Source of the DNA: an uncultured Desulfobacteraceae bacterium
GTDB lineage: Bacteria > Desulfobacterota > Desulfobacteria > Desulfobacterales > UBA5852
Direction: 5' to 3'
NCBI GenBank assembly: GCA_913060875.1
Contig: CAJXSL010000011.1
Location: 110,570 to 174,569, forward strand
DNA length: 64,000 nt
This document shows, one piece after another, positions 1-64,000 of the stretch (position 1 is its first letter; every line of letters starts with the position of its first letter). The notes below the pieces were generated by a model. The model had not been told where the DNA came from. It searched no databases and saw nothing but the letters and a program-made list of their open reading frames with translations. Position numbers and translations under genes: made by a program.

Positions 1-378
1 GGCAAAGCGAATCCGCAGGACATCGATGCCCGGCTCGGTCTTGACAGGGTAGCTGTCTTTCAGGGTGTCCACGAGCGTCTGGTTGAACTTGTCGGCCAGT
101 TCCTTCAGATCATCGGCGTCGATGCCCTTGTACTCGGAGGCGTCATCGAAGAAAAACACCACGCTGTCGATCATAACATAGTTATAGCGGCCCCAGTCCG
201 CGTCCGGCTTGATCCAGCGCAGCTTGGCCCCGTCTTCAGGGCCGGGTTCCAGCTTGTCATAATAACCTTTCAGAAAACCTGTTCGGGCATAGGTTGATGA
301 GGCGTCGCTGCCACCGTTGGTAGTGGCGCAGCCTGCGACCAGCACCATTGCCGCGAGTATTCCCAATGCTTTTTTCAT
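1..378 (-). CDS. DUF3313-type lipoprotein, partial (C-terminus beyond window)
   Basis: The reverse strand reads an open frame from ATG at 378 to the window edge (126 codons seen, no stop), so the ORF track misses it. The N-terminus is a short lipoprotein signal with lipobox LVAGC, then a Thr/Gly/Ser linker. The following sequence (GFLKGYYDKLEPGPEDGAK and the VVFFFDDASEYKGI segment) resembles the DUF3313 family of envelope lipoproteins. Function is unknown; an envelope location is inferred from the lipobox. AAAGGAAACGCCG precedes the ATG. The gene points away from the RND operon promoter and lies about 300 nt from the RND stop. Confidence 0.75.
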   Translation of the reverse strand, partial: MKKALGILAAMVLVAGCATTNGGSDASSTYARTGFLKGYYDKLEPGPEDGAKLRWIKPDADWGRYNYVMIDSVVFFFDDASEYKGIDADDLKELADKFNQTLVDTLKDSYPVKTEPGIDVLRIRFA

Positions 379-682
379 CGGCGTTTCCTTTCGTTTAAAC
401 TTCGGTTCTTGGATGGAATCGGAAAGCGTCGCATTGTGCGCCTCCTGCTGTTATGCCAGCAGGAAGCGGGATCTGATGATTCAGCGTTTCAGCAGTGAAG
501 AAGCCAGTGAGAATCAGTCGTGTGAAGGGTGTAACGCGCCACAGGGCAACCACCAGTTTCCGCCGACGGGAAATTGGAAATCACAGTTCACATGGGGGTC
601 AAATCAATGCGGGGAGGACCCTGTGGTTTAAACATAAAGAAAACCCTACCGTTTTACAGGTGCTTTAATCAAGCGTAAAAAA
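379..682. other. intergenic leader region
   Basis: Stretch of 304 nt between the lipoprotein start and the RND pump stop. It holds one clear hairpin (TCCTGCTG, loop TTATGC, CAGCAGGA at 443-464) in the leader of the lipoprotein gene. The 104-aa plus-strand ORF here lacks domain-like composition and overlaps the lipoprotein start, so it is not called. Confidence 0.4.
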
Positions 683-3600
683 TCAGCCCGTACGCTGTTG
701 CTGCAGTTCTGCCGCAACCTCCGGTTCATACGCGTCCCCGGGTCTTATCCAGTCATGGATATCCTCGATTAACAGATACAGGCAGGGCACGAGGATAAGC
801 GTGATGACGGTTGCGAAGAGAATGCCGAAACCGAGGGACAGGGCCATGGGAATCATGAAGCGCGCCTGGCGCGAGGTTTCGAAAATCATCGGCGCCAGGC
901 CCCCGAAGGTGGTCAGGGTGGTCAGGATAATCGGCCGGAAACGCCGCAGGCCGGCGATGCGTATCGCCTCATGCGGACCGGCGCCATTTTCCCGCTGCCG
1001 GTTGGCATAATCGATCAGCACCAGCGAATCATTGACCACTACGCCGGAAAGCGCCACGATCCCCATCATACTCATCAGGCTGAGGTTGTACCCCATCAGC
1101 AGATGCCCCAAAACCGCTCCGAGAACACCGAACGGAATGGCCAGCATGACGATCAAAGGCTGGCTGTAACTGCGAAACGGGACTGCCAGCAGGAAGTAGA
1201 TGAGCAGCATGGCCAGGATAAACCCGCTTATCAGGCTCTGCATGCTTTCCTGCATGTCGGCCTGCTTGCCCTGGTAGCCATAGGCAAGGCCGGGATAGTT
1301 GCGGGCCAGGGCAGGCAGGATGGTGCTGTTGAGGGCGGCTTGCACCTGGCTGGTCTGGCCGATGGGCTCGACATTGGCGGTCACCGTCACGGTGCGGCGG
1401 GCGTCCCTGCGGCTGATGGTGGTGTAGGCCCGGCCCCGTTTGACGTCCGCGATTTCGGTCAGGGGCACGAAGGTGCCGGCCGGCGTGCGGATCATCAGGT
1501 TCTCCACATGGTATTCGCTGATGCGCTCGTTTTCGGGCAGGCGCACGCGCACCGTCACTTCGTTGCGGCCGCGCTGCTGTTTCAGCGCTTCAGCGCCCGA
1601 AAAGGCGTTGCGCACCTGGCGGGCCACTTCGGCCGAGGTCAGCCCCAGGCTCTGGCCCGCAGGCGTGATGGAAAAATTGAGCTGCTGCTTGCCCGGCGTG
1701 TATCCGTCATCGATATCCTTGACGTTTGAAAATTCGTCCAGGCGTTGGGCCAGTGCGGCGCTGGCCTGGTCAAGCACCTGGATATCGGAATGGGAGAGTT
1801 CCACGGTCAGGGCTGCACCGGAGCCGGGCCCGCCGCGATCCGATTGGAACTGCAGCGATTCCAGGCCGGCGACCGGGCCGAGATTTTCCCGCCACAACCG
1901 GATCACCTCGCCGGTGCTCAAGGGGCGCACTTCGGGGTCGGTAAGGTAGGCGCGCACTTCCACCTGGTTTTCATCGATCTTTGTAAAGATCCCTTCGAGG
2001 AGCCGATCGCCGCCGTTGTCGTCGGCCAGCGCCTCCATGGCGGCGGTTAGCCTGTCCTGGACGGCCGATGCTTTCACCATGGGACTTCCCACGGGGAGAA
2101 CAGCAGTCACCACGGCCTCGTCCGACTCCACCCGGGGCATCAGGATCATGCCGATGCGGCCGCTGAGGGCGTAGCTGACCACCACGATCAGGGCCGCCAG
2201 GCCCAGAGCCACGGTAAGGGCCCGCCAGCGGATGCACCGCTCCAGAAAAGGCGCGTAGACCTTGTCGATGAAGCGGGTCACCTGTCGGGCGAATCCTTGC
2301 TGCCAAAGCTGCAGGCGGCCGGCCGGCTGTTTTGAGGAGCGGTTTTTGGTATGGGCCAGGTGGGCCGGCAGGATCAGCAGCGATTCGACCCAGGAAATAA
2401 GAAAGACCATGACCACAACCATGGGAATGACCTTCCAGATCTTGCCCATCACCCCGGGAACGAAGAAAAGGGGCAGAAAGGCCACCACGTTGGTAAGAAT
2501 CGAAAACGTGATCGGCAGGGCCACATCCCGGGCGCCCAGGATGGCGGCCCTGGCGAAATCCATCCCCTGCTGCTGGTATTCGTAGATATTCTCACCGGCA
2601 ACGATGGCGTCGTCCACCACGATCCCCAGGGCGACGATAAAGGCGAACATGGAGACCATGTTGATGGACACCCCCATGCCCGGCAAAAAAAGCAAACTGC
2701 CGAGAAACGCGGTGGGAATGCCCATGGTGACCCAGAAGGCCAGCTTGAACTCCAGGAAAAGACCGAGCACCACCAGCACCAGCGCCAACCCCATGAAGGC
2801 GTTCTTCAGCAGCAGTTCCAGTCTCTGCTGGTAGACTTCGGAACTGTCGTTGCTGATGTGCCATGCAATGCCCTCGGGCAGATCGCGCTCGATGTCCCCC
2901 ATGGCCGTTCTTACGGCCGCGGCGACCCCGATGGGCGTCTGGTCCCCCACCCGGTAGACATCGATGCCGATGCTGCGGTGCCCGTCGTAAGCGGCGGCCT
3001 TGTCGCTGTCCTCGAAATCTTCCCGCACCCGGGCGATATCTTCCAGGTAGACCACACTGCCGTCGGCAGTAGTCACAATGGGAATCCGGGCGAATTCGAC
3101 GGCCCAGTCGCGGCGGTCTTTCACCCGCAGCAGGATATCGCCGCCGGCCGTATCCACCGAGCCGCCGGGGATCTCGGTCGAGGCGCTGTCAATGGCCTGG
3201 GCGACGCCGGCCAGGGTCAGACCGTAAGCCCGCAGCCGCGCCTGGGGTATTTCGACCTGGATCTCGTAGTCCCGGGCCCCGGCCAGCTCGACCTGGGTGA
3301 TCGCGGCGTTTTGCAGCAGCCGGTCGCGCACGCTATCGGCCGTCTCGCGCAGGGCCATTTCCGGCACGTCACCATAAAGGCTGATGGCAAGCACCTCCCG
3401 AAGGTGTGTCACGAGGGAAACCTCGGGTTCATCGGCATCCTCGGGAAAAGTGGTGATCCGGTCGACCTCCTGCTGGATCTCCTGATAGATTTTCTGCTGG
3501 TCAGCGCCCTCCTCCAACTCGGCGCTGACCGATCCGTTGCCCTCGGAAGCCGTGGCGGTCAGCTCTTTGACCCCTTCGATGGCGCGGATGGCCTCCTCCA

Positions 3601-3826
3601 CGGCCAGGAGAATCCCCTGTTCGACCTCTTCGGGGCTGGCGCCGGAGTAGTCCACACTGACCTTCACCATGTCCAGGTCAAACTCGGGAAAGACCTCCTG
3701 TTTAATGCGGCTGGTCATGAACAATCCGCCCAGCACCAGGAAAATCATCAGCAGGTTCGGCGTTATCCGGTTGTTCACCATCCAGGCGATCGGTCCGCGG
3801 ATCCGGGAAACAGGATTGTCGCTCAT
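683..3826 (-). CDS. RND efflux pump inner-membrane permease (HAE1/AcrB type)
   Basis: Protein of 1047 aa, the normal length of an RND permease. It has an N-terminal membrane helix (about 22-38), a large periplasmic porter domain, a helix bundle (about 340-480), a second porter domain and a C-terminal helix bundle. The helix-4 proton-relay pair is present in GIVVDDAIVAGEN (D405, D406). In the TM10 region the usual AcrB-type lysine is replaced: the motif reads VVVNDSLVLID, as in a recognised subset of this family. It should pump drugs, solvents or metabolites out by proton antiport together with the adaptor and outer-membrane factor upstream. Its ATG overlaps the adaptor stop (ATGA), implying coupled translation. 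Substrate cannot be told from sequence. Confidence 0.95.
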   Translation of the reverse strand: MSDNPVSRIRGPIAWMVNNRITPNLLMIFLVLGGLFMTSRIKQEVFPEFDLDMVKVSVDYSGASPEEVEQGILLAVEEAIRAIEGVKELTATASEGNGSVSAELEEGADQQKIYQEIQQEVDRITTFPEDADEPEVSLVTHLREVLAISLYGDVPEMALRETADSVRDRLLQNAAITQVELAGARDYEIQVEIPQARLRAYGLTLAGVAQAIDSASTEIPGGSVDTAGGDILLRVKDRRDWAVEFARIPIVTTADGSVVYLEDIARVREDFEDSDKAAAYDGHRSIGIDVYRVGDQTPIGVAAAVRTAMGDIERDLPEGIAWHISNDSSEVYQQRLELLLKNAFMGLALVLVVLGLFLEFKLAFWVTMGIPTAFLGSLLFLPGMGVSINMVSMFAFIVALGIVVDDAIVAGENIYEYQQQGMDFARAAILGARDVALPITFSILTNVVAFLPLFFVPGVMGKIWKVIPMVVVMVFLISWVESLLILPAHLAHTKNRSSKQPAGRLQLWQQGFARQVTRFIDKVYAPFLERCIRWRALTVALGLAALIVVVSYALSGRIGMILMPRVESDEAVVTAVLPVGSPMVKASAVQDRLTAAMEALADDNGGDRLLEGIFTKIDENQVEVRAYLTDPEVRPLSTGEVIRLWRENLGPVAGLESLQFQSDRGGPGSGAALTVELSHSDIQVLDQASAALAQRLDEFSNVKDIDDGYTPGKQQLNFSITPAGQSLGLTSAEVARQVRNAFSGAEALKQQRGRNEVTVRVRLPENERISEYHVENLMIRTPAGTFVPLTEIADVKRGRAYTTISRRDARRTVTVTANVEPIGQTSQVQAALNSTILPALARNYPGLAYGYQGKQADMQESMQSLISGFILAMLLIYFLLAVPFRSYSQPLIVMLAIPFGVLGAVLGHLLMGYNLSLMSMMGIVALSGVVVNDSLVLIDYANRQRENGAGPHEAIRIAGLRRFRPIILTTLTTFGGLAPMIFETSRQARFMIPMALSLGFGILFATVITLILVPCLYLLIEDIHDWIRPGDAYEPEVAAELQQQRTG

Positions 3827-5121
3827 GAGGGATCTCCCTGCACATCAGAAGGTTTCGCGGCCATTTGGTCGGTGGCCGTGTCGGCCGTGCGCAGCCGCAT
3901 CCCCTCCACCGGGGCCGCCAGGTCGGTGACAACCAGCTGCTCCCCCGGTTCGATGCCGCCGGTGACCAGGACCCGGTCGAGGCCCCGAAAGGCGATTTCC
4001 ACCGGGCGGATCGAGAGGGTGCCTTTATCTTCCATCACCCAGACACGGCTGCCGTTGCGGATGAATTCACGCTCGATGGCCGCGGCCGAAGCAACCGGTT
4101 GCCCTTCGATCTCCACCCGTACGTAGGCGCCGATCAGCATACGGGGCTGATCCGCATTGCCCGGTTGCAGGCCCAGGGGATCTTCCACCTGGACCAGCAG
4201 TCGCGCCATGCGTCCCTGCTCCTCCAGATCCGCTTCCAGGCGAATCACCCGGCCCTGGCGGCAGATTCCGTCACCCCAGGCCGCCGGGTCGTATACCCGG
4301 ACCAGGGCGCCCTGATCCCCATCGGCCTGGGGAATCCGGATCCAGCGCAGTTGGTTCACCGGGACCGACACTTCCACCCAGTAGGCATCCGTGCCCACCA
4401 GGGTGGCCAGTACGGTGGATTCGCTGGCCCGGGCCCCGACGTCCACGGCACGGGACTGGACCATGGCATTGAAGGGCGCTTTGATTTCAGTGCGGGCGAG
4501 GTCAATCCGGGCCTGTTCGAGCTTGACCTGGGCCGCTTCGAGGGTGGCCTGCAGGTTTTCCAGCTGGGGCCGGCGCAGCATCAGCGCTTTCTCGACATCA
4601 CTGACCGTTTCACCCAACAGCGTGTACTCTTTTTGGGCGACAATTTGATTGCCCTGCTCAAGCTGCAAATCCGACTCGGCTTTGGCCACATCGGTGGTCA
4701 ACTGCCTCACGGCCAGGCGGTAGTCGGTGGGCTCGATTTTCAGCAGCGTCTCGCCCTGACGAAAATGGCTGCCCGGGACCAGGTTGCGGTTCAGTTCGGT
4801 GATTTCACCGCTGACCTGTGGCTTCAGTTCCACATTACGGGCCGCGGTAACGGTCCCCATGCCGGAAATCACCGTCTGCCGGGGGCCGTAATCCACCGGT
4901 TTTACCGCCACCAGGGTCGCGTTGTGCTTTTGCGGGTGTGGCTTGGCCTGGGGGCTGGTCTCCATCAGCCAGAAGGCGACCGCCCCGCCTGCGGCCAGGA
5001 CGACCAGGGGCATCAAAACCCTGAAGATGATCCCCGTCCGGCGTCGCGTATCACGCTCTTTCGCTCCCGCCGCGCTTAGGTCTTGTTTACAATCTGTTGC
5101 GATTTCTTGTTTCGCTGGCAT
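3823..5121 (-). CDS. RND efflux periplasmic adaptor (membrane fusion protein)
   Basis: HlyD/AcrA-type adaptor of 432 aa. The ORF track starts 56 codons too early; the ATG at 5121 is preceded by AAAGGAAA and gives a proper N-terminus: a short cytoplasmic stretch, then a membrane anchor (FRVLMPLVVLAAGGAVAFWL). The barrel-sandwich half-motif (GSHFRQGETLLKIEP) is followed by an alpha-helical coiled-coil hairpin, the second half-motif (IKAPFNAMVQSRAVDVGA) and beta-barrel/membrane-proximal domains. It bridges the pump and the outer-membrane factor. The start overlaps the end of the upstream outer-membrane factor by 35 nt and its stop overlaps the pump start by 4 nt, so the three genes form a tight operon. 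Confidence 0.93.
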   Translation of the reverse strand: MPAKQEIATDCKQDLSAAGAKERDTRRRTGIIFRVLMPLVVLAAGGAVAFWLMETSPQAKPHPQKHNATLVAVKPVDYGPRQTVISGMGTVTAARNVELKPQVSGEITELNRNLVPGSHFRQGETLLKIEPTDYRLAVRQLTTDVAKAESDLQLEQGNQIVAQKEYTLLGETVSDVEKALMLRRPQLENLQATLEAAQVKLEQARIDLARTEIKAPFNAMVQSRAVDVGARASESTVLATLVGTDAYWVEVSVPVNQLRWIRIPQADGDQGALVRVYDPAAWGDGICRQGRVIRLEADLEEQGRMARLLVQVEDPLGLQPGNADQPRMLIGAYVRVEIEGQPVASAAAIEREFIRNGSRVWVMEDKGTLSIRPVEIAFRGLDRVLVTGGIEPGEQLVVTDLAAPVEGMRLRTADTATDQMAAKPSDVQGDPS

Positions 5122-6586
5122 TGCGATTTCCTTTATCTGCAATTGTTGAAGCACTGGAGCGGTTTTCTTCCGGACGTTCCAACGTCCATCCCGATCCCAG
5201 AGCCCGGCACAGGTCAATGCGGTACTGCACCAGATCCCGCCTGGCGGACAACAGGCTGCGCTGCAACTCCTGCTGGGAAAGCAGCGCATCGAGCACCCGC
5301 TGGTAGTCCACCGTCCCCTGGATGTACCGATCCCGTAGCCTGTCGACGACCTGACCGGCCAGCGTCAGCTGTTTGTCAATGCTCGCAATGAATTCCCGCT
5401 GGCGCTGTTCCTGAGCAAGGGCGTCTTCGACTTCACCCAGGGCATCGAGAATGGTTTGGCCATAGGCGTTCAACGCTTCGGAGGCCACCGCGCGGGTCCG
5501 GTCGGCTTCGGCCCGGCGTGATCCCCCGTCGATGATCGGAGCCGCCAGGTTGGCGGCCAGCGTGGCCAGCCAGTTGTCGAACAGGTCACGGACATGCCCG
5601 GTCGTGGTATCGATACCAGCGGTCAGACTCAACCGGGGGAAACGGTCGGCAATGGCGGCCGCCAGTTCGCTGTCAGCCGCCTTGACGCTGAAATAAGCAC
5701 TGCGAATATCCGGACGACATTGGATCAACTCTGCCGGCAGCCCCGATTGCGGCATGGGCGGCAGGTTTATTAACGCTGCAATCCGCGGCGCCACCGTCTG
5801 TTGGGGGGAAGCGCCGAGCAGGATCGCCAAGTGGTGTTCCAGAACCCCAACCTGGGCGGCCACCTGCGCCTTCTCACCCCGGTTGGACTCCACCAGCTGC
5901 CGCTGCTGCAGCATATCGGCGATGCCGACCTGGCCGGTGCGAAACTGGAGCGTCACCAGTTCGAGTACCTTTTCATTGGTGACGATCTGCGCGTCCAGCA
6001 CGTTCAATTGCCCGTATTGTTCCACCAGCTGGTACCAGGAACCGGCGACTTCGGCCGAAAGGGTCAGGGCCGCGGCCCGGAGATCTTCCGCGCTGGCCAA
6101 ACGATCGAATTCGGCGGCGTCGCGACTGGAACGGATGCGCCCCCAGAGATCCACCTCGTAGCTGGCGACCAGGCCCAGGGAATAAACGCTGTTGCTATCT
6201 GTCAAGCCGTCGTCCCGAAAACGAGTGCGTGAGACGTCGGCCTCAGCATCGAGTGCCGGGTATAGTTCGGCCCCGGCACTGCGTACCAGGGCTTCCGCCT
6301 GACTGAGCCGGTCCCAGGCCGCCTTGAGGTCGAAATTGTTTGTCAGGGCCTGATCCACAAGCCCGTTCAGCACCGAATCCTCAAAGGATGTCCACCACCG
6401 GTCAGGCAACGGCGCGCCGCCGGATGCCGAGAACCGCTCCGGCACCGCCAGCGGAGCCTCGATTTCGTGATGCACCATGCTGCAACCGGCAAGCAGGGCC
6501 ACGAGCATGGTCAACAACAGCGCCCGGCCCCACAGGGAACCAATGGGTTGAAAATGCCTGAAGGTATTTTCGGATCGAAGGGTCAT
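5087..6586 (-). CDS. Outer-membrane efflux factor, NodT/OprM family lipoprotein
   Basis: TolC-like channel of 499 aa from the ATG at 6586, chosen over the upstream ATG at 6631 because GGTGGAAG lies just before it and a lipoprotein signal follows directly (lipobox LAGC, Cys35). The mature part shows the NodT pattern: P-RWWTSFEDSVLNGLVDQAL, then two long coiled-coil repeats with SYEVDLWGRIRSSRDAAE and, near the C-terminus, LGEVEDALAQEQ. It forms the exit duct of the efflux system. It is the first gene of the operon and carries a four-half-site regulator array 115-154 nt upstream, matching the one before the adjacent response regulator. Confidence 0.93.
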   Translation of the reverse strand: MTLRSENTFRHFQPIGSLWGRALLLTMLVALLAGCSMVHHEIEAPLAVPERFSASGGAPLPDRWWTSFEDSVLNGLVDQALTNNFDLKAAWDRLSQAEALVRSAGAELYPALDAEADVSRTRFRDDGLTDSNSVYSLGLVASYEVDLWGRIRSSRDAAEFDRLASAEDLRAAALTLSAEVAGSWYQLVEQYGQLNVLDAQIVTNEKVLELVTLQFRTGQVGIADMLQQRQLVESNRGEKAQVAAQVGVLEHHLAILLGASPQQTVAPRIAALINLPPMPQSGLPAELIQCRPDIRSAYFSVKAADSELAAAIADRFPRLSLTAGIDTTTGHVRDLFDNWLATLAANLAAPIIDGGSRRAEADRTRAVASEALNAYGQTILDALGEVEDALAQEQRQREFIASIDKQLTLAGQVVDRLRDRYIQGTVDYQRVLDALLSQQELQRSLLSARRDLVQYRIDLCRALGSGWTLERPEENRSSASTIADKGNRNASETRNRNRL

Positions 6587-6699
6587 TTTTCTTCCACCGT
6601 AAAAGGTTTTACGCCCAATTGCCTGCCGCATTCACATATAAATCAACCGCGCAGCAGATCTCTGGATTCCGTTATTGGATCGGATTGTATCGTTGGGGA

Positions 6700-6740
6700 C
6701 GTGAACAGGCTGTAAAAGAAAAGTGAAAAAAATGTGAAAT
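6700..6740 (-). promoter_or_regulatory. Putative response-regulator operator of the efflux operon
   Basis: Read on the plus strand, GTGAA, GTAAA, GTGAAA and GTGAAA begin at 6701, 6712, 6723 and 6734, a perfect 11-bp period typical of tandem OmpR/PhoB-family sites. The same array is found at 9022-9060 before the response regulator gene. On the transcribed strand TTTACA within the third half-site could serve as -35; no strong -10 is evident. The link to the neighbouring regulator is inferred from repeat conservation and location. Confidence 0.7.
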
Positions 6741-6791
6741 CTTAATGCGGTTATCCGAAAAGACCACGTTTGGTTAAATGCAACAGCTTGA

Positions 6792-6872
6792 ACCACGAAG
6801 ATCACGAATGACACGAAGGGGTTCAACTGCTCTGGCCGGTTTTTCTTCGTGCTCTTCGTGCTCTTCGTGGTA
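6792..6872. repeat. CTTCGTG palindromic repeat
   Basis: CCACGAAG / CACGAA / ACACGAAG on one side and CTTCGTG three times on the other form a long imperfect inverted repeat between the kinase stop and the efflux promoter. It may fold as a hairpin and end transcription of the kinase gene. Repeats of this type are common in genomes of this group; no coding potential is seen. Confidence 0.6.
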
Positions 6873-6937
6873 AATTCTTGTTGACGGGAGCTTGGCAGAG
6901 AACCGTTAACTTTAAAAAGCCGCTATCGGTGAGCTTT

Positions 6938-8221
6938 TCAGGTGTCCTGCCACAGGATTCGGACCCGGGTCCCCTGCCCTGCCTGACTTTCAATGGCCAG
7001 CTGCCACCCGAAGCGTTTGCACAGGCGGGAGACGATGCTCAGCCCCAGGCCGAAACCCTGGCTTTTTTCACCTTTGATGTGGGCCTGGGTGACCGAATCG
7101 AGTTTGTTCATTTCGATGCCCATGCCGGTGTCCTGGATACCGATGTGGGCATGGTCAATGGTGACGGTTACCGATCCCTGGGGAGTAAAATGAAAGGCAT
7201 TGCGGATCAGGTTCGTGACAGCGATATAAAGGATTTCTTCCTTGACCCGGACGGCTTTGTCGTGGCGCACGTCCAGGTGGAGCTGAATAGCCTTGTTTTC
7301 TATCAGATACCGGTTGTCGTCGATTGCTTTCCGAACCACCGGTTCCACCCGGCAGGGCTCGGCCGTCCCGCCCTCCTCCCTGGCCAGCCAGAGAAACGTT
7401 TCAATGGTGGTTTCCATGTCCCGGACCGACCGTGAAATCCGTTTCAGGGGTTTTTTCAACAAAGGGTTGGTTTCCATTTCCGGCTGCTGCTCCATGATCT
7501 CCACGGCGCCCTTGACGATGGTCAGCGGGGTCCGGAGTTCGTGGCTGGCATCCCGGGTGAATTGTTTTTCGCGCTGGATAAAGGCGTTGATGCGGTTCAT
7601 GGTTGTCTCGATGGTGCGGGTAAGCAATCCGAGTTCATTGTTGGCGTGCTTTTGAAAAAAGCGGCCCGGTATGTTTTCCGGGTTCAGGCCCTTGATCTGG
7701 TCCCTGAGGGCCACCACCGGTGCAAAGAGCATGCGGGAGGTGATATAGCCGATGATGATGCCCGGAATGAGCAAAATCGCCAGGGAGATCATCAGAATTT
7801 GCCCGGGGCGCAGCAGGGCGTTTTCTTCGAAAAACTCCCGGCCATGGAAAAACATGAAGTAGGGCATATCCTTGCCGTTCAGCTGCATGACACCGACGTA
7901 TTTGGGGGGCCTGTTGCCCTGCTTTTCGATGGCATGGATGCCCGGGGGAAGGTTTTTGACCTGCTCCCGGTGCCGCTCCGGCACCGCGTCAACACCGGCA
8001 AACACATCGATATATTTGGAATGGGGCAAGGGGGTCGTGCGATCCTTTTCATATTTGTAGAGAAAGGTATCCACTTCCGTATCGATGAGGTTGGCGATCA
8101 CCTTCGACATGCTGTTGCCCAGAACAAAAAAAGTAATCCCGGCATTGAGAGTCACCAGCAGTGTGCCGAACAGGAGAATGCAGGCCACGATCCTGAACCG
8201 GATGCTCTGGTAAAATTTCAT
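6938..8221 (-). CDS. Sensor histidine kinase of the efflux-linked two-component system
   Basis: Membrane kinase of 427 aa: TM1 (about 8-34), a periplasmic sensor of about 110 aa, TM2 (about 145-166), HAMP-type linker, DHp domain with DASHELRTP (phospho-acceptor H227) and an ATPase domain with NLIRNAFHF, QDTGMGI and GFGLGLSIV motifs. It should phosphorylate the OmpR-type regulator encoded just upstream; its ATG overlaps that stop codon (ATGA). The signal is unknown. Position beside the RND operon and the shared operator suggest it senses an envelope stress or a pump substrate. Confidence 0.92.
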   Translation of the reverse strand: MKFYQSIRFRIVACILLFGTLLVTLNAGITFFVLGNSMSKVIANLIDTEVDTFLYKYEKDRTTPLPHSKYIDVFAGVDAVPERHREQVKNLPPGIHAIEKQGNRPPKYVGVMQLNGKDMPYFMFFHGREFFEENALLRPGQILMISLAILLIPGIIIGYITSRMLFAPVVALRDQIKGLNPENIPGRFFQKHANNELGLLTRTIETTMNRINAFIQREKQFTRDASHELRTPLTIVKGAVEIMEQQPEMETNPLLKKPLKRISRSVRDMETTIETFLWLAREEGGTAEPCRVEPVVRKAIDDNRYLIENKAIQLHLDVRHDKAVRVKEEILYIAVTNLIRNAFHFTPQGSVTVTIDHAHIGIQDTGMGIEMNKLDSVTQAHIKGEKSQGFGLGLSIVSRLCKRFGWQLAIESQAGQGTRVRILWQDT

Positions 8222-8904
8222 GACGATTCTCCCTTGATCCGGAAACCGATGCCGTGAATGGTTTCGATCATGGCGTGGTCAAAGGGTTTGTCGATTTTTT
8301 TCCGCAATGTGTACATGTGGCTGCGCAGCACGTCGCTGCCCGGTGGATTATCCCCCCACAGGTGGTTCTCCAGGTCTTTGCGGGCGACCACATTGGGAGC
8401 GGATTCCATGAGCATCTTCAAAATGGCCGTGCAGGTGTTGTTCAGGTCGATCCTTTTCCCCTGGCGGGATACTTCGAATGTCCCCAAGTCCATGCGCAGG
8501 TCAGCCACCGACAGTACTTTGTTGGTGGCCACCCGGCGTCTGGCCAGCACCTTGATACGGGCGTCCAGTTCTTTCAGGGCAAAGGGTTTGACCAGGTAAT
8601 CGTCGGCACCGGATTCGAAACCCAGCAGTTTGTCGTCCAGGGTGTCCCTGGCCGTCAGCATGATCACCGGCACCTGTTTGTCCGCCTCCCGGCGCAGTTT
8701 CCGGCACAGGGTGATGCCGTCCATGCCCGGCAGCATGAGATCCAGGACAATGACGTCATAATCCTGGGTCAGGGCCAGATGGAGACCGCCGATGCCGTCC
8801 ATGGCGAAATCCAGGATGTACCCCTTCGATTCCAGAAAATCGGACATGTTTTCCACAATGTCGGGGTTGTCCTCGATGATCAGCAGTCGAATATTGGGCG
8901 GCAT
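8218..8904 (-). CDS. OmpR/PhoB-family response regulator
   Basis: Protein of 228 aa: receiver domain with LIIEDN acidic pocket, phospho-acceptor D55 in VIVLDLMLPG and the conserved Lys in DYLVKPF, followed by a winged-helix DNA-binding domain (VVARKDLENHLWG, DVLRSHMYTLRKKI). The ATG at 8904 is preferred over 8931 because GGAGAG stands 6 nt before it and because the operator-to-start distance then nearly equals that of the efflux operon. It should bind the 11-bp-spaced direct repeats at 9021-9061 (autoregulation) and 6700-6740 (efflux operon); this is inferred from the duplicated site. Confidence 0.93.
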   Translation of the reverse strand: MPPNIRLLIIEDNPDIVENMSDFLESKGYILDFAMDGIGGLHLALTQDYDVIVLDLMLPGMDGITLCRKLRREADKQVPVIMLTARDTLDDKLLGFESGADDYLVKPFALKELDARIKVLARRRVATNKVLSVADLRMDLGTFEVSRQGKRIDLNNTCTAILKMLMESAPNVVARKDLENHLWGDNPPGSDVLRSHMYTLRKKIDKPFDHAMIETIHGIGFRIKGESS

Positions 8905-9020
8905 GGGGCTCTCTCCGGGCTTGGTTGCCATTTTTTCCGATATAATCGCCGAAGCCCCCTAAGGCAAGGATTAGCGCTAAACGGGCTCATTCATGGTGGT
9001 GCCGGGTTTATCCTGAAGCA

Positions 9021-9061
9021 CGTGAAGCGGCTGTAAAAAATACGTGAAAAAAACGTGAAAT
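9021..9061 (-). promoter_or_regulatory. Putative autoregulatory operator of the response regulator
   Basis: GTGAA, GTAAAA, GTGAAA and GTGAAA begin at 9022, 9033, 9044 and 9055, exactly 11 bp apart, 118-156 nt before the regulator ATG. The array matches the one before the efflux operon nearly base for base, including GGCTGTAAAA-like context. Confidence 0.7.
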
Positions 9062-9128
9062 ATCCGAAAGGGCTTTGGGGGATTGGCAAGGCTGAATATT
9101 AAAACCAGATCGGCAGCGATTCGTGAAA

Positions 9129-9563
9129 TCATCCGCCAACACCCGTAACCGTCACTTCGATGGGCCTTTGCCGGGCGCGGTTATCGTGGTTGATCACCAC
9201 CACCTGCTGCCAGGTGCCCAGCCGCAGGCGCCCGTCACGCACCGCCAGGTGGATGGAGGGTCCCAGCAGGGCGGCCTGCACGTGGCTGTGCCCGTTGCCG
9301 TCGTGCCAGGCCTCCTCGTGGGCGTAGTAGGCGTCCGGCGGCGCCAACCGTTCGATGGCCGCTTTGAGATCGGCCACCACGCCCGGCTCGTACTCGATGG
9401 TGGTCAGGGAGCCGGTCGATCCGACAACGCAAGCTGCCAGCGTCCCCTCACGGATCCCGCTTTCGCGGATCACGCCGTTCAGCTCGTCCGTGATGTCCCG
9501 GATGTCGGGCCCGGTGCCCAACGCAACCGTCAACGATGCCGCGTGCTGCCGTAAATCAGCCAT
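9129..9563 (-). CDS. YjbQ/UPF0047 family protein
   Basis: Compact 144-aa protein of the YjbQ family (secondary thiamine-phosphate synthase-like enzymes). Family signatures are visible: the HAASLTV start, GTLAACVVGSTGSLT, EAWHDGNGHSHVQAALLG with the conserved histidines, and GRLRLGTWQQVVVINHD near the C-terminus. The ATG at 9563 has GGAGGAG directly upstream; the ORF track begins at a GTG inside that ribosome site. It appears monocistronic. The biological role is poorly defined in the family, although some members can make thiamine phosphate when overproduced. Confidence 0.9.
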   Translation of the reverse strand: MADLRQHAASLTVALGTGPDIRDITDELNGVIRESGIREGTLAACVVGSTGSLTTIEYEPGVVADLKAAIERLAPPDAYYAHEEAWHDGNGHSHVQAALLGPSIHLAVRDGRLRLGTWQQVVVINHDNRARQRPIEVTVTGVGG

Positions 9564-9589
9564 TTTCTCCTCCACAGCTGAGTAGGGAA

Positions 9590-10053
9590 AAAGGGTTCCA
9601 GGATCCGAGGGGTCAAGGGTTCCGGTAGAAAATCAAACAACTTGAAAGACGAAACCAAAACCCACCAGACCCTGGGATTTATAAGGCCTTAACGATACCA
9701 AAGGCGTGCGAACCCCAAGGAGGGATAAGCGTAACACCGACATTTATCCGCCCCGGGCGGATCGACCATTCAATGAAAACAACTGGATAGGACGGCTTCG
9801 TAAAACGTTCAAGTTCAAGGCGTGCAAGTTCCGAGGAGAGAGGCATATCGCCGATTTTTATCCGCCCCGGGCCGATCGACCATTCAACGCAACCGCCTTT
9901 AGAATGGGGCGATATCCCATCCAGAAATCAGGATTTTTTATTCTGATCAAGGCCGTACAAGGGTTTTCGGTGAGGCGTACTGATGTACGCCGCAGCCGAA
10001 AAACCCGCTGCGACCGGCAGATCAGGGTAAAAAAGACGATTTCTCAAGGGATA
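9590..10053. repeat. Repeat-rich intergenic region with nested dispersed elements
   Basis: No gene is seen in about 460 nt. It begins with GGTTCCAGG / GGGGTCAAGGGTTCC, like the end of the IVP element at 24001. Two diverged direct copies of a roughly 75-nt unit (about 9701-9776 and 9817-9891) share AAGGCGTGC, TTTATCCGCCCCGGGC and GATCGACCATTCAA. The part GGCTTCGTAAAAC...CAAGGCGTGCAA and GAGGCGTACTGATGTACGCCGCAGC match pieces of the repeat at the window end. It looks like a landing zone of short mobile repeats. Confidence 0.6.
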
Positions 10054-12048
10054 TCACTTCAGGCCAATGTTCCAGTTCCAAAGCCCCGCCCGCTCCTTCA
10101 GTTTCACCCTCTTGGGCACCGGTTCATCCAGATGCACGAACCACTGGTAGCCCGCCTTTTCCAACAGGCGGCGGTGGCGGCTGAAGTCCAGCTTCCAGTT
10201 GGGGAAAATCCAGTAATTGTCGTCGTAGCGGCTGGCCCAGGCCTTCTCCCCGCGCGGGCTGCTGAAGGGTTCGCGCAGTTTGACCTCCTCGGAAATCACC
10301 CGGGAGAGGCACAGCGGCCACATACCGGCGATCACCATTCCCAGGGGCAGGGGGCTGTTGCGCGGCAGATCCAGAAAGGCCTCCTGCCCCAGTTCCGGAC
10401 TGACAAAAGCACCGCTGAAACCGGCCTGCCGCAGGGTTTCGAGGGCCAGGGGATTGGCCAGGTTGCAGAAGGGGCCGGCCCAGAGATCGAGCTTGTCCCG
10501 GCCGTCAAACAACCCCGCCTGCCAGGGGGCATTGAGGACGAACCGGCGGGCGCCGCTTTTGCACAGGCGTTTCACCAGACCCGCCGTTTCCGCCTCGGAG
10601 GCCGGCCACACCACGGGGGACAGCCACCACCAGACCGTGGACATGGAACTGGCCTTGACCTGTTGCACCGCCCGGGGGGAAACCCACAGCCCCTGGGCCC
10701 CCTCGATCGCCGAGCGGCCGGCCGTGCGGCCAACGACCATGTCCCGGCCCGGCGTCTTTTTCAGGCGAACGGCCGCCGGCATCCTTGCCCGGCCGTGATG
10801 GCGATCGGTTGGGGGCACCGCAATGGCGGCCAGTTCGGTTTCCAGATCCGCCAATTTACGGGTCAGCTCGGGGGCCCGCCGGTCGATGAGAAAAACCGGT
10901 GTCCGGCTGGCGGCCTTGCCCCGGCGGACGGGTTTGAAGGCCAACCGCCCCCCGGGGGGAACGGGCTGGCGCACCCGCACAATGGCATGCCCGGCATCAT
11001 CCTCGTAGCCCACCCGCAGCACATCGCCGGCCAGCAGGGGCTTCCGGGGAACAATGGTCGGGTTGTGGGCCGGCCCTTTGACCGTGCCGATCATGAGACC
11101 GGAACCCGTGGGCGTGCCGGGCTGGAGGGGAATCTGGGGACGCTGGGGCAAAAACCGGTAGTGGCTGGCCGGACGACCGAGGGCCTGTTCCAGCAATTGC
11201 AGGGCCTCACGCTTCTTTTGGGGGTCATGGCCCTCGTCCCGCAGCATCCGGTAGGCGGCCACCGTGTGATAGACATAGTGCGGGCCTTTTTTGCGCCCCT
11301 CGATCTTCCAGGTCTTCACCCGGGGAATCGTGCGCAGGACCTTGACCAGCACGTCATGGCTGAGGTCCATACACGAAAAGTGACGCTGGGGCGCGCTGCG
11401 CTGCTGGTAGAGGCGTCGGCAGGGCTGCACGCAGCGACCCCGCAGACCGCTTTTGCCCCCCAGGAAACTGCTCCAGTAGCAGCGCCCCGACACCCCGTAG
11501 CACAGGGCGCCGTGCACGAAGACCTCCAGGTCCAGCCCCTCCGGACAGGCGGCCGCCAGGGTGCGGATCTCGTCGATGTCCAGCTCCCGGGGGATCACCA
11601 CCTGGTCCACGGCCAGGTGGCGGTGAATCCATGGCAGGGCACCGGCAAAGCCGGCATTGGCCAGGGTGGACAGGTGCAGTTCACCCGTGTAGCCACTCGC
11701 CCGGGCCAGGGTAATCATGGCCAGGTCCTGGACGATGAGCGCATCCGGCTGCACCGTCCGGACGAGATCCTGCATCAGCCCGGCCGCCTGCTCCAGGTCG
11801 CCCATGGTCAGCATCACGTTGAAAGCCGTATGGACCCGCATGCCGTGGCGATGGGCCAGTTCGGTCAAAGCCGCCAGTTCCGGAATTGTAAAATTCTTCG
11901 CCTCCGCACGGGCGGAATAGCTTTTCAATCCACAGTAGACCGCATCGGCCCCCGCGGCCAACGCCGCCAGAAAGGACGCCCGGTTGCCGGCCGGCGCCAG
12001 GATCAGGGGGGCGCCTTCAGGGATATGGGATGGTTTTTGCTTGGGCAT
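10054..12048 (-). CDS. U32 family peptidase / RlhA-like protein
   Basis: Protein of 664 aa of the peptidase U32 family. The N-terminal half is a TIM-barrel-like domain (LILAPAGNRASFLAALAAGADAVY) and carries the family signature with its cysteines (VFVHGALCYGVSGRCYWSS, then GRCVQPCR), which bind an Fe-S cluster in studied members. A further C-terminal region of about 330 aa contains short beta-rich segments and is family specific. Relatives include RlhA (23S rRNA hydroxylation), UbiU/V (oxygen-independent ubiquinone synthesis) and collagenase-like proteins; which reaction occurs here is not decidable, but an Fe-S RNA- or quinone-modifying role is more likely than proteolysis. Stands alone, divergent from cooC. 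Confidence 0.88.
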   Translation of the reverse strand: MPKQKPSHIPEGAPLILAPAGNRASFLAALAAGADAVYCGLKSYSARAEAKNFTIPELAALTELAHRHGMRVHTAFNVMLTMGDLEQAAGLMQDLVRTVQPDALIVQDLAMITLARASGYTGELHLSTLANAGFAGALPWIHRHLAVDQVVIPRELDIDEIRTLAAACPEGLDLEVFVHGALCYGVSGRCYWSSFLGGKSGLRGRCVQPCRRLYQQRSAPQRHFSCMDLSHDVLVKVLRTIPRVKTWKIEGRKKGPHYVYHTVAAYRMLRDEGHDPQKKREALQLLEQALGRPASHYRFLPQRPQIPLQPGTPTGSGLMIGTVKGPAHNPTIVPRKPLLAGDVLRVGYEDDAGHAIVRVRQPVPPGGRLAFKPVRRGKAASRTPVFLIDRRAPELTRKLADLETELAAIAVPPTDRHHGRARMPAAVRLKKTPGRDMVVGRTAGRSAIEGAQGLWVSPRAVQQVKASSMSTVWWWLSPVVWPASEAETAGLVKRLCKSGARRFVLNAPWQAGLFDGRDKLDLWAGPFCNLANPLALETLRQAGFSGAFVSPELGQEAFLDLPRNSPLPLGMVIAGMWPLCLSRVISEEVKLREPFSSPRGEKAWASRYDDNYWIFPNWKLDFSRHRRLLEKAGYQWFVHLDEPVPKRVKLKERAGLWNWNIGLK

Positions 12049-12173
12049 GGGGTTTCGACAATCCCCTTCTTTCAGGTAAAATATTTGGTGCCGTTTCAGC
12101 TTGTCCCCATAAGGGACAACGCGCCAAAGGTCAAGGCATCATAACCATCAAGGCATCGCTAGCTTAGAAATTT

Positions 12174-12316
12174 AGTGTCCATCCAGAAAGGGTAGATTTT
12201 GGTTCCTGGCAAGGCCCGAGCGAGTTTTAAACCGGAGGAATAGCCCGCTATTTCGAGGATTGAAAACAAGCGCGAACGCCGCCAGGGGCCGAAAGATGCT
12301 ATTTCTGGATGGACAC
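12174..12316. mobile_element. MITE-like element, copy 1 (AGTGTCCATCCA termini)
   Basis: Element of 143 bp with terminal inverted repeats: left AGTGTCCATCCAGAAA, right TTTCTGGATGGACAC. The interior holds GATTTTGGTTCCTGGCAAGG, GGAATAGCC-GCTATTTCGAGG and GAACGCCGCCAGGGGCC. Copies with the same ends lie at 15359 and 19733. It codes for nothing and sits between U32 and cooC. Non-autonomous transposition is inferred. Confidence 0.7.
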
Positions 12317-12406
12317 GGACAAGTGCTGTGTTATATTCCATTGCGACGACACAACCGGTTTTGGAGCGGCAGACACGCCGCCTTCGGGACAGAAAGGAAA
12401 ACACGT

Positions 12407-13162
12407 ATGAAAATCGCGGTTAGCGGCAAAGGCGGTGTGGGCAAGACAACCTTTTCATCTCTTCTCATCCGGTCCTTCAACGAACAGGGCCGGCATGTGC
12501 TGGCCATCGATGCGGATCCGGATGCCAACCTGGCCGCGGCCCTGGGCATCGACGGGGCCGACAAAATCACCCCCATCTCCGAGATGAAGGACCTGGTGTA
12601 CGAACGCACGGAATCCAAGCCGGGCACCGTCGGCGGTTTTTTCAAGCTCAACCCCAAAGTGGACGATCTGCCGGAGGCCCTCTCGGCCCGTCTCGACAAT
12701 ATCAAATTGATGCGCCTGGGCGGAGTCAAAAAAGGCGGCGCCGGCTGCATCTGCCCCGAGAGCACCCTGCTGCGGGCCCTGGTCACCCATGTGGTCCTGT
12801 CCCGGGACGAAGTCGTGGTCATGGACATGGAAGCGGGTATCGAACACCTGGGGCGGGCCACGGCCCAGGCCGTGGACAAACTCATCGTGGTGGTGGAACC
12901 GGGACGCCGCAGCATCGACACGGCCCGCAATATCCAGCGCCTGGCCTCCGAAATTCACCTGGGGTCCATCGGCCTGGTGGGCAACAAAGTACGTGGTGAA
13001 ACCGACCGGGCTTTTTTCGAAAAGCACCTGTCCGAGTTTGAGATTCTCGGATACCTGCCCTATGACGACCGCCTGATCGAAGCCGATCTGAACGATCAGT
13101 CGCCTTTCGAAACCGCCTCCCCGGCGGTGGATGAAGTCAAGGCCATCATCGAAAGGCTCTAA
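12407..13162 (+). CDS. CooC-like carbon monoxide dehydrogenase maturation ATPase
   Basis: P-loop ATPase of the ParA/MinD class, 251 aa, with the deviant Walker A GKGGVGKTT (residues 7-15), IDADPDANLAAALG and an MDMEAGIEHLG switch region. C114-I-C116 in GAGCICPES is the CxC pair that binds metal at the dimer interface of CooC and supports nickel insertion into CO dehydrogenase/acetyl-CoA synthase. The ORF track starts 49 codons early; ATG at 12407 with AGAAAGGA upstream matches the family N-terminus. No CODH gene is in the window. Its stop shares a base with the helicase start (TAATG), so the two are co-translated. Confidence 0.92.
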   Translation: MKIAVSGKGGVGKTTFSSLLIRSFNEQGRHVLAIDADPDANLAAALGIDGADKITPISEMKDLVYERTESKPGTVGGFFKLNPKVDDLPEALSARLDNIKLMRLGGVKKGGAGCICPESTLLRALVTHVVLSRDEVVVMDMEAGIEHLGRATAQAVDKLIVVVEPGRRSIDTARNIQRLASEIHLGSIGLVGNKVRGETDRAFFEKHLSEFEILGYLPYDDRLIEADLNDQSPFETASPAVDEVKAIIERL

Positions 13163-15270
13163 TGCGCAGAGGTCATTATCCCCGGCGTCGGCGGCCCTGC
13201 ACCCGGCGGGAAAAAGCGCCTGAAATCGACATCAAACCCGGCGCGGATCGCCGCCTGAAATCCGTTTTCGCCCGCATCGGTGTGCCGGAGGAACAGCCGT
13301 TCCAGCCGGACCCCTTTCAAGTCGAGGCCGTCGAAGCGGTCCGGCACGCCGACTGTCTGGTCACCGCCCCCACCGGCGCAGGCAAGACCTGGATAGCGGA
13401 ACAGGCCATCCGGCACGTCTTTGAAAACGGGGGACGGGCCTGGTATGCCTGCCCCCTGAAAGCTCTCAGCAACGCCAAATATTCCGAATTCGCCGAACTT
13501 TTCGGCGCCGCCAACGTGGGCATCCTGACCGGCGACCGCCGGGAGCAGCCGGATGCCGCCATCATCATCGGCACCACCGAAATCCTGCGTAACCAGCTCT
13601 ACGACGCCATGCATGCGGGCATCGAGCTGGAAACGGATTTCGTGGTCCTGGACGAGGCCCATTTCCTGGGGGACTACGATCGGGGGGTGGTGTGGGAAGA
13701 AATCATGATCTATCTTCCGCCCCGCATCCCCCTGCTGCTGCTTTCCGCCACCATCGGCAACGCCCGGGAAATAGCAGAGTGGCTGTCGGCCATCCGGCGC
13801 AAAGACTGCCGCCTGGTGAAGGAGGGCCAACGGCCCGTGCCGCTCTACCCCCTCTATTTCGCCCCTTCCGGCACATTGCTGCCTCTGGTGGCCAAAACCG
13901 CCAAGGGCAAATCGCGCCTGGACAAGACCGTCCAGAACCTGATCAATCAGAAGAAAAAGCCGGCTCTCGGCCCACCCTGGGGGCTGCCGCCCTTTGGCGA
14001 TATGTTGAAGGTGCTGCGGGCCTATGATCTACTGCCAGCCATCTTCTTTCTCAAATCCCGGGCCGATTGCGGCAACGCCCTGAAACGCTGCATGGGCAAC
14101 CGCCGCCGGGATACCCAGCGCCAGGCAGCCCTGGAGCGGCGAACGGATGAACTTTTGACTGCCAGCCCGCACCTGCAACAGCACAAACAGCTCTGGCATA
14201 TCCGCAACCTGGCGGTGGGGGCCCACCACAGCGGTCAGCTGCCGGCCTGGAAACTCCTGCTGGAAACCCTCATGAGCGAAGGCCTGCTGGACGCGGTCTT
14301 CGCCACATCCACCGTTGCCGCAGGCGTCAATTTTCCGGCCCGCACCATCCTGTTTCTCAATTCGGACCGCTTCAATGGCCAGGCCTTTGCCCCCCTGACA
14401 CCCACCGAGTTTCACCAGATGACCGGCCGGGCAGGACGCCGGGGCAAGGACAAGATCGGTTTTGCGGTGGCCGTACCGAGCCGGTTCATGGACGCCCGGC
14501 TGGCCGCCCGCCTGGTGGATACACCGGCGTCGGACGTGGAAAGCCAGATTCGCATCAATTTCTCCATGGTGCTGAATCTGCTGCTGTCCCACCTGCCCGA
14601 CCAGGTGGAAGATCTTCTCAAACGCAGCTTTGCCACGTTTCAGTTGATGCGTTCCTTCGGCCCCAAGACCCCCCGGCACATGCTGGAAAGAAGCTACCGC
14701 CACTTATGGGACGATTTCCGGCATCACCTGGAATTTCTTCAGATCCACGGCTACGTTGATCCGGCGGGGCGCCTGACCGACGACGGCATCTGGGCCGCCC
14801 GCCTGCGGGTGGATCAACCTCTCCTGATCGGGGAAGGCTTCCGTCGCAAGGCTTTTCCGGAAAACGACCCCGCCATCCTGGCCGGCATCGTGGCGGCCTT
14901 CGTCAACGAGAGGGAATGCGACGACCGGCTTCCCAAAAGAGCCCTGCCGCGGTCCCTGGCCTCGTCCTACCGGCGGGTCAAAAAAACCCTGGCGCCTTTC
15001 GCCCGCCAGATGCATGTGGAGGGCTTTCCCTTCCGCCCCCTCTACCTGCGCCCGGCGGCCGTGCTTTACCATTGGGTCCGGGGCCGAGACTGGGAAGATA
15101 TTGTCGCCCTGTCGGAACTGGAGGAAGGCAACCTGGCCATGTTGATTCTGCGAACAGCCGACAACCTGCGCCATATCCGCAATCTGGCCAATGTATTTCC
15201 GGAGGCGGCGGAATCGGCAGCCTCCGCCGTGGAGGCCATTATGCGTGACCCCGTGATCACGGATTTGTAG
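13162..15270 (+). CDS. Ski2-like DEAD/DEAH-box helicase
   Basis: Superfamily 2 helicase of 702 aa. Motifs in order: Q-like QPDPFQVEAVEAV, Walker A APTGAGKT (69-76), Ia CPLKALSN, DEAH box VVLDEAHFLGDYDRG, SAT, a long insertion rich in basic residues, TSTVAAGVNFPAR (motif V) and QMTGRAGRRGKD (motif VI), which is typical of the Ski2/Mtr4/Brr2/Hel308 group. The C-terminal 250 aa are helical. It may unwind RNA or DNA; the exact role is unknown. It overlaps the cooC stop by one base, an uncommon partnership with no obvious functional tie. Confidence 0.9.
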   Translation: MRRGHYPRRRRPCTRREKAPEIDIKPGADRRLKSVFARIGVPEEQPFQPDPFQVEAVEAVRHADCLVTAPTGAGKTWIAEQAIRHVFENGGRAWYACPLKALSNAKYSEFAELFGAANVGILTGDRREQPDAAIIIGTTEILRNQLYDAMHAGIELETDFVVLDEAHFLGDYDRGVVWEEIMIYLPPRIPLLLLSATIGNAREIAEWLSAIRRKDCRLVKEGQRPVPLYPLYFAPSGTLLPLVAKTAKGKSRLDKTVQNLINQKKKPALGPPWGLPPFGDMLKVLRAYDLLPAIFFLKSRADCGNALKRCMGNRRRDTQRQAALERRTDELLTASPHLQQHKQLWHIRNLAVGAHHSGQLPAWKLLLETLMSEGLLDAVFATSTVAAGVNFPARTILFLNSDRFNGQAFAPLTPTEFHQMTGRAGRRGKDKIGFAVAVPSRFMDARLAARLVDTPASDVESQIRINFSMVLNLLLSHLPDQVEDLLKRSFATFQLMRSFGPKTPRHMLERSYRHLWDDFRHHLEFLQIHGYVDPAGRLTDDGIWAARLRVDQPLLIGEGFRRKAFPENDPAILAGIVAAFVNERECDDRLPKRALPRSLASSYRRVKKTLAPFARQMHVEGFPFRPLYLRPAAVLYHWVRGRDWEDIVALSELEEGNLAMLILRTADNLRHIRNLANVFPEAAESAASAVEAIMRDPVITDL

Positions 15271-15358
15271 CCGACCAAAACCGGCCCTGTTGGCGCCCTT
15301 TAAAATTATCCGTTTACACAATACCCCGAGTGGCTATAATGAAACTCAGGCATTCATT

Positions 15359-15528
15359 AGTCTCCATCCATAAAAGGCATATTTGGGCCCCGGCCGGCGT
15401 TCTCGCTCTTTGTAAATCCCCGGCGTAGTCCAACTGCGCAACGCTATCGCTCATACGGCTACGCCGTCCGTTTACAAATCGTTGCGGCCTTGCCCGGAAC
15501 CAAAATCTACTATATCTGGATGGACACT
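15359..15528. mobile_element. MITE-like element, copy 2 (inverted, diverged core)
   Basis: Element of 170 bp with ends AGTCTCCATCCATAAA and CTGGATGGACACT. The TTGCCCGGAACCAAAATCTA segment is the reverse complement of the left part of copies 1 and 3, so this copy lies in the opposite orientation. The core carries an extra CGGCGTAGTCC...GGCTACGCCG inverted repeat. It lies between the helicase and the 58-aa ORF. Confidence 0.65.
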
Positions 15529-15573
15529 CATTAGCTCCAAAACCGAACACACGATCTCAGGAGGGAGAAGCCC

Positions 15574-15750
15574 ATGCGTACCGAAGATCTTGCCAAAGCA
15601 TTTCTTGCCATCGTTGAAGAAGCCCAGCATCTCCAGTCTTTCCACCTGCCGGAAGAGGCCCAAACCCGGGTAAAAACCATCATTTCCATCGCCAAGCACC
15701 AGAACGACATCCGCCAGTCTAGCCAGGGCAGCTGCACAGCCAAGCACTGA
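15574..15750 (+). CDS. Small hypothetical protein (58 aa)
   Basis: Short ORF below the track cut-off: ATG at 15574, TGA at 15748-15750, with AGGAGGGAG ending 6 nt before the start. The product is a mostly helical, soluble 58-aa protein (starts MRTEDLAKAFLAIVEEAQ) with a Gln/Ser-rich end. No family is recognised. The strong ribosome site, the even codon use and the position ahead of the dehydrogenase argue that it is real; the two genes could share a transcript. Confidence 0.6.
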   Translation: MRTEDLAKAFLAIVEEAQHLQSFHLPEEAQTRVKTIISIAKHQNDIRQSSQGSCTAKH

Positions 15751-15830
15751 GGCCGATACCATCGGCAACAGGATCGACCCGGCCCCCTTTAAGAAGCAAC
15801 CATCTCAAAATGTAGATTTGGGGAGAAATC

Positions 15831-16871
<1,041 letters not shown>

Positions 16872-16886
16872 ATTCCGGGACAAACG

Positions 16887-17339
16887 ATGCCCCTGGAAAG
16901 TTTAAAGCCCGCCGTCCCCAAACACTGGCTCATCGCCATTGCCGGACTCGTCTGGTCCACGGCGGGCGGTCTGCTTTGCCGTATGGCCTGGCACTGGCTG
17001 CGCCCCCTGCCGCCCCTGCATATCATAGGCCTGGCGGGAGGAGGCCTGGCCCTGGCTTTCGTTCTGCACCGCAGCATGCTGGACCGGATCGCCCGGCGCA
17101 ATATGGCCCGCATCGACAGCTATGCCGATCGCGGATGCGTATTCGCCTTCCAGGCCTGGCGCAGCTACCTCATGATTCTCCTCATGATCGCCATTGGCTC
17201 TTTCCTGCGCCACACCGCGCTTCCCCGGGAGCCCCTGGCGGTCCTATACAGCGCCATGGGCGTGGCCCTGCTTGCGGCCAGCTTATCGTACTATGCCATG
17301 TTCTGGCAGATGATCCGGAGCGACCCGCCAGCCGGTTAA
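16887..17339 (+). CDS. Hypothetical membrane protein
   Basis: Protein of 150 aa with about four hydrophobic segments (WLIAIAGLVWSTAGGLLC, HIIGLAGGGLALAFVLH, YLMILLMIAIGSFLRH, LYSAMGVALLAASLSYYAMF). It begins 15 nt after the dehydrogenase stop with GGGAC upstream, so it is probably in the same operon. No domain is recognised and no function is proposed. Confidence 0.7.
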   Translation: MPLESLKPAVPKHWLIAIAGLVWSTAGGLLCRMAWHWLRPLPPLHIIGLAGGGLALAFVLHRSMLDRIARRNMARIDSYADRGCVFAFQAWRSYLMILLMIAIGSFLRHTALPREPLAVLYSAMGVALLAASLSYYAMFWQMIRSDPPAG

Positions 17340-17501
17340 CCCGATTATTTCATGACATAAATCGGTTGAGGGGGCATCCAACGACGGTGGCCTGGAACTG
17401 ATTTTTGCATTTAAAATGGTTTATTGCTCTGCGGGCCGCATCGGGCATCGACGCTTTTGACGGAAAAACCCCGAAAAAAGAAGAATGCTTCCAGGGCGTC
17501 C

Positions 17502-17966
17502 TCAGGAAGAAACGCGTTGCGCGCCCAGCACATCGGTTAAGCGCATGCAGTTTTTGCAGATACCGTCCACCCGCACCTCCACCTTGTCGATCCGGCCCGG
17601 GAAGGTCTTCCGGAAGGCATCACCGTCCAGGGGCAGGCTCTCGGGGGAAAGGCATTCCATCTGGCCGCAGCGTTTGCAATAGAAATGGGGATGGGGCCGG
17701 TGATGTTCATTGGGTGCCATGCCGTAGTAGGCCGCCCGTCCGCCGGTGCTGATGCGGTCTACCAGGCCACGGTCCACCAGCAAATCCAAAATGCGGTAGA
17801 CCGTAACACGGTTGATGGCCCCCGAGCGTTGGAGGGTCTTGAAAATATCGCCGGCGGAAAGGGGGTAACTGTTATTCCCGATGACCTCCAGCACCCGCAG
17901 GCGGTTTTCCGTAGCGTCGAGTTTTGCGCGGTGCAGCATGGTTTCATAGTCGCACTGCTCACACAT
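17502..17966 (-). CDS. zur: Fur-family regulator, probably Zur
   Basis: Fur-type repressor of 154 aa starting at ATG 17966 (AGAAGAGG upstream; the track start is an upstream GTG). The winged helix contains LSAGDIFKTLQRSGAINRVTVYRILDLL; the dimer domain has HRPHPHFYCKRCGQMEC and a second CKNC pair, the structural zinc site of Fur proteins. It lies directly downstream of znuB in the zinc uptake unit, so zinc is the likely co-repressor. The candidate operator is the palindrome before znuA. Confidence 0.85.
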   Translation of the reverse strand: MCEQCDYETMLHRAKLDATENRLRVLEVIGNNSYPLSAGDIFKTLQRSGAINRVTVYRILDLLVDRGLVDRISTGGRAAYYGMAPNEHHRPHPHFYCKRCGQMECLSPESLPLDGDAFRKTFPGRIDKVEVRVDGICKNCMRLTDVLGAQRVSS

Positions 17967-18086
17967 GGGCGTACCTCTTCTCACTTTCTTGGCGTGACGT
18001 CCTGGAAACGCGGTTGTCCGGGAAAGCGCCCCGAATGGCCGCCCCTCTCCGGATTCTTCACCGAATGGGGATAAACTGGCACGCCA

Positions 18087-18914
18087 TTAAACCGCGCGCT
18101 TGGCCCTGCGCAGGAGCGTCCAGCGTTCCACCAGCAATACCAGGAAAAAAGCAGCGCCGCCCAGCAGGATAATGCTGGCCCCGGCCGTCAGGTCATAAGC
18201 GTAGGACAGCCACAACCCGCTGACCGTAAACACCGCCCCCAGAACACTGGCGCCGACCATCATCTGGAGCAGCGACTGGGCATATTTTTCGACGATAAAC
18301 GGCGGAATGGTAAGCAGGGCGATGACCAGGATCAACCCTACCACCTGGATCACCATGACGATGGCCACCGCCAGCAGACCAATCAGCGCGAAATACAACC
18401 GTTGCACGGGCACCCCCCGAATCCGGGCGAATTCTTCGTCATAGGACATGGTCAACAGATCCTTGTAGAAGACACCCACGAATCCGGCCACCACCACACC
18501 GGTTGCCAGCATGATCCCCAGATCTCCGGCCGGCACCGTCAAAATGCTGCCGAAGAGATAACTCATCAGATCCACGTTGTAACCGGGCGTCAGGTCCAGC
18601 AGGATGATGCCGATGGCCATCCCCACGGCCCAGATGACACCAATGATGGTGTCGGCCCGGTGCCGGGACCGCAGCGTGACCGCCGCCATGACCAGAGCCG
18701 CCGCCAGGGCAAAGCCGATAGTGCCCGCCAGGTAGGGCCAGCCGAAGAAAAAAGCCATGCCGATACCGCCATAGGCGGCGTGGGCGATACCGCCGGAAAG
18801 AAAAACAATGCGGTTGGCCACCACCAGGGTGCCCATAATCCCGCAGATAATACTGGCCAGCAGACCGGCGGCCAGGGCATGACGCATAAATTCGAATTGC
18901 AGGGCATCCAGCAT
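18087..18914 (-). CDS. znuB: Zinc/manganese ABC transporter permease
   Basis: Integral membrane permease of 275 aa of the ABC-3 family with about eight helices. Family features include VVANRIVFLSGGIAHAAYGGIG near the N-terminus and VVGLILVIALLTIPPFIVEKY. It forms the channel for a divalent metal, here probably zinc because of the flanking Zur-like regulator and histidine-rich binding protein. Its start is 4 nt after the ATPase stop. It is followed by zur. Confidence 0.92.
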   Translation of the reverse strand: MLDALQFEFMRHALAAGLLASIICGIMGTLVVANRIVFLSGGIAHAAYGGIGMAFFFGWPYLAGTIGFALAAALVMAAVTLRSRHRADTIIGVIWAVGMAIGIILLDLTPGYNVDLMSYLFGSILTVPAGDLGIMLATGVVVAGFVGVFYKDLLTMSYDEEFARIRGVPVQRLYFALIGLLAVAIVMVIQVVGLILVIALLTIPPFIVEKYAQSLLQMMVGASVLGAVFTVSGLWLSYAYDLTAGASIILLGGAAFFLVLLVERWTLLRRAKRAV

Positions 18915-18918
18915 GGCA

Positions 18919-19695
18919 TCAATCCTCGTGATGTTTGAGCACGCGGTGGGGCAGCCCGTGGGCCACCAGTTCCACCGGGCAGACGTCTTCCACCGTGCAA
19001 GGGTACATGGTTTCCATCATCTCGCCGGTGATCTCGGCCTCGTGGTGGTAGTGCAGACGTTTGTTCACGCAGGCCACGGATTTCACATAGGTTGAGACGA
19101 CCAGGAGATCATGACTCACCACCAGGATAGTAACCTCCCGGTTCAAATCCTTCAGCATCCGGAAAAAATCCGCCTGCCCCTTGGTATCGATGCTGGCGGT
19201 TGGTTCGTCCAGCAGCAGGAGCCGGGGCGCCGTGACCAAGGCCCGGGCGATGAAAACACGCTGGCGCTGCCCGCCGGAAAGTTCACCGATCCGGCGGCCG
19301 GCAAAGGCCGCCATTTCCATTCGTTCCAGGGCGCCCAGGGCTTCGCGGCGATCTTGGGCCGTGTGGCGCGCCCACCGTCGCCGGGGATCCAGTTTGCCCA
19401 TGAGCACGACGTCCAGTGCCGTGATGGGAAAACGGCGGTTGATATGGACATCCTGGCGCACGTAGCCGATCTGATGGGTCGCCCCGCCGGTGGCCTCGCC
19501 CAGCACCCGGATGCGGCCGGTATCCGGCTTGAGCAGCCCCAGCATCAGCTTCAGCAGGGTGGTCTTGCCGCCGCCGTTGGGCCCGATCACGGCCACGAAA
19601 TCCCCCTGGGGGATGGCCAGATTGACGTTCTCCAGAACGGGCTGGCCGTTATAGGCGAAGGAAACGTTTTCGATGTCGATGACAGGGGATGACAT
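18919..19695 (-). CDS. znuC: Zinc ABC transporter ATP-binding protein
   Basis: ABC ATPase of 258 aa: Walker [11 protein letters not shown]-loop YVRQD, signature LSGGQRQR, Walker [12 protein letters not shown]-loop VVSHD. The C-terminal tail holds His and Cys residues ([29 protein letters not shown]), a feature of metal-transport ATPases of this type. It powers metal uptake with the adjacent permease and the binding protein. A 144-bp MITE-like element separates it from znuA. Confidence 0.93.
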
Positions 19696-19732
19696 GATCC
19701 TATATCTTTCTGGAATGTGTCCGATTCTATTG

Positions 19733-19876
19733 AGTGTTCGTCCAGAGATGGTAGATTTTGGTTTCGAGCAAGGTCTGGGCGATTTTGAAACCGCAGGAAT
19801 AGTGGACTATTTCGAGGATTTCAAAAGAGCGAAAACGCCGCTCGGGGCCAAAAGATGCCATTTATGGATGGACACT
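19733..19876. mobile_element. MITE-like element, copy 3, between znuA and znuC
   Basis: Element of 144 bp with ends AGTGTTCGTCCAGAGATGG and ATTTATGGATGGACACT. Its interior matches copy 1 (GATTTTGGTTTCGAGCAAGG, GGAATAG-GGACTATTTCGAGGATT, AACGCCGCTCGGGGCC). The last bases contribute to the TAG stop of znuA, suggesting insertion at the gene end. It may add an intercistronic hairpin. Confidence 0.7.
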
Positions 19877-20855
19877 ATTTAAGGGCCGCCTCGAACTTAC
19901 CGGCAACCACGCGCATGTTCTCCAGCCAGTTCAAAGCCAAAGGATCGGCAGCCACAACCTGACCGCCGATTTCCCGGGCAACGAGCTTGGCCCGTTTGGT
20001 TGAAAACTGGGGCTGGACAAAAATAACCTTGATTCCTTCTGAGCGGGCCGCGGCGATCAACGCCTGAAGCTGGGCCGGTTTGGGATTTTTACCCTCGATC
20101 TCGATGGGCACCTGCACCAGGCCGTAGTCCCGTGCAAAATAGCCCCAGGCCGGGTGAAATACCATGAATTGAAGATCCTCCTTGCCGGCAAAAATCTTTT
20201 TCAGATCGGCGTCCAATTGATCGATTCGCGCTGCAAAATCTCTGAAGTTGCTCTCATAGACATTCCGATGCCCGGGGTCGGCCTCCTTGAGCGCATTCAA
20301 AATGGCGCGGGCCTGAATCTTTACAAGCTGCGGCGACAGCCAGATATGAGGATCGAGACCGGCATGTTCATGGTGATCTTTATCATGTCCGGCATCCCCA
20401 TGGTGCTGGCGCTTTTCATGGTCATGGTGACCCTCGGCGTGGTGCCCGCTCTCTTGGGATTCACCTTCGTCATGGTGTTCGGTATCTTCCCTATCATGAT
20501 GGTGGGCTGCCATCGCGCGTTTTTCGATGCCGTGATCCGTGTGAACGACCTCCATTGCGGGATTGGCGGCCGCTATTTTTTCCAGCCAGACGTTTTCGAA
20601 CGGAACGCCGACCGCAAAATAAAGCCGGGCTTCGGACAGGGCCGCCATCTGGCGTGGCTTGGGTTCATAGGTGGCCGGACTGGCGCCGGGTTGGACCATC
20701 AACTGGACGTCCACCCGATTGCCGCCAATTTGTTGCACAAAAAATTTCTGGGGCTGGATGCTCACGAATACCGGCAGGGGTTTATCGGCCTGAGCATGTG
20801 TATTCCCCGTCAAGCAGATGAAAAGTAAAGAAATAGTATAAGCCAGATGTTTCAT
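19875..20855 (-). CDS. znuA: Zinc ABC transporter substrate-binding protein
   Basis: Periplasmic cluster-9 metal-binding protein of 326 aa. ATG at 20855 follows GGAGGT and yields a signal peptide (MKHLAYTISLLFICLTG, cleavage near THAQA). The fold shows VFVSIQPQKFFVQQIGG and the metal-site regions. A loop of about 60 residues with more than 20 histidines, mixed with Asp/Glu, precedes AGLDPHIWLSP; such His-rich loops mark zinc-specific binding proteins. It delivers zinc to ZnuBC. A 19-bp palindrome lies about 50 nt upstream. Confidence 0.93.
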   Translation of the reverse strand: MKHLAYTISLLFICLTGNTHAQADKPLPVFVSIQPQKFFVQQIGGNRVDVQLMVQPGASPATYEPKPRQMAALSEARLYFAVGVPFENVWLEKIAAANPAMEVVHTDHGIEKRAMAAHHHDREDTEHHDEGESQESGHHAEGHHDHEKRQHHGDAGHDKDHHEHAGLDPHIWLSPQLVKIQARAILNALKEADPGHRNVYESNFRDFAARIDQLDADLKKIFAGKEDLQFMVFHPAWGYFARDYGLVQVPIEIEGKNPKPAQLQALIAAARSEGIKVIFVQPQFSTKRAKLVAREIGGQVVAADPLALNWLENMRVVAGKFEAALK

Positions 20856-20905
20856 AAAGCACCTCCAGACAATTTGGTGGCTCCCTAAAAATACCACGAC
20901 GGGAA

Positions 20906-20924
20906 CATGCAAATTTATTGCATG
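20906..20924. promoter_or_regulatory. Candidate Zur operator upstream of znuA
   Basis: Perfect inverted repeat CATGCAA-ATTTA-TTGCATG (7-bp arms, 5-nt centre) 51 nt before the znuA start. Position and symmetry fit a Fur-family dimer site controlling the zinc uptake operon. Binding by the Zur encoded at 17502 is inferred. Confidence 0.6.
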
Positions 20925-21018
20925 GAATAATCGATTTCAAGGGCATGTTTCAGAAAAATACGGTTATCGTGCCGTGATTGCCGGCCCTTTGTGCAGGGCA
21001 GGAGGCCGGAAACGAGTG

Positions 21019-23001
21019 CTATGACACCGGATCCAAAATTTGCCGAATCTTCTGGGAGACATCGGCGATACTGAAGGGTTTTTGAATAAATCCATTGCAT
21101 CCCCGGCTCATAATTTCGGCCGCCTGGCCTTCGATGGCATAACCGCTGGACAAGAGAATGGGCATGGCCGGATATTTTTGACGAATTTGGTCGAAAACTT
21201 TGCCGCCGTCCATGTGGGGCATGATCAGGTCAAGAATCACCAGGTCGATTGCGTCTCCCCGCGCCGAGACCATTTCGATGGCCTGGGGACCGCCTTCGGC
21301 CACCAGAACCTGGTAGCCCAATTTCCTGAGCATGGCCTGGCCCACCTGGATAATCATTTCTTCGTCATCCACCAGGAGAACGGTTTCCGATCCTTTGACG
21401 ATGCGCGTCGGGGCGTCCGGTCCGTGGTTCACGTCCTTTTTCGATACCGGCAGAAAAATGGTGAAGGTACTGCCACGACCGACTTCGCTGGAAACCGTAA
21501 TGAATCCGTTGTGATTCTTGATGATGCCGTAGGCCGACGCCAATCCCAAGCCGGTGCCCCATTCTTTGTCTTTGGTGGTAAAAAAAGGATCGAAAATCCG
21601 TTGGCGGGTCATTTCATCCATGCCGATGCCGGTATCCCTGGCCGCAATCCGCACATAATGACCCGGAGGGACTTCATGAGGTTGGCAAGAGGCCTCGTCC
21701 AAAATGACAATGCGGGTTTCTATGGAAAGTTCACCGCCACCCGCCATTGCCTGGGCGGCGTTGACGTAGATATTGAGAAGCACCTGTTCGATCTGAGACC
21801 GGTCGACCTCGGCAACCACCGGTCCCGGCGCCATCTTCAGGCCGATCTGGATCTCCTTGCGCGTGCGGCCGAACATGGTGACACTCTCAGTTACCAGTGC
21901 ATTCAAATCGATTGGTTTGGGTTCGTATTTGCCGCCGCGGGCGATACCCAGCAATTGCTTGGTCAACCCGGTCGCACTGCGGATGTGATCTTCGATGGCC
22001 TTGATATGCTCCTGATGAGGGTCGTCCGTTGCCAGATCCACCCCCATCAGTGAGGCTCGCCCCTGCATGCCCAAGAGGAGATTGTTGAAATCGTGGGCGA
22101 TACCGCCCGCCAGCGTGCCGATGGCCTCCATTTTCTGGACCTGGATAATCTGTTTTTGAAGCTTGACCCTGTCGGTGACGTCCCGCACGAATTCGACCAC
22201 CCCCGTAATTTCATCTTTCTCCTGGTCTTTGAGGGGATAACTGAAAACCTCGAGCCATTCCGCCGAGGAGCCCGGCAGCCCCGGAACAAGATTCGACTCG
22301 GTCTTCCCGCTGGCAAATGCCCTTCGCGTCGGGCAGGGATCGCAGGCGGTGTCGTTACCATGATAGGCCTTGAAACATTTCTGTCCCACCAGCGGGCCGC
22401 TTTCTTTGTACCACTCCCGCATGACCGCGTTGGTGTGCACGATGGTGTACTCGCGATCCAGAACGCTCATACCGTCCTGAATGCTCTCGATGACATTTTC
22501 CAGAAAGTGCTTGTTGGCTCTGAGCTCCTCCCGGGCCTGCATGCTATCGGTAATATCTTCCCCGGTGCAGACGACGTAGACAACATCACTATTTTCATCC
22601 AATCTGGGGGTTTTGGTGAACCTGAACAGTCTTTTTTCACCGTCCGCCCGTTGCATCCATTCCTCGGTGACGATCTGCTTCTTCTCCCTGAAAATACGCA
22701 GGTTGCCCTGCTCGCAGACGATGGCCTCTTCGGTCGAAAGCATATCATAAAGGTTTTTGTACGCCAGATCGCGTTTGTGGGCGCCGAAGAAATCGGCATG
22801 GGCTTTGTTGACCATTCCGTAAGTCGACGGGTCGGACAGATAAAAAACGTGGGTGTCGATGGTATCCAGCAGCAGCAAATGCTCATCGATTTTGGCACTT
22901 GCGTCGTGGGTCTCCCGCGCGCGTTCTAGTTCGGTATTCCGTTGGCGGAGCAATAGCAGTTCTTCAAGGAGTTCCTCCCGGCTCTTGTCGGCATCTTGCA
23001 T
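21019..23001 (-). CDS. Soluble PAS-PAS hybrid histidine kinase with receiver
   Basis: Cytoplasmic kinase of 660 aa without membrane segments: N-terminal coiled coil, PAS 1 (about 40-150), PAS 2 (about 165-285) with the cysteine cluster [16 protein letters not shown], DHp domain with [14 protein letters not shown], ATPase domain ([32 protein letters not shown]) and a C-terminal receiver ([24 protein letters not shown]). The Cys-rich PAS may bind a cofactor or respond to redox. GGAGGAG precedes the ATG. No partner gene is adjacent; it faces the znu promoter region with its 3-prime end. Confidence 0.92.
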
Positions 23002-23248
23002 TGCAGGCTCCTCCAGCGAATAAGGTCCGGTACCGTCTATAGTGGCCCCATGGGGCGGTTTGTAGGGCTGTGCATACCAACCGCAATCTCGTGTCGAGAG
23101 CTCCTGTCAAATTATCATTTAACATGAAATATATCAATAAAGTACAAATATTTATCCCACAAAGCCCTCAACAGCCTTCACGCCACCCCGCGCTGTTCGA
23201 AGACATAGAACCTATCCACATAAGGGTGATGGAAGGGCCCCTGAGGGC

Positions 23249-23716
23249 TTAATCTGTTTTGCGCAATCGTACTGCCAGTACTCTGCCGCCGTCTGCCGGC
23301 GCCTGGCCGCTCCAGCCTTCGCCGCCATAGCTGAAGCTGAAAACCCATCGCGAGGAAGTTGTGCGGGTCTTTCCGGCCCAGATCCAGTAACCCGAATTGC
23401 GCAGTAGAGGCGTAATATTGCTCACCCCGTCACCGATGCGGGAAAGCGCATCCAGCTCGCTTCGGCTCGGCATGCGCCACCCGCCCCCGAAGACGCCGAG
23501 TCCGGCCACCCAGTCCCGGGCCTCATCCCAGCTCACGCCCTGATCGCCCCCCGCATACCACTCGAGGCCCGATGAGGTGTCGTAGACGATACCCGTCGCA
23601 TACTTCACCAAGTTCCGATCCCGGGCAACGATTTCATCACTCAGGCAAGGTGTTGCCCTCAGCATCGCGGTCAGAGCAACCACGATCAGCAGCATTGAAA
23701 ATCGAACAGGCTTCAT
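23249..23716 (-). CDS. Exported DUF1566 (Lcl C-terminal-like) domain protein
   Basis: Protein of 155 aa with a signal peptide (FSMLLIVVALTAMLRAT, likely cut before DEIVARD) and one DUF1566 domain: GIVYDTSSGLEWYAG, WDEARDWVAGL, WRMPSRSELDALS, YWIWAGKT and RVLAVR. Such domains resemble C-type-lectin/FGE-like folds on exported proteins. Function is unknown. AGGAGT precedes the ATG. Monocistronic. Confidence 0.82.
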   Translation of the reverse strand: MKPVRFSMLLIVVALTAMLRATPCLSDEIVARDRNLVKYATGIVYDTSSGLEWYAGGDQGVSWDEARDWVAGLGVFGGGWRMPSRSELDALSRIGDGVSNITPLLRNSGYWIWAGKTRTTSSRWVFSFSYGGEGWSGQAPADGGRVLAVRLRKTD

Positions 23717-24000
23717 CGCAAGAGGACTCCTGATTTGGGGATGCGATTAGAATTGAATCTAACGGCTTACAATAGATATTGACCATCGCTGCCCGTGATT
23801 CAAGGACGGACCGACGGCAAAATGATCATTAAATACCAATGGTCGGAGGATCACGCGGGCGGCAACAATAACCTTGCCAGGATGTAGTTAATCAACTACA
23901 TCCTTCACTGATATCATCATTTTAGGGTCTTCTCCCGAATAGTTGGTGCAAATGAGCAATTGGGCCACAGGGTATTACCTCTCGGGCATCTCGGGATCAT

Positions 24001-24232
24001 AAGGGTTCCAGGCGTCAAGGGGTCAAGGATCCAAGTGAAATACTAAAAAATTACAAAGAATGGCAAGTGTGGCAAAAAGCATATGCGCTTTGTTTGCATC
24101 TATATAATGTATCGAAACGCTTTCCAAAATTTGCAGTGGAAATGGGGCCAATCGAGCGAATGCTGAAAGCTCTGATTAAATCTCCAGAGAACAAACCCTT
24201 GGCCACTTGAATCCTAGAACCCTTGGACCCTT
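24001..24232. mobile_element. IVP-type element with long imperfect terminal inverted repeats
   Basis: The left end AAGGGTTCCAGG...GATCCAAGTG is mirrored by the right end CACTTGAATCC-TAGAACCCTTGGACCCTT. The ends enclose a decayed four-helix-bundle reading frame. Elements with this plan (inverted ends around an S23/IVP gene) recur in related genomes, from general knowledge. The rest of the 23717-24285 gap shows an ATGTAGTTAATCAACTACAT palindrome near 23882 and no gene. Confidence 0.55.
24037..24210 (+). pseudogene. Truncated four-helix-bundle (23S rRNA IVP-like) protein remnant
   Basis: The open frame reads ILKNYKEWQVWQKAYALCLH, then LYNVSKRFPKF, matching the start of four-helix-bundle (S23/IVP) proteins (YKxLxVWQK...YxxTKxFPK). 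No start codon with a ribosome site is seen. The conserved GLTSQxRRAAxSIPxNIAEG part has decayed to MGPIERMLKALIKSPEN and the frame stops after KPLAT, so more than half of the normal protein is missing. It lies inside an inverted-repeat element. Confidence 0.6.
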
Positions 24233-24285
24233 TCTCCCAACAAATTGGGAGAAGAACCTCATTTTATATACTGCGAGGATCTCCG

Positions 24286-24876
24286 ATGCACCCCAAAACC
24301 CGCCCCACCGGCAAAAAAGATGTCATGAACGCCATTCTCATAGCAGCCACGGATCTGTTTGCCGAACGCGGTGTGGCCGGCGTGGCCGTCCGGGACATTG
24401 CCGCCCGGGCCGATGTAAATCACGGCCTTGTCCATCGGCACTTCGGCTCCAAGGAAAATCTGCGCCTGCAAGTGCAGAATCACTTGATGCAAAAAATCAA
24501 TGCGGACATCGGTGAACCGGACGACTACGCAGAGGCTTTCCTGCGGGGCGTGGCGGCCCTGCGCCGGAACGAGGCCTTCTGGAAAGTGTTGGCCCGGACT
24601 TTTCTGGACGGGCAGTTCGAAGGCGATGTGCAAAGCGCCTTTCCCTATCTCCGGAAGATGATCGCCCTTATTGCCGCCGCCCAGGCCGACGGCAGGTTCG
24701 ACAAATCCCTGGACCCGCGCCTCCTGGTGGCCGGGGGCACCGCCATGGTCCTGGGGCTGTTTGTTTTTGCCAACTACCTCCTGCCCGGCACCGGCCTGGA
24801 CGATCGACCCGCCGAGGAGACCCAGGATGCCATCCTGCAGGCCTTCATGGATATCCTGATTCAAGAAGCCAAATGA
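24286..24876 (+). CDS. TetR-family transcriptional regulator
   Basis: Repressor-type protein of 196 aa. The helix-turn-helix is clear: AATDLFAERGVAGVAVRDIA followed by GLVHRHFGSKENL. The C-terminal ligand domain is helical with no special signature. ATG at 24286 has GAGGAT six bases upstream; the track start lies 21 codons earlier. It precedes the alkylsulfatase gene by about 520 nt on the same strand, so it may control it, but no operator palindrome was identified with confidence. Confidence 0.9.
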   Translation: MHPKTRPTGKKDVMNAILIAATDLFAERGVAGVAVRDIAARADVNHGLVHRHFGSKENLRLQVQNHLMQKINADIGEPDDYAEAFLRGVAALRRNEAFWKVLARTFLDGQFEGDVQSAFPYLRKMIALIAAAQADGRFDKSLDPRLLVAGGTAMVLGLFVFANYLLPGTGLDDRPAEETQDAILQAFMDILIQEAK

Positions 24877-24880
24877 AGCT

Positions 24881-24902
24881 CCTCCCGCGCAGCGGGAGGT
24901 TT
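24881..24902 (+). terminator. Hairpin after the TetR gene
   Basis: CCTCCCGC-GCA-GCGGGAGG (8-bp perfect stem, 3-nt loop) 5 nt after the stop codon, followed by TTTC. It could end tetR transcription, and it also begins the structured repeat that continues to about 25290. Confidence 0.5.
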
Positions 24903-25290
24903 CAGGTAGCCCACTTGAGGGGGCTGTAACATGGTTTGAAGCCTTTGTTTTTGGTTTTCCCTTTGTCCCGCGCTGAGCATCGGCGGAGCGGACGGATTAA
25001 GGCGCGCGGACTGTCTGAGTCCCGCGGAAAGCGGGGCGAGTTTCCGCGTGCTCCGGCCGCACCGACGACGCGCAGGATTAAGCGGGACACGGGCGGTTGA
25101 AGCCTGTCACGCCGTTTTCATGCAAGGCGTGATTGCTTCCGTTTTCTTTCACGTGAAAGAAAATGAAGAGCCCATCTATAAAAAAAACTCCCGAATCGGT
25201 GGGACCTCTCCGGGTCATCCACAGGGGTGGAGGACTCAGAACAATACCAACTCAACCCAATGCCCCCTGGCATCCCGAACTTGACAAAGC
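24903..25290 (+). repeat. Structured dispersed repeat, copy upstream of the alkylsulfatase gene
   Basis: Shares ordered blocks with 27405-27630: TTGAGGGGGCTGTAACATGG, CGGACGGATTAAGGCGCGCG, CGAGTTTCCGCGTGCTCCGG and ACCTCTCCGGGTC followed by a CCAC/GGTGGAGG stem. GCGCGCGGA and TCCGCGTGC can pair. No protein is encoded. The stacked hairpins recall ends of IS200/IS605-type elements or an RNA, but no transposase or TnpB is present. Confidence 0.55.
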
Positions 25291-25401
25291 GTAGTCATTC
25301 GGTTACATCACCAAGCCATGTAGTCGATTGGCTACAAATACGATCCGGACTGTCCGAAAAAATTTAACTCGCCGACCACTCAAGCCCTGCGGAGGTCTGT
25401 C

Positions 25402-27378
25402 GTGAAACATCTCCATGCTTTACTGGTAATCGCCATGCTCACCGTCGTCGCGGCCTGCACACCGGAGCCTGGCGAGAATGCAGATGCCTCCGGTTTCAGT
25501 GCCCCATCGAAAATCACGCGTAAGGCCAATGAACGCGTGCGGGAGGAACTTCCCATAGACGACCCGGCCGATTTTAAGGAGGCCCGGCAGGGCCTGATTG
25601 CGGCGGCCCCACAGCTTCAGGTCAAGGATGCCGAGGGGGCTTTCCTATGGGACATGGAGCGCTTCGGCTTCATCGATGGAACGGCGCCGGCCAGCGTCAA
25701 CCCGAGCCTGTGGCGCCAGGCCAAGCTCAACAATATCCACGGCCTGTTCGAAGTCACAGAGGGCATCTACCAGCTGCGGGGATTCGATCTGGCCAACATG
25801 ACCCTCATCGCGGGTGAATCCGGATGGATTATCGTGGACCCGCTCACCACCCGGGAAACGGCCGCCGCGGCCCTCGCCTTTGCCGAGCAGCACCTGGAGC
25901 GCAAACCGATTGCGGCCATCATTTTCACCCACAGCCACATCGACCACTTCGGGGGGGCGCTGGGCGTTATTTCCGCCGCGGAGGCGATCGAACGCGCCAT
26001 ACCGGTCATTGCGCCCAAAGGCTTCATGGCCGAGGCCACCAGCGAGAATGTCATCGCCGGCATCGTCATGGGCCGCCGGGCCGCCTACCAGTTCGGCCGC
26101 CCCCTGCCGGCGTCGGAACGCGCCTACGTGGATACAGGGCTGGGCAAAGCGGTCCCTTTCGGCCAGTATGGCATCCTGGCACCAACCCGGACAGTCGACC
26201 ACACGCCCCAGGAAATGATGATCGACGGTGTGCGTTTCATTTTCCAGTATACACCCGAATCGGAAGCCCCGGCCGAGCTGACGTTTTATCTGCCCGATCA
26301 TAAAGCCTTCTGCGGCGCCGAGATCGTCTCGCGCAACATGCACAACCTCTATACCTTGCGTGGGGCCAAAGTGCGCGACGCCCTCAAATGGAGCCATTAT
26401 ATCGGTGAGGCCATGGACCTTTTCGGGGAAGCCGAAATATATTTCGCCTGCCACCACTGGCCCATCTGGGGTCGCCATAAAATTTTAAACTTCCTCGAAA
26501 AACAGCGGGATCTCTACAAATACATCCATGACCAGACCATGCGCCTGGCCAATGCCGGCTATACGCCCCGGGAAATTGCGGATCAGATCGTCCTGCCGGA
26601 AGCATTGGACCGCTTCTTCCCCAACCGCGGTTATTACGGAACCCTCAGCCACAACACCAAAGCGGTTTATCAAGGTTATCTGGGATGGTACGACGGCAAC
26701 CCCGCCAACCTCAATCCCCTGCCCCCGGCGGCCGCGGCCAAACGTTATGTGGACTACATGGACGGTGCGGATGCGATACTGGCCAAAGCCCGCCAATCCT
26801 TCGGTGAAGGCGATTACCGTTGGGTTGCGGAAGTCCTCAACCACCTGGTCTTTGCCGAGCCGGACAACCGGGAGGCCAAGGCGCTCCTGGCACGCACCTA
26901 CGATCAATTGGGCTACCAGGCCGAATCCGGCGTGTGGCGCAGTGAATATCTGACCGCGGCCTATGAACTCCGGCACGGGGTAATGGACCAGGGAGTGGAT
27001 CTGTCCAAAGCCTATGAATTGCTCAAACGCACGCCCCTGCCGCGCTTTTTCGACAGCATGGCCGTAAGGCTGGACGGCCCCGCGGCCGCCGGCAAAAAGC
27101 TGGCCCTCGATATTGTCTTTACGGATATCGGGGAAAGTTATCGGCTGGAATTGAAAAATGCGGTGCTGCACCACAAAGCGTCCATGCCGTCAGAGGATGC
27201 CGACGTCACCCTGGAAGTGACCCACGATCTGTTCGTGCGCATGCTCACCGGCCTGGCCGGCCTTAAAGAAACCATTTTCTCGGACGACCTGAAAATTTCC
27301 GGCAGCCGCCTGGACCTGTTGAATTTTCTCCGGCTACTGGATCGCCCCAAGGCCAATTTCAATATCGTCACGCCCTGA
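25402..27378 (+). CDS. Alkyl/aryl-sulfatase lipoprotein (SdsA/BDS1 family)
   Basis: Zinc metallo-beta-lactamase-fold sulfatase of 658 aa, starting at GTG with GGAGG upstream. It has a lipoprotein signal (lipobox VAAC, Cys19), placing it on the envelope. The metal motif is THSHIDHFGG (His177, His179, Asp181, His182), with further ligands in the AEIVSRNMHNLYTLRG and ACHHWPIWG regions. The alkylsulfatase dimerisation domain follows and the last 120 residues are the SCP2-like domain that binds the alkyl chain. It should hydrolyse primary alkyl sulfates such as dodecyl sulfate to alcohol plus sulfate. It is bracketed by two copies of a structured repeat. Confidence 0.92.
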   Translation: MKHLHALLVIAMLTVVAACTPEPGENADASGFSAPSKITRKANERVREELPIDDPADFKEARQGLIAAAPQLQVKDAEGAFLWDMERFGFIDGTAPASVNPSLWRQAKLNNIHGLFEVTEGIYQLRGFDLANMTLIAGESGWIIVDPLTTRETAAAALAFAEQHLERKPIAAIIFTHSHIDHFGGALGVISAAEAIERAIPVIAPKGFMAEATSENVIAGIVMGRRAAYQFGRPLPASERAYVDTGLGKAVPFGQYGILAPTRTVDHTPQEMMIDGVRFIFQYTPESEAPAELTFYLPDHKAFCGAEIVSRNMHNLYTLRGAKVRDALKWSHYIGEAMDLFGEAEIYFACHHWPIWGRHKILNFLEKQRDLYKYIHDQTMRLANAGYTPREIADQIVLPEALDRFFPNRGYYGTLSHNTKAVYQGYLGWYDGNPANLNPLPPAAAAKRYVDYMDGADAILAKARQSFGEGDYRWVAEVLNHLVFAEPDNREAKALLARTYDQLGYQAESGVWRSEYLTAAYELRHGVMDQGVDLSKAYELLKRTPLPRFFDSMAVRLDGPAAAGKKLALDIVFTDIGESYRLELKNAVLHHKASMPSEDADVTLEVTHDLFVRMLTGLAGLKETIFSDDLKISGSRLDLLNFLRLLDRPKANFNIVTP

Positions 27379-27404
27379 TGCCGGCCAGAGTGTGGCCGGC
27401 ATCA
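27376..27404 (+). terminator. Strong hairpin at the alkylsulfatase stop codon
   Basis: Perfect 12-bp stem TGATGCCGGCCA / TGGCCGGCATCA with loop GAGTG; its first bases are the TGA stop. No U-tract follows, so it may stabilise the mRNA end or terminate with a factor. Confidence 0.5.
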
Positions 27405-27630
27405 GGCAGCCCCCTTGAAGGGGGCTTAAAATGGTTTACAGCGGGGCGAACGGATTAAAGCGCGCGGACTCTGTTTACCCGCCGTAGCCAAGGCGAAGGC
27501 GGGTGAGTTTCCGCGTGCTCCGGCATCCCCCCGGGTCAGTCGAACCTCTCCGGGTCCGCCACCAGAGGTGGAGGGTTTAGATCAATAGTAACGATCCTGG
27601 CCCTGAGGGCCAGGGTTTCTCTAATAGACT
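27405..27630 (+). repeat. Structured dispersed repeat, copy downstream of the alkylsulfatase gene
   Basis: Blocks in the same order and orientation as 24903-25290: CCCCCTTGAAGGGGGCTTAA, CGAACGGATTAAAGCGCGCG, GAGTTTCCGCGTGCTCCGG and ACCTCTCCGGGTC with CCACC-AGA-GGTGG. It ends with CCTGGCCCTGAGGGCCAGG. The remaining 265 nt before the TPR gene show no gene. Confidence 0.55.
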
Positions 27631-27895
27631 AAAAAATTTTATCCCTCCCCTTGCAAAGCACTCCAGCGGTCCTATTCTGAACCTATCGTGCCAGATGGCA
27701 CCTCTGGTCAGGCCAGGCAATCCTATTGATATGAAATACGGTCACCGGCCCTTCTGCCCGCTTCTCGCCCCTCCGGCTCCAAGCCCCCCCCGACTCTGAC
27801 AGACTGCCATACAAGGCACCCTGGAACGCATGATTCGAAATGTAAAAGCATGCTTCCTCTTAAAGCATCGCAGTATGTCATGAGGAGGTACCACC

Positions 27896-29638
27896 ATGAA
27901 AATTCAATTAAAACATATATCGACCTTATGTGCCCTTTCACACGCCATATCCATGGCGATCATTCTAAGCTTCACATTGTCCGCCTGCACCATGACGGAC
28001 ACCCGCAACAACGTCTCATCCCTGGCCGTGCCGGGCCAAACCGCCCCGCGGCTGCAAAATCTCGGGAATCACCAATTCCCCGTCACAACAAAATCAGCCC
28101 GGGCCCAGCTTTTTATCAATCAGGGGATGATGCTGGCCTATGGCTTCAACCACGCCGAGGCCACCCGTTCCTTCAGTGAAGCGGCCCGCCTCGACCCGGA
28201 CTGCGCCATGGCCTACTGGGGCATGGCGCTGGTGCTGGGCCCCAACATCAACATGCCCATGCCGCCCCAGAACGAGCTCCGGGCCTACGAATTGATACAG
28301 AGGGCCATGGCACTGCAGGACACTGTTTCGGAAAAGGAGCAGGCCTATATCGCCGCCCTCGCCAAACGCTATTCCCATGGAAAACTCCCCGACCGGAACG
28401 CACTCGACCGGGCTTATGCCGAAGCCATGCGTGAATTGAGCGCTGAATATCCCGATGATCTGGATGCGGCTACGCTTTACGCCGAAGCCGTTATGGATCT
28501 GCGTCCCTGGAACTACTGGACGCGCGACTTGCAACCCTATCCGGAAACCGTTGAAGTCATAGCTGTTCTCGAATCCGTGCTGAAACGCAACCCGTATCAC
28601 CCCGGTGCCATTCACCTCTACATTCACTCCGTCGAGCTCGGCCGCCCCGAGTTGGCGGAAGCCGGGGCGGAGCGTCTCTGGCATCTGGTCCCCGGAGCCG
28701 GCCACCTGGTCCACATGCCGTCGCACATTTTCCGCCGCATCGGGCGCTATGCCGACGCGTCACGGAGCAACCAGGACGCCATTGCGGCCGATGAGGACTA
28801 CATCGTCCAATGTCGGGCCCAAGGGGTCTACCCGCTGGCCTATTACCCCCATAACATTCACTTCCTGTGGGACTCGGCCACCATGGAAGGGCGCAGCGAG
28901 GTCGCCATTGCGGCCGCGGAAAAGTCCTCGGCCAGCATTCCGGAAGGGGCCTGGCGCAAAGTGCCGCTGCTGCACCAGTTTTTGGTGGCGCCACTCTTCG
29001 CCTACACCCGCTTCGGCCAATGGGAGAAAATCCTGGACGAACCCCGCCCCCCCGAAGATAGTCGTTTCTGGATGGGCACTTGGCACTATGCCCGCGGTCT
29101 GGCCTTTACGGCTGAAGGCCGTTTTGACAAGGCCGCCGGGGAATTGGATAGCCTGGAGGCAATCGCATCCGATGCGTCCCTGACCGACTACCGGGTAACT
29201 TTTTCCCGCAACGGGGCCCGAGCCATCCTGGCAATCGCCATGGAAGTTCTGGCCGGTGAATTGGCAGCAGCACGCGGGAGTTACGACGAAGCCATTGCCC
29301 GACTGCACCGCGGAGTTCTGCTGGAAGACAACCTGATCTACAACGAACCGCCGGACTGGCATGTGCCGGTGCGGCAGGCCCTGGGTGCCGTGCTGCTGGA
29401 CGCCGGCAGGCCGGCCGAGGCCGAAGCCGTCTACTGGCAGGACCTGAGCCGCAACCGGGAGAATGGATGGTCCTTGTACGGTCTGGCCCAAAGTCTCCGG
29501 TCACAGGGGAAAAAAGCCGAAGCGGATCATGCCGCCAACCGCTTCCAGGAGGCCTGGCAAGCGGCCGATGTCACCCTGATGGCCTCACGCTTCATGGGGG
29601 CGCCATCATCTAACCTGGCCTCAGTTGCTCCGAAGTAG
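27896..29638 (+). CDS. TPR-repeat lipoprotein
   Basis: Protein of 580 aa with a signal ending in lipobox LSAC (Cys31), so probably envelope-anchored. It contains tetratricopeptide-like repeats: FINQGMMLAYGFNHAEATRS, HYARGLAFTAEGRFDKAAGE, ALGAVLLDAGRPAEAEAVYW and SLYGLAQSLRSQGKKAEADH. A central GHLVHMPSHIFRRIGRYADA motif with conserved histidines typifies a family of large TPR proteins. It likely serves in protein binding; the partner is unknown. GAGGAGGT precedes the start. The selenocysteine OsmC gene begins 35 nt after its stop, so the two are probably co-transcribed. Confidence 0.85.
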   Translation: MKIQLKHISTLCALSHAISMAIILSFTLSACTMTDTRNNVSSLAVPGQTAPRLQNLGNHQFPVTTKSARAQLFINQGMMLAYGFNHAEATRSFSEAARLDPDCAMAYWGMALVLGPNINMPMPPQNELRAYELIQRAMALQDTVSEKEQAYIAALAKRYSHGKLPDRNALDRAYAEAMRELSAEYPDDLDAATLYAEAVMDLRPWNYWTRDLQPYPETVEVIAVLESVLKRNPYHPGAIHLYIHSVELGRPELAEAGAERLWHLVPGAGHLVHMPSHIFRRIGRYADASRSNQDAIAADEDYIVQCRAQGVYPLAYYPHNIHFLWDSATMEGRSEVAIAAAEKSSASIPEGAWRKVPLLHQFLVAPLFAYTRFGQWEKILDEPRPPEDSRFWMGTWHYARGLAFTAEGRFDKAAGELDSLEAIASDASLTDYRVTFSRNGARAILAIAMEVLAGELAAARGSYDEAIARLHRGVLLEDNLIYNEPPDWHVPVRQALGAVLLDAGRPAEAEAVYWQDLSRNRENGWSLYGLAQSLRSQGKKAEADHAANRFQEAWQAADVTLMASRFMGAPSSNLASVAPK

Positions 29639-29673
29639 AAAACCATCAACGCATCGACATGGGGAGGTAAATC

Positions 29674-30222
29674 ATGTCCGCAAAAAAAATACTCAATGGT
29701 GTGGATGTGGAAGCGGTCACCAGTCTGATCGCAGCCGTCAAAGACAAACCCGACCTGGCCGATTCCCAATTTCGAATTGATAACGAGTGGCTCGACGGGG
29801 GCCACAACCGAACAACGGTAAAGGGTTTCTACAGCGCCTGCCAGGAGATTCCGCATACCCGGGAATTTGTCGTCGAGGCCGATGAGCCCCCGATTCTGGC
29901 GGGGAAAGATCAGGGGTTGAATCCCGTGGAACATCTTCTCAATGCCCTGGCCAGCTGAATGACGACCACGATGGTCTATCATGCCGCAGTTCGCGGCATC
30001 AAGCTGCAGAAAATCGCGTCGCGTCTGGAAGGTGATCTGGATCTCAAAGGCTTTTTCCAGGTCGCTGAAGACGTTAGGCCCGGCTATGAGGAAATTCGGG
30101 TCAATTTCAAAATTGAAACCGAGGAGAAAAATCTGGAAACCCTGCGGGAACTGGTAAAGCTGTCACCGGTTTACGATGTCGTCAGCCGGGGAACACGGGT
30201 CGTCGTCGACATCGAAAATTAG
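29674..30222 (+). CDS. OsmC-family selenoprotein (UGA-encoded selenocysteine)
   Basis: The track lists two ORFs (29674-29958 and 29959-30222) that are in the same frame and separated only by TGA at 29956-29958. Joined, they make one 182-aa OsmC-family protein: N-terminal beta strands (VKGFYSACQEIPHTREFVVE), NPVEHLLNALAS, then the TGA, then MTTTMVYHAAVRGI. In cysteine homologues of this subgroup the residue between ALA(S/G) and the TT-hydrophobic-YHAA helix is the peroxidatic Cys, so TGA is read as Sec95. The C-terminal domain is intact. GGGAGG precedes the ATG. A hairpin suited to a SECIS element follows. OsmC proteins reduce organic peroxides or react with thiols. A plain nonsense mutation is the alternative. 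Confidence 0.88.
29981..29999 (+). promoter_or_regulatory. Candidate bacterial SECIS element
   Basis: ATGCCGC-AGTTC-GCGGCAT forms a perfect 7-bp stem with a 5-nt loop inside the reading frame. The loop begins 29 nt after the TGA, within the 16-37 nt spacing known for bacterial SECIS elements, and has G at its second position as in the AGGUCU loop of E. coli fdhF. It should recruit SelB. Confidence 0.78.
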
Positions 30223-30303
30223 CGTTTTTTTTAGATCAAGATTAAGGGAGGGAAGATGTTCCGGATTTCCCCGGCATGGACCGCAGGATCGGATTGCGGT
30301 CGC

Positions 30304-31134
30304 TCAGGCAGAAGGCTTCAGTTCCGGGAAACCATGCCGCAGGGCCAGCTTTTCCAACATGGCGGCCAGCCCCGACCCCAGGGAGAACAGCCCGCCGACG
30401 TCCAGGTTGCGATCGGCCGTTTCGTCGAAAAAGACGTTCAAAGTGGACTCCAGATTCTCCTCGGGCTTCCAGTAGCAGATCATGATGGGCACCTTGGGCA
30501 GGGGATCGAGAACCACCGATATGTCGGAAGCGAATTCTTCGGCCACCTGGCGCCCGCTGAAAATGTGCACCAGGTCGTCGAACAGGTCGGTGTAAGTGTC
30601 CGCCACCCGTTTCATGGCTTCCTCGCAGCGTTTCTTGAAGAGGGGGTAGCGTTCGGCGCCCTCCTTCAACTCCCGCAGGGACACCCATTTGCCGGTGGGC
30701 GACACGCCTTCACCGAAAAGGACATGACCGAGGAAAGGCATGGCCACCCAGGGATTGACGTGGATATCCGCAAACAGGTGGCCGTCGCGGTCCACACTGA
30801 AATCCTTGCCCATAATTTTGAGGGTCAGCCGTTGGCCGTCAAACTTCCCGCCGGTACGGGCGGCCGCTTCGACCAAGTCGATCCCGGCAACCTGCCGCTT
30901 CAAGTCCGCCAGGTATTCGTCACGATTTTCTTCCACGGTGGCCGGGCGACCGGAGCCATCGTTATCGCTGAATCGGGCGATGACCTCCGGGCTGAGCTTG
31001 GGGCATTCGGAAACGTCTTTCCTGCCCTGAAAAACGGCCGCGGCAAAGGCCAGGCAGGTTTTTTCGTTGCACTTGCGGCAGTTGGATTTATCGAGATACT
31101 GAAACAGTTCCATCAGGTTGTTCATTGCAGCCAT
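30304..31134 (-). CDS. 4Fe-4S domain / DUF3786 protein
   Basis: Protein of 276 aa from ATG 31134 (GAGGAT upstream; the track start is 22 codons earlier). Residues about 15-45 hold a four-cysteine cluster domain (CRKCNEKTCLAFAAAVFQGR...CP), the Fe-S module also found in the corrinoid iron-sulfur protein. The remaining 220 aa match DUF3786 in pattern (GKDFSVDRDGHLFADIHVNPW, MICYWKPEENLEST, LGSGLAAMLEKLA). Proteins of this type occur mostly in anaerobes with C1/corrinoid metabolism; the reaction is not known. Convergent with the OsmC gene. Confidence 0.82.
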   Translation of the reverse strand: MAAMNNLMELFQYLDKSNCRKCNEKTCLAFAAAVFQGRKDVSECPKLSPEVIARFSDNDGSGRPATVEENRDEYLADLKRQVAGIDLVEAAARTGGKFDGQRLTLKIMGKDFSVDRDGHLFADIHVNPWVAMPFLGHVLFGEGVSPTGKWVSLRELKEGAERYPLFKKRCEEAMKRVADTYTDLFDDLVHIFSGRQVAEEFASDISVVLDPLPKVPIMICYWKPEENLESTLNVFFDETADRNLDVGGLFSLGSGLAAMLEKLALRHGFPELKPSA

Positions 31135-31204
31135 CGCTAATCCTCGCAGATGCTTCAATCTTTGCTGTTCATTATCGATCGGGCAAAAAAAATACGCCAA
31201 CCCG

Positions 31205-31284
31205 CGTCATCTCGGCGAAAACCGGGATCTTCTTGCAATTCGTTCCATTACCGTAGGTATCCGGCTTCCGCCGGAATGACAATC
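31205..31284. repeat. REP-type palindrome (CGGCGAAA-CCGG / CCGGC-GCCGGAATGAC)
   Basis: GTCATCTCGGCGAAAACCGGGATC and GGCTTCCGCCGGAATGACA face each other around about 40 nt. Related units occur at 55845-56080. It lies in a gene-free stretch of about 320 nt between DUF3786 and the FGGY kinase. Confidence 0.6.
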
Positions 31285-31452
31285 TTGAAATAACGGATTG
31301 ACGGTCGGGTAAGATATCACAACATCCGGTCCTTGGCCAAAAGAAGTGCTGCCGGTTGCGCTTTGGGTCCCAATCCGCTTATTATTGAATGTTCGCGGCC
31401 CTGCGCCTGTCCTGGTAATGCCATTCAAACACGTGAAAGGCTCGCTTGGAAG

Positions 31453-33039
31453 ATGCGGAACGATGACACCCCCGACCGCCGCTACGTCCTGGCCATCGAT
31501 CTGGGCAGCGGCGGCCTGAAGACCGCCATTGTGGACGACAGCGGAAACGTCGTCGCCAGCGCGGAAGCCCCGGTCACAACCCACTTCCTTCCGGACGGCG
31601 GGGCCGAGCAGGACCCGGTCGAATGGTGGCAGGGCGCCCGTCAAACCGCCCGGCAAGTCCTGGCCGACGCCGGCCTCGCCCCCCAACGCATCGCCGCGGT
31701 CGCCTGCGACTCCCAGTGGTCCGTCGCCGTGCCCGTGGATGACCACGGGGATCCCCTGATGCGGGCCGTCCACTGGATGGACACCCGCGGCGGCCCTTTC
31801 AACCGGGACGTTGTTGACGGCTTTCCGCGCCTCCAGGGATACGGCCTCTTCAAGTTGATCCGCTGGATTCGCCTCACCGGTCTGGCGCCCACCTTGTCGG
31901 GGGTGGACTCCCTGGGGCATGCCCTGTTCATCAAGCACGTCCATCCGGATATTTACGCCCGGACCTACAAATTCCTGGAACCCATGGATTTTCTGACCAG
32001 CCGGCTCACCGGCCGGATCACGGCCAGCCAGAAAACCATGGTGCCTTTCGTGGTGACGGACAACCGCCAATGGGGCGGCACCGCTTACAGCGACACCCTG
32101 CTGCGGATGGCCGGACTGGACGTGGAAAAATTTCCCACGCTCATCGCCAACAACGGTGTCGTGGGCCCCTTGGCAACCGCGGTGGCCGATGAACTGGGGC
32201 TTCCGGCGGAAACGCCGGTGGTGGCCGGAGTCAGCGATTCCAATGCCTCCCTCATCGGCGCCGGAGCAACCCGTGATTTTGAAAGCATCATCTACATCGG
32301 CACCTCGCTGTACATGACCTGCCATGTCCCCTTCAAAAAGACCGACCTGGCCCATTTCATGACGGCCCTGCCCAGCCCCTGCACCAACCGCTATTACCTC
32401 CTGGGCGAACAGGGGGCCGGCGGCAAATGCGTCGAATTCTACCTGAAGCAGTTGATTTATCCCGAAGACGCGTTCATGACCGGTCCCAAGCCGGAGGATG
32501 CCTATATCCGCTTCAACACCATGGCTTCGCAGGCCCCGGCCGGAAGCGCCGGCGTCATGTTTCTGCCCTGGCTGAACGGCGCTCTGGTGCCCTGCGAAGC
32601 ACCCCGCGTACGGGGCGGGTTTGTGAACATGTCCCTGGGCACAACCCGGCAACACATGGCACGGGCCGTCATGGAGGGCCTGGCCTTCAACAACCGCTGG
32701 ACAATGGGACCGGCCGAAAAATTCATCGGGCGCGCCATCGACCACTTCCGCTTTGCCGGCGGCGGCGCCCTGTCGGATCTCTGGTCCCAGATCCACGCCG
32801 ACGTGTTGAAGGTGCCCATCCACCAGGTGGACGACCCGGTCAATACCACGGTACGCGGGGCGGCCTTCCTGGCCTTCTGGTCATTGGGGCATCTCGCCCT
32901 GGAAGACGTCCCAAAGCGCGTTCGAATTAAAAAAGTGTTCCAACCCAACCCGGGCAACGCCGCCCTTTACGACACCATGTACCGACAGTACCGGCGTTTT
33001 TTCAAAAAGAACAAAAAAATCTTCGAGGCGTTGAATTAA
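31453..33039 (+). CDS. FGGY-family carbohydrate kinase (xylulokinase-like)
   Basis: Sugar kinase of 528 aa from ATG 31453. The N-terminal FGGY domain begins YVLAIDLGSGGLKTAIVD (phosphate 1 motif) with AVACDSQWSVAVPVD and HWMDTRGG; the C-terminal domain shows VVAGVSDSNASLIGAG, FRFAGGGALSDLWSQIHADV and VRGAAFLAF. It should phosphorylate a pentulose or related polyol using ATP. There is no sugar transporter or isomerase beside it, and the substrate is unknown. The start is uncertain because GGAAG directly abuts the ATG. Confidence 0.88.
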   Translation: MRNDDTPDRRYVLAIDLGSGGLKTAIVDDSGNVVASAEAPVTTHFLPDGGAEQDPVEWWQGARQTARQVLADAGLAPQRIAAVACDSQWSVAVPVDDHGDPLMRAVHWMDTRGGPFNRDVVDGFPRLQGYGLFKLIRWIRLTGLAPTLSGVDSLGHALFIKHVHPDIYARTYKFLEPMDFLTSRLTGRITASQKTMVPFVVTDNRQWGGTAYSDTLLRMAGLDVEKFPTLIANNGVVGPLATAVADELGLPAETPVVAGVSDSNASLIGAGATRDFESIIYIGTSLYMTCHVPFKKTDLAHFMTALPSPCTNRYYLLGEQGAGGKCVEFYLKQLIYPEDAFMTGPKPEDAYIRFNTMASQAPAGSAGVMFLPWLNGALVPCEAPRVRGGFVNMSLGTTRQHMARAVMEGLAFNNRWTMGPAEKFIGRAIDHFRFAGGGALSDLWSQIHADVLKVPIHQVDDPVNTTVRGAAFLAFWSLGHLALEDVPKRVRIKKVFQPNPGNAALYDTMYRQYRRFFKKNKKIFEALN

Positions 33040-33041
33040 TA

Positions 33042-33300
33042 TCCGGGCCCGGAGGACCTGGCGTTGGGTTCCCCCCGGAAGGGGGGCTGCAATCGCGAGA
33101 AACAATAGGCGTCAGGAGTCAGGAGTCAGTAGGATTTTGATGTCGCTTCGCTCCGTCTTTTGAATAAAATCGAATGCGCCGAAGGCGACAACCTTATTCT
33201 GACGTCTGGATTCTGACGCCTGAATTCCTATACGACGATTACGGCGGAGACAATTTTCTCTGACCTGGCCCACAGGACCAGGTTTTCTGGACCGAATAAA
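33042..33300 (+). repeat. Long dispersed repeat, copy A (about 260 bp)
   Basis: Nearly identical to 46852-47120 over its whole length: CCGGGCCCGGAGGACC, then a CCCCCC-GGAA-GGGGGG hairpin, GGATTTTGATGTCGCTTCGC, GATTCTGACGCCTGAATTCC and CTGACCTGGCCC-AGGACCAGG. GGCGTCAG and CTGACGCC bound the central part as an inverted repeat. It fills the gap before the PLP enzyme gene. No protein is encoded. Confidence 0.75.
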
Positions 33301-33346
33301 AATTATTTTACGGTAACATCAACTATTCAACGGAAAGAAAACGGAC

Positions 33347-34765
33347 ATGACCGAAAACAAAACGAACACTCAACCCGTCGACCCCCTGAAACCCTACAAA
33401 GGCCGCTTTAAAACCTATGGCCGCATCCCCGCCGAAGGACGGAACCGGGACGATATTTTTCAGGAATTGTCCGTCATGGCGGAAGAAGAAAACGCCCGCT
33501 GGCAGAACGGCCGCGTCTCCGGCACGTTCTACCATGCCGGCGAAGAACACCGGGCTTTTTTGAACAGGGTTTTCAGCCTTTTCTCCCATGAAAACACGAT
33601 CCAGTTCGACCTCTGCCCCAGCATGTTCAAACTGGAGAGCGAAATCATCGCCATGACCGCAAAGATGCTCAACGGCGATGCCGCAGCCGCGCGCAATCCC
33701 GACGACCAGGTGTGCGGCACGGTCACCTCCGGCGGCACCGAGAGCATCCTCATGGCCATGAAGGCCTATCGCGACTGGGCCCGGGAGGAGAGAGGCATTG
33801 CGTCGCCGCAGATCATCATGCCCCATACGGCCCACCCGGCCTTCGACAAGGCCGGCCAGTACTTCGGCATCGAGATGGTGCACGCTCCGGTGGGGGAACC
33901 GGATTTCAGGGTGGATCCCCAAGCCGTGGAAGATCGCATCACCGACAACACCATCGCAATTGTGGGCAGCGCCGGCAATTACCCCTATGGTCTGATCGAC
34001 CCCCTGGAACAACTTTCCGAGATTGCCATGCAACATGGCATCGGCATGCACGTGGACGGCTGCCTGGGCGGGTTTATCCTGCCCTGGATCGAGAAGCTGG
34101 GCTACACGATTCCCACCTTCGATTTCCGCCTGCCCGGGGTAACCTCCATGTCGGCCGATACCCACAAATACGGGTTCGCCCTCAAGGGGACCTCCGTGGT
34201 CCTCTACCGCAACAATATTTTCCGCCGCCACCAGTATTTCAGCCTTCCGGACTGGCCCGGCGGCATGTACGCCTCCCCCACCGCCTCGGGCAGCCGTTCG
34301 GGGGGGCTCACGGCCGCCACCTGGGCGTCCATGCTCTATCTCGGCGAGGAGGGCTACCGGCAGGCGGCCAAAGCCATCATGGACGTGGCCAACGCCATCA
34401 AGACGGGCATCGCCGCCATGCCGGAGCTCACCCTCATCGGTGACCCCACCTTCGTGATCAGTTTCCGGTCCGAAAAAGTCGATGTCTACCACATCAACGA
34501 CTACATGAAGACCAAAGGATGGCGCTTCAATGTCCTGCAGCTGCCGCCGGCCCTGCATTTCTGCGTGACCATGCCCCAGACATTCACCCCCGGTATCGCC
34601 AGCCAGTTTCTTGGGGATCTCAAAGCAGGTGTCGACTATGCCCGGTCCAGGGAAGGAACGACTGCGGAAACCACGGCCCTCTATGGAATGGCCGGCACGG
34701 TGGAAGGCAACCGCCAGATGACCGAGATCATGCATGGCTTTTTCGACTACCTGTATTCTCTTTAG
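33347..34765 (+). CDS. PLP-dependent decarboxylase/lyase, sphingosine-1-phosphate lyase-like
   Basis: Fold-type I PLP enzyme of 472 aa of the group II decarboxylase family. Motifs: TVTSGGTESILMAMKAYRDW (phosphate binding), VDGCLGGFILPW (Asp contacting the pyridine nitrogen) and SMSADTHKYGFALKGTS, where the Lys after THKY-type His forms the Schiff base. The pattern, including the long N-terminus, resembles sphingosine-phosphate lyases (Dpl1-like) more than glutamate decarboxylase. It could cleave phospho-amino-alcohols or decarboxylate an amino acid. GGAAAG stands upstream. A repeat separates it from the kinase gene. Confidence 0.86.
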   Translation: MTENKTNTQPVDPLKPYKGRFKTYGRIPAEGRNRDDIFQELSVMAEEENARWQNGRVSGTFYHAGEEHRAFLNRVFSLFSHENTIQFDLCPSMFKLESEIIAMTAKMLNGDAAAARNPDDQVCGTVTSGGTESILMAMKAYRDWAREERGIASPQIIMPHTAHPAFDKAGQYFGIEMVHAPVGEPDFRVDPQAVEDRITDNTIAIVGSAGNYPYGLIDPLEQLSEIAMQHGIGMHVDGCLGGFILPWIEKLGYTIPTFDFRLPGVTSMSADTHKYGFALKGTSVVLYRNNIFRRHQYFSLPDWPGGMYASPTASGSRSGGLTAATWASMLYLGEEGYRQAAKAIMDVANAIKTGIAAMPELTLIGDPTFVISFRSEKVDVYHINDYMKTKGWRFNVLQLPPALHFCVTMPQTFTPGIASQFLGDLKAGVDYARSREGTTAETTALYGMAGTVEGNRQMTEIMHGFFDYLYSL

Positions 34766-34987
34766 GTGCCGACGCTTTCACACAAAATCCAAGAATTTGT
34801 AAAGTAATTGGGAAACGGTCCGATAACCTAAAATGAGTTGCGACCTAATCCGGAACAAAAGGATGCCGCAATTATGCAATTTTTCGATAAGTTCCTAATA
34901 GTTGTCTGCAGCTATCCATGGCAAGCCCTCGGGTCATGCGCCTCCGGCGAACGGCCCGTTACATGTATTGAACCCGGGAAGTTTTAA

Positions 34988-36226
34988 ATGGGTATCGTTC
35001 ATATCGACAGCGTGAAACAGGGCATGGTCCTGTCGGAGGACGTGAAGGACATTTCCTCGCGGCTGCTATTGTCTAAAGGCCAGCCGATCCAGGCAAAACA
35101 TGTCCGGATCTTTAAAATCTGGGGGGTGACCGAAGTCCAGGTCGAAACGGAACCGGAAGACGATGCCAGAGCGAATGCCGATACGACACCGGTGGATACC
35201 ACCGTCGCCACCCAGCAGACAGACGCCATCTTCCGCCACGTCGATACGGATAACCCCCTGATGTCGGAATTGGTCCGCATCGCCATCGGCCATCGATCCC
35301 GGACCCCACTCGAGCCGATCCCCAAAAACAACGGCGGCATTTATATCCAGGACCTGTCCGAGGCGCCTATCCGCAGCGAAATTGTCACCATCTTAAAGAG
35401 TCCCAAAACGCAACTGCCCGAACTGCCGACGCTGGTGTCCGAACTCAATGAAATCGTAAACGATCCGCATGCATCGGCTGAAGCCATCGCCCAGGTGGTC
35501 AACAAAAGCCCCAGCCTGGCCGCACTGCTGCTGAAAATCGTAAACTCGGCCTTCTACGGTTTTTCCACCAAAATCGACAGCATCTCCCGGGCGGTGACCC
35601 TGATCGGCATCAAGGAGATTACAACCCTGGCCATCGGGGTATCCGCCTTGAGACTGTTCAAGGATATTCCATCGGGCCTTGTGGACGTGGCCTCCTTTTT
35701 CAAGCACAGCTTCGCCTGTGGGCTTATCGCCCGCATGCTGGCGGCCCACAAGAATATCCAACCCCCCGAACAATTGTTTGTTTCCGGCCTGCTGCACGAC
35801 ATCGGCAGGCTGATTTTGTTGAAACATTTTACCGGCCGCTACAGCGAACTGCTGCACGTGGCGGCATCTTCCGATTCCGCCCTCTATACCCTTGAAAAAG
35901 CGCAACTGGGCTGCCGGCACACCGACGTTGCCAAATATTTGCTCGAGACCTGGAAATTGCCGCCATCCCTGGCCGATACGGTGTTTTACCACCATCGCCC
36001 ATCGTCTGCCCGGGATGTCAAAAGAGCCGCAGTGGTTCACCTGGCCGACATCATTGCCCACGGTTTGGACCTGGGCAACAGCGGAGAAAATTGCGTCCCC
36101 CGCTATGATGCCGGGGCGGTGAAGCAACTCGACATTCTGCCGAGCAATCTGGAGCTCATCGTGCGGCAGGCCGTCCATCAGCTCGTGTTCCTTGACGCCA
36201 TGTTTCAAGAGGGGGCCATGCAATAA
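34988..36226 (+). CDS. HDOD-domain signalling protein
   Basis: Protein of 412 aa. The N-terminal 55 aa (DSVKQGMVLSEDVKD...LLLSKGQPI...WGVTEVQV) match the small domain that precedes many HD-GYP/HDOD proteins. After a linker the HDOD domain (about 135-340) reads LPTLVSELNEIVNDPHASAE, IVNSAFYGFSTKIDSISRAV and FVSGLLHDIGRLIL. The LLHDIGR HD-like motif is kept. HDOD proteins act in signal transduction without a known universal reaction. Its stop overlaps the next start (TAATG), forming a triad with a kinase-like protein and a receiver. Confidence 0.88.
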   Translation: MGIVHIDSVKQGMVLSEDVKDISSRLLLSKGQPIQAKHVRIFKIWGVTEVQVETEPEDDARANADTTPVDTTVATQQTDAIFRHVDTDNPLMSELVRIAIGHRSRTPLEPIPKNNGGIYIQDLSEAPIRSEIVTILKSPKTQLPELPTLVSELNEIVNDPHASAEAIAQVVNKSPSLAALLLKIVNSAFYGFSTKIDSISRAVTLIGIKEITTLAIGVSALRLFKDIPSGLVDVASFFKHSFACGLIARMLAAHKNIQPPEQLFVSGLLHDIGRLILLKHFTGRYSELLHVAASSDSALYTLEKAQLGCRHTDVAKYLLETWKLPPSLADTVFYHHRPSSARDVKRAAVVHLADIIAHGLDLGNSGENCVPRYDAGAVKQLDILPSNLELIVRQAVHQLVFLDAMFQEGAMQ

Positions 36227-37401
36227 TGCCAAATGATCCCGTCATCGCTCTCGAAACCCGGATCGATTCCCTGGAGCAGAACCAGCGCAAAATCATGAAC
36301 GCGCTCGATATGGCCCTGACCCTGGCCGATTTTCAGGAAGAGATCAATCAACGTTTTCAACCGCCCCAGCTCTTCGCGGAACTCCAGATGCGTATCGCCA
36401 AGGTCTTCCCGTTTGAGAGCTATGCCTTTTATTTTGTCGACCAGGAAAGCTCCGACTTTGGCCTGGCAATTTGCAATCCGGATAAAAGGCGCCGTTATTT
36501 TGACACCGAATTCAAATTTCTGATCGACAACGGATTCGTCGCCTGGGCCATTCGTGAAAAAAAAGGGATTGCCGTCGTAACCGAAGACCACAGCCGACAC
36601 CTCTTTCTGCACCCCATCGCCACCCAGTCACGAACACGGGGGTTGTTTATCGGTTTGCTGCCCGAAAAGGACACGATCATTCCGGAAATTTCCATCTACC
36701 TGATCTCCACGATTCTGCGCAATGCGGCCAATGCACTGGAAAGCACCGAGCATTATGGGTGCATCACGCGGGGAAAAGCGTTGCGTGAAAGCAAAAACCG
36801 CCTCGAAGCGGTTCTGGACTCCCTTCCCATCGGCATCTTAACCGCGGACGCGCAAACGAACCAGGTGCTCGATGCGAATCCACTGGCCATGTCCACTCTT
36901 GGCCTATCGCGTGACACGATAACCGGCAGGTATCTGACCGATCTTTTGACAACGGAAAATACGATCCCGCCAGGCCATCAAAAGGATTTTTCCGAAGGCG
37001 TACTCGTCACGCAGGGCGGGGCGACGCTTCCGGTCTACAGCACGGCCATCAGTGTCGATATCGGAAATCGGCGGTGTCTGATCGTCAGCTTTCTGGATAT
37101 CAGCGAAAAACGCAAACTGGAGCACGAACGCAACCTCAAGGAAAAATTTTTGGGCATCATCGAGCTTGCCGGGGCGGTATGCCACGAGTTGAATCAGCCC
37201 CTGCAGGTCGTCATGGGCAATGCCGAATATATGATGATGAGCCTGCCGCCGGATAATGAATACTATGAGAGCGTCAAAGAGATCAGGGAGCACAGCGACA
37301 AGATGGGGGCTTTTACCAAAAAGCTGATGAAGCTGACGCAGTACAAAACAAAAGAGTATCTCGGTGGTCGGATACTCGATATTGACTTGAGCAGTGACTA
37401 A
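36226..37401 (+). CDS. GAF/PAS sensor with kinase DHp domain but no ATPase domain
   Basis: Protein of 391 aa: a short coiled coil, a GAF-like domain (about 45-175), a PAS domain (about 190-300; AVLDSLPIGILTADAQTNQV) and a dimerisation/phospho-acceptor helix with AVCHELNQPLQVVMGNAEYM. It then ends after LMKLTQYKTKEYLGGR where a histidine kinase would normally continue with the ATP-binding domain; N-, G1- and G2-boxes are absent and the following 57 nt are non-coding. It may be a phosphotransfer partner, be phosphorylated by another kinase, or be a regulator by binding. It is coupled to the HDOD gene. Confidence 0.85.
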   Translation: MPNDPVIALETRIDSLEQNQRKIMNALDMALTLADFQEEINQRFQPPQLFAELQMRIAKVFPFESYAFYFVDQESSDFGLAICNPDKRRRYFDTEFKFLIDNGFVAWAIREKKGIAVVTEDHSRHLFLHPIATQSRTRGLFIGLLPEKDTIIPEISIYLISTILRNAANALESTEHYGCITRGKALRESKNRLEAVLDSLPIGILTADAQTNQVLDANPLAMSTLGLSRDTITGRYLTDLLTTENTIPPGHQKDFSEGVLVTQGGATLPVYSTAISVDIGNRRCLIVSFLDISEKRKLEHERNLKEKFLGIIELAGAVCHELNQPLQVVMGNAEYMMMSLPPDNEYYESVKEIREHSDKMGAFTKKLMKLTQYKTKEYLGGRILDIDLSSD

Positions 37402-37458
37402 CCCGAAAATTTCATGAAATATTCGGGTTAAACCAGCGTTTCAATAGCGGATACCACG

Positions 37459-37845
37459 ATGCCAGACCGGAAAATTTTAATCGTCGACGATGAGCCGTCG
37501 ATCCGAAAACTGTTAAAAATGGTTTTTACCACGCAGGGCTATGCTGTCAGTGTTGCGGAAAGCGCGGAACAGGCGTTGCAGATCATGGAACAGGACGCCT
37601 ACCCGGTCATGTTTTTTGATGTGAATCTGCCTGGAATGAATGGCATCGACCTCTGCCAACGGGCCAAAACCGCGGACCCCAAAGCCATTATCTACGCCAT
37701 CACGGGTTACACCTCGGAATTCGAATTGACCCGATGCCGCGAAGCGGGTTTCGACGACTATTTCACCAAGCCCGCCGCCATGGGCGATTTAATCAAAGCC
37801 GCCGAAGACGGTTTCGAAAAAAACCGACGCTGGGAATCCCAATAA
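37459..37845 (+). CDS. CheY-like single-domain response regulator
   Basis: Receiver domain only, 128 aa: ILIVDDEPS acidic pocket, phospho-acceptor D54 in VMFFDVNLPGMNG, Thr in AITGYTS and Lys in DYFTKPAAM. No output domain. It lies 57 nt after the ATPase-less kinase-like protein and likely shares its transcript. It probably relays a signal by protein contact. It converges with the hybrid kinase downstream. Confidence 0.9.
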   Translation: MPDRKILIVDDEPSIRKLLKMVFTTQGYAVSVAESAEQALQIMEQDAYPVMFFDVNLPGMNGIDLCQRAKTADPKAIIYAITGYTSEFELTRCREAGFDDYFTKPAAMGDLIKAAEDGFEKNRRWESQ

Positions 37846-37860
37846 GGGATTGCACGCCCG

Positions 37861-40221
37861 TTAAGCATGCAATTCTCTTTTCACGGCCAACCCGATTTTC
37901 TCCATGGTGTACGGCTTCTTGATATACTGGCCGGCCCCTAACTCTTGAACCGCTTTTACGCGGTCCGTTTCCGAGTATCCGCTGGCAATAATGGCTTTTT
38001 GATGCGGTTTGGATTGAATAATCCTCTTGTAGGTTTCCAGGCCATCGATTCCCGGGGCCATAATCATGTCCAGGACCATTAAATCCGCGTCTCGGGTTTG
38101 CATGTAGGCCACGGCCTCTTCGCCGCTGGGCACGGTTTTGACCGCATAATTCAACTTGCCGAGTATGTTGGCGGCAATTTCCCGCTGCTCCTGGACGTCG
38201 TCAACGATCAAGATGGTTTCTTGATGTCCCATGTATTCCTCAACAGGGATCTGACGTCGTTCGCGCATCTTCCGGTGATGGGTTACCGGAAAATAGAGTC
38301 TGAAAGTGGTGCCGACACCTTCCGTGCTTTCAATATCGATAAATCCCTGGTGGTCATGAGTGGCCCCCCAGACAACGGCCATGCCGAGTCCTGTGCCGCT
38401 GCGCCCCATTACTTTTTTGGAATAGAAGGGTTCAAATATCTTGGGCAGATCCTGTTCCGATATGCCGAACCCCGTGTCCTGGATCGATAGAACCGCATAT
38501 TCCCCTTCAGGGATTTCTTCATACCCGTTAATCGGCGTATCGACATATTGGTTATGCGTCGCAATCGTTATGCGGCCTCCGGAAGGCTGGGCCTCGGCGG
38601 CATTGGATACAAGGTTCATGACCACCTTGATCAATTGGGTCTTGGCCCCGACAATATTGAGCAGATCAGTTGCCAGATCCGCCGCGACGGCAACATTCGC
38701 GTGATGCGTTTCCAATTTTCGATACTCGGGCGACCGCAGATATTCCGAAATCAACTCATTTAGATTGATAATGTCCTTGTTTTCAACGCCTCGTCTGGCG
38801 AGCGTCAGCATATCCTGTACGATTTCAGATGCTTTGCGTCCGGATTGCTGCATGGTCAGGATGGGTTCCCTCAATGGGCTGTCTTCCGCCAGGTCCATCA
38901 GCAGCAAATCAGGATAAGAAACAATGCCGGACAACACATTGTTCAAGTCGTGGGCGACGCCGCCGGCAAGCAGACCGATGGCTTCCATTTTCTTGGATTG
39001 CTGAAGTTGCCGTTCAAGCGCTTCTTCATCCCTTTCTTTGGCGATATAATCAAATTCAACCGCCACCATCTGGCAGACTGTTTTAATGAGGTTTAAATCC
39101 CATTCGTCATATTCTCTCTTCTTACCGAAAACATTCATTGTACCGGTTACCACGCCTTCGCGATCGAAAATGGGAAGACCGGCATAGCTTTCCGCTTCCA
39201 ACAGTGCCAAACACTGCGCTGCAGGAAATTGCACTTGGGCGCCGGCGGTAACGATAATCGGCTTCTTTTTGGAAACGATCTGTAGAGAAGGCAAACCGAC
39301 AGCTGCGCCGGCCATGGTGCCGCCATCGCGGGAAAGGGTGGCCAAAGCCACCGGACGAAACTCCGCTTTGGCCTTATGCCATTCCAGAATAAGCGTATTG
39401 AGACCCAATGCTTCCGACAGGGAATCGGCCGCACGCTTGAAAAATTCCTCGCCCCGATTGGCAATGGCAATGAGATATAAATCTTCCACCCACTTATTTT
39501 TTTCAGCCAGCGACGCCATCATATCGGAAATCTGGTTGCTCAAAAATTCCAGTTCCGTGATACCCTTATAACGGGGCTGCCGTCCGACGCGCATGGCACG
39601 GATAATCTGGTTGAGGGGCCTGCGAAGAAACCGCTCCTGAAGCAGGAGAATCAGGAAAAGCCCGAACAACAAAAGAATGGCGGTAACGATATAGACAAGC
39701 TTCACGCGTCGGATCAAAGGCGCATACACGGCGGCATCCGTTACCAGGTCGATATGCCACCCCCATGGCTTGAAATTCAAATGCTGGAAATAATATCGTT
39801 TCCCTTCAAACTGAATTGTGGAGGCAATCCCTTTCGAATGTTTCTGGACGATATAGGCCATCAAGTCGGCATCAATCTGGAGCTGCAGCATCGTCTTTTT
39901 TTCATTCTCGATCAGCCGGCATCCGATCCTGTTGCGCTGGGCATATTCTTCGATATCGCCTATGGTTAAGGCCTTTGTAATCACACCGGCTTTTCGATCC
40001 GCCGCCTTGCCGGCCTGCATCAACTCGGTAAAATGTTCATCACAGATATCATAAATTTCACTGGCGTTATTTTCCAATGTCTCTTTGATCCGTTCATCGG
40101 CAAAATCCGAAACGGAGCGTAATACGAGAAAATAAATGCCGATGCCGACGAGGAAAATGGCTGCCACGACAGGAAGTACCATCTGGAAGGGCAAACTTTT
40201 AAAAATGCGTTTGGTCGGCAT
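37861..40221 (-). CDS. Membrane hybrid histidine kinase (Cache/HAMP/GAF/HK/REC)
   Basis: Kinase of 786 aa: TM1 (about 14-34), periplasmic Cache-like sensor ending near FKPWGWHIDLVTD, TM2 (about 173-193), HAMP-like linker, GAF domain (about 250-400), DHp with GGVAHDLNNVLSGI, ATPase domain (NLVSNAAEAQPSGG, DTGFGI, GTGLGMAVVWG) and a C-terminal receiver (LIVDDVQ, LDMIMAPGIDG, YIKKPY). Five nucleotides separate it from the upstream LivK-type binding protein gene, implying that the binding protein supplies its signal. Strongly similar, block by block, to the kinase at 47146. Confidence 0.92.
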   Translation of the reverse strand: MPTKRIFKSLPFQMVLPVVAAIFLVGIGIYFLVLRSVSDFADERIKETLENNASEIYDICDEHFTELMQAGKAADRKAGVITKALTIGDIEEYAQRNRIGCRLIENEKKTMLQLQIDADLMAYIVQKHSKGIASTIQFEGKRYYFQHLNFKPWGWHIDLVTDAAVYAPLIRRVKLVYIVTAILLLFGLFLILLLQERFLRRPLNQIIRAMRVGRQPRYKGITELEFLSNQISDMMASLAEKNKWVEDLYLIAIANRGEEFFKRAADSLSEALGLNTLILEWHKAKAEFRPVALATLSRDGGTMAGAAVGLPSLQIVSKKKPIIVTAGAQVQFPAAQCLALLEAESYAGLPIFDREGVVTGTMNVFGKKREYDEWDLNLIKTVCQMVAVEFDYIAKERDEEALERQLQQSKKMEAIGLLAGGVAHDLNNVLSGIVSYPDLLLMDLAEDSPLREPILTMQQSGRKASEIVQDMLTLARRGVENKDIINLNELISEYLRSPEYRKLETHHANVAVAADLATDLLNIVGAKTQLIKVVMNLVSNAAEAQPSGGRITIATHNQYVDTPINGYEEIPEGEYAVLSIQDTGFGISEQDLPKIFEPFYSKKVMGRSGTGLGMAVVWGATHDHQGFIDIESTEGVGTTFRLYFPVTHHRKMRERRQIPVEEYMGHQETILIVDDVQEQREIAANILGKLNYAVKTVPSGEEAVAYMQTRDADLMVLDMIMAPGIDGLETYKRIIQSKPHQKAIIASGYSETDRVKAVQELGAGQYIKKPYTMEKIGLAVKRELHA

Positions 40222-40226
40222 CGGCG

Positions 40227-41432
40227 CTAAAATCTCGGTTCCGCTGTTTTAATCCGGTCGGGCCAGACCAGTTCCTTGAATCCATTCTGCCATTGGATGA
40301 TAAATTTATGCTGCCGGACCTGTTTGCCCGTCTTATCCACCCCAAATCGGCCAATGATGGTCATGGTATCCAATTGGAACAGAGCATCCCGCACTTTTTC
40401 CTTATCGACACGGCCCACCTCTTCCACTGCCTTTTGCAATACCTGGCCGGCGGCATAGGCGAGCCCCGCATGATACCCGGGCGCATGGCCATGGGTTTCA
40501 ATGAACTGCCGGTTGAATTGCTGGGCACCGGGATAGTTGGCCCTGGGTTCCCACAAAGAAGTCCCAAATACGCCCTCGGCATCCGGTCCGCACCGGTCGG
40601 AAAACTCCTGAAGGGCCGGTCCGACGGATGCATAAAACGCTTTCGGGCGCCATCCGATTCTGTTCAATGCCCTGGTCATATGGACGGCTTCATTCATATG
40701 CCCGCACACCATCAAGACTTGTGACTTGTGCGCCTTGGCTTTAAGGGCCAAAGCGTCCAGATTCCGGGTTCCCTTTTTGAATCCTCGATAATCAACAACC
40801 GTCAACCCGAAGCGGTTGGCCCATTGTCGGCTGCTTTCGGCCAAATCCACTGAAAAGGGATCTTCGGCATAGACCAGTGCAATACGATCCAGATCGTTCA
40901 GGACAAGGAGCTCCAGGAACCCGACGGCAAATTTACTGGCAGGGGTATAAATACCGATGGCATTGCGAAACCCCTGTTCCCACAGGCTGTCGGCGGCTGC
41001 CCCGGCAATCAGCATGGGCATATCGTATTCTTCCGCAAGGGGCAGAACCGCAGCGGTAATGAGACTGGAGTACGGGGCAAAAAGAAAATCGACCTGCGCT
41101 TCGGTTATCAGTTTCCGATAAATCGCGACCGCACGCTCCGGGTCGCTCTGATCGTCTTTGACGATGAGCCTTACGGGTCTTCCCAGAATGCCATTCTGCC
41201 TGTTGACATTCCGTTCCCATAATTCAAACCCGTTCTTCAACGCGGTTGACATTTCCACAAACCGGCCGGACAGCCCGAGACTGACACCGATCTTTATGGG
41301 CTGCGCCGTCGAAACGGATGCCGTTCCCAATACGGTCAAAACAACCGCTAAAACGATCATTCGCCTGAAAAAGCCGAACGGCGCAATGCTGTCGAATCCC
41401 GAAAAGCCCCGTCTTAATTCCCAAAGTGCCAT
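40227..41432 (-). CDS. LivK-type periplasmic solute-binding protein
   Basis: Type I periplasmic binding protein of 401 aa (Peripla_BP_6 group): PIKIGVSLGLSGRFVEMSTALKN start, VRLIVKDDQSDPERAVAIYR, LFAPYSSLITAAVLPLAEEY, and GYHAGLAYAAGQVLQKAVEE near the end. The signal sequence is FFRRMIVLAVVLTVLG with cleavage after STAQ. ATG 41432 is used (GGGGGCG upstream); ATG 41360 is an alternative. No ABC permease or ATPase is next to it; instead it is followed after 5 nt by a hybrid kinase, so a sensory role is inferred. Confidence 0.87.
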   Translation of the reverse strand: MALWELRRGFSGFDSIAPFGFFRRMIVLAVVLTVLGTASVSTAQPIKIGVSLGLSGRFVEMSTALKNGFELWERNVNRQNGILGRPVRLIVKDDQSDPERAVAIYRKLITEAQVDFLFAPYSSLITAAVLPLAEEYDMPMLIAGAAADSLWEQGFRNAIGIYTPASKFAVGFLELLVLNDLDRIALVYAEDPFSVDLAESSRQWANRFGLTVVDYRGFKKGTRNLDALALKAKAHKSQVLMVCGHMNEAVHMTRALNRIGWRPKAFYASVGPALQEFSDRCGPDAEGVFGTSLWEPRANYPGAQQFNRQFIETHGHAPGYHAGLAYAAGQVLQKAVEEVGRVDKEKVRDALFQLDTMTIIGRFGVDKTGKQVRQHKFIIQWQNGFKELVWPDRIKTAEPRF

Positions 41433-41678
41433 TGCCAAGTATCGCCCCCATTCGTGGTTGGATTTATGATAGCAAAAGACACCTGCATGACATGCTGAAA
41501 ATCGATTCGCGGGCGAACATCGCGCGCTTATGGGGTGGTTGCAATTTGAGGTAAGAAGTCTCGGCCGTCAAACGCGGCAAGACGTTTCAAGACATAGCAG
41601 AAATCTATCAATATTGTCAAGATTTTCTGACGGTTAGACGTGTATCTATGGACGGTTTTGATTTTCTGAAAAAAGCGC

Positions 41679-42746
41679 CTACACAAGACCGCGCTTCTGG
41701 GCCAGGAGCATCATCTGCTCGGCCATGCTGGTCGGCGGGACACGGGTGTCGCCTTCGGATTTGGCCTTGAGCGTAATGGCTTCCACCGGACAGCTCACCA
41801 CACATAGCCCGCAGCCGATACAGCGATCCGGATTGACCCGGGCCGTTTCCTCATCCGTCATTTCCAAGGCCCCCATCTGACAGCGCTCCAGGCAGGTTTC
41901 ACAGCCGGTGCAGTCTTCTTCCGAAACTTCCGCCAGGTGGTTGGCAATGACCAGATCCACCGGCTTGGGATGTTTGTTCAGGGCCGTCAGCACACCGCAA
42001 CAGTCGCGGCAGCAGTTGCACATGCCGGACGGGTTCTGGGCCGTGGCCGGCTGGGTCACCAGGCCGGCTTCCCGACACTGGTCCATGATGGCGGACGCCT
42101 CCTCGAAAGAGACTTCACGGCCGATGCCGCGGTCGAGGTAGTACTGTCCCATGGAGCCGAACATGAAACAGGCCTCCAGGGGCTTGCCGCAGCCTTGGCC
42201 GACCACCTCCTTGCGCTTGCGGCAGATGCAGTCGGTCACCACGATGCGGGGTTTACTCTTGAGGATGGCCAGGGCATCATCATAGCTGGCCACGTGATGG
42301 CGCGCATCGATGGACTGGTGGACCGGAATGGGACGCAGAAAATAATCCGCCCCCTTCTGCATGGCCGTATCGAACCCCTCTTCGAAATACTGCTCCACCA
42401 TTTCGGCCAATTCCCGGTGGAGATTTTGCACCTGGAACTCAAACAGTCCGTGGACGAAGGGAATCGCCCCGTAGCGTGACCCGCTTTCTTTTTTGAGACG
42501 AAACAACAGGCCCCGCTCGGCCATGTCGTCCAATTGTGCCGCCACGGCATCTTCGGTCTTTCCCAACCGCTGGGCCACCGCGTCCGGCGTTTCCAGATTA
42601 TGGCTCATAGACAGAAACATGGCCGCGTCTTCTTCGGAAAACAGATAACGGAGAATCTTCAGTTCGATACCGGAATCCGTAGCGGGGAATCCCATGGAGA
42701 AAAGGTCGAGTCGTTCCTGCAACCGGCGAAAAATGTTGTCGCTCAT
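41679..42746 (-). CDS. 4Fe-4S ferredoxin-type protein with N-terminal winged-helix region
   Basis: Protein of 355 aa. The N-terminal 100 aa are helix-turn-helix-like (GIELKILRYLF, LETPDAVAQRLGKTEDAVAA, LDDMAERGLLFRLKK). The middle holds unusual cysteine clusters (VTDCICRKRKEVVGQGCG, MCNCCRDCCGVL). The C-terminus is a two-cluster ferredoxin (CTGCETCLERCQMGALEM, CIGCGLCVVSCPVEAITL). Similar proteins are common in sulfate reducers and other anaerobes; they probably transfer electrons or sense redox, but the partner is unknown. Monocistronic. No function is claimed beyond Fe-S binding. Confidence 0.85.
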   Translation of the reverse strand: MSDNIFRRLQERLDLFSMGFPATDSGIELKILRYLFSEEDAAMFLSMSHNLETPDAVAQRLGKTEDAVAAQLDDMAERGLLFRLKKESGSRYGAIPFVHGLFEFQVQNLHRELAEMVEQYFEEGFDTAMQKGADYFLRPIPVHQSIDARHHVASYDDALAILKSKPRIVVTDCICRKRKEVVGQGCGKPLEACFMFGSMGQYYLDRGIGREVSFEEASAIMDQCREAGLVTQPATAQNPSGMCNCCRDCCGVLTALNKHPKPVDLVIANHLAEVSEEDCTGCETCLERCQMGALEMTDEETARVNPDRCIGCGLCVVSCPVEAITLKAKSEGDTRVPPTSMAEQMMLLAQKRGLV

Positions 42747-43012
42747 TCGAACTCCTTTCAGGGAGGGTCTGGCAGACCGTCCGATATCGAGGTGGCAAAC
42801 TTGATGGTCACAAAAAAAGGGCTGCGCCTTTCACTCCAGGCCCGATCCGCAATCGCTGACGGAAACGAATCGGATCCGGGATGCTCGTTAGCATACGAAC
42901 TACCCAACCCGTTTGTTTCCGTCAATAAAAAAATGGCTCCGGGGGATGCCGGACGGCCCCCATTGGGGCATGGCGAACCAGAGGTGAGTGAAAAAACTTT
43001 TTTGAGATAGCG

Positions 43013-44047
43013 CTAGTATGTGTAGAACATCTCCTGCAACTCTTCCAGGCTGCGGTCCTGCTGCAGGGCAAGCATCAGGAGGATGCGGGCCTTGGCCGGA
43101 TTGAGTTCATCCGAAACGATGAAACGCCGGCTGTCATCGTCGATCTCCACATTGCGGATGACTGTGCCGGTTTGCACTCGGGAGCTGCGCACGACCACCG
43201 TTCCCTGGCCGGCCGCCCGGGAGGCCGCAGCAATGGCGCCCGCATTCATGTTGCCGTTGCCATCCCCGGCGACCACGATGCCCCGGGCGCCCCGGGACAC
43301 CGAGCAGTCAATCAAATCCGCCGGCATACCGGCACAGGCATATAGGATATCCACCCGGGGCAGCCGATCCACGCCGGCCACCGAAAATTCGCTGGTATGG
43401 GTGTGGCGTCGGAAAGGTCCCCGGAAATACTGGGTCTTGCCGTAAATGACGGTCCCAATGAGGCCGTTGATGGGGGAAAGAAAGGTTTCCACCGAAGTGG
43501 TGTTGTTTTTGGTCAGGGAATGGGCACCATGGATGCGGTCGTTCATCACCACCAGCACCCCCCTCTCGGCGGCCCGGGGGTCGGCGGCCACGGCCACGGC
43601 ATTGTAGAGATTCAGGGGCCCGTCGGCACTCACGGCCGTGGATGGCCGCATGGCCCCGGTCAGGACCACCGGTTTGCGGCTCTTGACGGTCAGATTGAGA
43701 AAATAGGCGGTTTCTTCCATGGTGTCGGTGCCGTGGGTCACGACAACGCCCTCCACCGCACCGTCACCAAGCAGTGCGTTGATGCGATCGGCCAGGGCGA
43801 TCATGAGGGCAAAGGTCATGTCCTGGGAACCCACATTGGCGATCTGCTCTCCCTGGATGTCGGCCAGATCCGACAGCCCGGGAACGGACCCGATCATGGC
43901 ATCCACCGTGATCCGGCCGGAGGCATACCCGGCCTGGGTTCCCGTTTCCGCCTGCCCGGCAATGGTGCCGCCGGTGGCCAGGACCGCCACACAGGCTTTT
44001 TTCCCGGTAGGCGCTTGTATATCTGTCGGCATGGCTCTTTCTTTCAT
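43013..44047 (-). CDS. L-asparaginase (type II family)
   Basis: Asparaginase of 344 aa. Both catalytic threonine motifs are present: VLATGGTIAG near the N-terminus and VVTHGTDTMEETAYFL. Further family blocks are VLTGAMRPSTAVSADGPLNL and GIVVAGDGNGNMNAGAI. It hydrolyses asparagine to aspartate and ammonia. No signal peptide is seen (start MKERAMPTDIQAPTGKKA), so it looks cytoplasmic. It starts 3 nt after the symporter stop, at ATG 44047; ATG 44032 is an alternative. The operon also encodes acidic amino-acid uptake. Confidence 0.92.
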   Translation of the reverse strand: MKERAMPTDIQAPTGKKACVAVLATGGTIAGQAETGTQAGYASGRITVDAMIGSVPGLSDLADIQGEQIANVGSQDMTFALMIALADRINALLGDGAVEGVVVTHGTDTMEETAYFLNLTVKSRKPVVLTGAMRPSTAVSADGPLNLYNAVAVAADPRAAERGVLVVMNDRIHGAHSLTKNNTTSVETFLSPINGLIGTVIYGKTQYFRGPFRRHTHTSEFSVAGVDRLPRVDILYACAGMPADLIDCSVSRGARGIVVAGDGNGNMNAGAIAAASRAAGQGTVVVRSSRVQTGTVIRNVEIDDDSRRFIVSDELNPAKARILLMLALQQDRSLEELQEMFYTY

Positions 44048-44050
44048 TTT

Positions 44051-45364
44051 CTATTCAGCATAGGCCGTATCCTGGGCAGCGGCCAGTTCGTCACCCTGCC
44101 AGGCGGCAAGGTCCATTTCGTTTTCCGTTCGGGCCACAACACAGGTCACGGCCAGGTCCCCGGTGACATTGCAGGCCGTCCGCCCCATATCCAGCAGGGC
44201 ATCGATGCCGAAGATCATGGCATAAGCCATCGCCACCGGTGAGCCCGGCTCCACTTTCAACCCCACCGATTCAAGCACCATCATCAGCATAATGGCCCCG
44301 GCGCCCGGTACACCGGCCGTACCGATAGAGGCCAACAGGGACGTGGCAATGATGGTCAACTGCTGCGCAAACGTAAGGGGTGCCCCGATGGCAAACCCTA
44401 CAAAAATGGCGCAGACCCCCTGGTAGATGGCGGTTCCGTCCATATTGATGGTGGCCCCCAAGGGCAGGGAAAAAGAATAAACCCCTTGGGAAATCCCCAT
44501 TTTATGCCCGGCCGTCTCCATGCTCACCGGCAGGGTGCCCCCGCTGCTGCGGGTGACAAAGGCCGTAACGATGGCTTCTTTGGCTTTGTTGAAAAAAGCC
44601 AGGGGCGGCAATTTAAACACCAGCAAAAGCCCCCCGTAAACCAGCAGCATGTGCCCGATAAAAGCCATGTAGACCGCCAGTGTCGTCCAGCCCAGGGGGC
44701 CAAAGGCTTCGGCCCCCTGTTTGCCGAAAACGTCAGCGATCAGGGCAAATACCCCTATGGGGGCGTACTGCAGAATCCAGTTCACCACCAGATACATGAT
44801 TTCCGCCCCCCCGTTGAAAAAGCGGAAAACCGTCTCGCCGGAGCGACTGATCGTTTCGTCTTCGCTGTTGCGGACGTACGCCAGGCCAATGCCGAAAAGC
44901 AGGCAAAAGAAAATCACCGGCAGGACATTGCCCTCGGCAATGGCACCATAGGGGTTGACGGGCACCACGTTGATCAGGGTATCCACCAGCGAGGGCGCGG
45001 TCACCCCTTTTTTGACGCCTTCGGCCGCCCCGGCAGCGATCTCCATCCCTTGACCGGGTTGGAAGAGATTTCCGAAAATCAAGCCGAAGGAGACGGCAAA
45101 CCCTGTGGTGACCATGTAGATCAGCAGGGCTTTAACGCCCACCCGTCCGAGCTGGGAGGGATGGACGCTGGCGGCACCGACCGTCAGGGTAAACAGGATG
45201 ACCGGCATGACAATCATTTTAAGCAGCCGAATGAAAATTTCGCCCAAGGGCGTCGCCCAGGCCATGGCAGGCCCGAAAGCCAGGCCGCAGACCGCCCCCA
45301 GAATCAGTCCCGCCAGAATGCGTGCCAGAAGATTGGATTTGAAATACCAGTCGAGCAGTTTCAT
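44051..45364 (-). CDS. Dicarboxylate/amino acid:cation symporter (DAACS, GltP/DctA type)
   Basis: Membrane carrier of 437 aa with ATG at 45364 (GGGAG upstream; the track TTG is two codons earlier). It has the family re-entrant loop and substrate motifs RSSGGTLPVSMETA, GATINMDGTAIYQG and AGVPGAGAIMLMMVL. It should import aspartate, glutamate or C4-dicarboxylates with Na+ or H+. It sits between a periplasmic binding protein gene (54 nt upstream) and asparaginase (3 nt downstream), an arrangement that points to aspartate/asparagine use. Confidence 0.93.
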   Translation of the reverse strand: MKLLDWYFKSNLLARILAGLILGAVCGLAFGPAMAWATPLGEIFIRLLKMIVMPVILFTLTVGAASVHPSQLGRVGVKALLIYMVTTGFAVSFGLIFGNLFQPGQGMEIAAGAAEGVKKGVTAPSLVDTLINVVPVNPYGAIAEGNVLPVIFFCLLFGIGLAYVRNSEDETISRSGETVFRFFNGGAEIMYLVVNWILQYAPIGVFALIADVFGKQGAEAFGPLGWTTLAVYMAFIGHMLLVYGGLLLVFKLPPLAFFNKAKEAIVTAFVTRSSGGTLPVSMETAGHKMGISQGVYSFSLPLGATINMDGTAIYQGVCAIFVGFAIGAPLTFAQQLTIIATSLLASIGTAGVPGAGAIMLMMVLESVGLKVEPGSPVAMAYAMIFGIDALLDMGRTACNVTGDLAVTCVVARTENEMDLAAWQGDELAAAQDTAYAE

Positions 45365-45418
45365 ATTCAACTCCCTGTGGAGAAAAACGCTTGGTTGAAG
45401 TTCAAGCTGTTACGGGCG

Positions 45419-46351
45419 CTACTCGTAGTTGTCGCCTCTGCCTCGCGATGCCTGACGAAGCTGTTCGATCCGGGCCTTGCGGTTGGCCACAAAGCGATTT
45501 TGCAGAAACCGGGCCCGCGACATTCGCTCTTTGGAAATCGCCGGGCCGGAAGCAAAAGGCATTTGCTCGAAATAGGTGTACTTAAGCAGGTCCAGGGTAC
45601 CGTCCGCCTGGATCTGGTCCACGAAGAGATTGAGCCAGTTTAAAAACTCCGGATCGCCCGGGCGGATGGCAAAAGCGTAGAACTCCCGGGTAACAGGTGC
45701 AAGCATGGCGGCCATTTGTGTGTAGTACTGGCGGTGGGTGCTGCGCCAGCGCTGAACAAAGGGGGAGTCCGCCACCATGGCGTCCACCTCGCCCTCGAGG
45801 ATCCCCGCCACCGCCGCTTCGGCCGTCGGATAAAGCCTGATGGCCTTCTGGTCAAAAAGTTCGCGGGCAAATTCCTCATGGGTGGTGCCGGCCTTGACCC
45901 CCAGTCGCAACCCTTCGATACCAAGCAGATCGAAATACGAATCCGCATCCGACGGCAGCAGTTCCCGGCGGACGAGAGCGGCCTGGCTGACTTCGAAATA
46001 CGGGGCGGTGAAACTGACCTGCAGGCCCCTTGTCACCGTTCGGGTCATGGCCGCCATAATGATATCCGAATCTCCGGCCAGCAGGCGGGGAATCTGCTGA
46101 TCGTAGGATTCAGGCCAGATAAAGCGGAGGTTTACCCCTAGATATTCGGCCAGCAGCCGCGCCAGATCGGCGTCCAGGCCAATGACCCGATCTTTCTCCA
46201 TCATGGCAAAAGGCGGATAGCCTTTGTTGAGGGAAACGACCAGTTCACCCCGGGCTTGAATGCGTTCGATCTCACCGGCCCAAAGCACGGGGACCCAAAT
46301 GACGAAAACCAGGCCAACGACAAGCAACCATCTCCATCTCCCTAATCCCAT
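45419..46351 (-). CDS. Family 3 amino-acid-type solute-binding protein
   Basis: Periplasmic protein of 310 aa: signal WRWLLVVGLVFVIWVPVLWA, then the SBP_bac_3 pattern (IQARGELVVSLNKGYPPFAM, VIGLDADLARLLAEYLGV, DSDIIMAAMTRTVTR, LRLGVKAGTTHEEFARE, GEVDAMVADSPF). GAGGGAG precedes the ATG. It is the first gene of the operon with the DAACS symporter and asparaginase. It lacks ABC partners here, so it may work with an ABC transporter elsewhere or as a sensor. The last 35 aa are basic and unusual for the family. Confidence 0.88.
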   Translation of the reverse strand: MGLGRWRWLLVVGLVFVIWVPVLWAGEIERIQARGELVVSLNKGYPPFAMMEKDRVIGLDADLARLLAEYLGVNLRFIWPESYDQQIPRLLAGDSDIIMAAMTRTVTRGLQVSFTAPYFEVSQAALVRRELLPSDADSYFDLLGIEGLRLGVKAGTTHEEFARELFDQKAIRLYPTAEAAVAGILEGEVDAMVADSPFVQRWRSTHRQYYTQMAAMLAPVTREFYAFAIRPGDPEFLNWLNLFVDQIQADGTLDLLKYTYFEQMPFASGPAISKERMSRARFLQNRFVANRKARIEQLRQASRGRGDNYE

Positions 46352-46569
46352 ATGGACTCCCTCTTAATTTGGGGCGTTGCCGCCCTCCTGATCAGAGCCC
46401 TCCCGCCACCTGTCCGCACGGGCAAATCAATGCCGGCGCAGACACGATCCGCTGGAGATCCAGACATTAGATCCCGGCGGCCCGGCGCCGGTCAGGCAAA
46501 CGGTATCAAAGATAGAACGGATTCGTCGAACAATTGCACTGCTGATGAAATGATGGTGAAAAACAGCTT

Positions 46570-46759
46570 AGGACCTATCTCAAAATAAAGATTAGAGTTC
46601 CTGGCAAGACGCGAGACGGTGAAAAAGCGGAGCATACACGCAGTATGTGAGCATTTTGAGCCGGCTCGGTATGCCCCGCTATCTGATTCAAACGATGCGG
46701 TATCCAGCAACGCTGGAAACGCCGCCAGGGGCACTTAGATTTTTTTTGAGATGGGTTCT
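46570..46759. mobile_element. MITE-like element with AGGACCTATCTCAAAA termini
   Basis: Element of 190 bp bounded by AGGACCTATCTCAAAATAAA and TTTTTTTTGAGATGGGTTCT inverted repeats. The inside has GTTCCTGGCAAG and AACGCCGCCAGGGGC, also found in the AGTGTCCATCC elements, so the two types share a core but have different ends. CATACACGCAGTATGTG is an internal palindrome. No coding capacity. The 218 nt from 46352 to 46569 hold only the putative promoter of the binding-protein operon. Confidence 0.65.
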
Positions 46760-46851
46760 AGTGAAGCAACAGCAGTATACACGTCTCGCGCCGGCAGGGC
46801 AAGCCACCGGCGGTCTCTTTGGCTTCATCGCCTTGACGGTTTCGTATATAG

Positions 46852-47120
46852 CCGGGCCCGGAGGACCCGGCTTCGGGTTCCCCCCCGGAAGGGGGGATGC
46901 TCCAATCACGAGAGACAATAGGCGTCAGAAGACAGAATTCAGGAGCCAGAAGGATTTTGATGTCGCTTCGCTCCGTCTTTTGAAAAAAATCGAATGCGCC
47001 GAAGGCGAAAACCTTATTCTGACTTCTGGATTCTGACGCCTGAATTCCTATACGATGATTACGGCGGAACCAATTATCTCTGACCTGGCCCAGAGGACCA
47101 GGTTTTCTGGATCAAATAAA
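46852..47120 (+). repeat. Long dispersed repeat, copy B (about 265 bp)
   Basis: Second copy of the 33042-33300 repeat, same orientation, with a few substitutions and short indels: CCGGGCCCGGAGGACC, CCCCCCC-GGAA-GGGGGG hairpin, GGCGTCAG...CTGACGCC inverted arms and terminal CCTGGCCC-AGAGGACCAGG hairpin. It lies between the MITE and the hybrid kinase stop. Confidence 0.75.
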
Positions 47121-47145
47121 AAGGGAAAAATCATCACCGGCGGTT

Positions 47146-49287
47146 TCAGCCACGCAGTTCTTCCTTGATGGCGTTGCCGAGGGTATCCAGCATGTAGGGT
47201 TTTTTGATATAGGCCCCGGCCCCGAGACGCTGGGCTTCTTTTACCCGTTCCGTCTCGGCAAACCCGCTGGCGATAATGGCTTTTTGCCCCGGATGATGTT
47301 TGAGGATGTTCTGGTAGGTTTGCAGGCCATCCATGCCGTCTCCCATGAGCATGTCGAGAATGACCAAATCCACGGTATGGTCCTGCAAAAAGGCGATTGC
47401 CGCCTCGCCGTTTTCGGCCGTATGGACCTGATAGTTGAGGTGGCCGAGCAGGTGGGTGGCAATCTTGCGCTGGCTTTCCATGTCGTCCACGACCAGGAGC
47501 GTTTCCCGCCGGCCTTTGAGGGACTCCAATCTCAGGCCGTTTTCCTTTTCGGCGGCTGCTTCCCGGGAAATGGGAAAGTATAGGTTGAAGGTCGTGCCCT
47601 TGCCTTTTCCACTGAGCACGTCGATGTAGCCGTGGTGGTCCTGAACGGTACCCCAAACCACCGCCAGCCCGAGCCCCGTACCGCTGCGGCCCATTTTCTT
47701 CTTGGTGTAAAAGGGCTCGAAAATATGATTCAGATCTTCAGGACTGATGCCCTGGCCGCTGTCCTTGACCTGCAGGCGGACATACTCACCCTCATTGACC
47801 GTGTTATAACCCCGGATCGGATATTCCAGAAAGCAGCTTTCAGTGGACACGGTAATGCGCCCGCCTTCGGGTTGGGCTTCCGCCGCGTTGCCGATCAGGT
47901 TCATGAGGGTTTTCTTCAGGTGCACAGAAGATCCCTTGATGTTGAAAAGGTGGGCTTCAAGCTGGAAATCCACCTCGGTGTCCTGGTGATGCGCCAGAAT
48001 CTTCTGGTGCTCCGGGGATGTCTGATAGGATGCAATGATGTCGTTTAGATTGATAACATCCTGGGCCATGACACCGCGACGGGCCAGGGTCAGCAGATCC
48101 TGGACGATGGTGGCGGCCTTCTGACCGGATTCCTTCATGGTTTCGATGGGTCCCCTCAATTGGCTGTCGGCGTCCAGGTCCATGAGCAGCATATCCGGAT
48201 AGCTGACAATACCGGAGAGCACATTGTTCAAATCATGCGCCACACCACCTGCCAACAGCCCCAGGGATTCCATTTTCTTCGACCGTTCCAATTGAGAACG
48301 CAGCTCCTGCTTTTCCTTCTCCGTTTTTTTCCGTTCGGATATATCCCGGGTAACCCCCATAATTCCGGTCGGCAGACCGTCTTCACCAAGGACTAATGAA
48401 GCTGTCACTTCCGTAGGAATCGTGGTGCCGTCCTGTCGGTAAAGGTCGAGTTCCATGGTCACCGAACGGTTATAGCTGCCCCTGCGCTCCCCTTCGGCAA
48501 GGCGGCTTGCCAACAGGCTGCCGGCCATATCGATTGACTCCGGCGGCATGACCTGATCGATCGTCAGCGTTTTCAACGCCTCAAGCGACCAGCCGTGCAT
48601 CTTGACCGCCACCGGACTGATATAAGTGTAGTTAAAATCAAGGTCCATGGTCCAGATCACGTCGTTGATATTGTCGGCCAGCAGACGGTATTGTTCTTCA
48701 CTGGCGCGCAAGGCCTCCTCCGCATGGATTCGTTCATCGATTTCCCGTTTGAGGGCCCGGTTTGACGACAGCAATTCAGCCGTGCGTTCCTGGACGCGCT
48801 CCTCGAGAACCTTCTTCGATTTCAGGACCCGTAAATAAAGAAACACAACCAGATAAATCAACACCACCGCAAAAAAGACATAGGCGTGGATATAGATCGA
48901 ACGGGAAAGCCAGATCGCCTCCACCCAGCCGATGATATTACCCCGGTATTCCACACGGGCCATAAGCGGAACCCTTGGGATTAAATGCAGGCGGATGAGA
49001 AGCGGTTCCAGTCGTCCGGTGCTTTCAGTCCGGATATCCTGGAAAATGTCGCCGTTGTTGTGCGTCACTGTCAGGGATTCGTAACCGTGCGTATCGGCTG
49101 CCAGCGCCAGGTATTCCGAAGCCCCCAGATGATTGTAGTTCCACATGGCATCTTCGATGATGCGGGCATGGGTTTGAATACGTTCCTGGGCCTGATTGAG
49201 GGCGTGTTTTTCATAGCCCAAGACAAACGCACAGAATGTCATGGCCAAGAGGCTCGCGGTCAGAAAATGGATGTGTCGATGCGTCAT
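47146..49287 (-). CDS. Membrane PAS hybrid histidine kinase
   Basis: Kinase of 713 aa: TM1 (about 8-24), a periplasmic segment of about 105 aa, TM2 (about 134-153), coiled coil, PAS domain (about 195-320; YRLLADNINDVIWTMDLDFN), DHp with GGVAHDLNNVLSGIVSYPDM, ATPase domain (NLIGNAAEAQPEGG, DSGQGI, GTGLGLAVVWG) and receiver (LVVDDMES, LDMLMGDGMDG, YIKKPY). Its ATG overlaps the upstream binding-protein stop (ATGA). Kinase core and receiver closely resemble those at 37861, so the two modules are paralogues with different sensor parts. Confidence 0.92.
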   Translation of the reverse strand: MTHRHIHFLTASLLAMTFCAFVLGYEKHALNQAQERIQTHARIIEDAMWNYNHLGASEYLALAADTHGYESLTVTHNNGDIFQDIRTESTGRLEPLLIRLHLIPRVPLMARVEYRGNIIGWVEAIWLSRSIYIHAYVFFAVVLIYLVVFLYLRVLKSKKVLEERVQERTAELLSSNRALKREIDERIHAEEALRASEEQYRLLADNINDVIWTMDLDFNYTYISPVAVKMHGWSLEALKTLTIDQVMPPESIDMAGSLLASRLAEGERRGSYNRSVTMELDLYRQDGTTIPTEVTASLVLGEDGLPTGIMGVTRDISERKKTEKEKQELRSQLERSKKMESLGLLAGGVAHDLNNVLSGIVSYPDMLLMDLDADSQLRGPIETMKESGQKAATIVQDLLTLARRGVMAQDVINLNDIIASYQTSPEHQKILAHHQDTEVDFQLEAHLFNIKGSSVHLKKTLMNLIGNAAEAQPEGGRITVSTESCFLEYPIRGYNTVNEGEYVRLQVKDSGQGISPEDLNHIFEPFYTKKKMGRSGTGLGLAVVWGTVQDHHGYIDVLSGKGKGTTFNLYFPISREAAAEKENGLRLESLKGRRETLLVVDDMESQRKIATHLLGHLNYQVHTAENGEAAIAFLQDHTVDLVILDMLMGDGMDGLQTYQNILKHHPGQKAIIASGFAETERVKEAQRLGAGAYIKKPYMLDTLGNAIKEELRG

Positions 49288-50141
49288 AGAAGAATACCCA
49301 TGGCCTCAGGATTGGCCTCTATGGTGCCCATCAGGTACTTCTTTATGGCACGGTTCAGTCGTAAGAGGCTCACCTCATCGATTTTACGGCTGCAAATGAG
49401 AAAACGCTTGTTGCCGGCCGGCATATCAGTGAAATGGATGATTTTGAAATCTTTCATCGGCAGGCCGGAGCATAAGATTAAATCTTCCGCTTCTTCCTTG
49501 GATATAAAAAAATAGTCCGCTCGATGGGTATGGATCATTTTTATCATACTGGTGTTTTCGGCCGTGGTAACGATTTCCCGGGGGGCATACTGCTTTAGTC
49601 TATTATCGATGTATGGCCCGTAAGAATAGCCGTCCTTGCGGAGGAACCGCAAACGACGATTGGCCAGCGTCTGTGCCAGAGTGGCTCCGGGGCGGATTTG
49701 CTCATTGTCGGTTCTGGCAAGGGCCATCATCGGATTGTCCATATATATGGGCAGTGAAAAATTACCGTAGGCTTCCCTTGCGGGTGTCTTGAACCATCCC
49801 ACGGCACAGGCACGTTGCGCATTATCCCGGATGACTTCCAGTTGGCGTTTGGCCGGTATCTTGTGCCAGACGTATGGGATGCCGGCCTCCTTGAATACCC
49901 AGTTGACACGATCGGCAATCATGCCGTGAACTTGTTTGGGCGTCGTTACATAGTAGGGACGCCGCTCGTGATAATAGACGACAATGCTGTCATCCGGTGG
50001 CGTAGCCGCCTGGCGTGACGCCGTGTTAAGGGCCTGCAAGGGCGCGGCCTGGGGATACAATGATGATCGCCCCATATAAACGGCGGCTATCCCTAAGGGC
50101 ACCAACAGCGAGAATAGGATGATGGTGGTTCGGTTTTTCAT
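49284..50141 (-). CDS. Periplasmic binding protein-like partner of the hybrid kinase
   Basis: Protein of about 285 aa with an N-terminal signal or anchor (TTIILFSLLVPLGIAAVYMG) and a family 3 binding-protein-like fold (IVVYYHERRPYYVTTPKQVH, NMKN-initiated start at 50141). TLANRRLRFLRKDGYSYGPY and ACAVGWFKTPAREAYGNFS resemble the two lobes of amino-acid binding proteins. The start is uncertain; ATG 50213 would add 24 residues and neither has a good ribosome site. Its stop overlaps the kinase start, so it likely presents a ligand signal to that kinase. Confidence 0.8.
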   Translation of the reverse strand: MKNRTTIILFSLLVPLGIAAVYMGRSSLYPQAAPLQALNTASRQAATPPDDSIVVYYHERRPYYVTTPKQVHGMIADRVNWVFKEAGIPYVWHKIPAKRQLEVIRDNAQRACAVGWFKTPAREAYGNFSLPIYMDNPMMALARTDNEQIRPGATLAQTLANRRLRFLRKDGYSYGPYIDNRLKQYAPREIVTTAENTSMIKMIHTHRADYFFISKEEAEDLILCSGLPMKDFKIIHFTDMPAGNKRFLICSRKIDEVSLLRLNRAIKKYLMGTIEANPEAMGILL

Positions 50142-50487
50142 ATTTTCAACAGTACGAACGGTTCGGCCCTGCAGTTTCGGGAATGCCGCTTTTTTCTTAC
50201 CCGATACGGCCATGCCGTAGCGTTAATAAAATGCCATGGCACCGATCGGCAGGCCGGCAGGGCGTTCACATCTATATATCGGCAACTTCCCGCAATTCTA
50301 AAACTTTTTCTGCAAAGCAGGGAAGGGCAATATCCGTTTGCAGGGGATTGGGAAAGCATCGGAAAAAGCCGAAACGGGGCCATAACCCAGCCCGGCTCCG
50401 GCTTTATAACTTCGAGAGGTCCAACTTCAGGGGTGATCACGTCTGAAAGGCGTCTTCCCCATTAAAAAACCATCTCCGACTACGGCC

Positions 50488-51027
50488 TTATTCCCCTTCA
50501 CCGCTGACGGCAAACCCGCTTTTCCCCAGTCCGGTTGAGGAAGGTGTTCCCGCAATCTTGGCCAGGTAGGTGTCCCCCAGCTTTTTGATATGACCATCGA
50601 CACTGTCGAAATAGTTGAAGTGAATCTGCTCCTCGTCGATAATGTCTTCGAAAATCTTCATGCTGATGCTGTCGCCATTATCCCGGCACACCAGGGCAAA
50701 CTGGTTGTATACATCGATGGTATCGTCCTCCAGTTTGGCATCATATGGGAACATGCCTTCCACCTTCTGCCCTTTGGCGATCTTGCCGTCGTGGCCGGTC
50801 ACCGGTTCGCCCCCCAGTTCCTTGACGCGTTCGGCAAACTGCTCGGCATGCCGCATCTCGTCAATGGCGATCAGCTTCATTTTGGCAGCCAGTTCGCCAT
50901 AATCCATATCGTCCAGGTTGTAATGCTGGTTCATGTATTGGTGAATGGCCTCAAGTTCCATGGCACGGGCCTTGTTGAGCACTTCGATGACTTTTTTTCT
51001 GCGTGTCTCTTTGGATGCTTTCGGCAT
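50488..51027 (-). CDS. Bacterioferritin/ferritin-like di-iron protein
   Basis: Ferritin-superfamily protein of 179 aa. Four-helix bundle with di-iron ligands recognisable in ARAMELEAIHQYMNQHY, IAIDEMRHAEQFAERV (ExxH) and IFEDIIDEEQIHFNYFDSV (ExxH). The C-terminal tail is Gly/Ser rich. It should bind or oxidise iron, storing it or detoxifying peroxide. AGGAGGTTACGC precedes the ATG. A Fur-family regulator gene lies just upstream on the same strand, 262 nt away, with its own Fur-type box. Confidence 0.9.
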   Translation of the reverse strand: MPKASKETRRKKVIEVLNKARAMELEAIHQYMNQHYNLDDMDYGELAAKMKLIAIDEMRHAEQFAERVKELGGEPVTGHDGKIAKGQKVEGMFPYDAKLEDDTIDVYNQFALVCRDNGDSISMKIFEDIIDEEQIHFNYFDSVDGHIKKLGDTYLAKIAGTPSSTGLGKSGFAVSGEGE

Positions 51028-51289
51028 GCGTAACCTCCTTGGGTTGAAATGGACATTGGTTTTTATGGCTTCAAACTCTGACCGCTGAGTTGACCGGATT
51101 GTCGGTAGCCGTCAATTGCACGGGCGTGTGGTGGATAGGCCAATCCACGTCGGGAAAGATGACAGTTGCTGTTAATGGCCCATAACAAATCACAAGGCAG
51201 AAAACAAATCCTCACCGCCCGATGGATAATTCGCATAGAAAAATGTGGTAATTTATTGCAGACAATGATCGATTAAAAACAAGAAAGAA

Positions 51290-51745
51290 TCAATCCGCGT
51301 CTTGGCTGGATAGGCATTCCTCGCAAAGGCCGAAAAAATCCATCCGATGGGTCAATATCTTGAAACCGCTGGCTGCGGCAACCTCCTGGGTGAGATCCTG
51401 CAGCCCCGTGAGGTTCGGGTCGATGATTTTTTTGCAACGCACGCAAATGACGTGGGGGTGCGGGTAGGGTTTGTTGCCGTCATAACGGTTGCCCCCCTCG
51501 GGGAACCCCAGCTCAAGCACCTCCCCCAGGGATTTAATGAGCATCACGTTCCGGTAGACCGTGGCGAGGCTCATGGTGGGGAAATCCTCTTTCAACTGCT
51601 CGTAGATGGATTCAACCCCGGGGTGCCCCTCACTTTTGGCCAGGATCCTGGCAACCGCCAGGCGCTGGGGCGTAAGCTTGTGATTGTTCTCCCGGAATTT
51701 GCGAATGATCGTATCGTATCGTTTTTGTGGATCGTTGTGCGTCAC
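51290..51745 (-). CDS. Fur-family regulator, PerR-like
   Basis: Regulator of 151 aa. GTG at 51745 (AGGACG upstream) is chosen; the track TTG at 51775 adds ten residues with no ribosome site. The winged helix reads KLTPQRLAVARILAKSEGHPGVESIYEQL with MSLATVYRNVMLI. The dimer domain has HPHVICVRCKKIID and CEECL, the structural Cys4 zinc site. The HPH and Asp/His pattern resembles PerR. It likely represses peroxide or iron genes, including itself through the Fur-type box at 51781 and perhaps the ferritin-like gene downstream. Confidence 0.86.
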   Translation of the reverse strand: MTHNDPQKRYDTIIRKFRENNHKLTPQRLAVARILAKSEGHPGVESIYEQLKEDFPTMSLATVYRNVMLIKSLGEVLELGFPEGGNRYDGNKPYPHPHVICVRCKKIIDPNLTGLQDLTQEVAAASGFKILTHRMDFFGLCEECLSSQDAD

Positions 51746-51780
51746 GCCAACCGTCCTGACATTTGAGATAACCAACTATT

Positions 51781-51795
51781 CAATAATTATTATCA
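51781..51795 (-). promoter_or_regulatory. Fur/PerR-type 7-1-7 box
   Basis: On the minus strand TGATAAT-A-ATTATTG matches the 7-1-7 Fur consensus TGATAATnATTATCA at 13 of 14 defined positions or nearly so (two changes at the right end). It lies 36 nt before the regulator start, fitting autoregulation. Confidence 0.6.
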
Positions 51796-51995
51796 TTTAC
51801 CTTTTTATGACCGCATTGTCAATCTGGAAAATATCCGCAAGCAAGCGGGTGTCCATCGCGGTGACGTTCCCCCCCTCGAGGTAAAAGGTTTGATTGATTG
51901 GCCTATCTATGCCAGATTAATGGCATCAGGGATTTCGACGTTAAGCGGTCCCGCCATTCCAACCAATCATTCTCATCATGCAACGGGAATGTCCC

Positions 51996-52895
51996 ATGTC
52001 GCAAGAAAACGAAACCATATCCATCGACGCGCCTGTCGATTTATATGACGGCATCGCCCTTAACCCGCCAGCCCTGGTGGTGGTTTATGGCAGCAACCTT
52101 GGCAAGGCCTACTATCTTCAGCAAGAGGTCCAGGTCATCGGGCGCGCCCTGGCGGCCGACATCCACCTCGACGAAGACAGCGTTTCGCGGGAGCATGCCC
52201 GCGTCAGGATCGAACGCAATGCGACCACGGTCTCGGATCTTGGTTCAACCAACGGGGTTTTCGTGAACGGACACCGTGTGCATGAGGCGCAGCTGAAGGA
52301 CGGGGACCGGCTGCATCTGGGCGAGACCATTCTCAAGTACATTTCCGGATCGAGCTCGGAAACCCGTTTTCTCGAAGATGTCTATCGGCTCATGACGGTG
52401 GACGACTTGACCCAGGCCTTCAACCGACAGTATTTTCAGGAATCATTGAAACGCGAGATCAGCCGCGTGGTACGCTACCGGCGCAGCCTGTCGCTTGCCA
52501 TGCTGGACATCGACCAGTTCAAGATGATCAACGACGCGTTCGGACACCTGGCCGGCGACGAAATCCTGAAAGCTTTCGTGGCGCTGGTCAGTCGCAACAT
52601 TCGCCAGTCCGACCTGTTGGCGCGCTACGGGGGTGACGAGTTTGCCATTATCCTTCCCGAAGCCGGGCCGGATGCCGCTTTGAAGTTCTGTGAAAAACTG
52701 CGTGCCATGGTGGCGGTCCACGATTTTCAGTTCCAGGGGCAAGCCATCGAAGTGACCACCAGCATCGGTCTCCAGAGCTATGAGCACACGGATGGCGACA
52801 AGACGGTCCGCCAATTGGTGGCCGCCGCCGATGCCCGCCTTTACGAAGCCAAAAAAACCGGACGCAACCGAATCTGCACAGGACGGTTTATCTGA
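51996..52895 (+). CDS. FHA-GGDEF diguanylate cyclase
   Basis: Protein of 299 aa from ATG 51996. The N-terminal FHA domain (about 35-110) has IGRALAADIHLDEDSVSREHARVRI and STNGVFVNG, which binds phospho-threonine. The C-terminal GGDEF domain is intact (RYGGDEFAIILPEAG; DIDQFKMINDAFGHLAGD). An RQSD motif five residues before GGDEF is the product-inhibition I-site. It should make cyclic di-GMP under control of a Ser/Thr-kinase signal. It stands alone. Confidence 0.92.
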   Translation: MSQENETISIDAPVDLYDGIALNPPALVVVYGSNLGKAYYLQQEVQVIGRALAADIHLDEDSVSREHARVRIERNATTVSDLGSTNGVFVNGHRVHEAQLKDGDRLHLGETILKYISGSSSETRFLEDVYRLMTVDDLTQAFNRQYFQESLKREISRVVRYRRSLSLAMLDIDQFKMINDAFGHLAGDEILKAFVALVSRNIRQSDLLARYGGDEFAIILPEAGPDAALKFCEKLRAMVAVHDFQFQGQAIEVTTSIGLQSYEHTDGDKTVRQLVAAADARLYEAKKTGRNRICTGRFI

Positions 52896-53186
52896 AAGTT
52901 TGAAACAACTTCGATGGAAATGCTTGGCGCATTTCAGACCACGGCTGCAACGCAAATAAAACGATCCCAATTCTGTTGACCGGCATCTTCGTATACACCC
53001 GGCGAATCCAACAGCCATCACCGACAAATGTACCGCACCTCCAGCACTGGTTTTTCGTTTTCCTTGGCCGATTTTACCGCGGTTTCAAGCCTTATTGAGT
53101 TTGGCTGAAAAACTGGAATGTTTTCGACATGCCTTGCAACGCCGGAACGTTCGGCCGGAAATCAAACCTTGGGAGGGAACAAACGC

Positions 53187-54635
53187 ATGCCTGCAATGAT
53201 GCCCCGCAATTACAGACAAACCGTTCCCTGGATCTTAGCCATCGTCGTCGGCTTTTCAATGCTTGCCTGTACGGCCGCCATCCCACCGAAACCCGAGCAA
53301 CCCCGCGCCTATGTCATGACCGAAATCGAACTGCAGTCGGAACTCATGGGATTCGCCGACCGCTTTGCCACGTTTATGCTCCAGGCCATCGAAGACTTCC
53401 AGACGGGCCAACCATTGCCGGACCAGCGACGGATCGTGCTCGGGGACACAGTGCTCACCATCGCTTCCGTGTACACGATCGCGGCCGAACCCAATCCCGA
53501 CATTGCCTTGCTGGATATGGTCGCCATGGTGACCCTGGGCCGCATGATCTATGAAGAGCACTGGCTGAATCAAATGGGGAGCAAAATCGAACCGATCATC
53601 AAAGGCCTGCGCACAGCCGAAGACGATGTTTGGCAGCTTGCCGCGCGCATTCTGGACGTTGAAAAGCAGGGGGATCTCCAGGGGATCATCCTGGAATGGC
53701 GGCGCGCCAACCCCGAAGTGCTCTCATTCAGTTTGCTGCGCTTCAGCGACTACGCCACGGAACGGAAAAAATCTACCATGACGCAGCAAGCGCCCCAGGT
53801 CAGCGGTCTGTTCCAGTCTGTCCAGCAGGCCACCCAGGAAGTGGAGGAAACCCGCCTGCTGGCGGAGCGTTCCTTGTTTCTGGCCACCCGCATGCCGCTG
53901 CTGACCGGCTATTTCGCCGATGTCTGGCTTTCACAAATGACGTTGAACCCCCAAGCCCATGATCTTCTGGCCAATCTTGACCGCATGGCCGCCTTCTCGG
54001 AAAGGATGGCCGCCGTAGCCGAAAAATTTCCACAGGATATTGCCACGATCCGGGAAAACCTTCTTCGTCAGGCCGCCGAAGAACTCGACCGGCTCGGCCA
54101 AAAGCATATCGAACTTCTCGCGGTGAAAATTGGAGATGAACGGGAGGCGGCCATCCGGCAATTCATGGCCGCATTGGGCCGGGAACGGCAGCAGGCCATC
54201 CAGGATTTGGTCAGGGAAGAAAAACGCCTGGGGCGAATGCTGGCCGACCTGCGCCTGACCTTAGAGGAAAGCAGTCGTGTCATGGGGGCTATAAACCTGT
54301 TTATGGAGCGTCTGATTCAGCTGGAAATGGAGGAGGATCTCGATGACGATCCCTTCGACATCAGGGAATATGCGCAAACGGCCACCAATGTCGGCCGTGC
54401 GGCCAGGGACTTGAATACGCTGATCAGCACCTTTGAAGCCCTATTGAACTCGCCGGGATGGGAAATTCTTCTGCCACGTCTGGAGGACGCCATCAATCGC
54501 GTCGGATCCGAAGGTGAGGAACTGATCGATCACAGCTTCAAACAGGCCGCCCTCTTGATTTTGATCTTCCTGGTCGGATATGTATTGGCGCGTATCATGG
54601 TGGACAGATGGATGCGTCCACGAAATTCCGGGTGA
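53187..54635 (+). CDS. Hypothetical coiled-coil lipoprotein with C-terminal membrane helix
   Basis: Protein of 482 aa from ATG 53187 (GGGAGGGAAC upstream; track start 23 codons early). Lipobox MLAC near residue 25, then a long, mostly helical region with several predicted coiled coils (SLFLATRMPLLTGYFADVWL is a hydrophobic break; EEKRLGRMLADLRLTLEESS) and a C-terminal hydrophobic helix (AALLILIFLVGYVLARIMVD) followed by a basic tail. Topology suggests a lipid- and helix-anchored periplasmic spacer. No family is recognised and no function is offered. Confidence 0.75.
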   Translation: MPAMMPRNYRQTVPWILAIVVGFSMLACTAAIPPKPEQPRAYVMTEIELQSELMGFADRFATFMLQAIEDFQTGQPLPDQRRIVLGDTVLTIASVYTIAAEPNPDIALLDMVAMVTLGRMIYEEHWLNQMGSKIEPIIKGLRTAEDDVWQLAARILDVEKQGDLQGIILEWRRANPEVLSFSLLRFSDYATERKKSTMTQQAPQVSGLFQSVQQATQEVEETRLLAERSLFLATRMPLLTGYFADVWLSQMTLNPQAHDLLANLDRMAAFSERMAAVAEKFPQDIATIRENLLRQAAEELDRLGQKHIELLAVKIGDEREAAIRQFMAALGRERQQAIQDLVREEKRLGRMLADLRLTLEESSRVMGAINLFMERLIQLEMEEDLDDDPFDIREYAQTATNVGRAARDLNTLISTFEALLNSPGWEILLPRLEDAINRVGSEGEELIDHSFKQAALLILIFLVGYVLARIMVDRWMRPRNSG

Positions 54636-54904
54636 CATCTACCCAGCACATGGCACCGTTAGGCGCCTATTGAGAAAAATCCGGAGACCGGGTATGCATG
54701 ACAGACGCCTATCCCCAATATTTCATAAAAACAGCCTGCGGGCGCACCCGAGATGCCCATTGGACCCGTTATCAGGGGCTTGCGGTAGCAGAAGTACAGC
54801 AGCGCACCTGATACCGTCAAATGACATCGCGAACGCGTGAAATATTCCGGATAGAAGAGAACCATTGTCTTCTCCCTCTATTCATCTTAGCAAAGGAGCC
54901 CCTG

Positions 54905-55705
54905 ATGCGAAAAACGACCGTTGGCCTTGTATGCGTATGCCTGTCCGTTCTTCTGATAAGCGTTCACGCCGCAGCCGGACCGGTGCTGGACCGTATTCTG
55001 GAAAAAGGCGAGCTGGTGGTGGGAACCAGCGGTCAGCAGCCCCCCATGACCGTAAGAGCCAAGAGTGGGGAGATCATCGGGCTGGATATCGATATTGCCA
55101 GGGCCGTGGCCCAGGGAATGGGGATTGACGTTAAGTTCGTAACGCTGCCCTTTGCCGAATTGCTGCCGAATCTGGAAGCCGGCAAGGTCGACATGGTGAT
55201 TTCGGGCATGACGATCACCCCGAACCGCAATCGGAATGTCGCCTTTGTGGGGCCCTATTACGTTTCCGGAAAAGGCATCCTGGCCTTGGAAAAACGCTAT
55301 GCCGAACTGCAGGATGCGAACGGTCTGAACGCCCCGGAAGTGGTCGTGGCCACTCTGGAGAATTCCACCAGCCAAAAATTTGCCGAAACGCTCATGCCCA
55401 AGGCCAAACTGGCTCTCTCCCCATCCTATGACGGGGCCGTCGACCTTCTCCTGAACAGCAAAGCGGATGTCATGGTGGCCGACCTGCCTTTTTGCGCCTT
55501 TGCCGCCTACCGCCATCAGGAGAAAGGCCTTTCGGCCGGTAAATCCCCGCTGACCTTCGAGCCCCTGGGCATTGCCATGCCGGAAGATGCCCTGTTGATC
55601 AACTGGGTGCAGAATTTCCTGAATACACTCCAGGGAACCGGACAGTTGAAAAAACTGCATAAAAAGTGGCTGGATGGTGGAAGCTGGATCGAACAAGTGC
55701 CCTAA
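54905..55705 (+). CDS. Orphan amino-acid-type ABC substrate-binding protein
   Basis: Family 3 periplasmic binding protein of 266 aa. ATG 54905 has AAAGGAG upstream and gives a signal peptide (TVGLVCVCLSVLLISVHA, cut after AAAG region). The fold shows ILEKGELVVGTSGQQPPMTV, IGLDIDIARAVAQGMGI, KVDMVISGMTITPNRNRNVA and KADVMVADLPF. It should bind a polar amino acid. No permease or ATPase gene is adjacent and a terminator follows, so it acts with a distant transporter or in sensing. Confidence 0.9.
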   Translation: MRKTTVGLVCVCLSVLLISVHAAAGPVLDRILEKGELVVGTSGQQPPMTVRAKSGEIIGLDIDIARAVAQGMGIDVKFVTLPFAELLPNLEAGKVDMVISGMTITPNRNRNVAFVGPYYVSGKGILALEKRYAELQDANGLNAPEVVVATLENSTSQKFAETLMPKAKLALSPSYDGAVDLLLNSKADVMVADLPFCAFAAYRHQEKGLSAGKSPLTFEPLGIAMPEDALLINWVQNFLNTLQGTGQLKKLHKKWLDGGSWIEQVP

Positions 55706-55765
55706 ACCGGGCGTCATGATAGAACCAGCGGCGGAAGAAAAGGAAGCCATCCTTAAACAATAGAA

Positions 55766-55792
55766 CCCCGGACCGTCAATGCCGATCCGGGG
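55766..55792 (+). terminator. Intrinsic terminator after the binding-protein gene
   Basis: CCCCGGA...TCCGGGG (7-bp stem, 13-nt loop) followed by ACTTTCTCT, 61 nt after the stop codon. Confidence 0.6.
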
Positions 55793-55844
55793 ACTTTCTC
55801 TGTCGTATAGGGTTTATTAACCTGGCAACAAAATATACAAACGC

Positions 55845-56080
55845 ACGTCATCCCGGTGAAAGCCGGGATCTCCATGCAAACCGCCAATTTGCCAATAGAT
55901 TCCGGCTTTCGAGGCTGTGTCGTAATTGACGCGTTAGGGGTTTGGCATCATGGGTCATTCCGGCGGAAGCCGGAATCTGTTGTATAATCATGCCATTCGT
56001 TTGAGGAGATGCCGGCTTTCGCCGGCATGACAGGCAACCCCGTTGAATAGCGACACAATCTCTTCCGCCGGAATGACAAC
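55845..56080. repeat. Cluster of REP-type palindromes
   Basis: Several units of the form GTCATCCCGGTGAAAGCCGG, TCATTCCGGCGGAAGCCGGA, GCCGGCTTTCGCCGGCATGA and TTCCGCCGGAATGACA fill the gap before the chemoreceptor stop. They are of the same family as 31205-31284 and can form stable hairpins that may end transcription from both sides. Confidence 0.7.
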
Positions 56081-56116
56081 CTTGGCATGATCAATCGCCG
56101 GGTTCATAAATGAACG

Positions 56117-58222
56117 TTAGAAGTCGTCGAAGCTGTCCCCCGCATCCATCGGAATGATAGCTTCAGGATCGCGCGGCGGCGCTGCCTGGGGCGACTTTTG
56201 CGGTGAAGCCGCGGCGGTTTTTTGCACCGGCCGTGTTTTCACCGGTTGGGGCTTTCCCGCGCCACCTTCAACGTAGCCGACCAGCTCGCTCACCGTGCTT
56301 TTCATCTGATCGGCCTGGGCGTTCATCTCCTCGGAGGCGGACGCGGATTCTTCGGCCGTGGCCGCATTCTGCTGCACCACCCGGTCCATTTCACCGACCG
56401 CCGCGTTGACCTGCGCGATGCCCTGGGCCTGTTCGGTGGAGGCCGCGGCGATCTCGCCCACCAGGTGTGTCACCTTCTCGGCCTGCACCGCCACCTCGTC
56501 AAAGGCCTTGTTGGTGACATCCACCAGATCGGCCCCCTCCTTGATCTGGCGCACCGACTCCTCGATCAGGTTCGAGGTGTCCCTGGCCGCATCCGCCGCC
56601 CGCATGGCCAGGTTGCGCACCTCGTCGGCCACCACGGCAAACCCCGCCCCGGCTTCACCGGCCCGGGCCGCTTCCACAGCGGCATTCAGCGCCAGAAGGT
56701 TGGTCTGGAAGGCGATCTCGTCGATGGTCTTGACAATCTTCTGGGTTTCTTCGCTGCTTTGGGTAATGCTCGTCATTGACGTGGTCATGCGGTCCATGGT
56801 GGCATTGGCCGTGGCAATGGTTTTATTGGCATCTTTCATCAGGGCGTCCGCCTGGCTGGCATTGTCCGCGTTCTGTTTGGTCATGGAGGACATCTCCTCC
56901 AGGGATGCCGAGGTCTCCTCGATGCTGGCGGCCTGCTCCGAGGCCCCCTCGGCCAGGGACTGGCTGGCGGAAGAAACTTCGCCGGCCGCCGAGGACACCT
57001 CGTCCGAAGCCCCCTGCATGTGGGTGGCAAAACCGGAAAGTTTCCTGCCGATCCGACCGCCCATCAAGGCCCAGAGGCCCACGGAGGCAACCAGGGCGAC
57101 CCCGATGAGCACCGCCAGAATGGTCATACTGGCCCGGCTGTCGGCCTTGATGGTGTCCCGGGCCGCAAAAAATTCGTCCTCGAAAGTGCCCGCCCCGATG
57201 ATCCAGTCCCAGGGTTTGAAATAGGTGACCTTGCTGATTTTCATGCGTGCGGCTACATCCCCTTCGTTTTTCCAGGGGTAGATACTGTCGAAAATTTCGC
57301 CGTCCTTGGTATCGATGGCTTTCGTTACGATCTCCCTGATGAAGAGATTCCCATCGGCGTCTTTGGCCGCCATGATGTTTTCACCGTCCCGCTGACCGCC
57401 CTGGGACAGGATGTAGTTGCCCTTGCTGTCGAGCACCCAGACATATCCGGTGGCGCCAATTTTTGTATTCAGCAGGGCTTCCCGCATGGCCGGCGTGCCT
57501 TCCTGTTTGACGCCGAAATAGAGCGCACCGATGACCTCGCCATCGTTGTTGAAAAGCGGCTCATAGGCCGTGAGATACCAGGCATTGACCACATAGGCGC
57601 GTCCCTTGAAGGTCTTACGCGCCAAAAGGGCAGCCGCCACCGGGTTGGGTTGGCCGTCCGGGTTGACCGCCGGGATGTAGGTGCCGATGGCCCGGGTCTT
57701 GTCGCGCTTTTCCACGTTGGTGGCCACCCGCAGCATGTCGCCGGCTTCATTCATGCGCTGAAACACTGTGCAGGTGCCGCCCACCAGCAGTTTTACCTCA
57801 TCCACGAGGGGTGTTGGAATACCCGGGTCGGCGTTTTGCTCCAACCACTCACCGCCCAGGGTCATATGGGGCAGTTCCACCGTCTTGGCTTCTTTGGTGT
57901 ATTGATTCACAGCCTGCCAGGTGGCGGTTTCCGAAAAATCGATCATCAGGCCGCCGCCATCCCGCATGACCCGTCGGGCCACGTTGAGATCGTGCACGAC
58001 CTGCTCCTGAAGAATATCGTTCTGGGTAGCCACCATGGTCCGGATGCTTTCCACGATGTGGTTGAGATCGGCATGGGCCACTTGCGCCAGACCTTGCGAG
58101 GCGGCTTCGGCCATGTGACGGTTCTGGTAGAAGGTGCTGGCGGTAACCACCATCAGCGGCGCCACCGAAAGGATGACGCCCAGTGCGATCAGTTTGAATT
58201 TCAGGGACCGTTGTAAAAACAT
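56117..58222 (-). CDS. Methyl-accepting chemotaxis protein with Cache sensor
   Basis: Chemoreceptor of 701 aa starting at ATG 58222 (GAGGTG upstream). TM1 (about 10-30), a large periplasmic Cache-type sensor (about 35-345; [31 protein letters not shown]), TM2 (about 360-382), no clear HAMP, and a cytoplasmic signalling hairpin with the tip [20 protein letters not shown]. The C-terminus is a Pro/Lys/Ala-rich linker ending GDSFDDF; SFDDF fits the aromatic-x-x-aromatic pattern of CheR-tethering pentapeptides. Ligand unknown. Confidence 0.92.
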
Positions 58223-58460
58223 GTTCACCTCTTCGAATGATGAGCATTTGGGATGTTGTACCGGCTTGAATGTGCCATCTCTCTTCTTTATTGGCGAATT
58301 TCAGTTGTACTTTAGAAAAAATTGCCGATGGTGCCGCCTTCAGGATTGAACGTTGACCGTTATGCCGCCATCCGCTAAATAAGCCCGACACCGTTTCCAC
58401 TCCGAATCCGGCCTAATGCCGCCGCCGGCAACATCACCATCATGAGGACGAACAACCGCC

Positions 58461-61352
58461 ATGGGCACCAAACCAACTCGCCGACAACGCCGGGGCCGCC
58501 AGGGTACCGAGATCGACACCATCATGATCAAGGGGGCCCGGGAGCACAACCTGCAGAACATTGACCTCGAACTGCCCAAGAAAAAACTGGTCGTCGTGAC
58601 CGGGGTGTCCGGATCCGGCAAATCCAGCCTGGCCTTCGACACGCTTTACGCCGAGGGCCAGCGCCGCTATGTGGAATCCCTGTCGGCCTATGCCCGGCAG
58701 TTCCTCGGGCAGATGGAAAAACCCCGCTACGACATGATCCGGGGCTTGTCCCCCACCATTGCCATCGAGCAAAAGGCCGCCAGCCGCAACCCGCGCTCCA
58801 CCGTGGGCACCATCACGGAAATCTATGACTATCTGCGGGTCCTGTTCGCCCGCATCGGCGAGCAGCACTGCATCCGCTGCGGCCGCCGCGTGGGCCGGGG
58901 CAATGCCCAGGCCATGGTGGAACAGATTTTGGACCTGCCGGGCGGCACCCGGTTCGTGCTCATGGCGCCCGTGGTGGCCAACCGCAAAGGCACCCACCGG
59001 GAACGTCTGGACAGACTGCGGCAGGCGGGCTTCGGGCGCGTGCGGGTCAACGGAATGGTCCATGACCTGGAAGATGTTCCTCCCCTGGCCAAACACAAAA
59101 AGCACACCATCGAAGTGGTGGTGGATCGCCTGGTGGTCAAAGCGGGGTCTGCGTTTCGCAAGCGCCTGACCGATTCGGTGGAACTGGCCCTGAAAACCGG
59201 CCAGGGCCGTTTGGTGGTGCATATCCCGGGTCAGGAAGACTGGCAGATGAGCGAAGCCCGGTCCTGCTGCGGCATCGCCTACCCAGAACTTGATCCGCCC
59301 TTGTTCTCCTTCAATTCCCCCCAGGGCATGTGCCCCGACTGCAACGGCATCGGCAGCCGGCTCTCCATGGATCCGGACAAGCTGATCCCGGACAAACGGC
59401 TCACCATCCGCCAGGGGGCGCTGCTGCCCTGGCGCAACCATTTCACCAACGGCGGCGGCGCCAAAAACTCCTGGAGCGGACGCCAGATCGAAGGGCTGAA
59501 CCGGCAGTGGGGCCTTCCCCTGGACACCCCCTGGAACAAACTCGCCCGCAGGCACCGGGACCTGGTGCTGTACGGGTCCAATGGCCGGGAGATGGTGGTT
59601 TCATGGGATTCGGAAAAAATCCAGGGGCAGTTCAAGACCGCCTGGGAAGGACTGGTGCCGGCGTTGATGCGCCGCTACCAGCAGACCCAGTCCGAACGGC
59701 AAAAACGCTACTACGCCGCCTTCATGTCGGAAAAAGCCTGCTCCACCTGCAAGGGCGATCGGCTGAAACCGGAGGTGCTGCACGTGCGGGTCGACGGCAA
59801 ATCCATCATGGATGTCACGGCCATGACCGTGGGCGAAGCCAGCGCCTTCATGCAGGGACTCGATCTCCGGGGCAACCGCAAGCTCATCGCGGAGGAACTG
59901 GTTCGTGAGATTGTTTCCCGACTGGGCTTTCTGGTCAATGTGGGCTTGGACTACCTGACCCTCTCCCGCAAGGGCCCCACCCTTTCCGGCGGCGAGTCCC
60001 AGCGCATCCGTTTAGCGTCCCAGGTGGGCTCCGAACTGACCGGCGTTCTCTATATCCTGGACGAGCCCTCCATCGGCCTGCACCAGCGCGACAACCGGCG
60101 CCTGCTGGAAACCCTGGCCCACCTGCGGGACATCGGCAATTCCCTGATCGTCATCGAACATGACCGGGAAACCATGGAATCCGCCGACTGGATCGTGGAC
60201 ATGGGCCCCGGTGCCGGCTTGCTGGGAGGCCGGATCGTGGCCCAGGGCACACCGGCGCAGATCCGCCGCAACAAAAAATCCGTTACGGGGCAATACCTTT
60301 CCGGGCAAACCGCTATCCCGATTCCCGGACAGCGAAGAAAGCCGCCGGCCCGCAACCACGGCTGGATTACCATCCGCAAGGCCACGGCCAACAACCTGGC
60401 GGGCATGGATGTCCGCATCCCCCTGGGACTTCTCGTGGCGGTCACCGGCGTATCCGGGGCCGGCAAGTCCAGCCTGGTCAACCAGGTTCTCTATCCCGCC
60501 CTGGCCCGCCGACTGCACGGCGCCACCCTGGAGATGGGCGGGCATGCCGGCCTAAAAGGCCTGCCCCATATCGACAAGGTGATCAACATCGACCAGAAAG
60601 CCATCGGCCGCACACCCCGCAGCAACCCGGCCACCTACACCAAGGTTTTCGACCTGATCCGGGATTTCTTCGCCCGCCTGCCGGCCGCAAGGGAAAGAGG
60701 CTACAAGAAGGGACGTTTTTCCTTCAACGTCAAGGGGGGGCGCTGCGAGGCCTGCCGGGGAGACGGCTTCATCAAGGTGGAAATGCACTTCCTGGCCGAT
60801 GTCTACGTGCCCTGCGAGGCCTGCCGCGGCCGCCGCTTCAACGAAGCGACCCTAGAAGTCGCCTACAAGGGCCATTCCATCGCCGATGTCCTGGCGCTGT
60901 CGGTCCGCCAGGCCCGGGAGCTGTTCGCCCACCACCCGCGGATCATGGCCATCCTGGACACCCTCATGGATGTCGGGCTGGGCTACATCAAACTCGGCCA
61001 GTCAGCCGTGACCCTTTCCGGAGGCGAGGCCCAGCGCATCAAGCTGGCCCGGGAACTGGCCAAAAAGGGAACCGGCCAAACCCTCTACATCCTGGACGAA
61101 CCCACCACCGGCCTGCACTTCGAGGACATCCGCATGCTGCTCACCGTGCTCCAGCGCCTGGTGGACGGCGGCAACACCGTGATCATTATCGAACACAATC
61201 TGGATGTGATCAAAACCGCCGACTGGATCATCGACCTGGGCCCGGAAGGCGGCAGCGGCGGCGGCCGCATCGTGGCCGAAGGCCCGCCGGAAGCCGTGGC
61301 CGGCACCGAGGCCAGCTATACGGGCAAGTATCTGAAGGAACTTTTCACCTAA
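58461..61352 (+). CDS. uvrA: Excinuclease ABC subunit A
   Basis: DNA-damage recognition ATPase of 963 aa. Two ABC domains: Walker A GVSGSGKSSLAFDTL and GVSGAGKSSLVNQVLYP; signatures TLSGGESQRIRLASQVG and TLSGGEAQRIKLAREL; Walker B YILDEPSIGLHQRD and YILDEPTTGLHFED. The second zinc module (CEACRGDGF...CEACRGRRFN) is complete. In the first module the usual first CxxC pair reads RSCCG, so one ligand is displaced, while CPDCNGIG is present. It loads UvrB onto lesions. GAGGACG lies upstream; monocistronic. Confidence 0.96.
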   Translation: MGTKPTRRQRRGRQGTEIDTIMIKGAREHNLQNIDLELPKKKLVVVTGVSGSGKSSLAFDTLYAEGQRRYVESLSAYARQFLGQMEKPRYDMIRGLSPTIAIEQKAASRNPRSTVGTITEIYDYLRVLFARIGEQHCIRCGRRVGRGNAQAMVEQILDLPGGTRFVLMAPVVANRKGTHRERLDRLRQAGFGRVRVNGMVHDLEDVPPLAKHKKHTIEVVVDRLVVKAGSAFRKRLTDSVELALKTGQGRLVVHIPGQEDWQMSEARSCCGIAYPELDPPLFSFNSPQGMCPDCNGIGSRLSMDPDKLIPDKRLTIRQGALLPWRNHFTNGGGAKNSWSGRQIEGLNRQWGLPLDTPWNKLARRHRDLVLYGSNGREMVVSWDSEKIQGQFKTAWEGLVPALMRRYQQTQSERQKRYYAAFMSEKACSTCKGDRLKPEVLHVRVDGKSIMDVTAMTVGEASAFMQGLDLRGNRKLIAEELVREIVSRLGFLVNVGLDYLTLSRKGPTLSGGESQRIRLASQVGSELTGVLYILDEPSIGLHQRDNRRLLETLAHLRDIGNSLIVIEHDRETMESADWIVDMGPGAGLLGGRIVAQGTPAQIRRNKKSVTGQYLSGQTAIPIPGQRRKPPARNHGWITIRKATANNLAGMDVRIPLGLLVAVTGVSGAGKSSLVNQVLYPALARRLHGATLEMGGHAGLKGLPHIDKVINIDQKAIGRTPRSNPATYTKVFDLIRDFFARLPAARERGYKKGRFSFNVKGGRCEACRGDGFIKVEMHFLADVYVPCEACRGRRFNEATLEVAYKGHSIADVLALSVRQARELFAHHPRIMAILDTLMDVGLGYIKLGQSAVTLSGGEAQRIKLARELAKKGTGQTLYILDEPTTGLHFEDIRMLLTVLQRLVDGGNTVIIIEHNLDVIKTADWIIDLGPEGGSGGGRIVAEGPPEAVAGTEASYTGKYLKELFT

Positions 61353-61695
61353 CCACGCACCCCGTGGTCTGGATCATACCCTATCGCCGGTATCCCTGCT
61401 TTCTAAACGGGGAGGAATATGCTATGTATGCGTATATCAAACCTCAGATAAGCTGGCCCCCGCCTCAATTGCCGCAACGGCCGTCGACAATACAAAATCC
61501 GTCATTCTGATTTATCGGAAATCGGCCGACATTCAGTCGCCATGCAAATTTTGGTTCAGCTAATTTTGCGCGCCCAGTATTTTTTATCGGTAATTTGCTG
61601 CGAATTGCTTTTGTTTTTTATCCGGAACATTCCGCATATAAAACACATGGCATTGTCCGGTTCGGAAACAAGCCTTCTCAAGAAAGGACACTTGC
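61353..61695. other. Gene-free region between uvrA and the S9 peptidase
   Basis: Just after the uvrA stop, ACCACG-CACCC-CGTGGT (6-bp stem) may help end transcription, but has no U-tract. The remaining sequence is AT-richer toward the peptidase start and probably holds its promoter. A 28-codon ORF with GGGGAGGAA upstream (61424-61510) is noted but not called. Confidence 0.4.
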
Positions 61696-63687
61696 ATGCC
61701 ACGTAACAAGGGAACCGATCACAAGTTAGGGATTGTTTTAAGCCTTCTGCTCTGCCTGCTTGCCAGTGCCGGCTGCACTCCGAAAAGCCTGCATTACCCG
61801 CTGCACCCCAGCCTGCAAACTTCCCAGCTCCCCCCCCTCCTTTCGATAGAAGAACTGTTTCACAGCGACGAAGAAAAATTCCGATTTCGCGTATCGCCCG
61901 ATGGCAGGAAACTGGCCTGGGTCGAAACGGTTCGCGGAACGACAACCGTTCACTATAAGACGATAGGCAAAGACGACACACGCCATCTTCCGGTCAAATA
62001 CGGCCACATATACGGTTTTACATGGGCCCAGGACAATCAGCGCATCCTCGTCAACTACCGTTCGCGCGGAAAGGAAAACAACCAAATCTATGCCTTCAAC
62101 CTGGATGCTATCGGCCGCCGTCCTTTTAAGCTCTATGAATTTAGAGGTTTTATGTCGGATAAAAAAAGAGCCCTCATCCATCGCCTGCTGCCCAATGATC
62201 CCGACCATATCCTGATTGAAAACAATGACCGCGACCTTTCATGCTACGACCTCTACAAAGTCAATATTCATGCCAAAGATCGGGAGCTTTTGGCCACGAA
62301 TCCGGGCGATGTCCGTCAATGGATAACCGACCGCAACGGCACGCCCCGGGCACGCATCAGGGTCGATGACGCCAAACATCTCAAAGTCCTGGATTTCCGC
62401 GGGTCAAATGATGACGAATGGCGGGAGAAGATCGCGATGGGTTTCGAAGAAGTCTTCGAGGTGGTTGGATTCGATGATCCAACCGGGAACATGTGGGTTC
62501 TGTCCAACCGCAATCGCGACAAAGTTGTCCTGGCGAAACTCAACCTCCGGACATTTCAGGAAACCGTCCTTCTCGAGAACCGGGAAGTCGATGTTGACGC
62601 CTGTGAAGTGATACGGAAAACCGGCGTTCCCTATCTCGCCTATACATGCCCGGATTATCCCCAAATTGCCTTTTTAGACACCCAAACAGAAAAAACTTTC
62701 AAACCCTTGCTGGAGCGAATCGAAACCGATGGCTATAAAAGCTATCGCATCACAAGTGCGGACAACCAGGCGCATGTTTTCACTGTCTATGCCTATTCCG
62801 ATAAGGATTGGAGCTATTATCTCTTTAACCGCCTCACCGCCGACATGGCCCTATTGTCACGCAACCCCTTGCATAAGCGCCGGTCTGAATTCGCCTCCAT
62901 CGAACCGATCACCTTCACAAGCCGCGATGGCATAGACATCAAGGGCTATCTCACCCTGCCCCGGGGGGGTCAGGCCCGAGACCTCCCACTAGTGGTGTTG
63001 GTGCATGGGGGACCGTGGTCTCGGGATTACTGGGGCTATAACCGCGGGGTTCAACTGTATGCCAATCGGGGCTATGCCGTCCTCCAGATCAATTTCAGGG
63101 GATCGGATGGATACGGCAAGCATTTTATGGAATTGGCCGTCGGTGAATTTGCGGGCTCAATGCAAAACGACCTGCTCGATGGTGCCTTGTGGGCCATCCA
63201 AGAAGGAATTGCCGATCCTGGCAAAATAGCGATCTGCGGACAAAGCTACGGCGGATACGCCGCGCTGGTTGGGCTGACGTTTACGCCTGATTTTTTTGCG
63301 TGCGGAATCAATGTATTCGGACCAAGCGATCTCGAAACTCTGCTTGAATATGCGCCGGTCTGGTGGAAGTTAGGCATGGCCAAATTTTACAAATACATTG
63401 GTAATCCCGGCGATCCCGACGACCGGGCTGCGATGCGGGCCAAATCCCCCCTGTATCGTCTCGATGATTTATCCAAACCGCTGCTTATCGTCTATGGGAG
63501 TGAAGACCAGCGCGTGGCGAAGAAGCAGTCCAAAGATATCATTGAGCGGTTGAAAGAACTCGAAAAGCCCTTTGAATGGTATGCCTTCCCTGATGCCGGC
63601 CATGGCATCTACGGGCGCAACCGCATCACTTATTACCGTCTTGTCCAGGAGTTTTTGGCCAAGAACCTGGGCGGGCGCAATTCGTAG
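61696..63687 (+). CDS. S9-family peptidase lipoprotein (prolyl oligopeptidase-like)
   Basis: Alpha/beta-hydrolase peptidase of 663 aa with a lipoprotein signal (GIVLSLLLCLLASAGC, lipobox SAGC, Cys27). The first 400 aa form a beta-propeller-like domain; the C-terminal catalytic domain shows VLVHGGPWSRDYWGYNRG (oxyanion), the nucleophile elbow GQSYGGYAALVG (Ser), YGSEDQRV (Asp) and FPDAGHGIYG (His), a complete triad. It should cleave short peptides in the envelope, of the acylaminoacyl/dipeptidyl peptidase type. AAAGGA precedes the ATG. Confidence 0.93.
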   Translation: MPRNKGTDHKLGIVLSLLLCLLASAGCTPKSLHYPLHPSLQTSQLPPLLSIEELFHSDEEKFRFRVSPDGRKLAWVETVRGTTTVHYKTIGKDDTRHLPVKYGHIYGFTWAQDNQRILVNYRSRGKENNQIYAFNLDAIGRRPFKLYEFRGFMSDKKRALIHRLLPNDPDHILIENNDRDLSCYDLYKVNIHAKDRELLATNPGDVRQWITDRNGTPRARIRVDDAKHLKVLDFRGSNDDEWREKIAMGFEEVFEVVGFDDPTGNMWVLSNRNRDKVVLAKLNLRTFQETVLLENREVDVDACEVIRKTGVPYLAYTCPDYPQIAFLDTQTEKTFKPLLERIETDGYKSYRITSADNQAHVFTVYAYSDKDWSYYLFNRLTADMALLSRNPLHKRRSEFASIEPITFTSRDGIDIKGYLTLPRGGQARDLPLVVLVHGGPWSRDYWGYNRGVQLYANRGYAVLQINFRGSDGYGKHFMELAVGEFAGSMQNDLLDGALWAIQEGIADPGKIAICGQSYGGYAALVGLTFTPDFFACGINVFGPSDLETLLEYAPVWWKLGMAKFYKYIGNPGDPDDRAAMRAKSPLYRLDDLSKPLLIVYGSEDQRVAKKQSKDIIERLKELEKPFEWYAFPDAGHGIYGRNRITYYRLVQEFLAKNLGGRNS

Positions 63688-63751
63688 GCCACACTGGACC
63701 GATATGTGACGTCACAGGGAGTCATTGTCTATGTTTATCAATAATTGCATA

Positions 63752-64000
63752 GACGGCCTTGTGAAACGCCCAAGATGCGGCGTGCAAAGGAAGAGGAGTG
63801 AGGCGTACATCAGTAAGCCACACTGACGATTCCTGCCGCACAACGCCGATATTGGTCTGGCGTTGAAAGGGATGGCTGTTAAAAACACACCGCAAGGCAA
63901 CTTCGTAAAATGGCCAAGATCAAGGCGTGCAAAGGAAGAGGAGTGAGGCGTACATCAGTACGCCGCAGCGACGATTCCTGCCGCACAACGCCGATATTGG
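63752..64000 (+). repeat. Tandem copies of a dispersed repeat, period about 145 bp
   Basis: Two direct copies end with the identical GCACAACGCCGATATTGG at 63855 and at the window edge, 145 bp apart. Each runs (G)GC-TTCGTAAAA-like, CAAGAT-AAGGCGTGCAAAGG, AGGAGTGAGGCGTACATCAG, TACGCCGCAGC, ACGATTCCTGCCGCACAACG. The first copy is more diverged. Parts also occur near 9790-10010. It may continue past the window. Confidence 0.7.

Follow-up and report, generated by a model that had tools for sequence, protein, structure and literature searches.

A 17-bp palindrome in front of znuA is, with a probability that we put at about 0.9, the operator of Zur, the zinc repressor of the Fur family (Zur_D group) whose gene is last in the same operon. 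It lies in a 64,000-nucleotide stretch of DNA from an uncultured Desulfobacteraceae bacterium, hereafter the window. The site, the operon, its conservation, its linkage to zur and its overlap with the promoter can all be read directly from sequence, and the decisive evidence for the predicted Zur box is comparative rather than its palindromy.

The znu-zur operon and its palindrome

The operon has the order znuA, znuC, znuB and a fur-family gene (zur), so that the preliminary description of an operon ending in a Zur-like gene was correct. Its features, in window positions, are:

17502..17984, minus strand: zur, Fur family, Zur_D-like, last operon gene (FUR domain, orthologue comparison, tree)
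18087..18914, minus strand: znuB, ABC-3 permease (domain and family matches)
18919..19695, minus strand: znuC, ATP-binding subunit (domain and family matches)
19875..20855, minus strand: znuA, zinc-binding protein that has a His-rich loop (nearest relative of solved structure: Synechocystis ZnuA, 1PQ4)
20860..20866, minus strand: Shine-Dalgarno sequence GGAGGTG of znuA (direct reading)
20906..20924, no strand: 19-bp palindrome at its originally described extent (sequence reading)
20907..20923, no strand: predicted Zur operator core, ATGCAA-N5-TTGCAT, the conserved 17 bp (comparison of znuA upstream regions)
20912..20917, minus strand: predicted -10, TAAATT (4/6), inside the operator with a 17-nt spacer to the -35 (sequence and relatives' spacing)
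20935..20940, minus strand: predicted -35, TTGAAA (5/6) (direct reading; same spacing enriched in relatives)

The znuA start codon is the ATG at 20855 (minus strand), preceded by GGAGGTG; a longer, mechanically listed znuA reading frame, with a TTG start inside the palindrome, lacks such ribosome-site support. The letters at 20906-20924 are exactly CATGCAAATTTATTGCATG, with the perfect symmetry first noted, and 50 nt separate the box from the start codon, in agreement with the '51 nt before' given earlier. Upstream of znuA the next gene, for a hybrid histidine kinase (21019-23001), is also on the minus strand; the palindrome sits in the 163 nt that separate the two. At up to one mismatch the 19-mer is the sole copy in the 5.88-Mb genome, and the chance expectation of a perfect 7-5-7 palindrome in a 95-nt promoter stretch is ~0.007. 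The window as a whole contains 11 palindromes of this shape where 4.5 are expected, so symmetry alone is weak evidence. The 19-bp extent did not hold up as the operator: positions beyond the 17-bp core are not conserved, and the outer C/G, which vary, are incidental. Elsewhere in the window, 25402-27378 encodes an alkyl sulfatase-type metallo-beta-lactamase (Alkyl_sulf_dimr and Alkyl_sulf_C domains).

The zur product has a FUR domain (PF01475, E 7e-14) and two structural CxxC pairs (C103/C106 and C143/C146), with all four cysteines present in 79 of 83 orthologues; H98, H100 and C111 are also near-invariant. Its start is probably the ATG at codon 7. In a tree that covered the Desulfovibrionaceae through locus L077, with D. 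vulgaris itself left out, the window Zur grouped with the L077 Zur (34% identity, 93 bits) and separately from the rest of the Fur-family proteins in the tree. Against the E. coli-type Zur equivalog model (NCBIfam PRK11639) it scored 32.4 bits, far below the cut-off of 167, and membership is therefore claimed for the Zur_D group only, as a predicted orthologue of Desulfovibrio Zur_D.

Conservation at znuA promoters

ZnuA relatives were drawn from 80 genome contigs, and the zur product was searched over 292 genomes of the window's order, where a clear gap separated true orthologues (E ~1e-34 or better) from other Fur-family proteins (mostly 1e-12 or worse). The upstream set comprised 128 distinct znuA regions, 69 with an adjacent zur orthologue and 59 without. 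The core was present at up to one mismatch in 60 of the 69 zur-linked promoters (exactly in 44) versus 14 of the 59 others, counts that are inflated by relatedness among genomes, although many families contribute. This tracking of an adjacent zur supports the earlier proposal of a Zur box. As a control, the 119 other distinct permutations of the arm letters never exceeded 1 of the 69 zur-linked promoters, and spacers other than 5 nt gave zero exact core matches in the same znuA upstream comparison. Nine of the 69 had no clear box.

Within the window's genus and family, znuA was found in three genomes (G001, G003, G005), and all three have a one-mismatch box, roughly 160-200 nt upstream of the gene; the other two close-relative genomes, which are incomplete, yielded no strong znuA. 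Lack of conservation upstream of znuA orthologues had been named in advance as the outcome that would speak against the proposal, and both the zur-linked promoters and the close relatives show the opposite. Over whole genomes, zur was associated with the box at an odds ratio of 3.7 (p 4e-6, kinship between genomes ignored). Genome-wide counts of exact matches are weak evidence on their own, as across the order they are often chance hits inside genes.

Promoter overlap and alternative readings

Read on the strand of znuA, the predicted promoter of the window is TTGAAA-N17-TAAATT, with TAAATT at box positions 7-12. The inner part of the box (T, A, N, A, G/T, T) is similar to a -10 hexamer, and in 24 of 73 sites a -35 that matches at least 5/6 of TTGACA is found 16-17 nt ahead of box position 7, compared with a mean of 0.7 and a maximum of 5 in 2000 shuffles; at most other spacings there were nearly no such matches. 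G001 repeats the layout of the window (TTGAAA-17-TAAAGT), and G005 has TTGACA-17-TATATT. In a smaller group of promoters TTGAC immediately precedes the box, which then lies between -35 and -10. In both layouts a dimer on the box would keep RNA polymerase out.

We infer Zur binding, zinc dependence and repression at the box. With enough zinc, a Zur dimer would occupy the two ATGCAA half-sites; as the palindrome's spacer holds the -10 hexamer, with the -35 17 nt upstream, the dimer should block RNA polymerase. When zinc falls, Zur would leave and znuACB-zur would be transcribed; the outcome would be high-affinity import of zinc under negative autoregulation. The overlap of box and promoter thus points to steric repression combined with autoregulation.

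Is the operon's own zur product the protein that binds? In three genomes (G281, G096 and G118) the box is kept at znuA and no zur orthologue was detected in the search over the 292 genomes. G281 is a single contig rated 100% complete, and it and G096 are Desulfobacter-type; in the same genus, G252 and G257 have zur in the znu cluster, directly after znuB in G252. The Desulfobacter-type loci L231 and L232 have a box before znuACB with no zur detected, and the same-genus locus L228 has zur right after znuB. The box may have outlasted a recent loss of zur because the -10 lies within it, or else a different protein binds there. That a different Fur-family protein (Fur, PerR or a second Zur-like regulator) binds the box appears improbable, as the box follows the operon-type zur; at the 8 znuA loci where the one Fur-family gene nearby is a different and weakly similar one, it was never found (best match at least 3 mismatches). 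A second Fur-type regulator with another palindrome does occur in the window's order, but it goes with TATTGCAA-N6-TTGCAATA.

The gene for this second regulator is divergent from a ZnuA-type binding protein gene (L326, L327, L328 and L330; also L016 and L025, and putatively L329). The intergenic region that the two genes share contains TATTGCAA-N6-TTGCAATA at 0-1 mismatch, and 61 of the 292 genomes have such a site. A literature search for this regulator and palindrome found no description.

A still less probable reading keeps the operator and the regulator but makes manganese the metal sensed and imported. The best NCBIfam match of the binding protein is indeed the manganese MntC model, below its cut-off. 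However, its best solved relative is the zinc-uptake protein ZnuA of Synechocystis, and the match to 1PQ4 at E 1e-71 supports zinc; the protein also has a long His-rich loop, and in relatives the box precedes a DUF3299/MacB operon of a kind under Zur control. A chance palindrome or an RNA hairpin with no regulatory role, for which the excess of 7-5-7 palindromes in the window might speak, is extremely improbable and already contradicted by the comparison, since the half-sites are conserved base by base over many families while their flanks diverge, and since a box that overlaps the -10, as in many of these promoters including that of the window, would fall largely upstream of the transcript start.

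Further candidate targets and known Zur systems

The suggestion that other zinc genes carry the box held in some relatives (a TonB receptor, a DUF3299/MacB operon and a dksA paralogue) but failed in the window's own genome, where no second box was found near a recognisable zinc gene; about half of its other one-mismatch core sites are intragenic, and none precedes such a gene. Exact boxes stand before second or separate znuA loci in G115 and G280. In L323 an exact box is followed by a small His/Cys-rich protein, an ABC ATPase, a MacB-like permease and a DUF3299 protein, and in L261 by a similar small protein and a TonB receptor. The ATPase, permease and DUF3299 set of L323 resembles Pseudomonas PA4064-PA4066, of which PA4066 is presumably the DUF3299 member. 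PA4064-PA4066 belong to a Zur-regulated operon (PMC11481552). In L244 an exact box lies at a DksA-like gene that is transcribed away from feoA/feoB.

Small His/Cys-rich putative exported proteins come right after boxes at L195:3935-4132, L261:4050-4448 and L323:1433-1870; Pfam gave no match for those of L261 and L323. The dksA-like gene beside the L244 box (L244:3395-4006) has a C4 zinc finger that looks degenerate, as in zinc-independent DksA paralogues, and another dksA-like gene is directly downstream of znuA in L013 (L013:5001-6479). We regard it as about an even bet that in this lineage operator and -10 form a single fused sequence (TTGACA-N11-ATGCAA[TATAAT-like]TGCAT) which limits how the operator can evolve and may persist after the repressor gene is gone, as in the Desulfobacter-type genomes, and that the regulon of some relatives also takes in a TonB receptor, a DksA paralogue and a DUF3299/MacB operon that looks like one for metallophore export.

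E. coli-type Zur is a Fur-family repressor of znu genes with a palindromic operator that overlaps the promoter. It shares with the window a Fur-family znu repressor, whereas its TGTTATA-type operator is different in sequence. The Geobacter Zur_Gs box, TAAATCGTAATNATTACGATTTA, also belongs to a zinc operon of a deltaproteobacterium, but its motif differs and its regulator is reported not to be closely related to Zur_D (PMC545781). For Zur, RegPrecise 3.0 has regulogs in >25 taxonomic groups, and for Desulfovibrionales it has 92 factor regulogs; the portion of its text examined states no Zur motif.

The proposal that the motif newly defines this lineage was overtaken by the literature: Rodionov et al. 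(2004) described essentially the same box for Zur_D, predicting ATGCAACnnnGTTGCAT in front of znuABC-zur_D in two species of Desulfovibrio, with ATGCAACNNNGTTGCAT reported in D. vulgaris and D. desulfuricans and no such box found in Desulfotalea psychrophila (PMC545781). The Desulfovibrionaceae locus L077 has ATGCAACTCAGTTGCAT at -48, and the reverse complement is the published D. desulfuricans site (-47). DVU1340 is probably the D. vulgaris zur_D; the paper that names it treats it as an iron regulator, without mention of zinc. We found no paper that extends ATGCAA-N5-TTGCAT to Desulfobacter-type genomes.

The window shares with Desulfovibrio the 17-bp palindrome with ATGCAA/TTGCAT half-sites, the znu-zur gene set with zur last, and a box before znuABC with zur in the same operon. 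Its site agrees with the consensus ATGCAAC-N3-GTTGCAT at 12 of 14 positions: both ATGCAA half-sites are exact, and the inner C/G is not. Positions 7/11 are C/G in Desulfovibrio and A/A in the window, which is of a different order, and across that order they vary (T/C/A at position 7, G/T/A at position 11). The site is thus a member of the kind of Zur_D box predicted in 2004, and not new. What is added here is the extension of the box to the window's order, extra candidate targets in relatives, and the overlap with the promoter: the -10 inside the box, which is evident in many of the promoters compared here, is a difference from the published Desulfovibrio box and gives a testable mechanism of repression. 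The motif can serve to look for genes of zinc starvation in little-studied lineages of sulfate reducers, and a prediction from two genomes becomes, on comparative grounds, a well-supported candidate operator across an order, widespread in related sulfate reducers.
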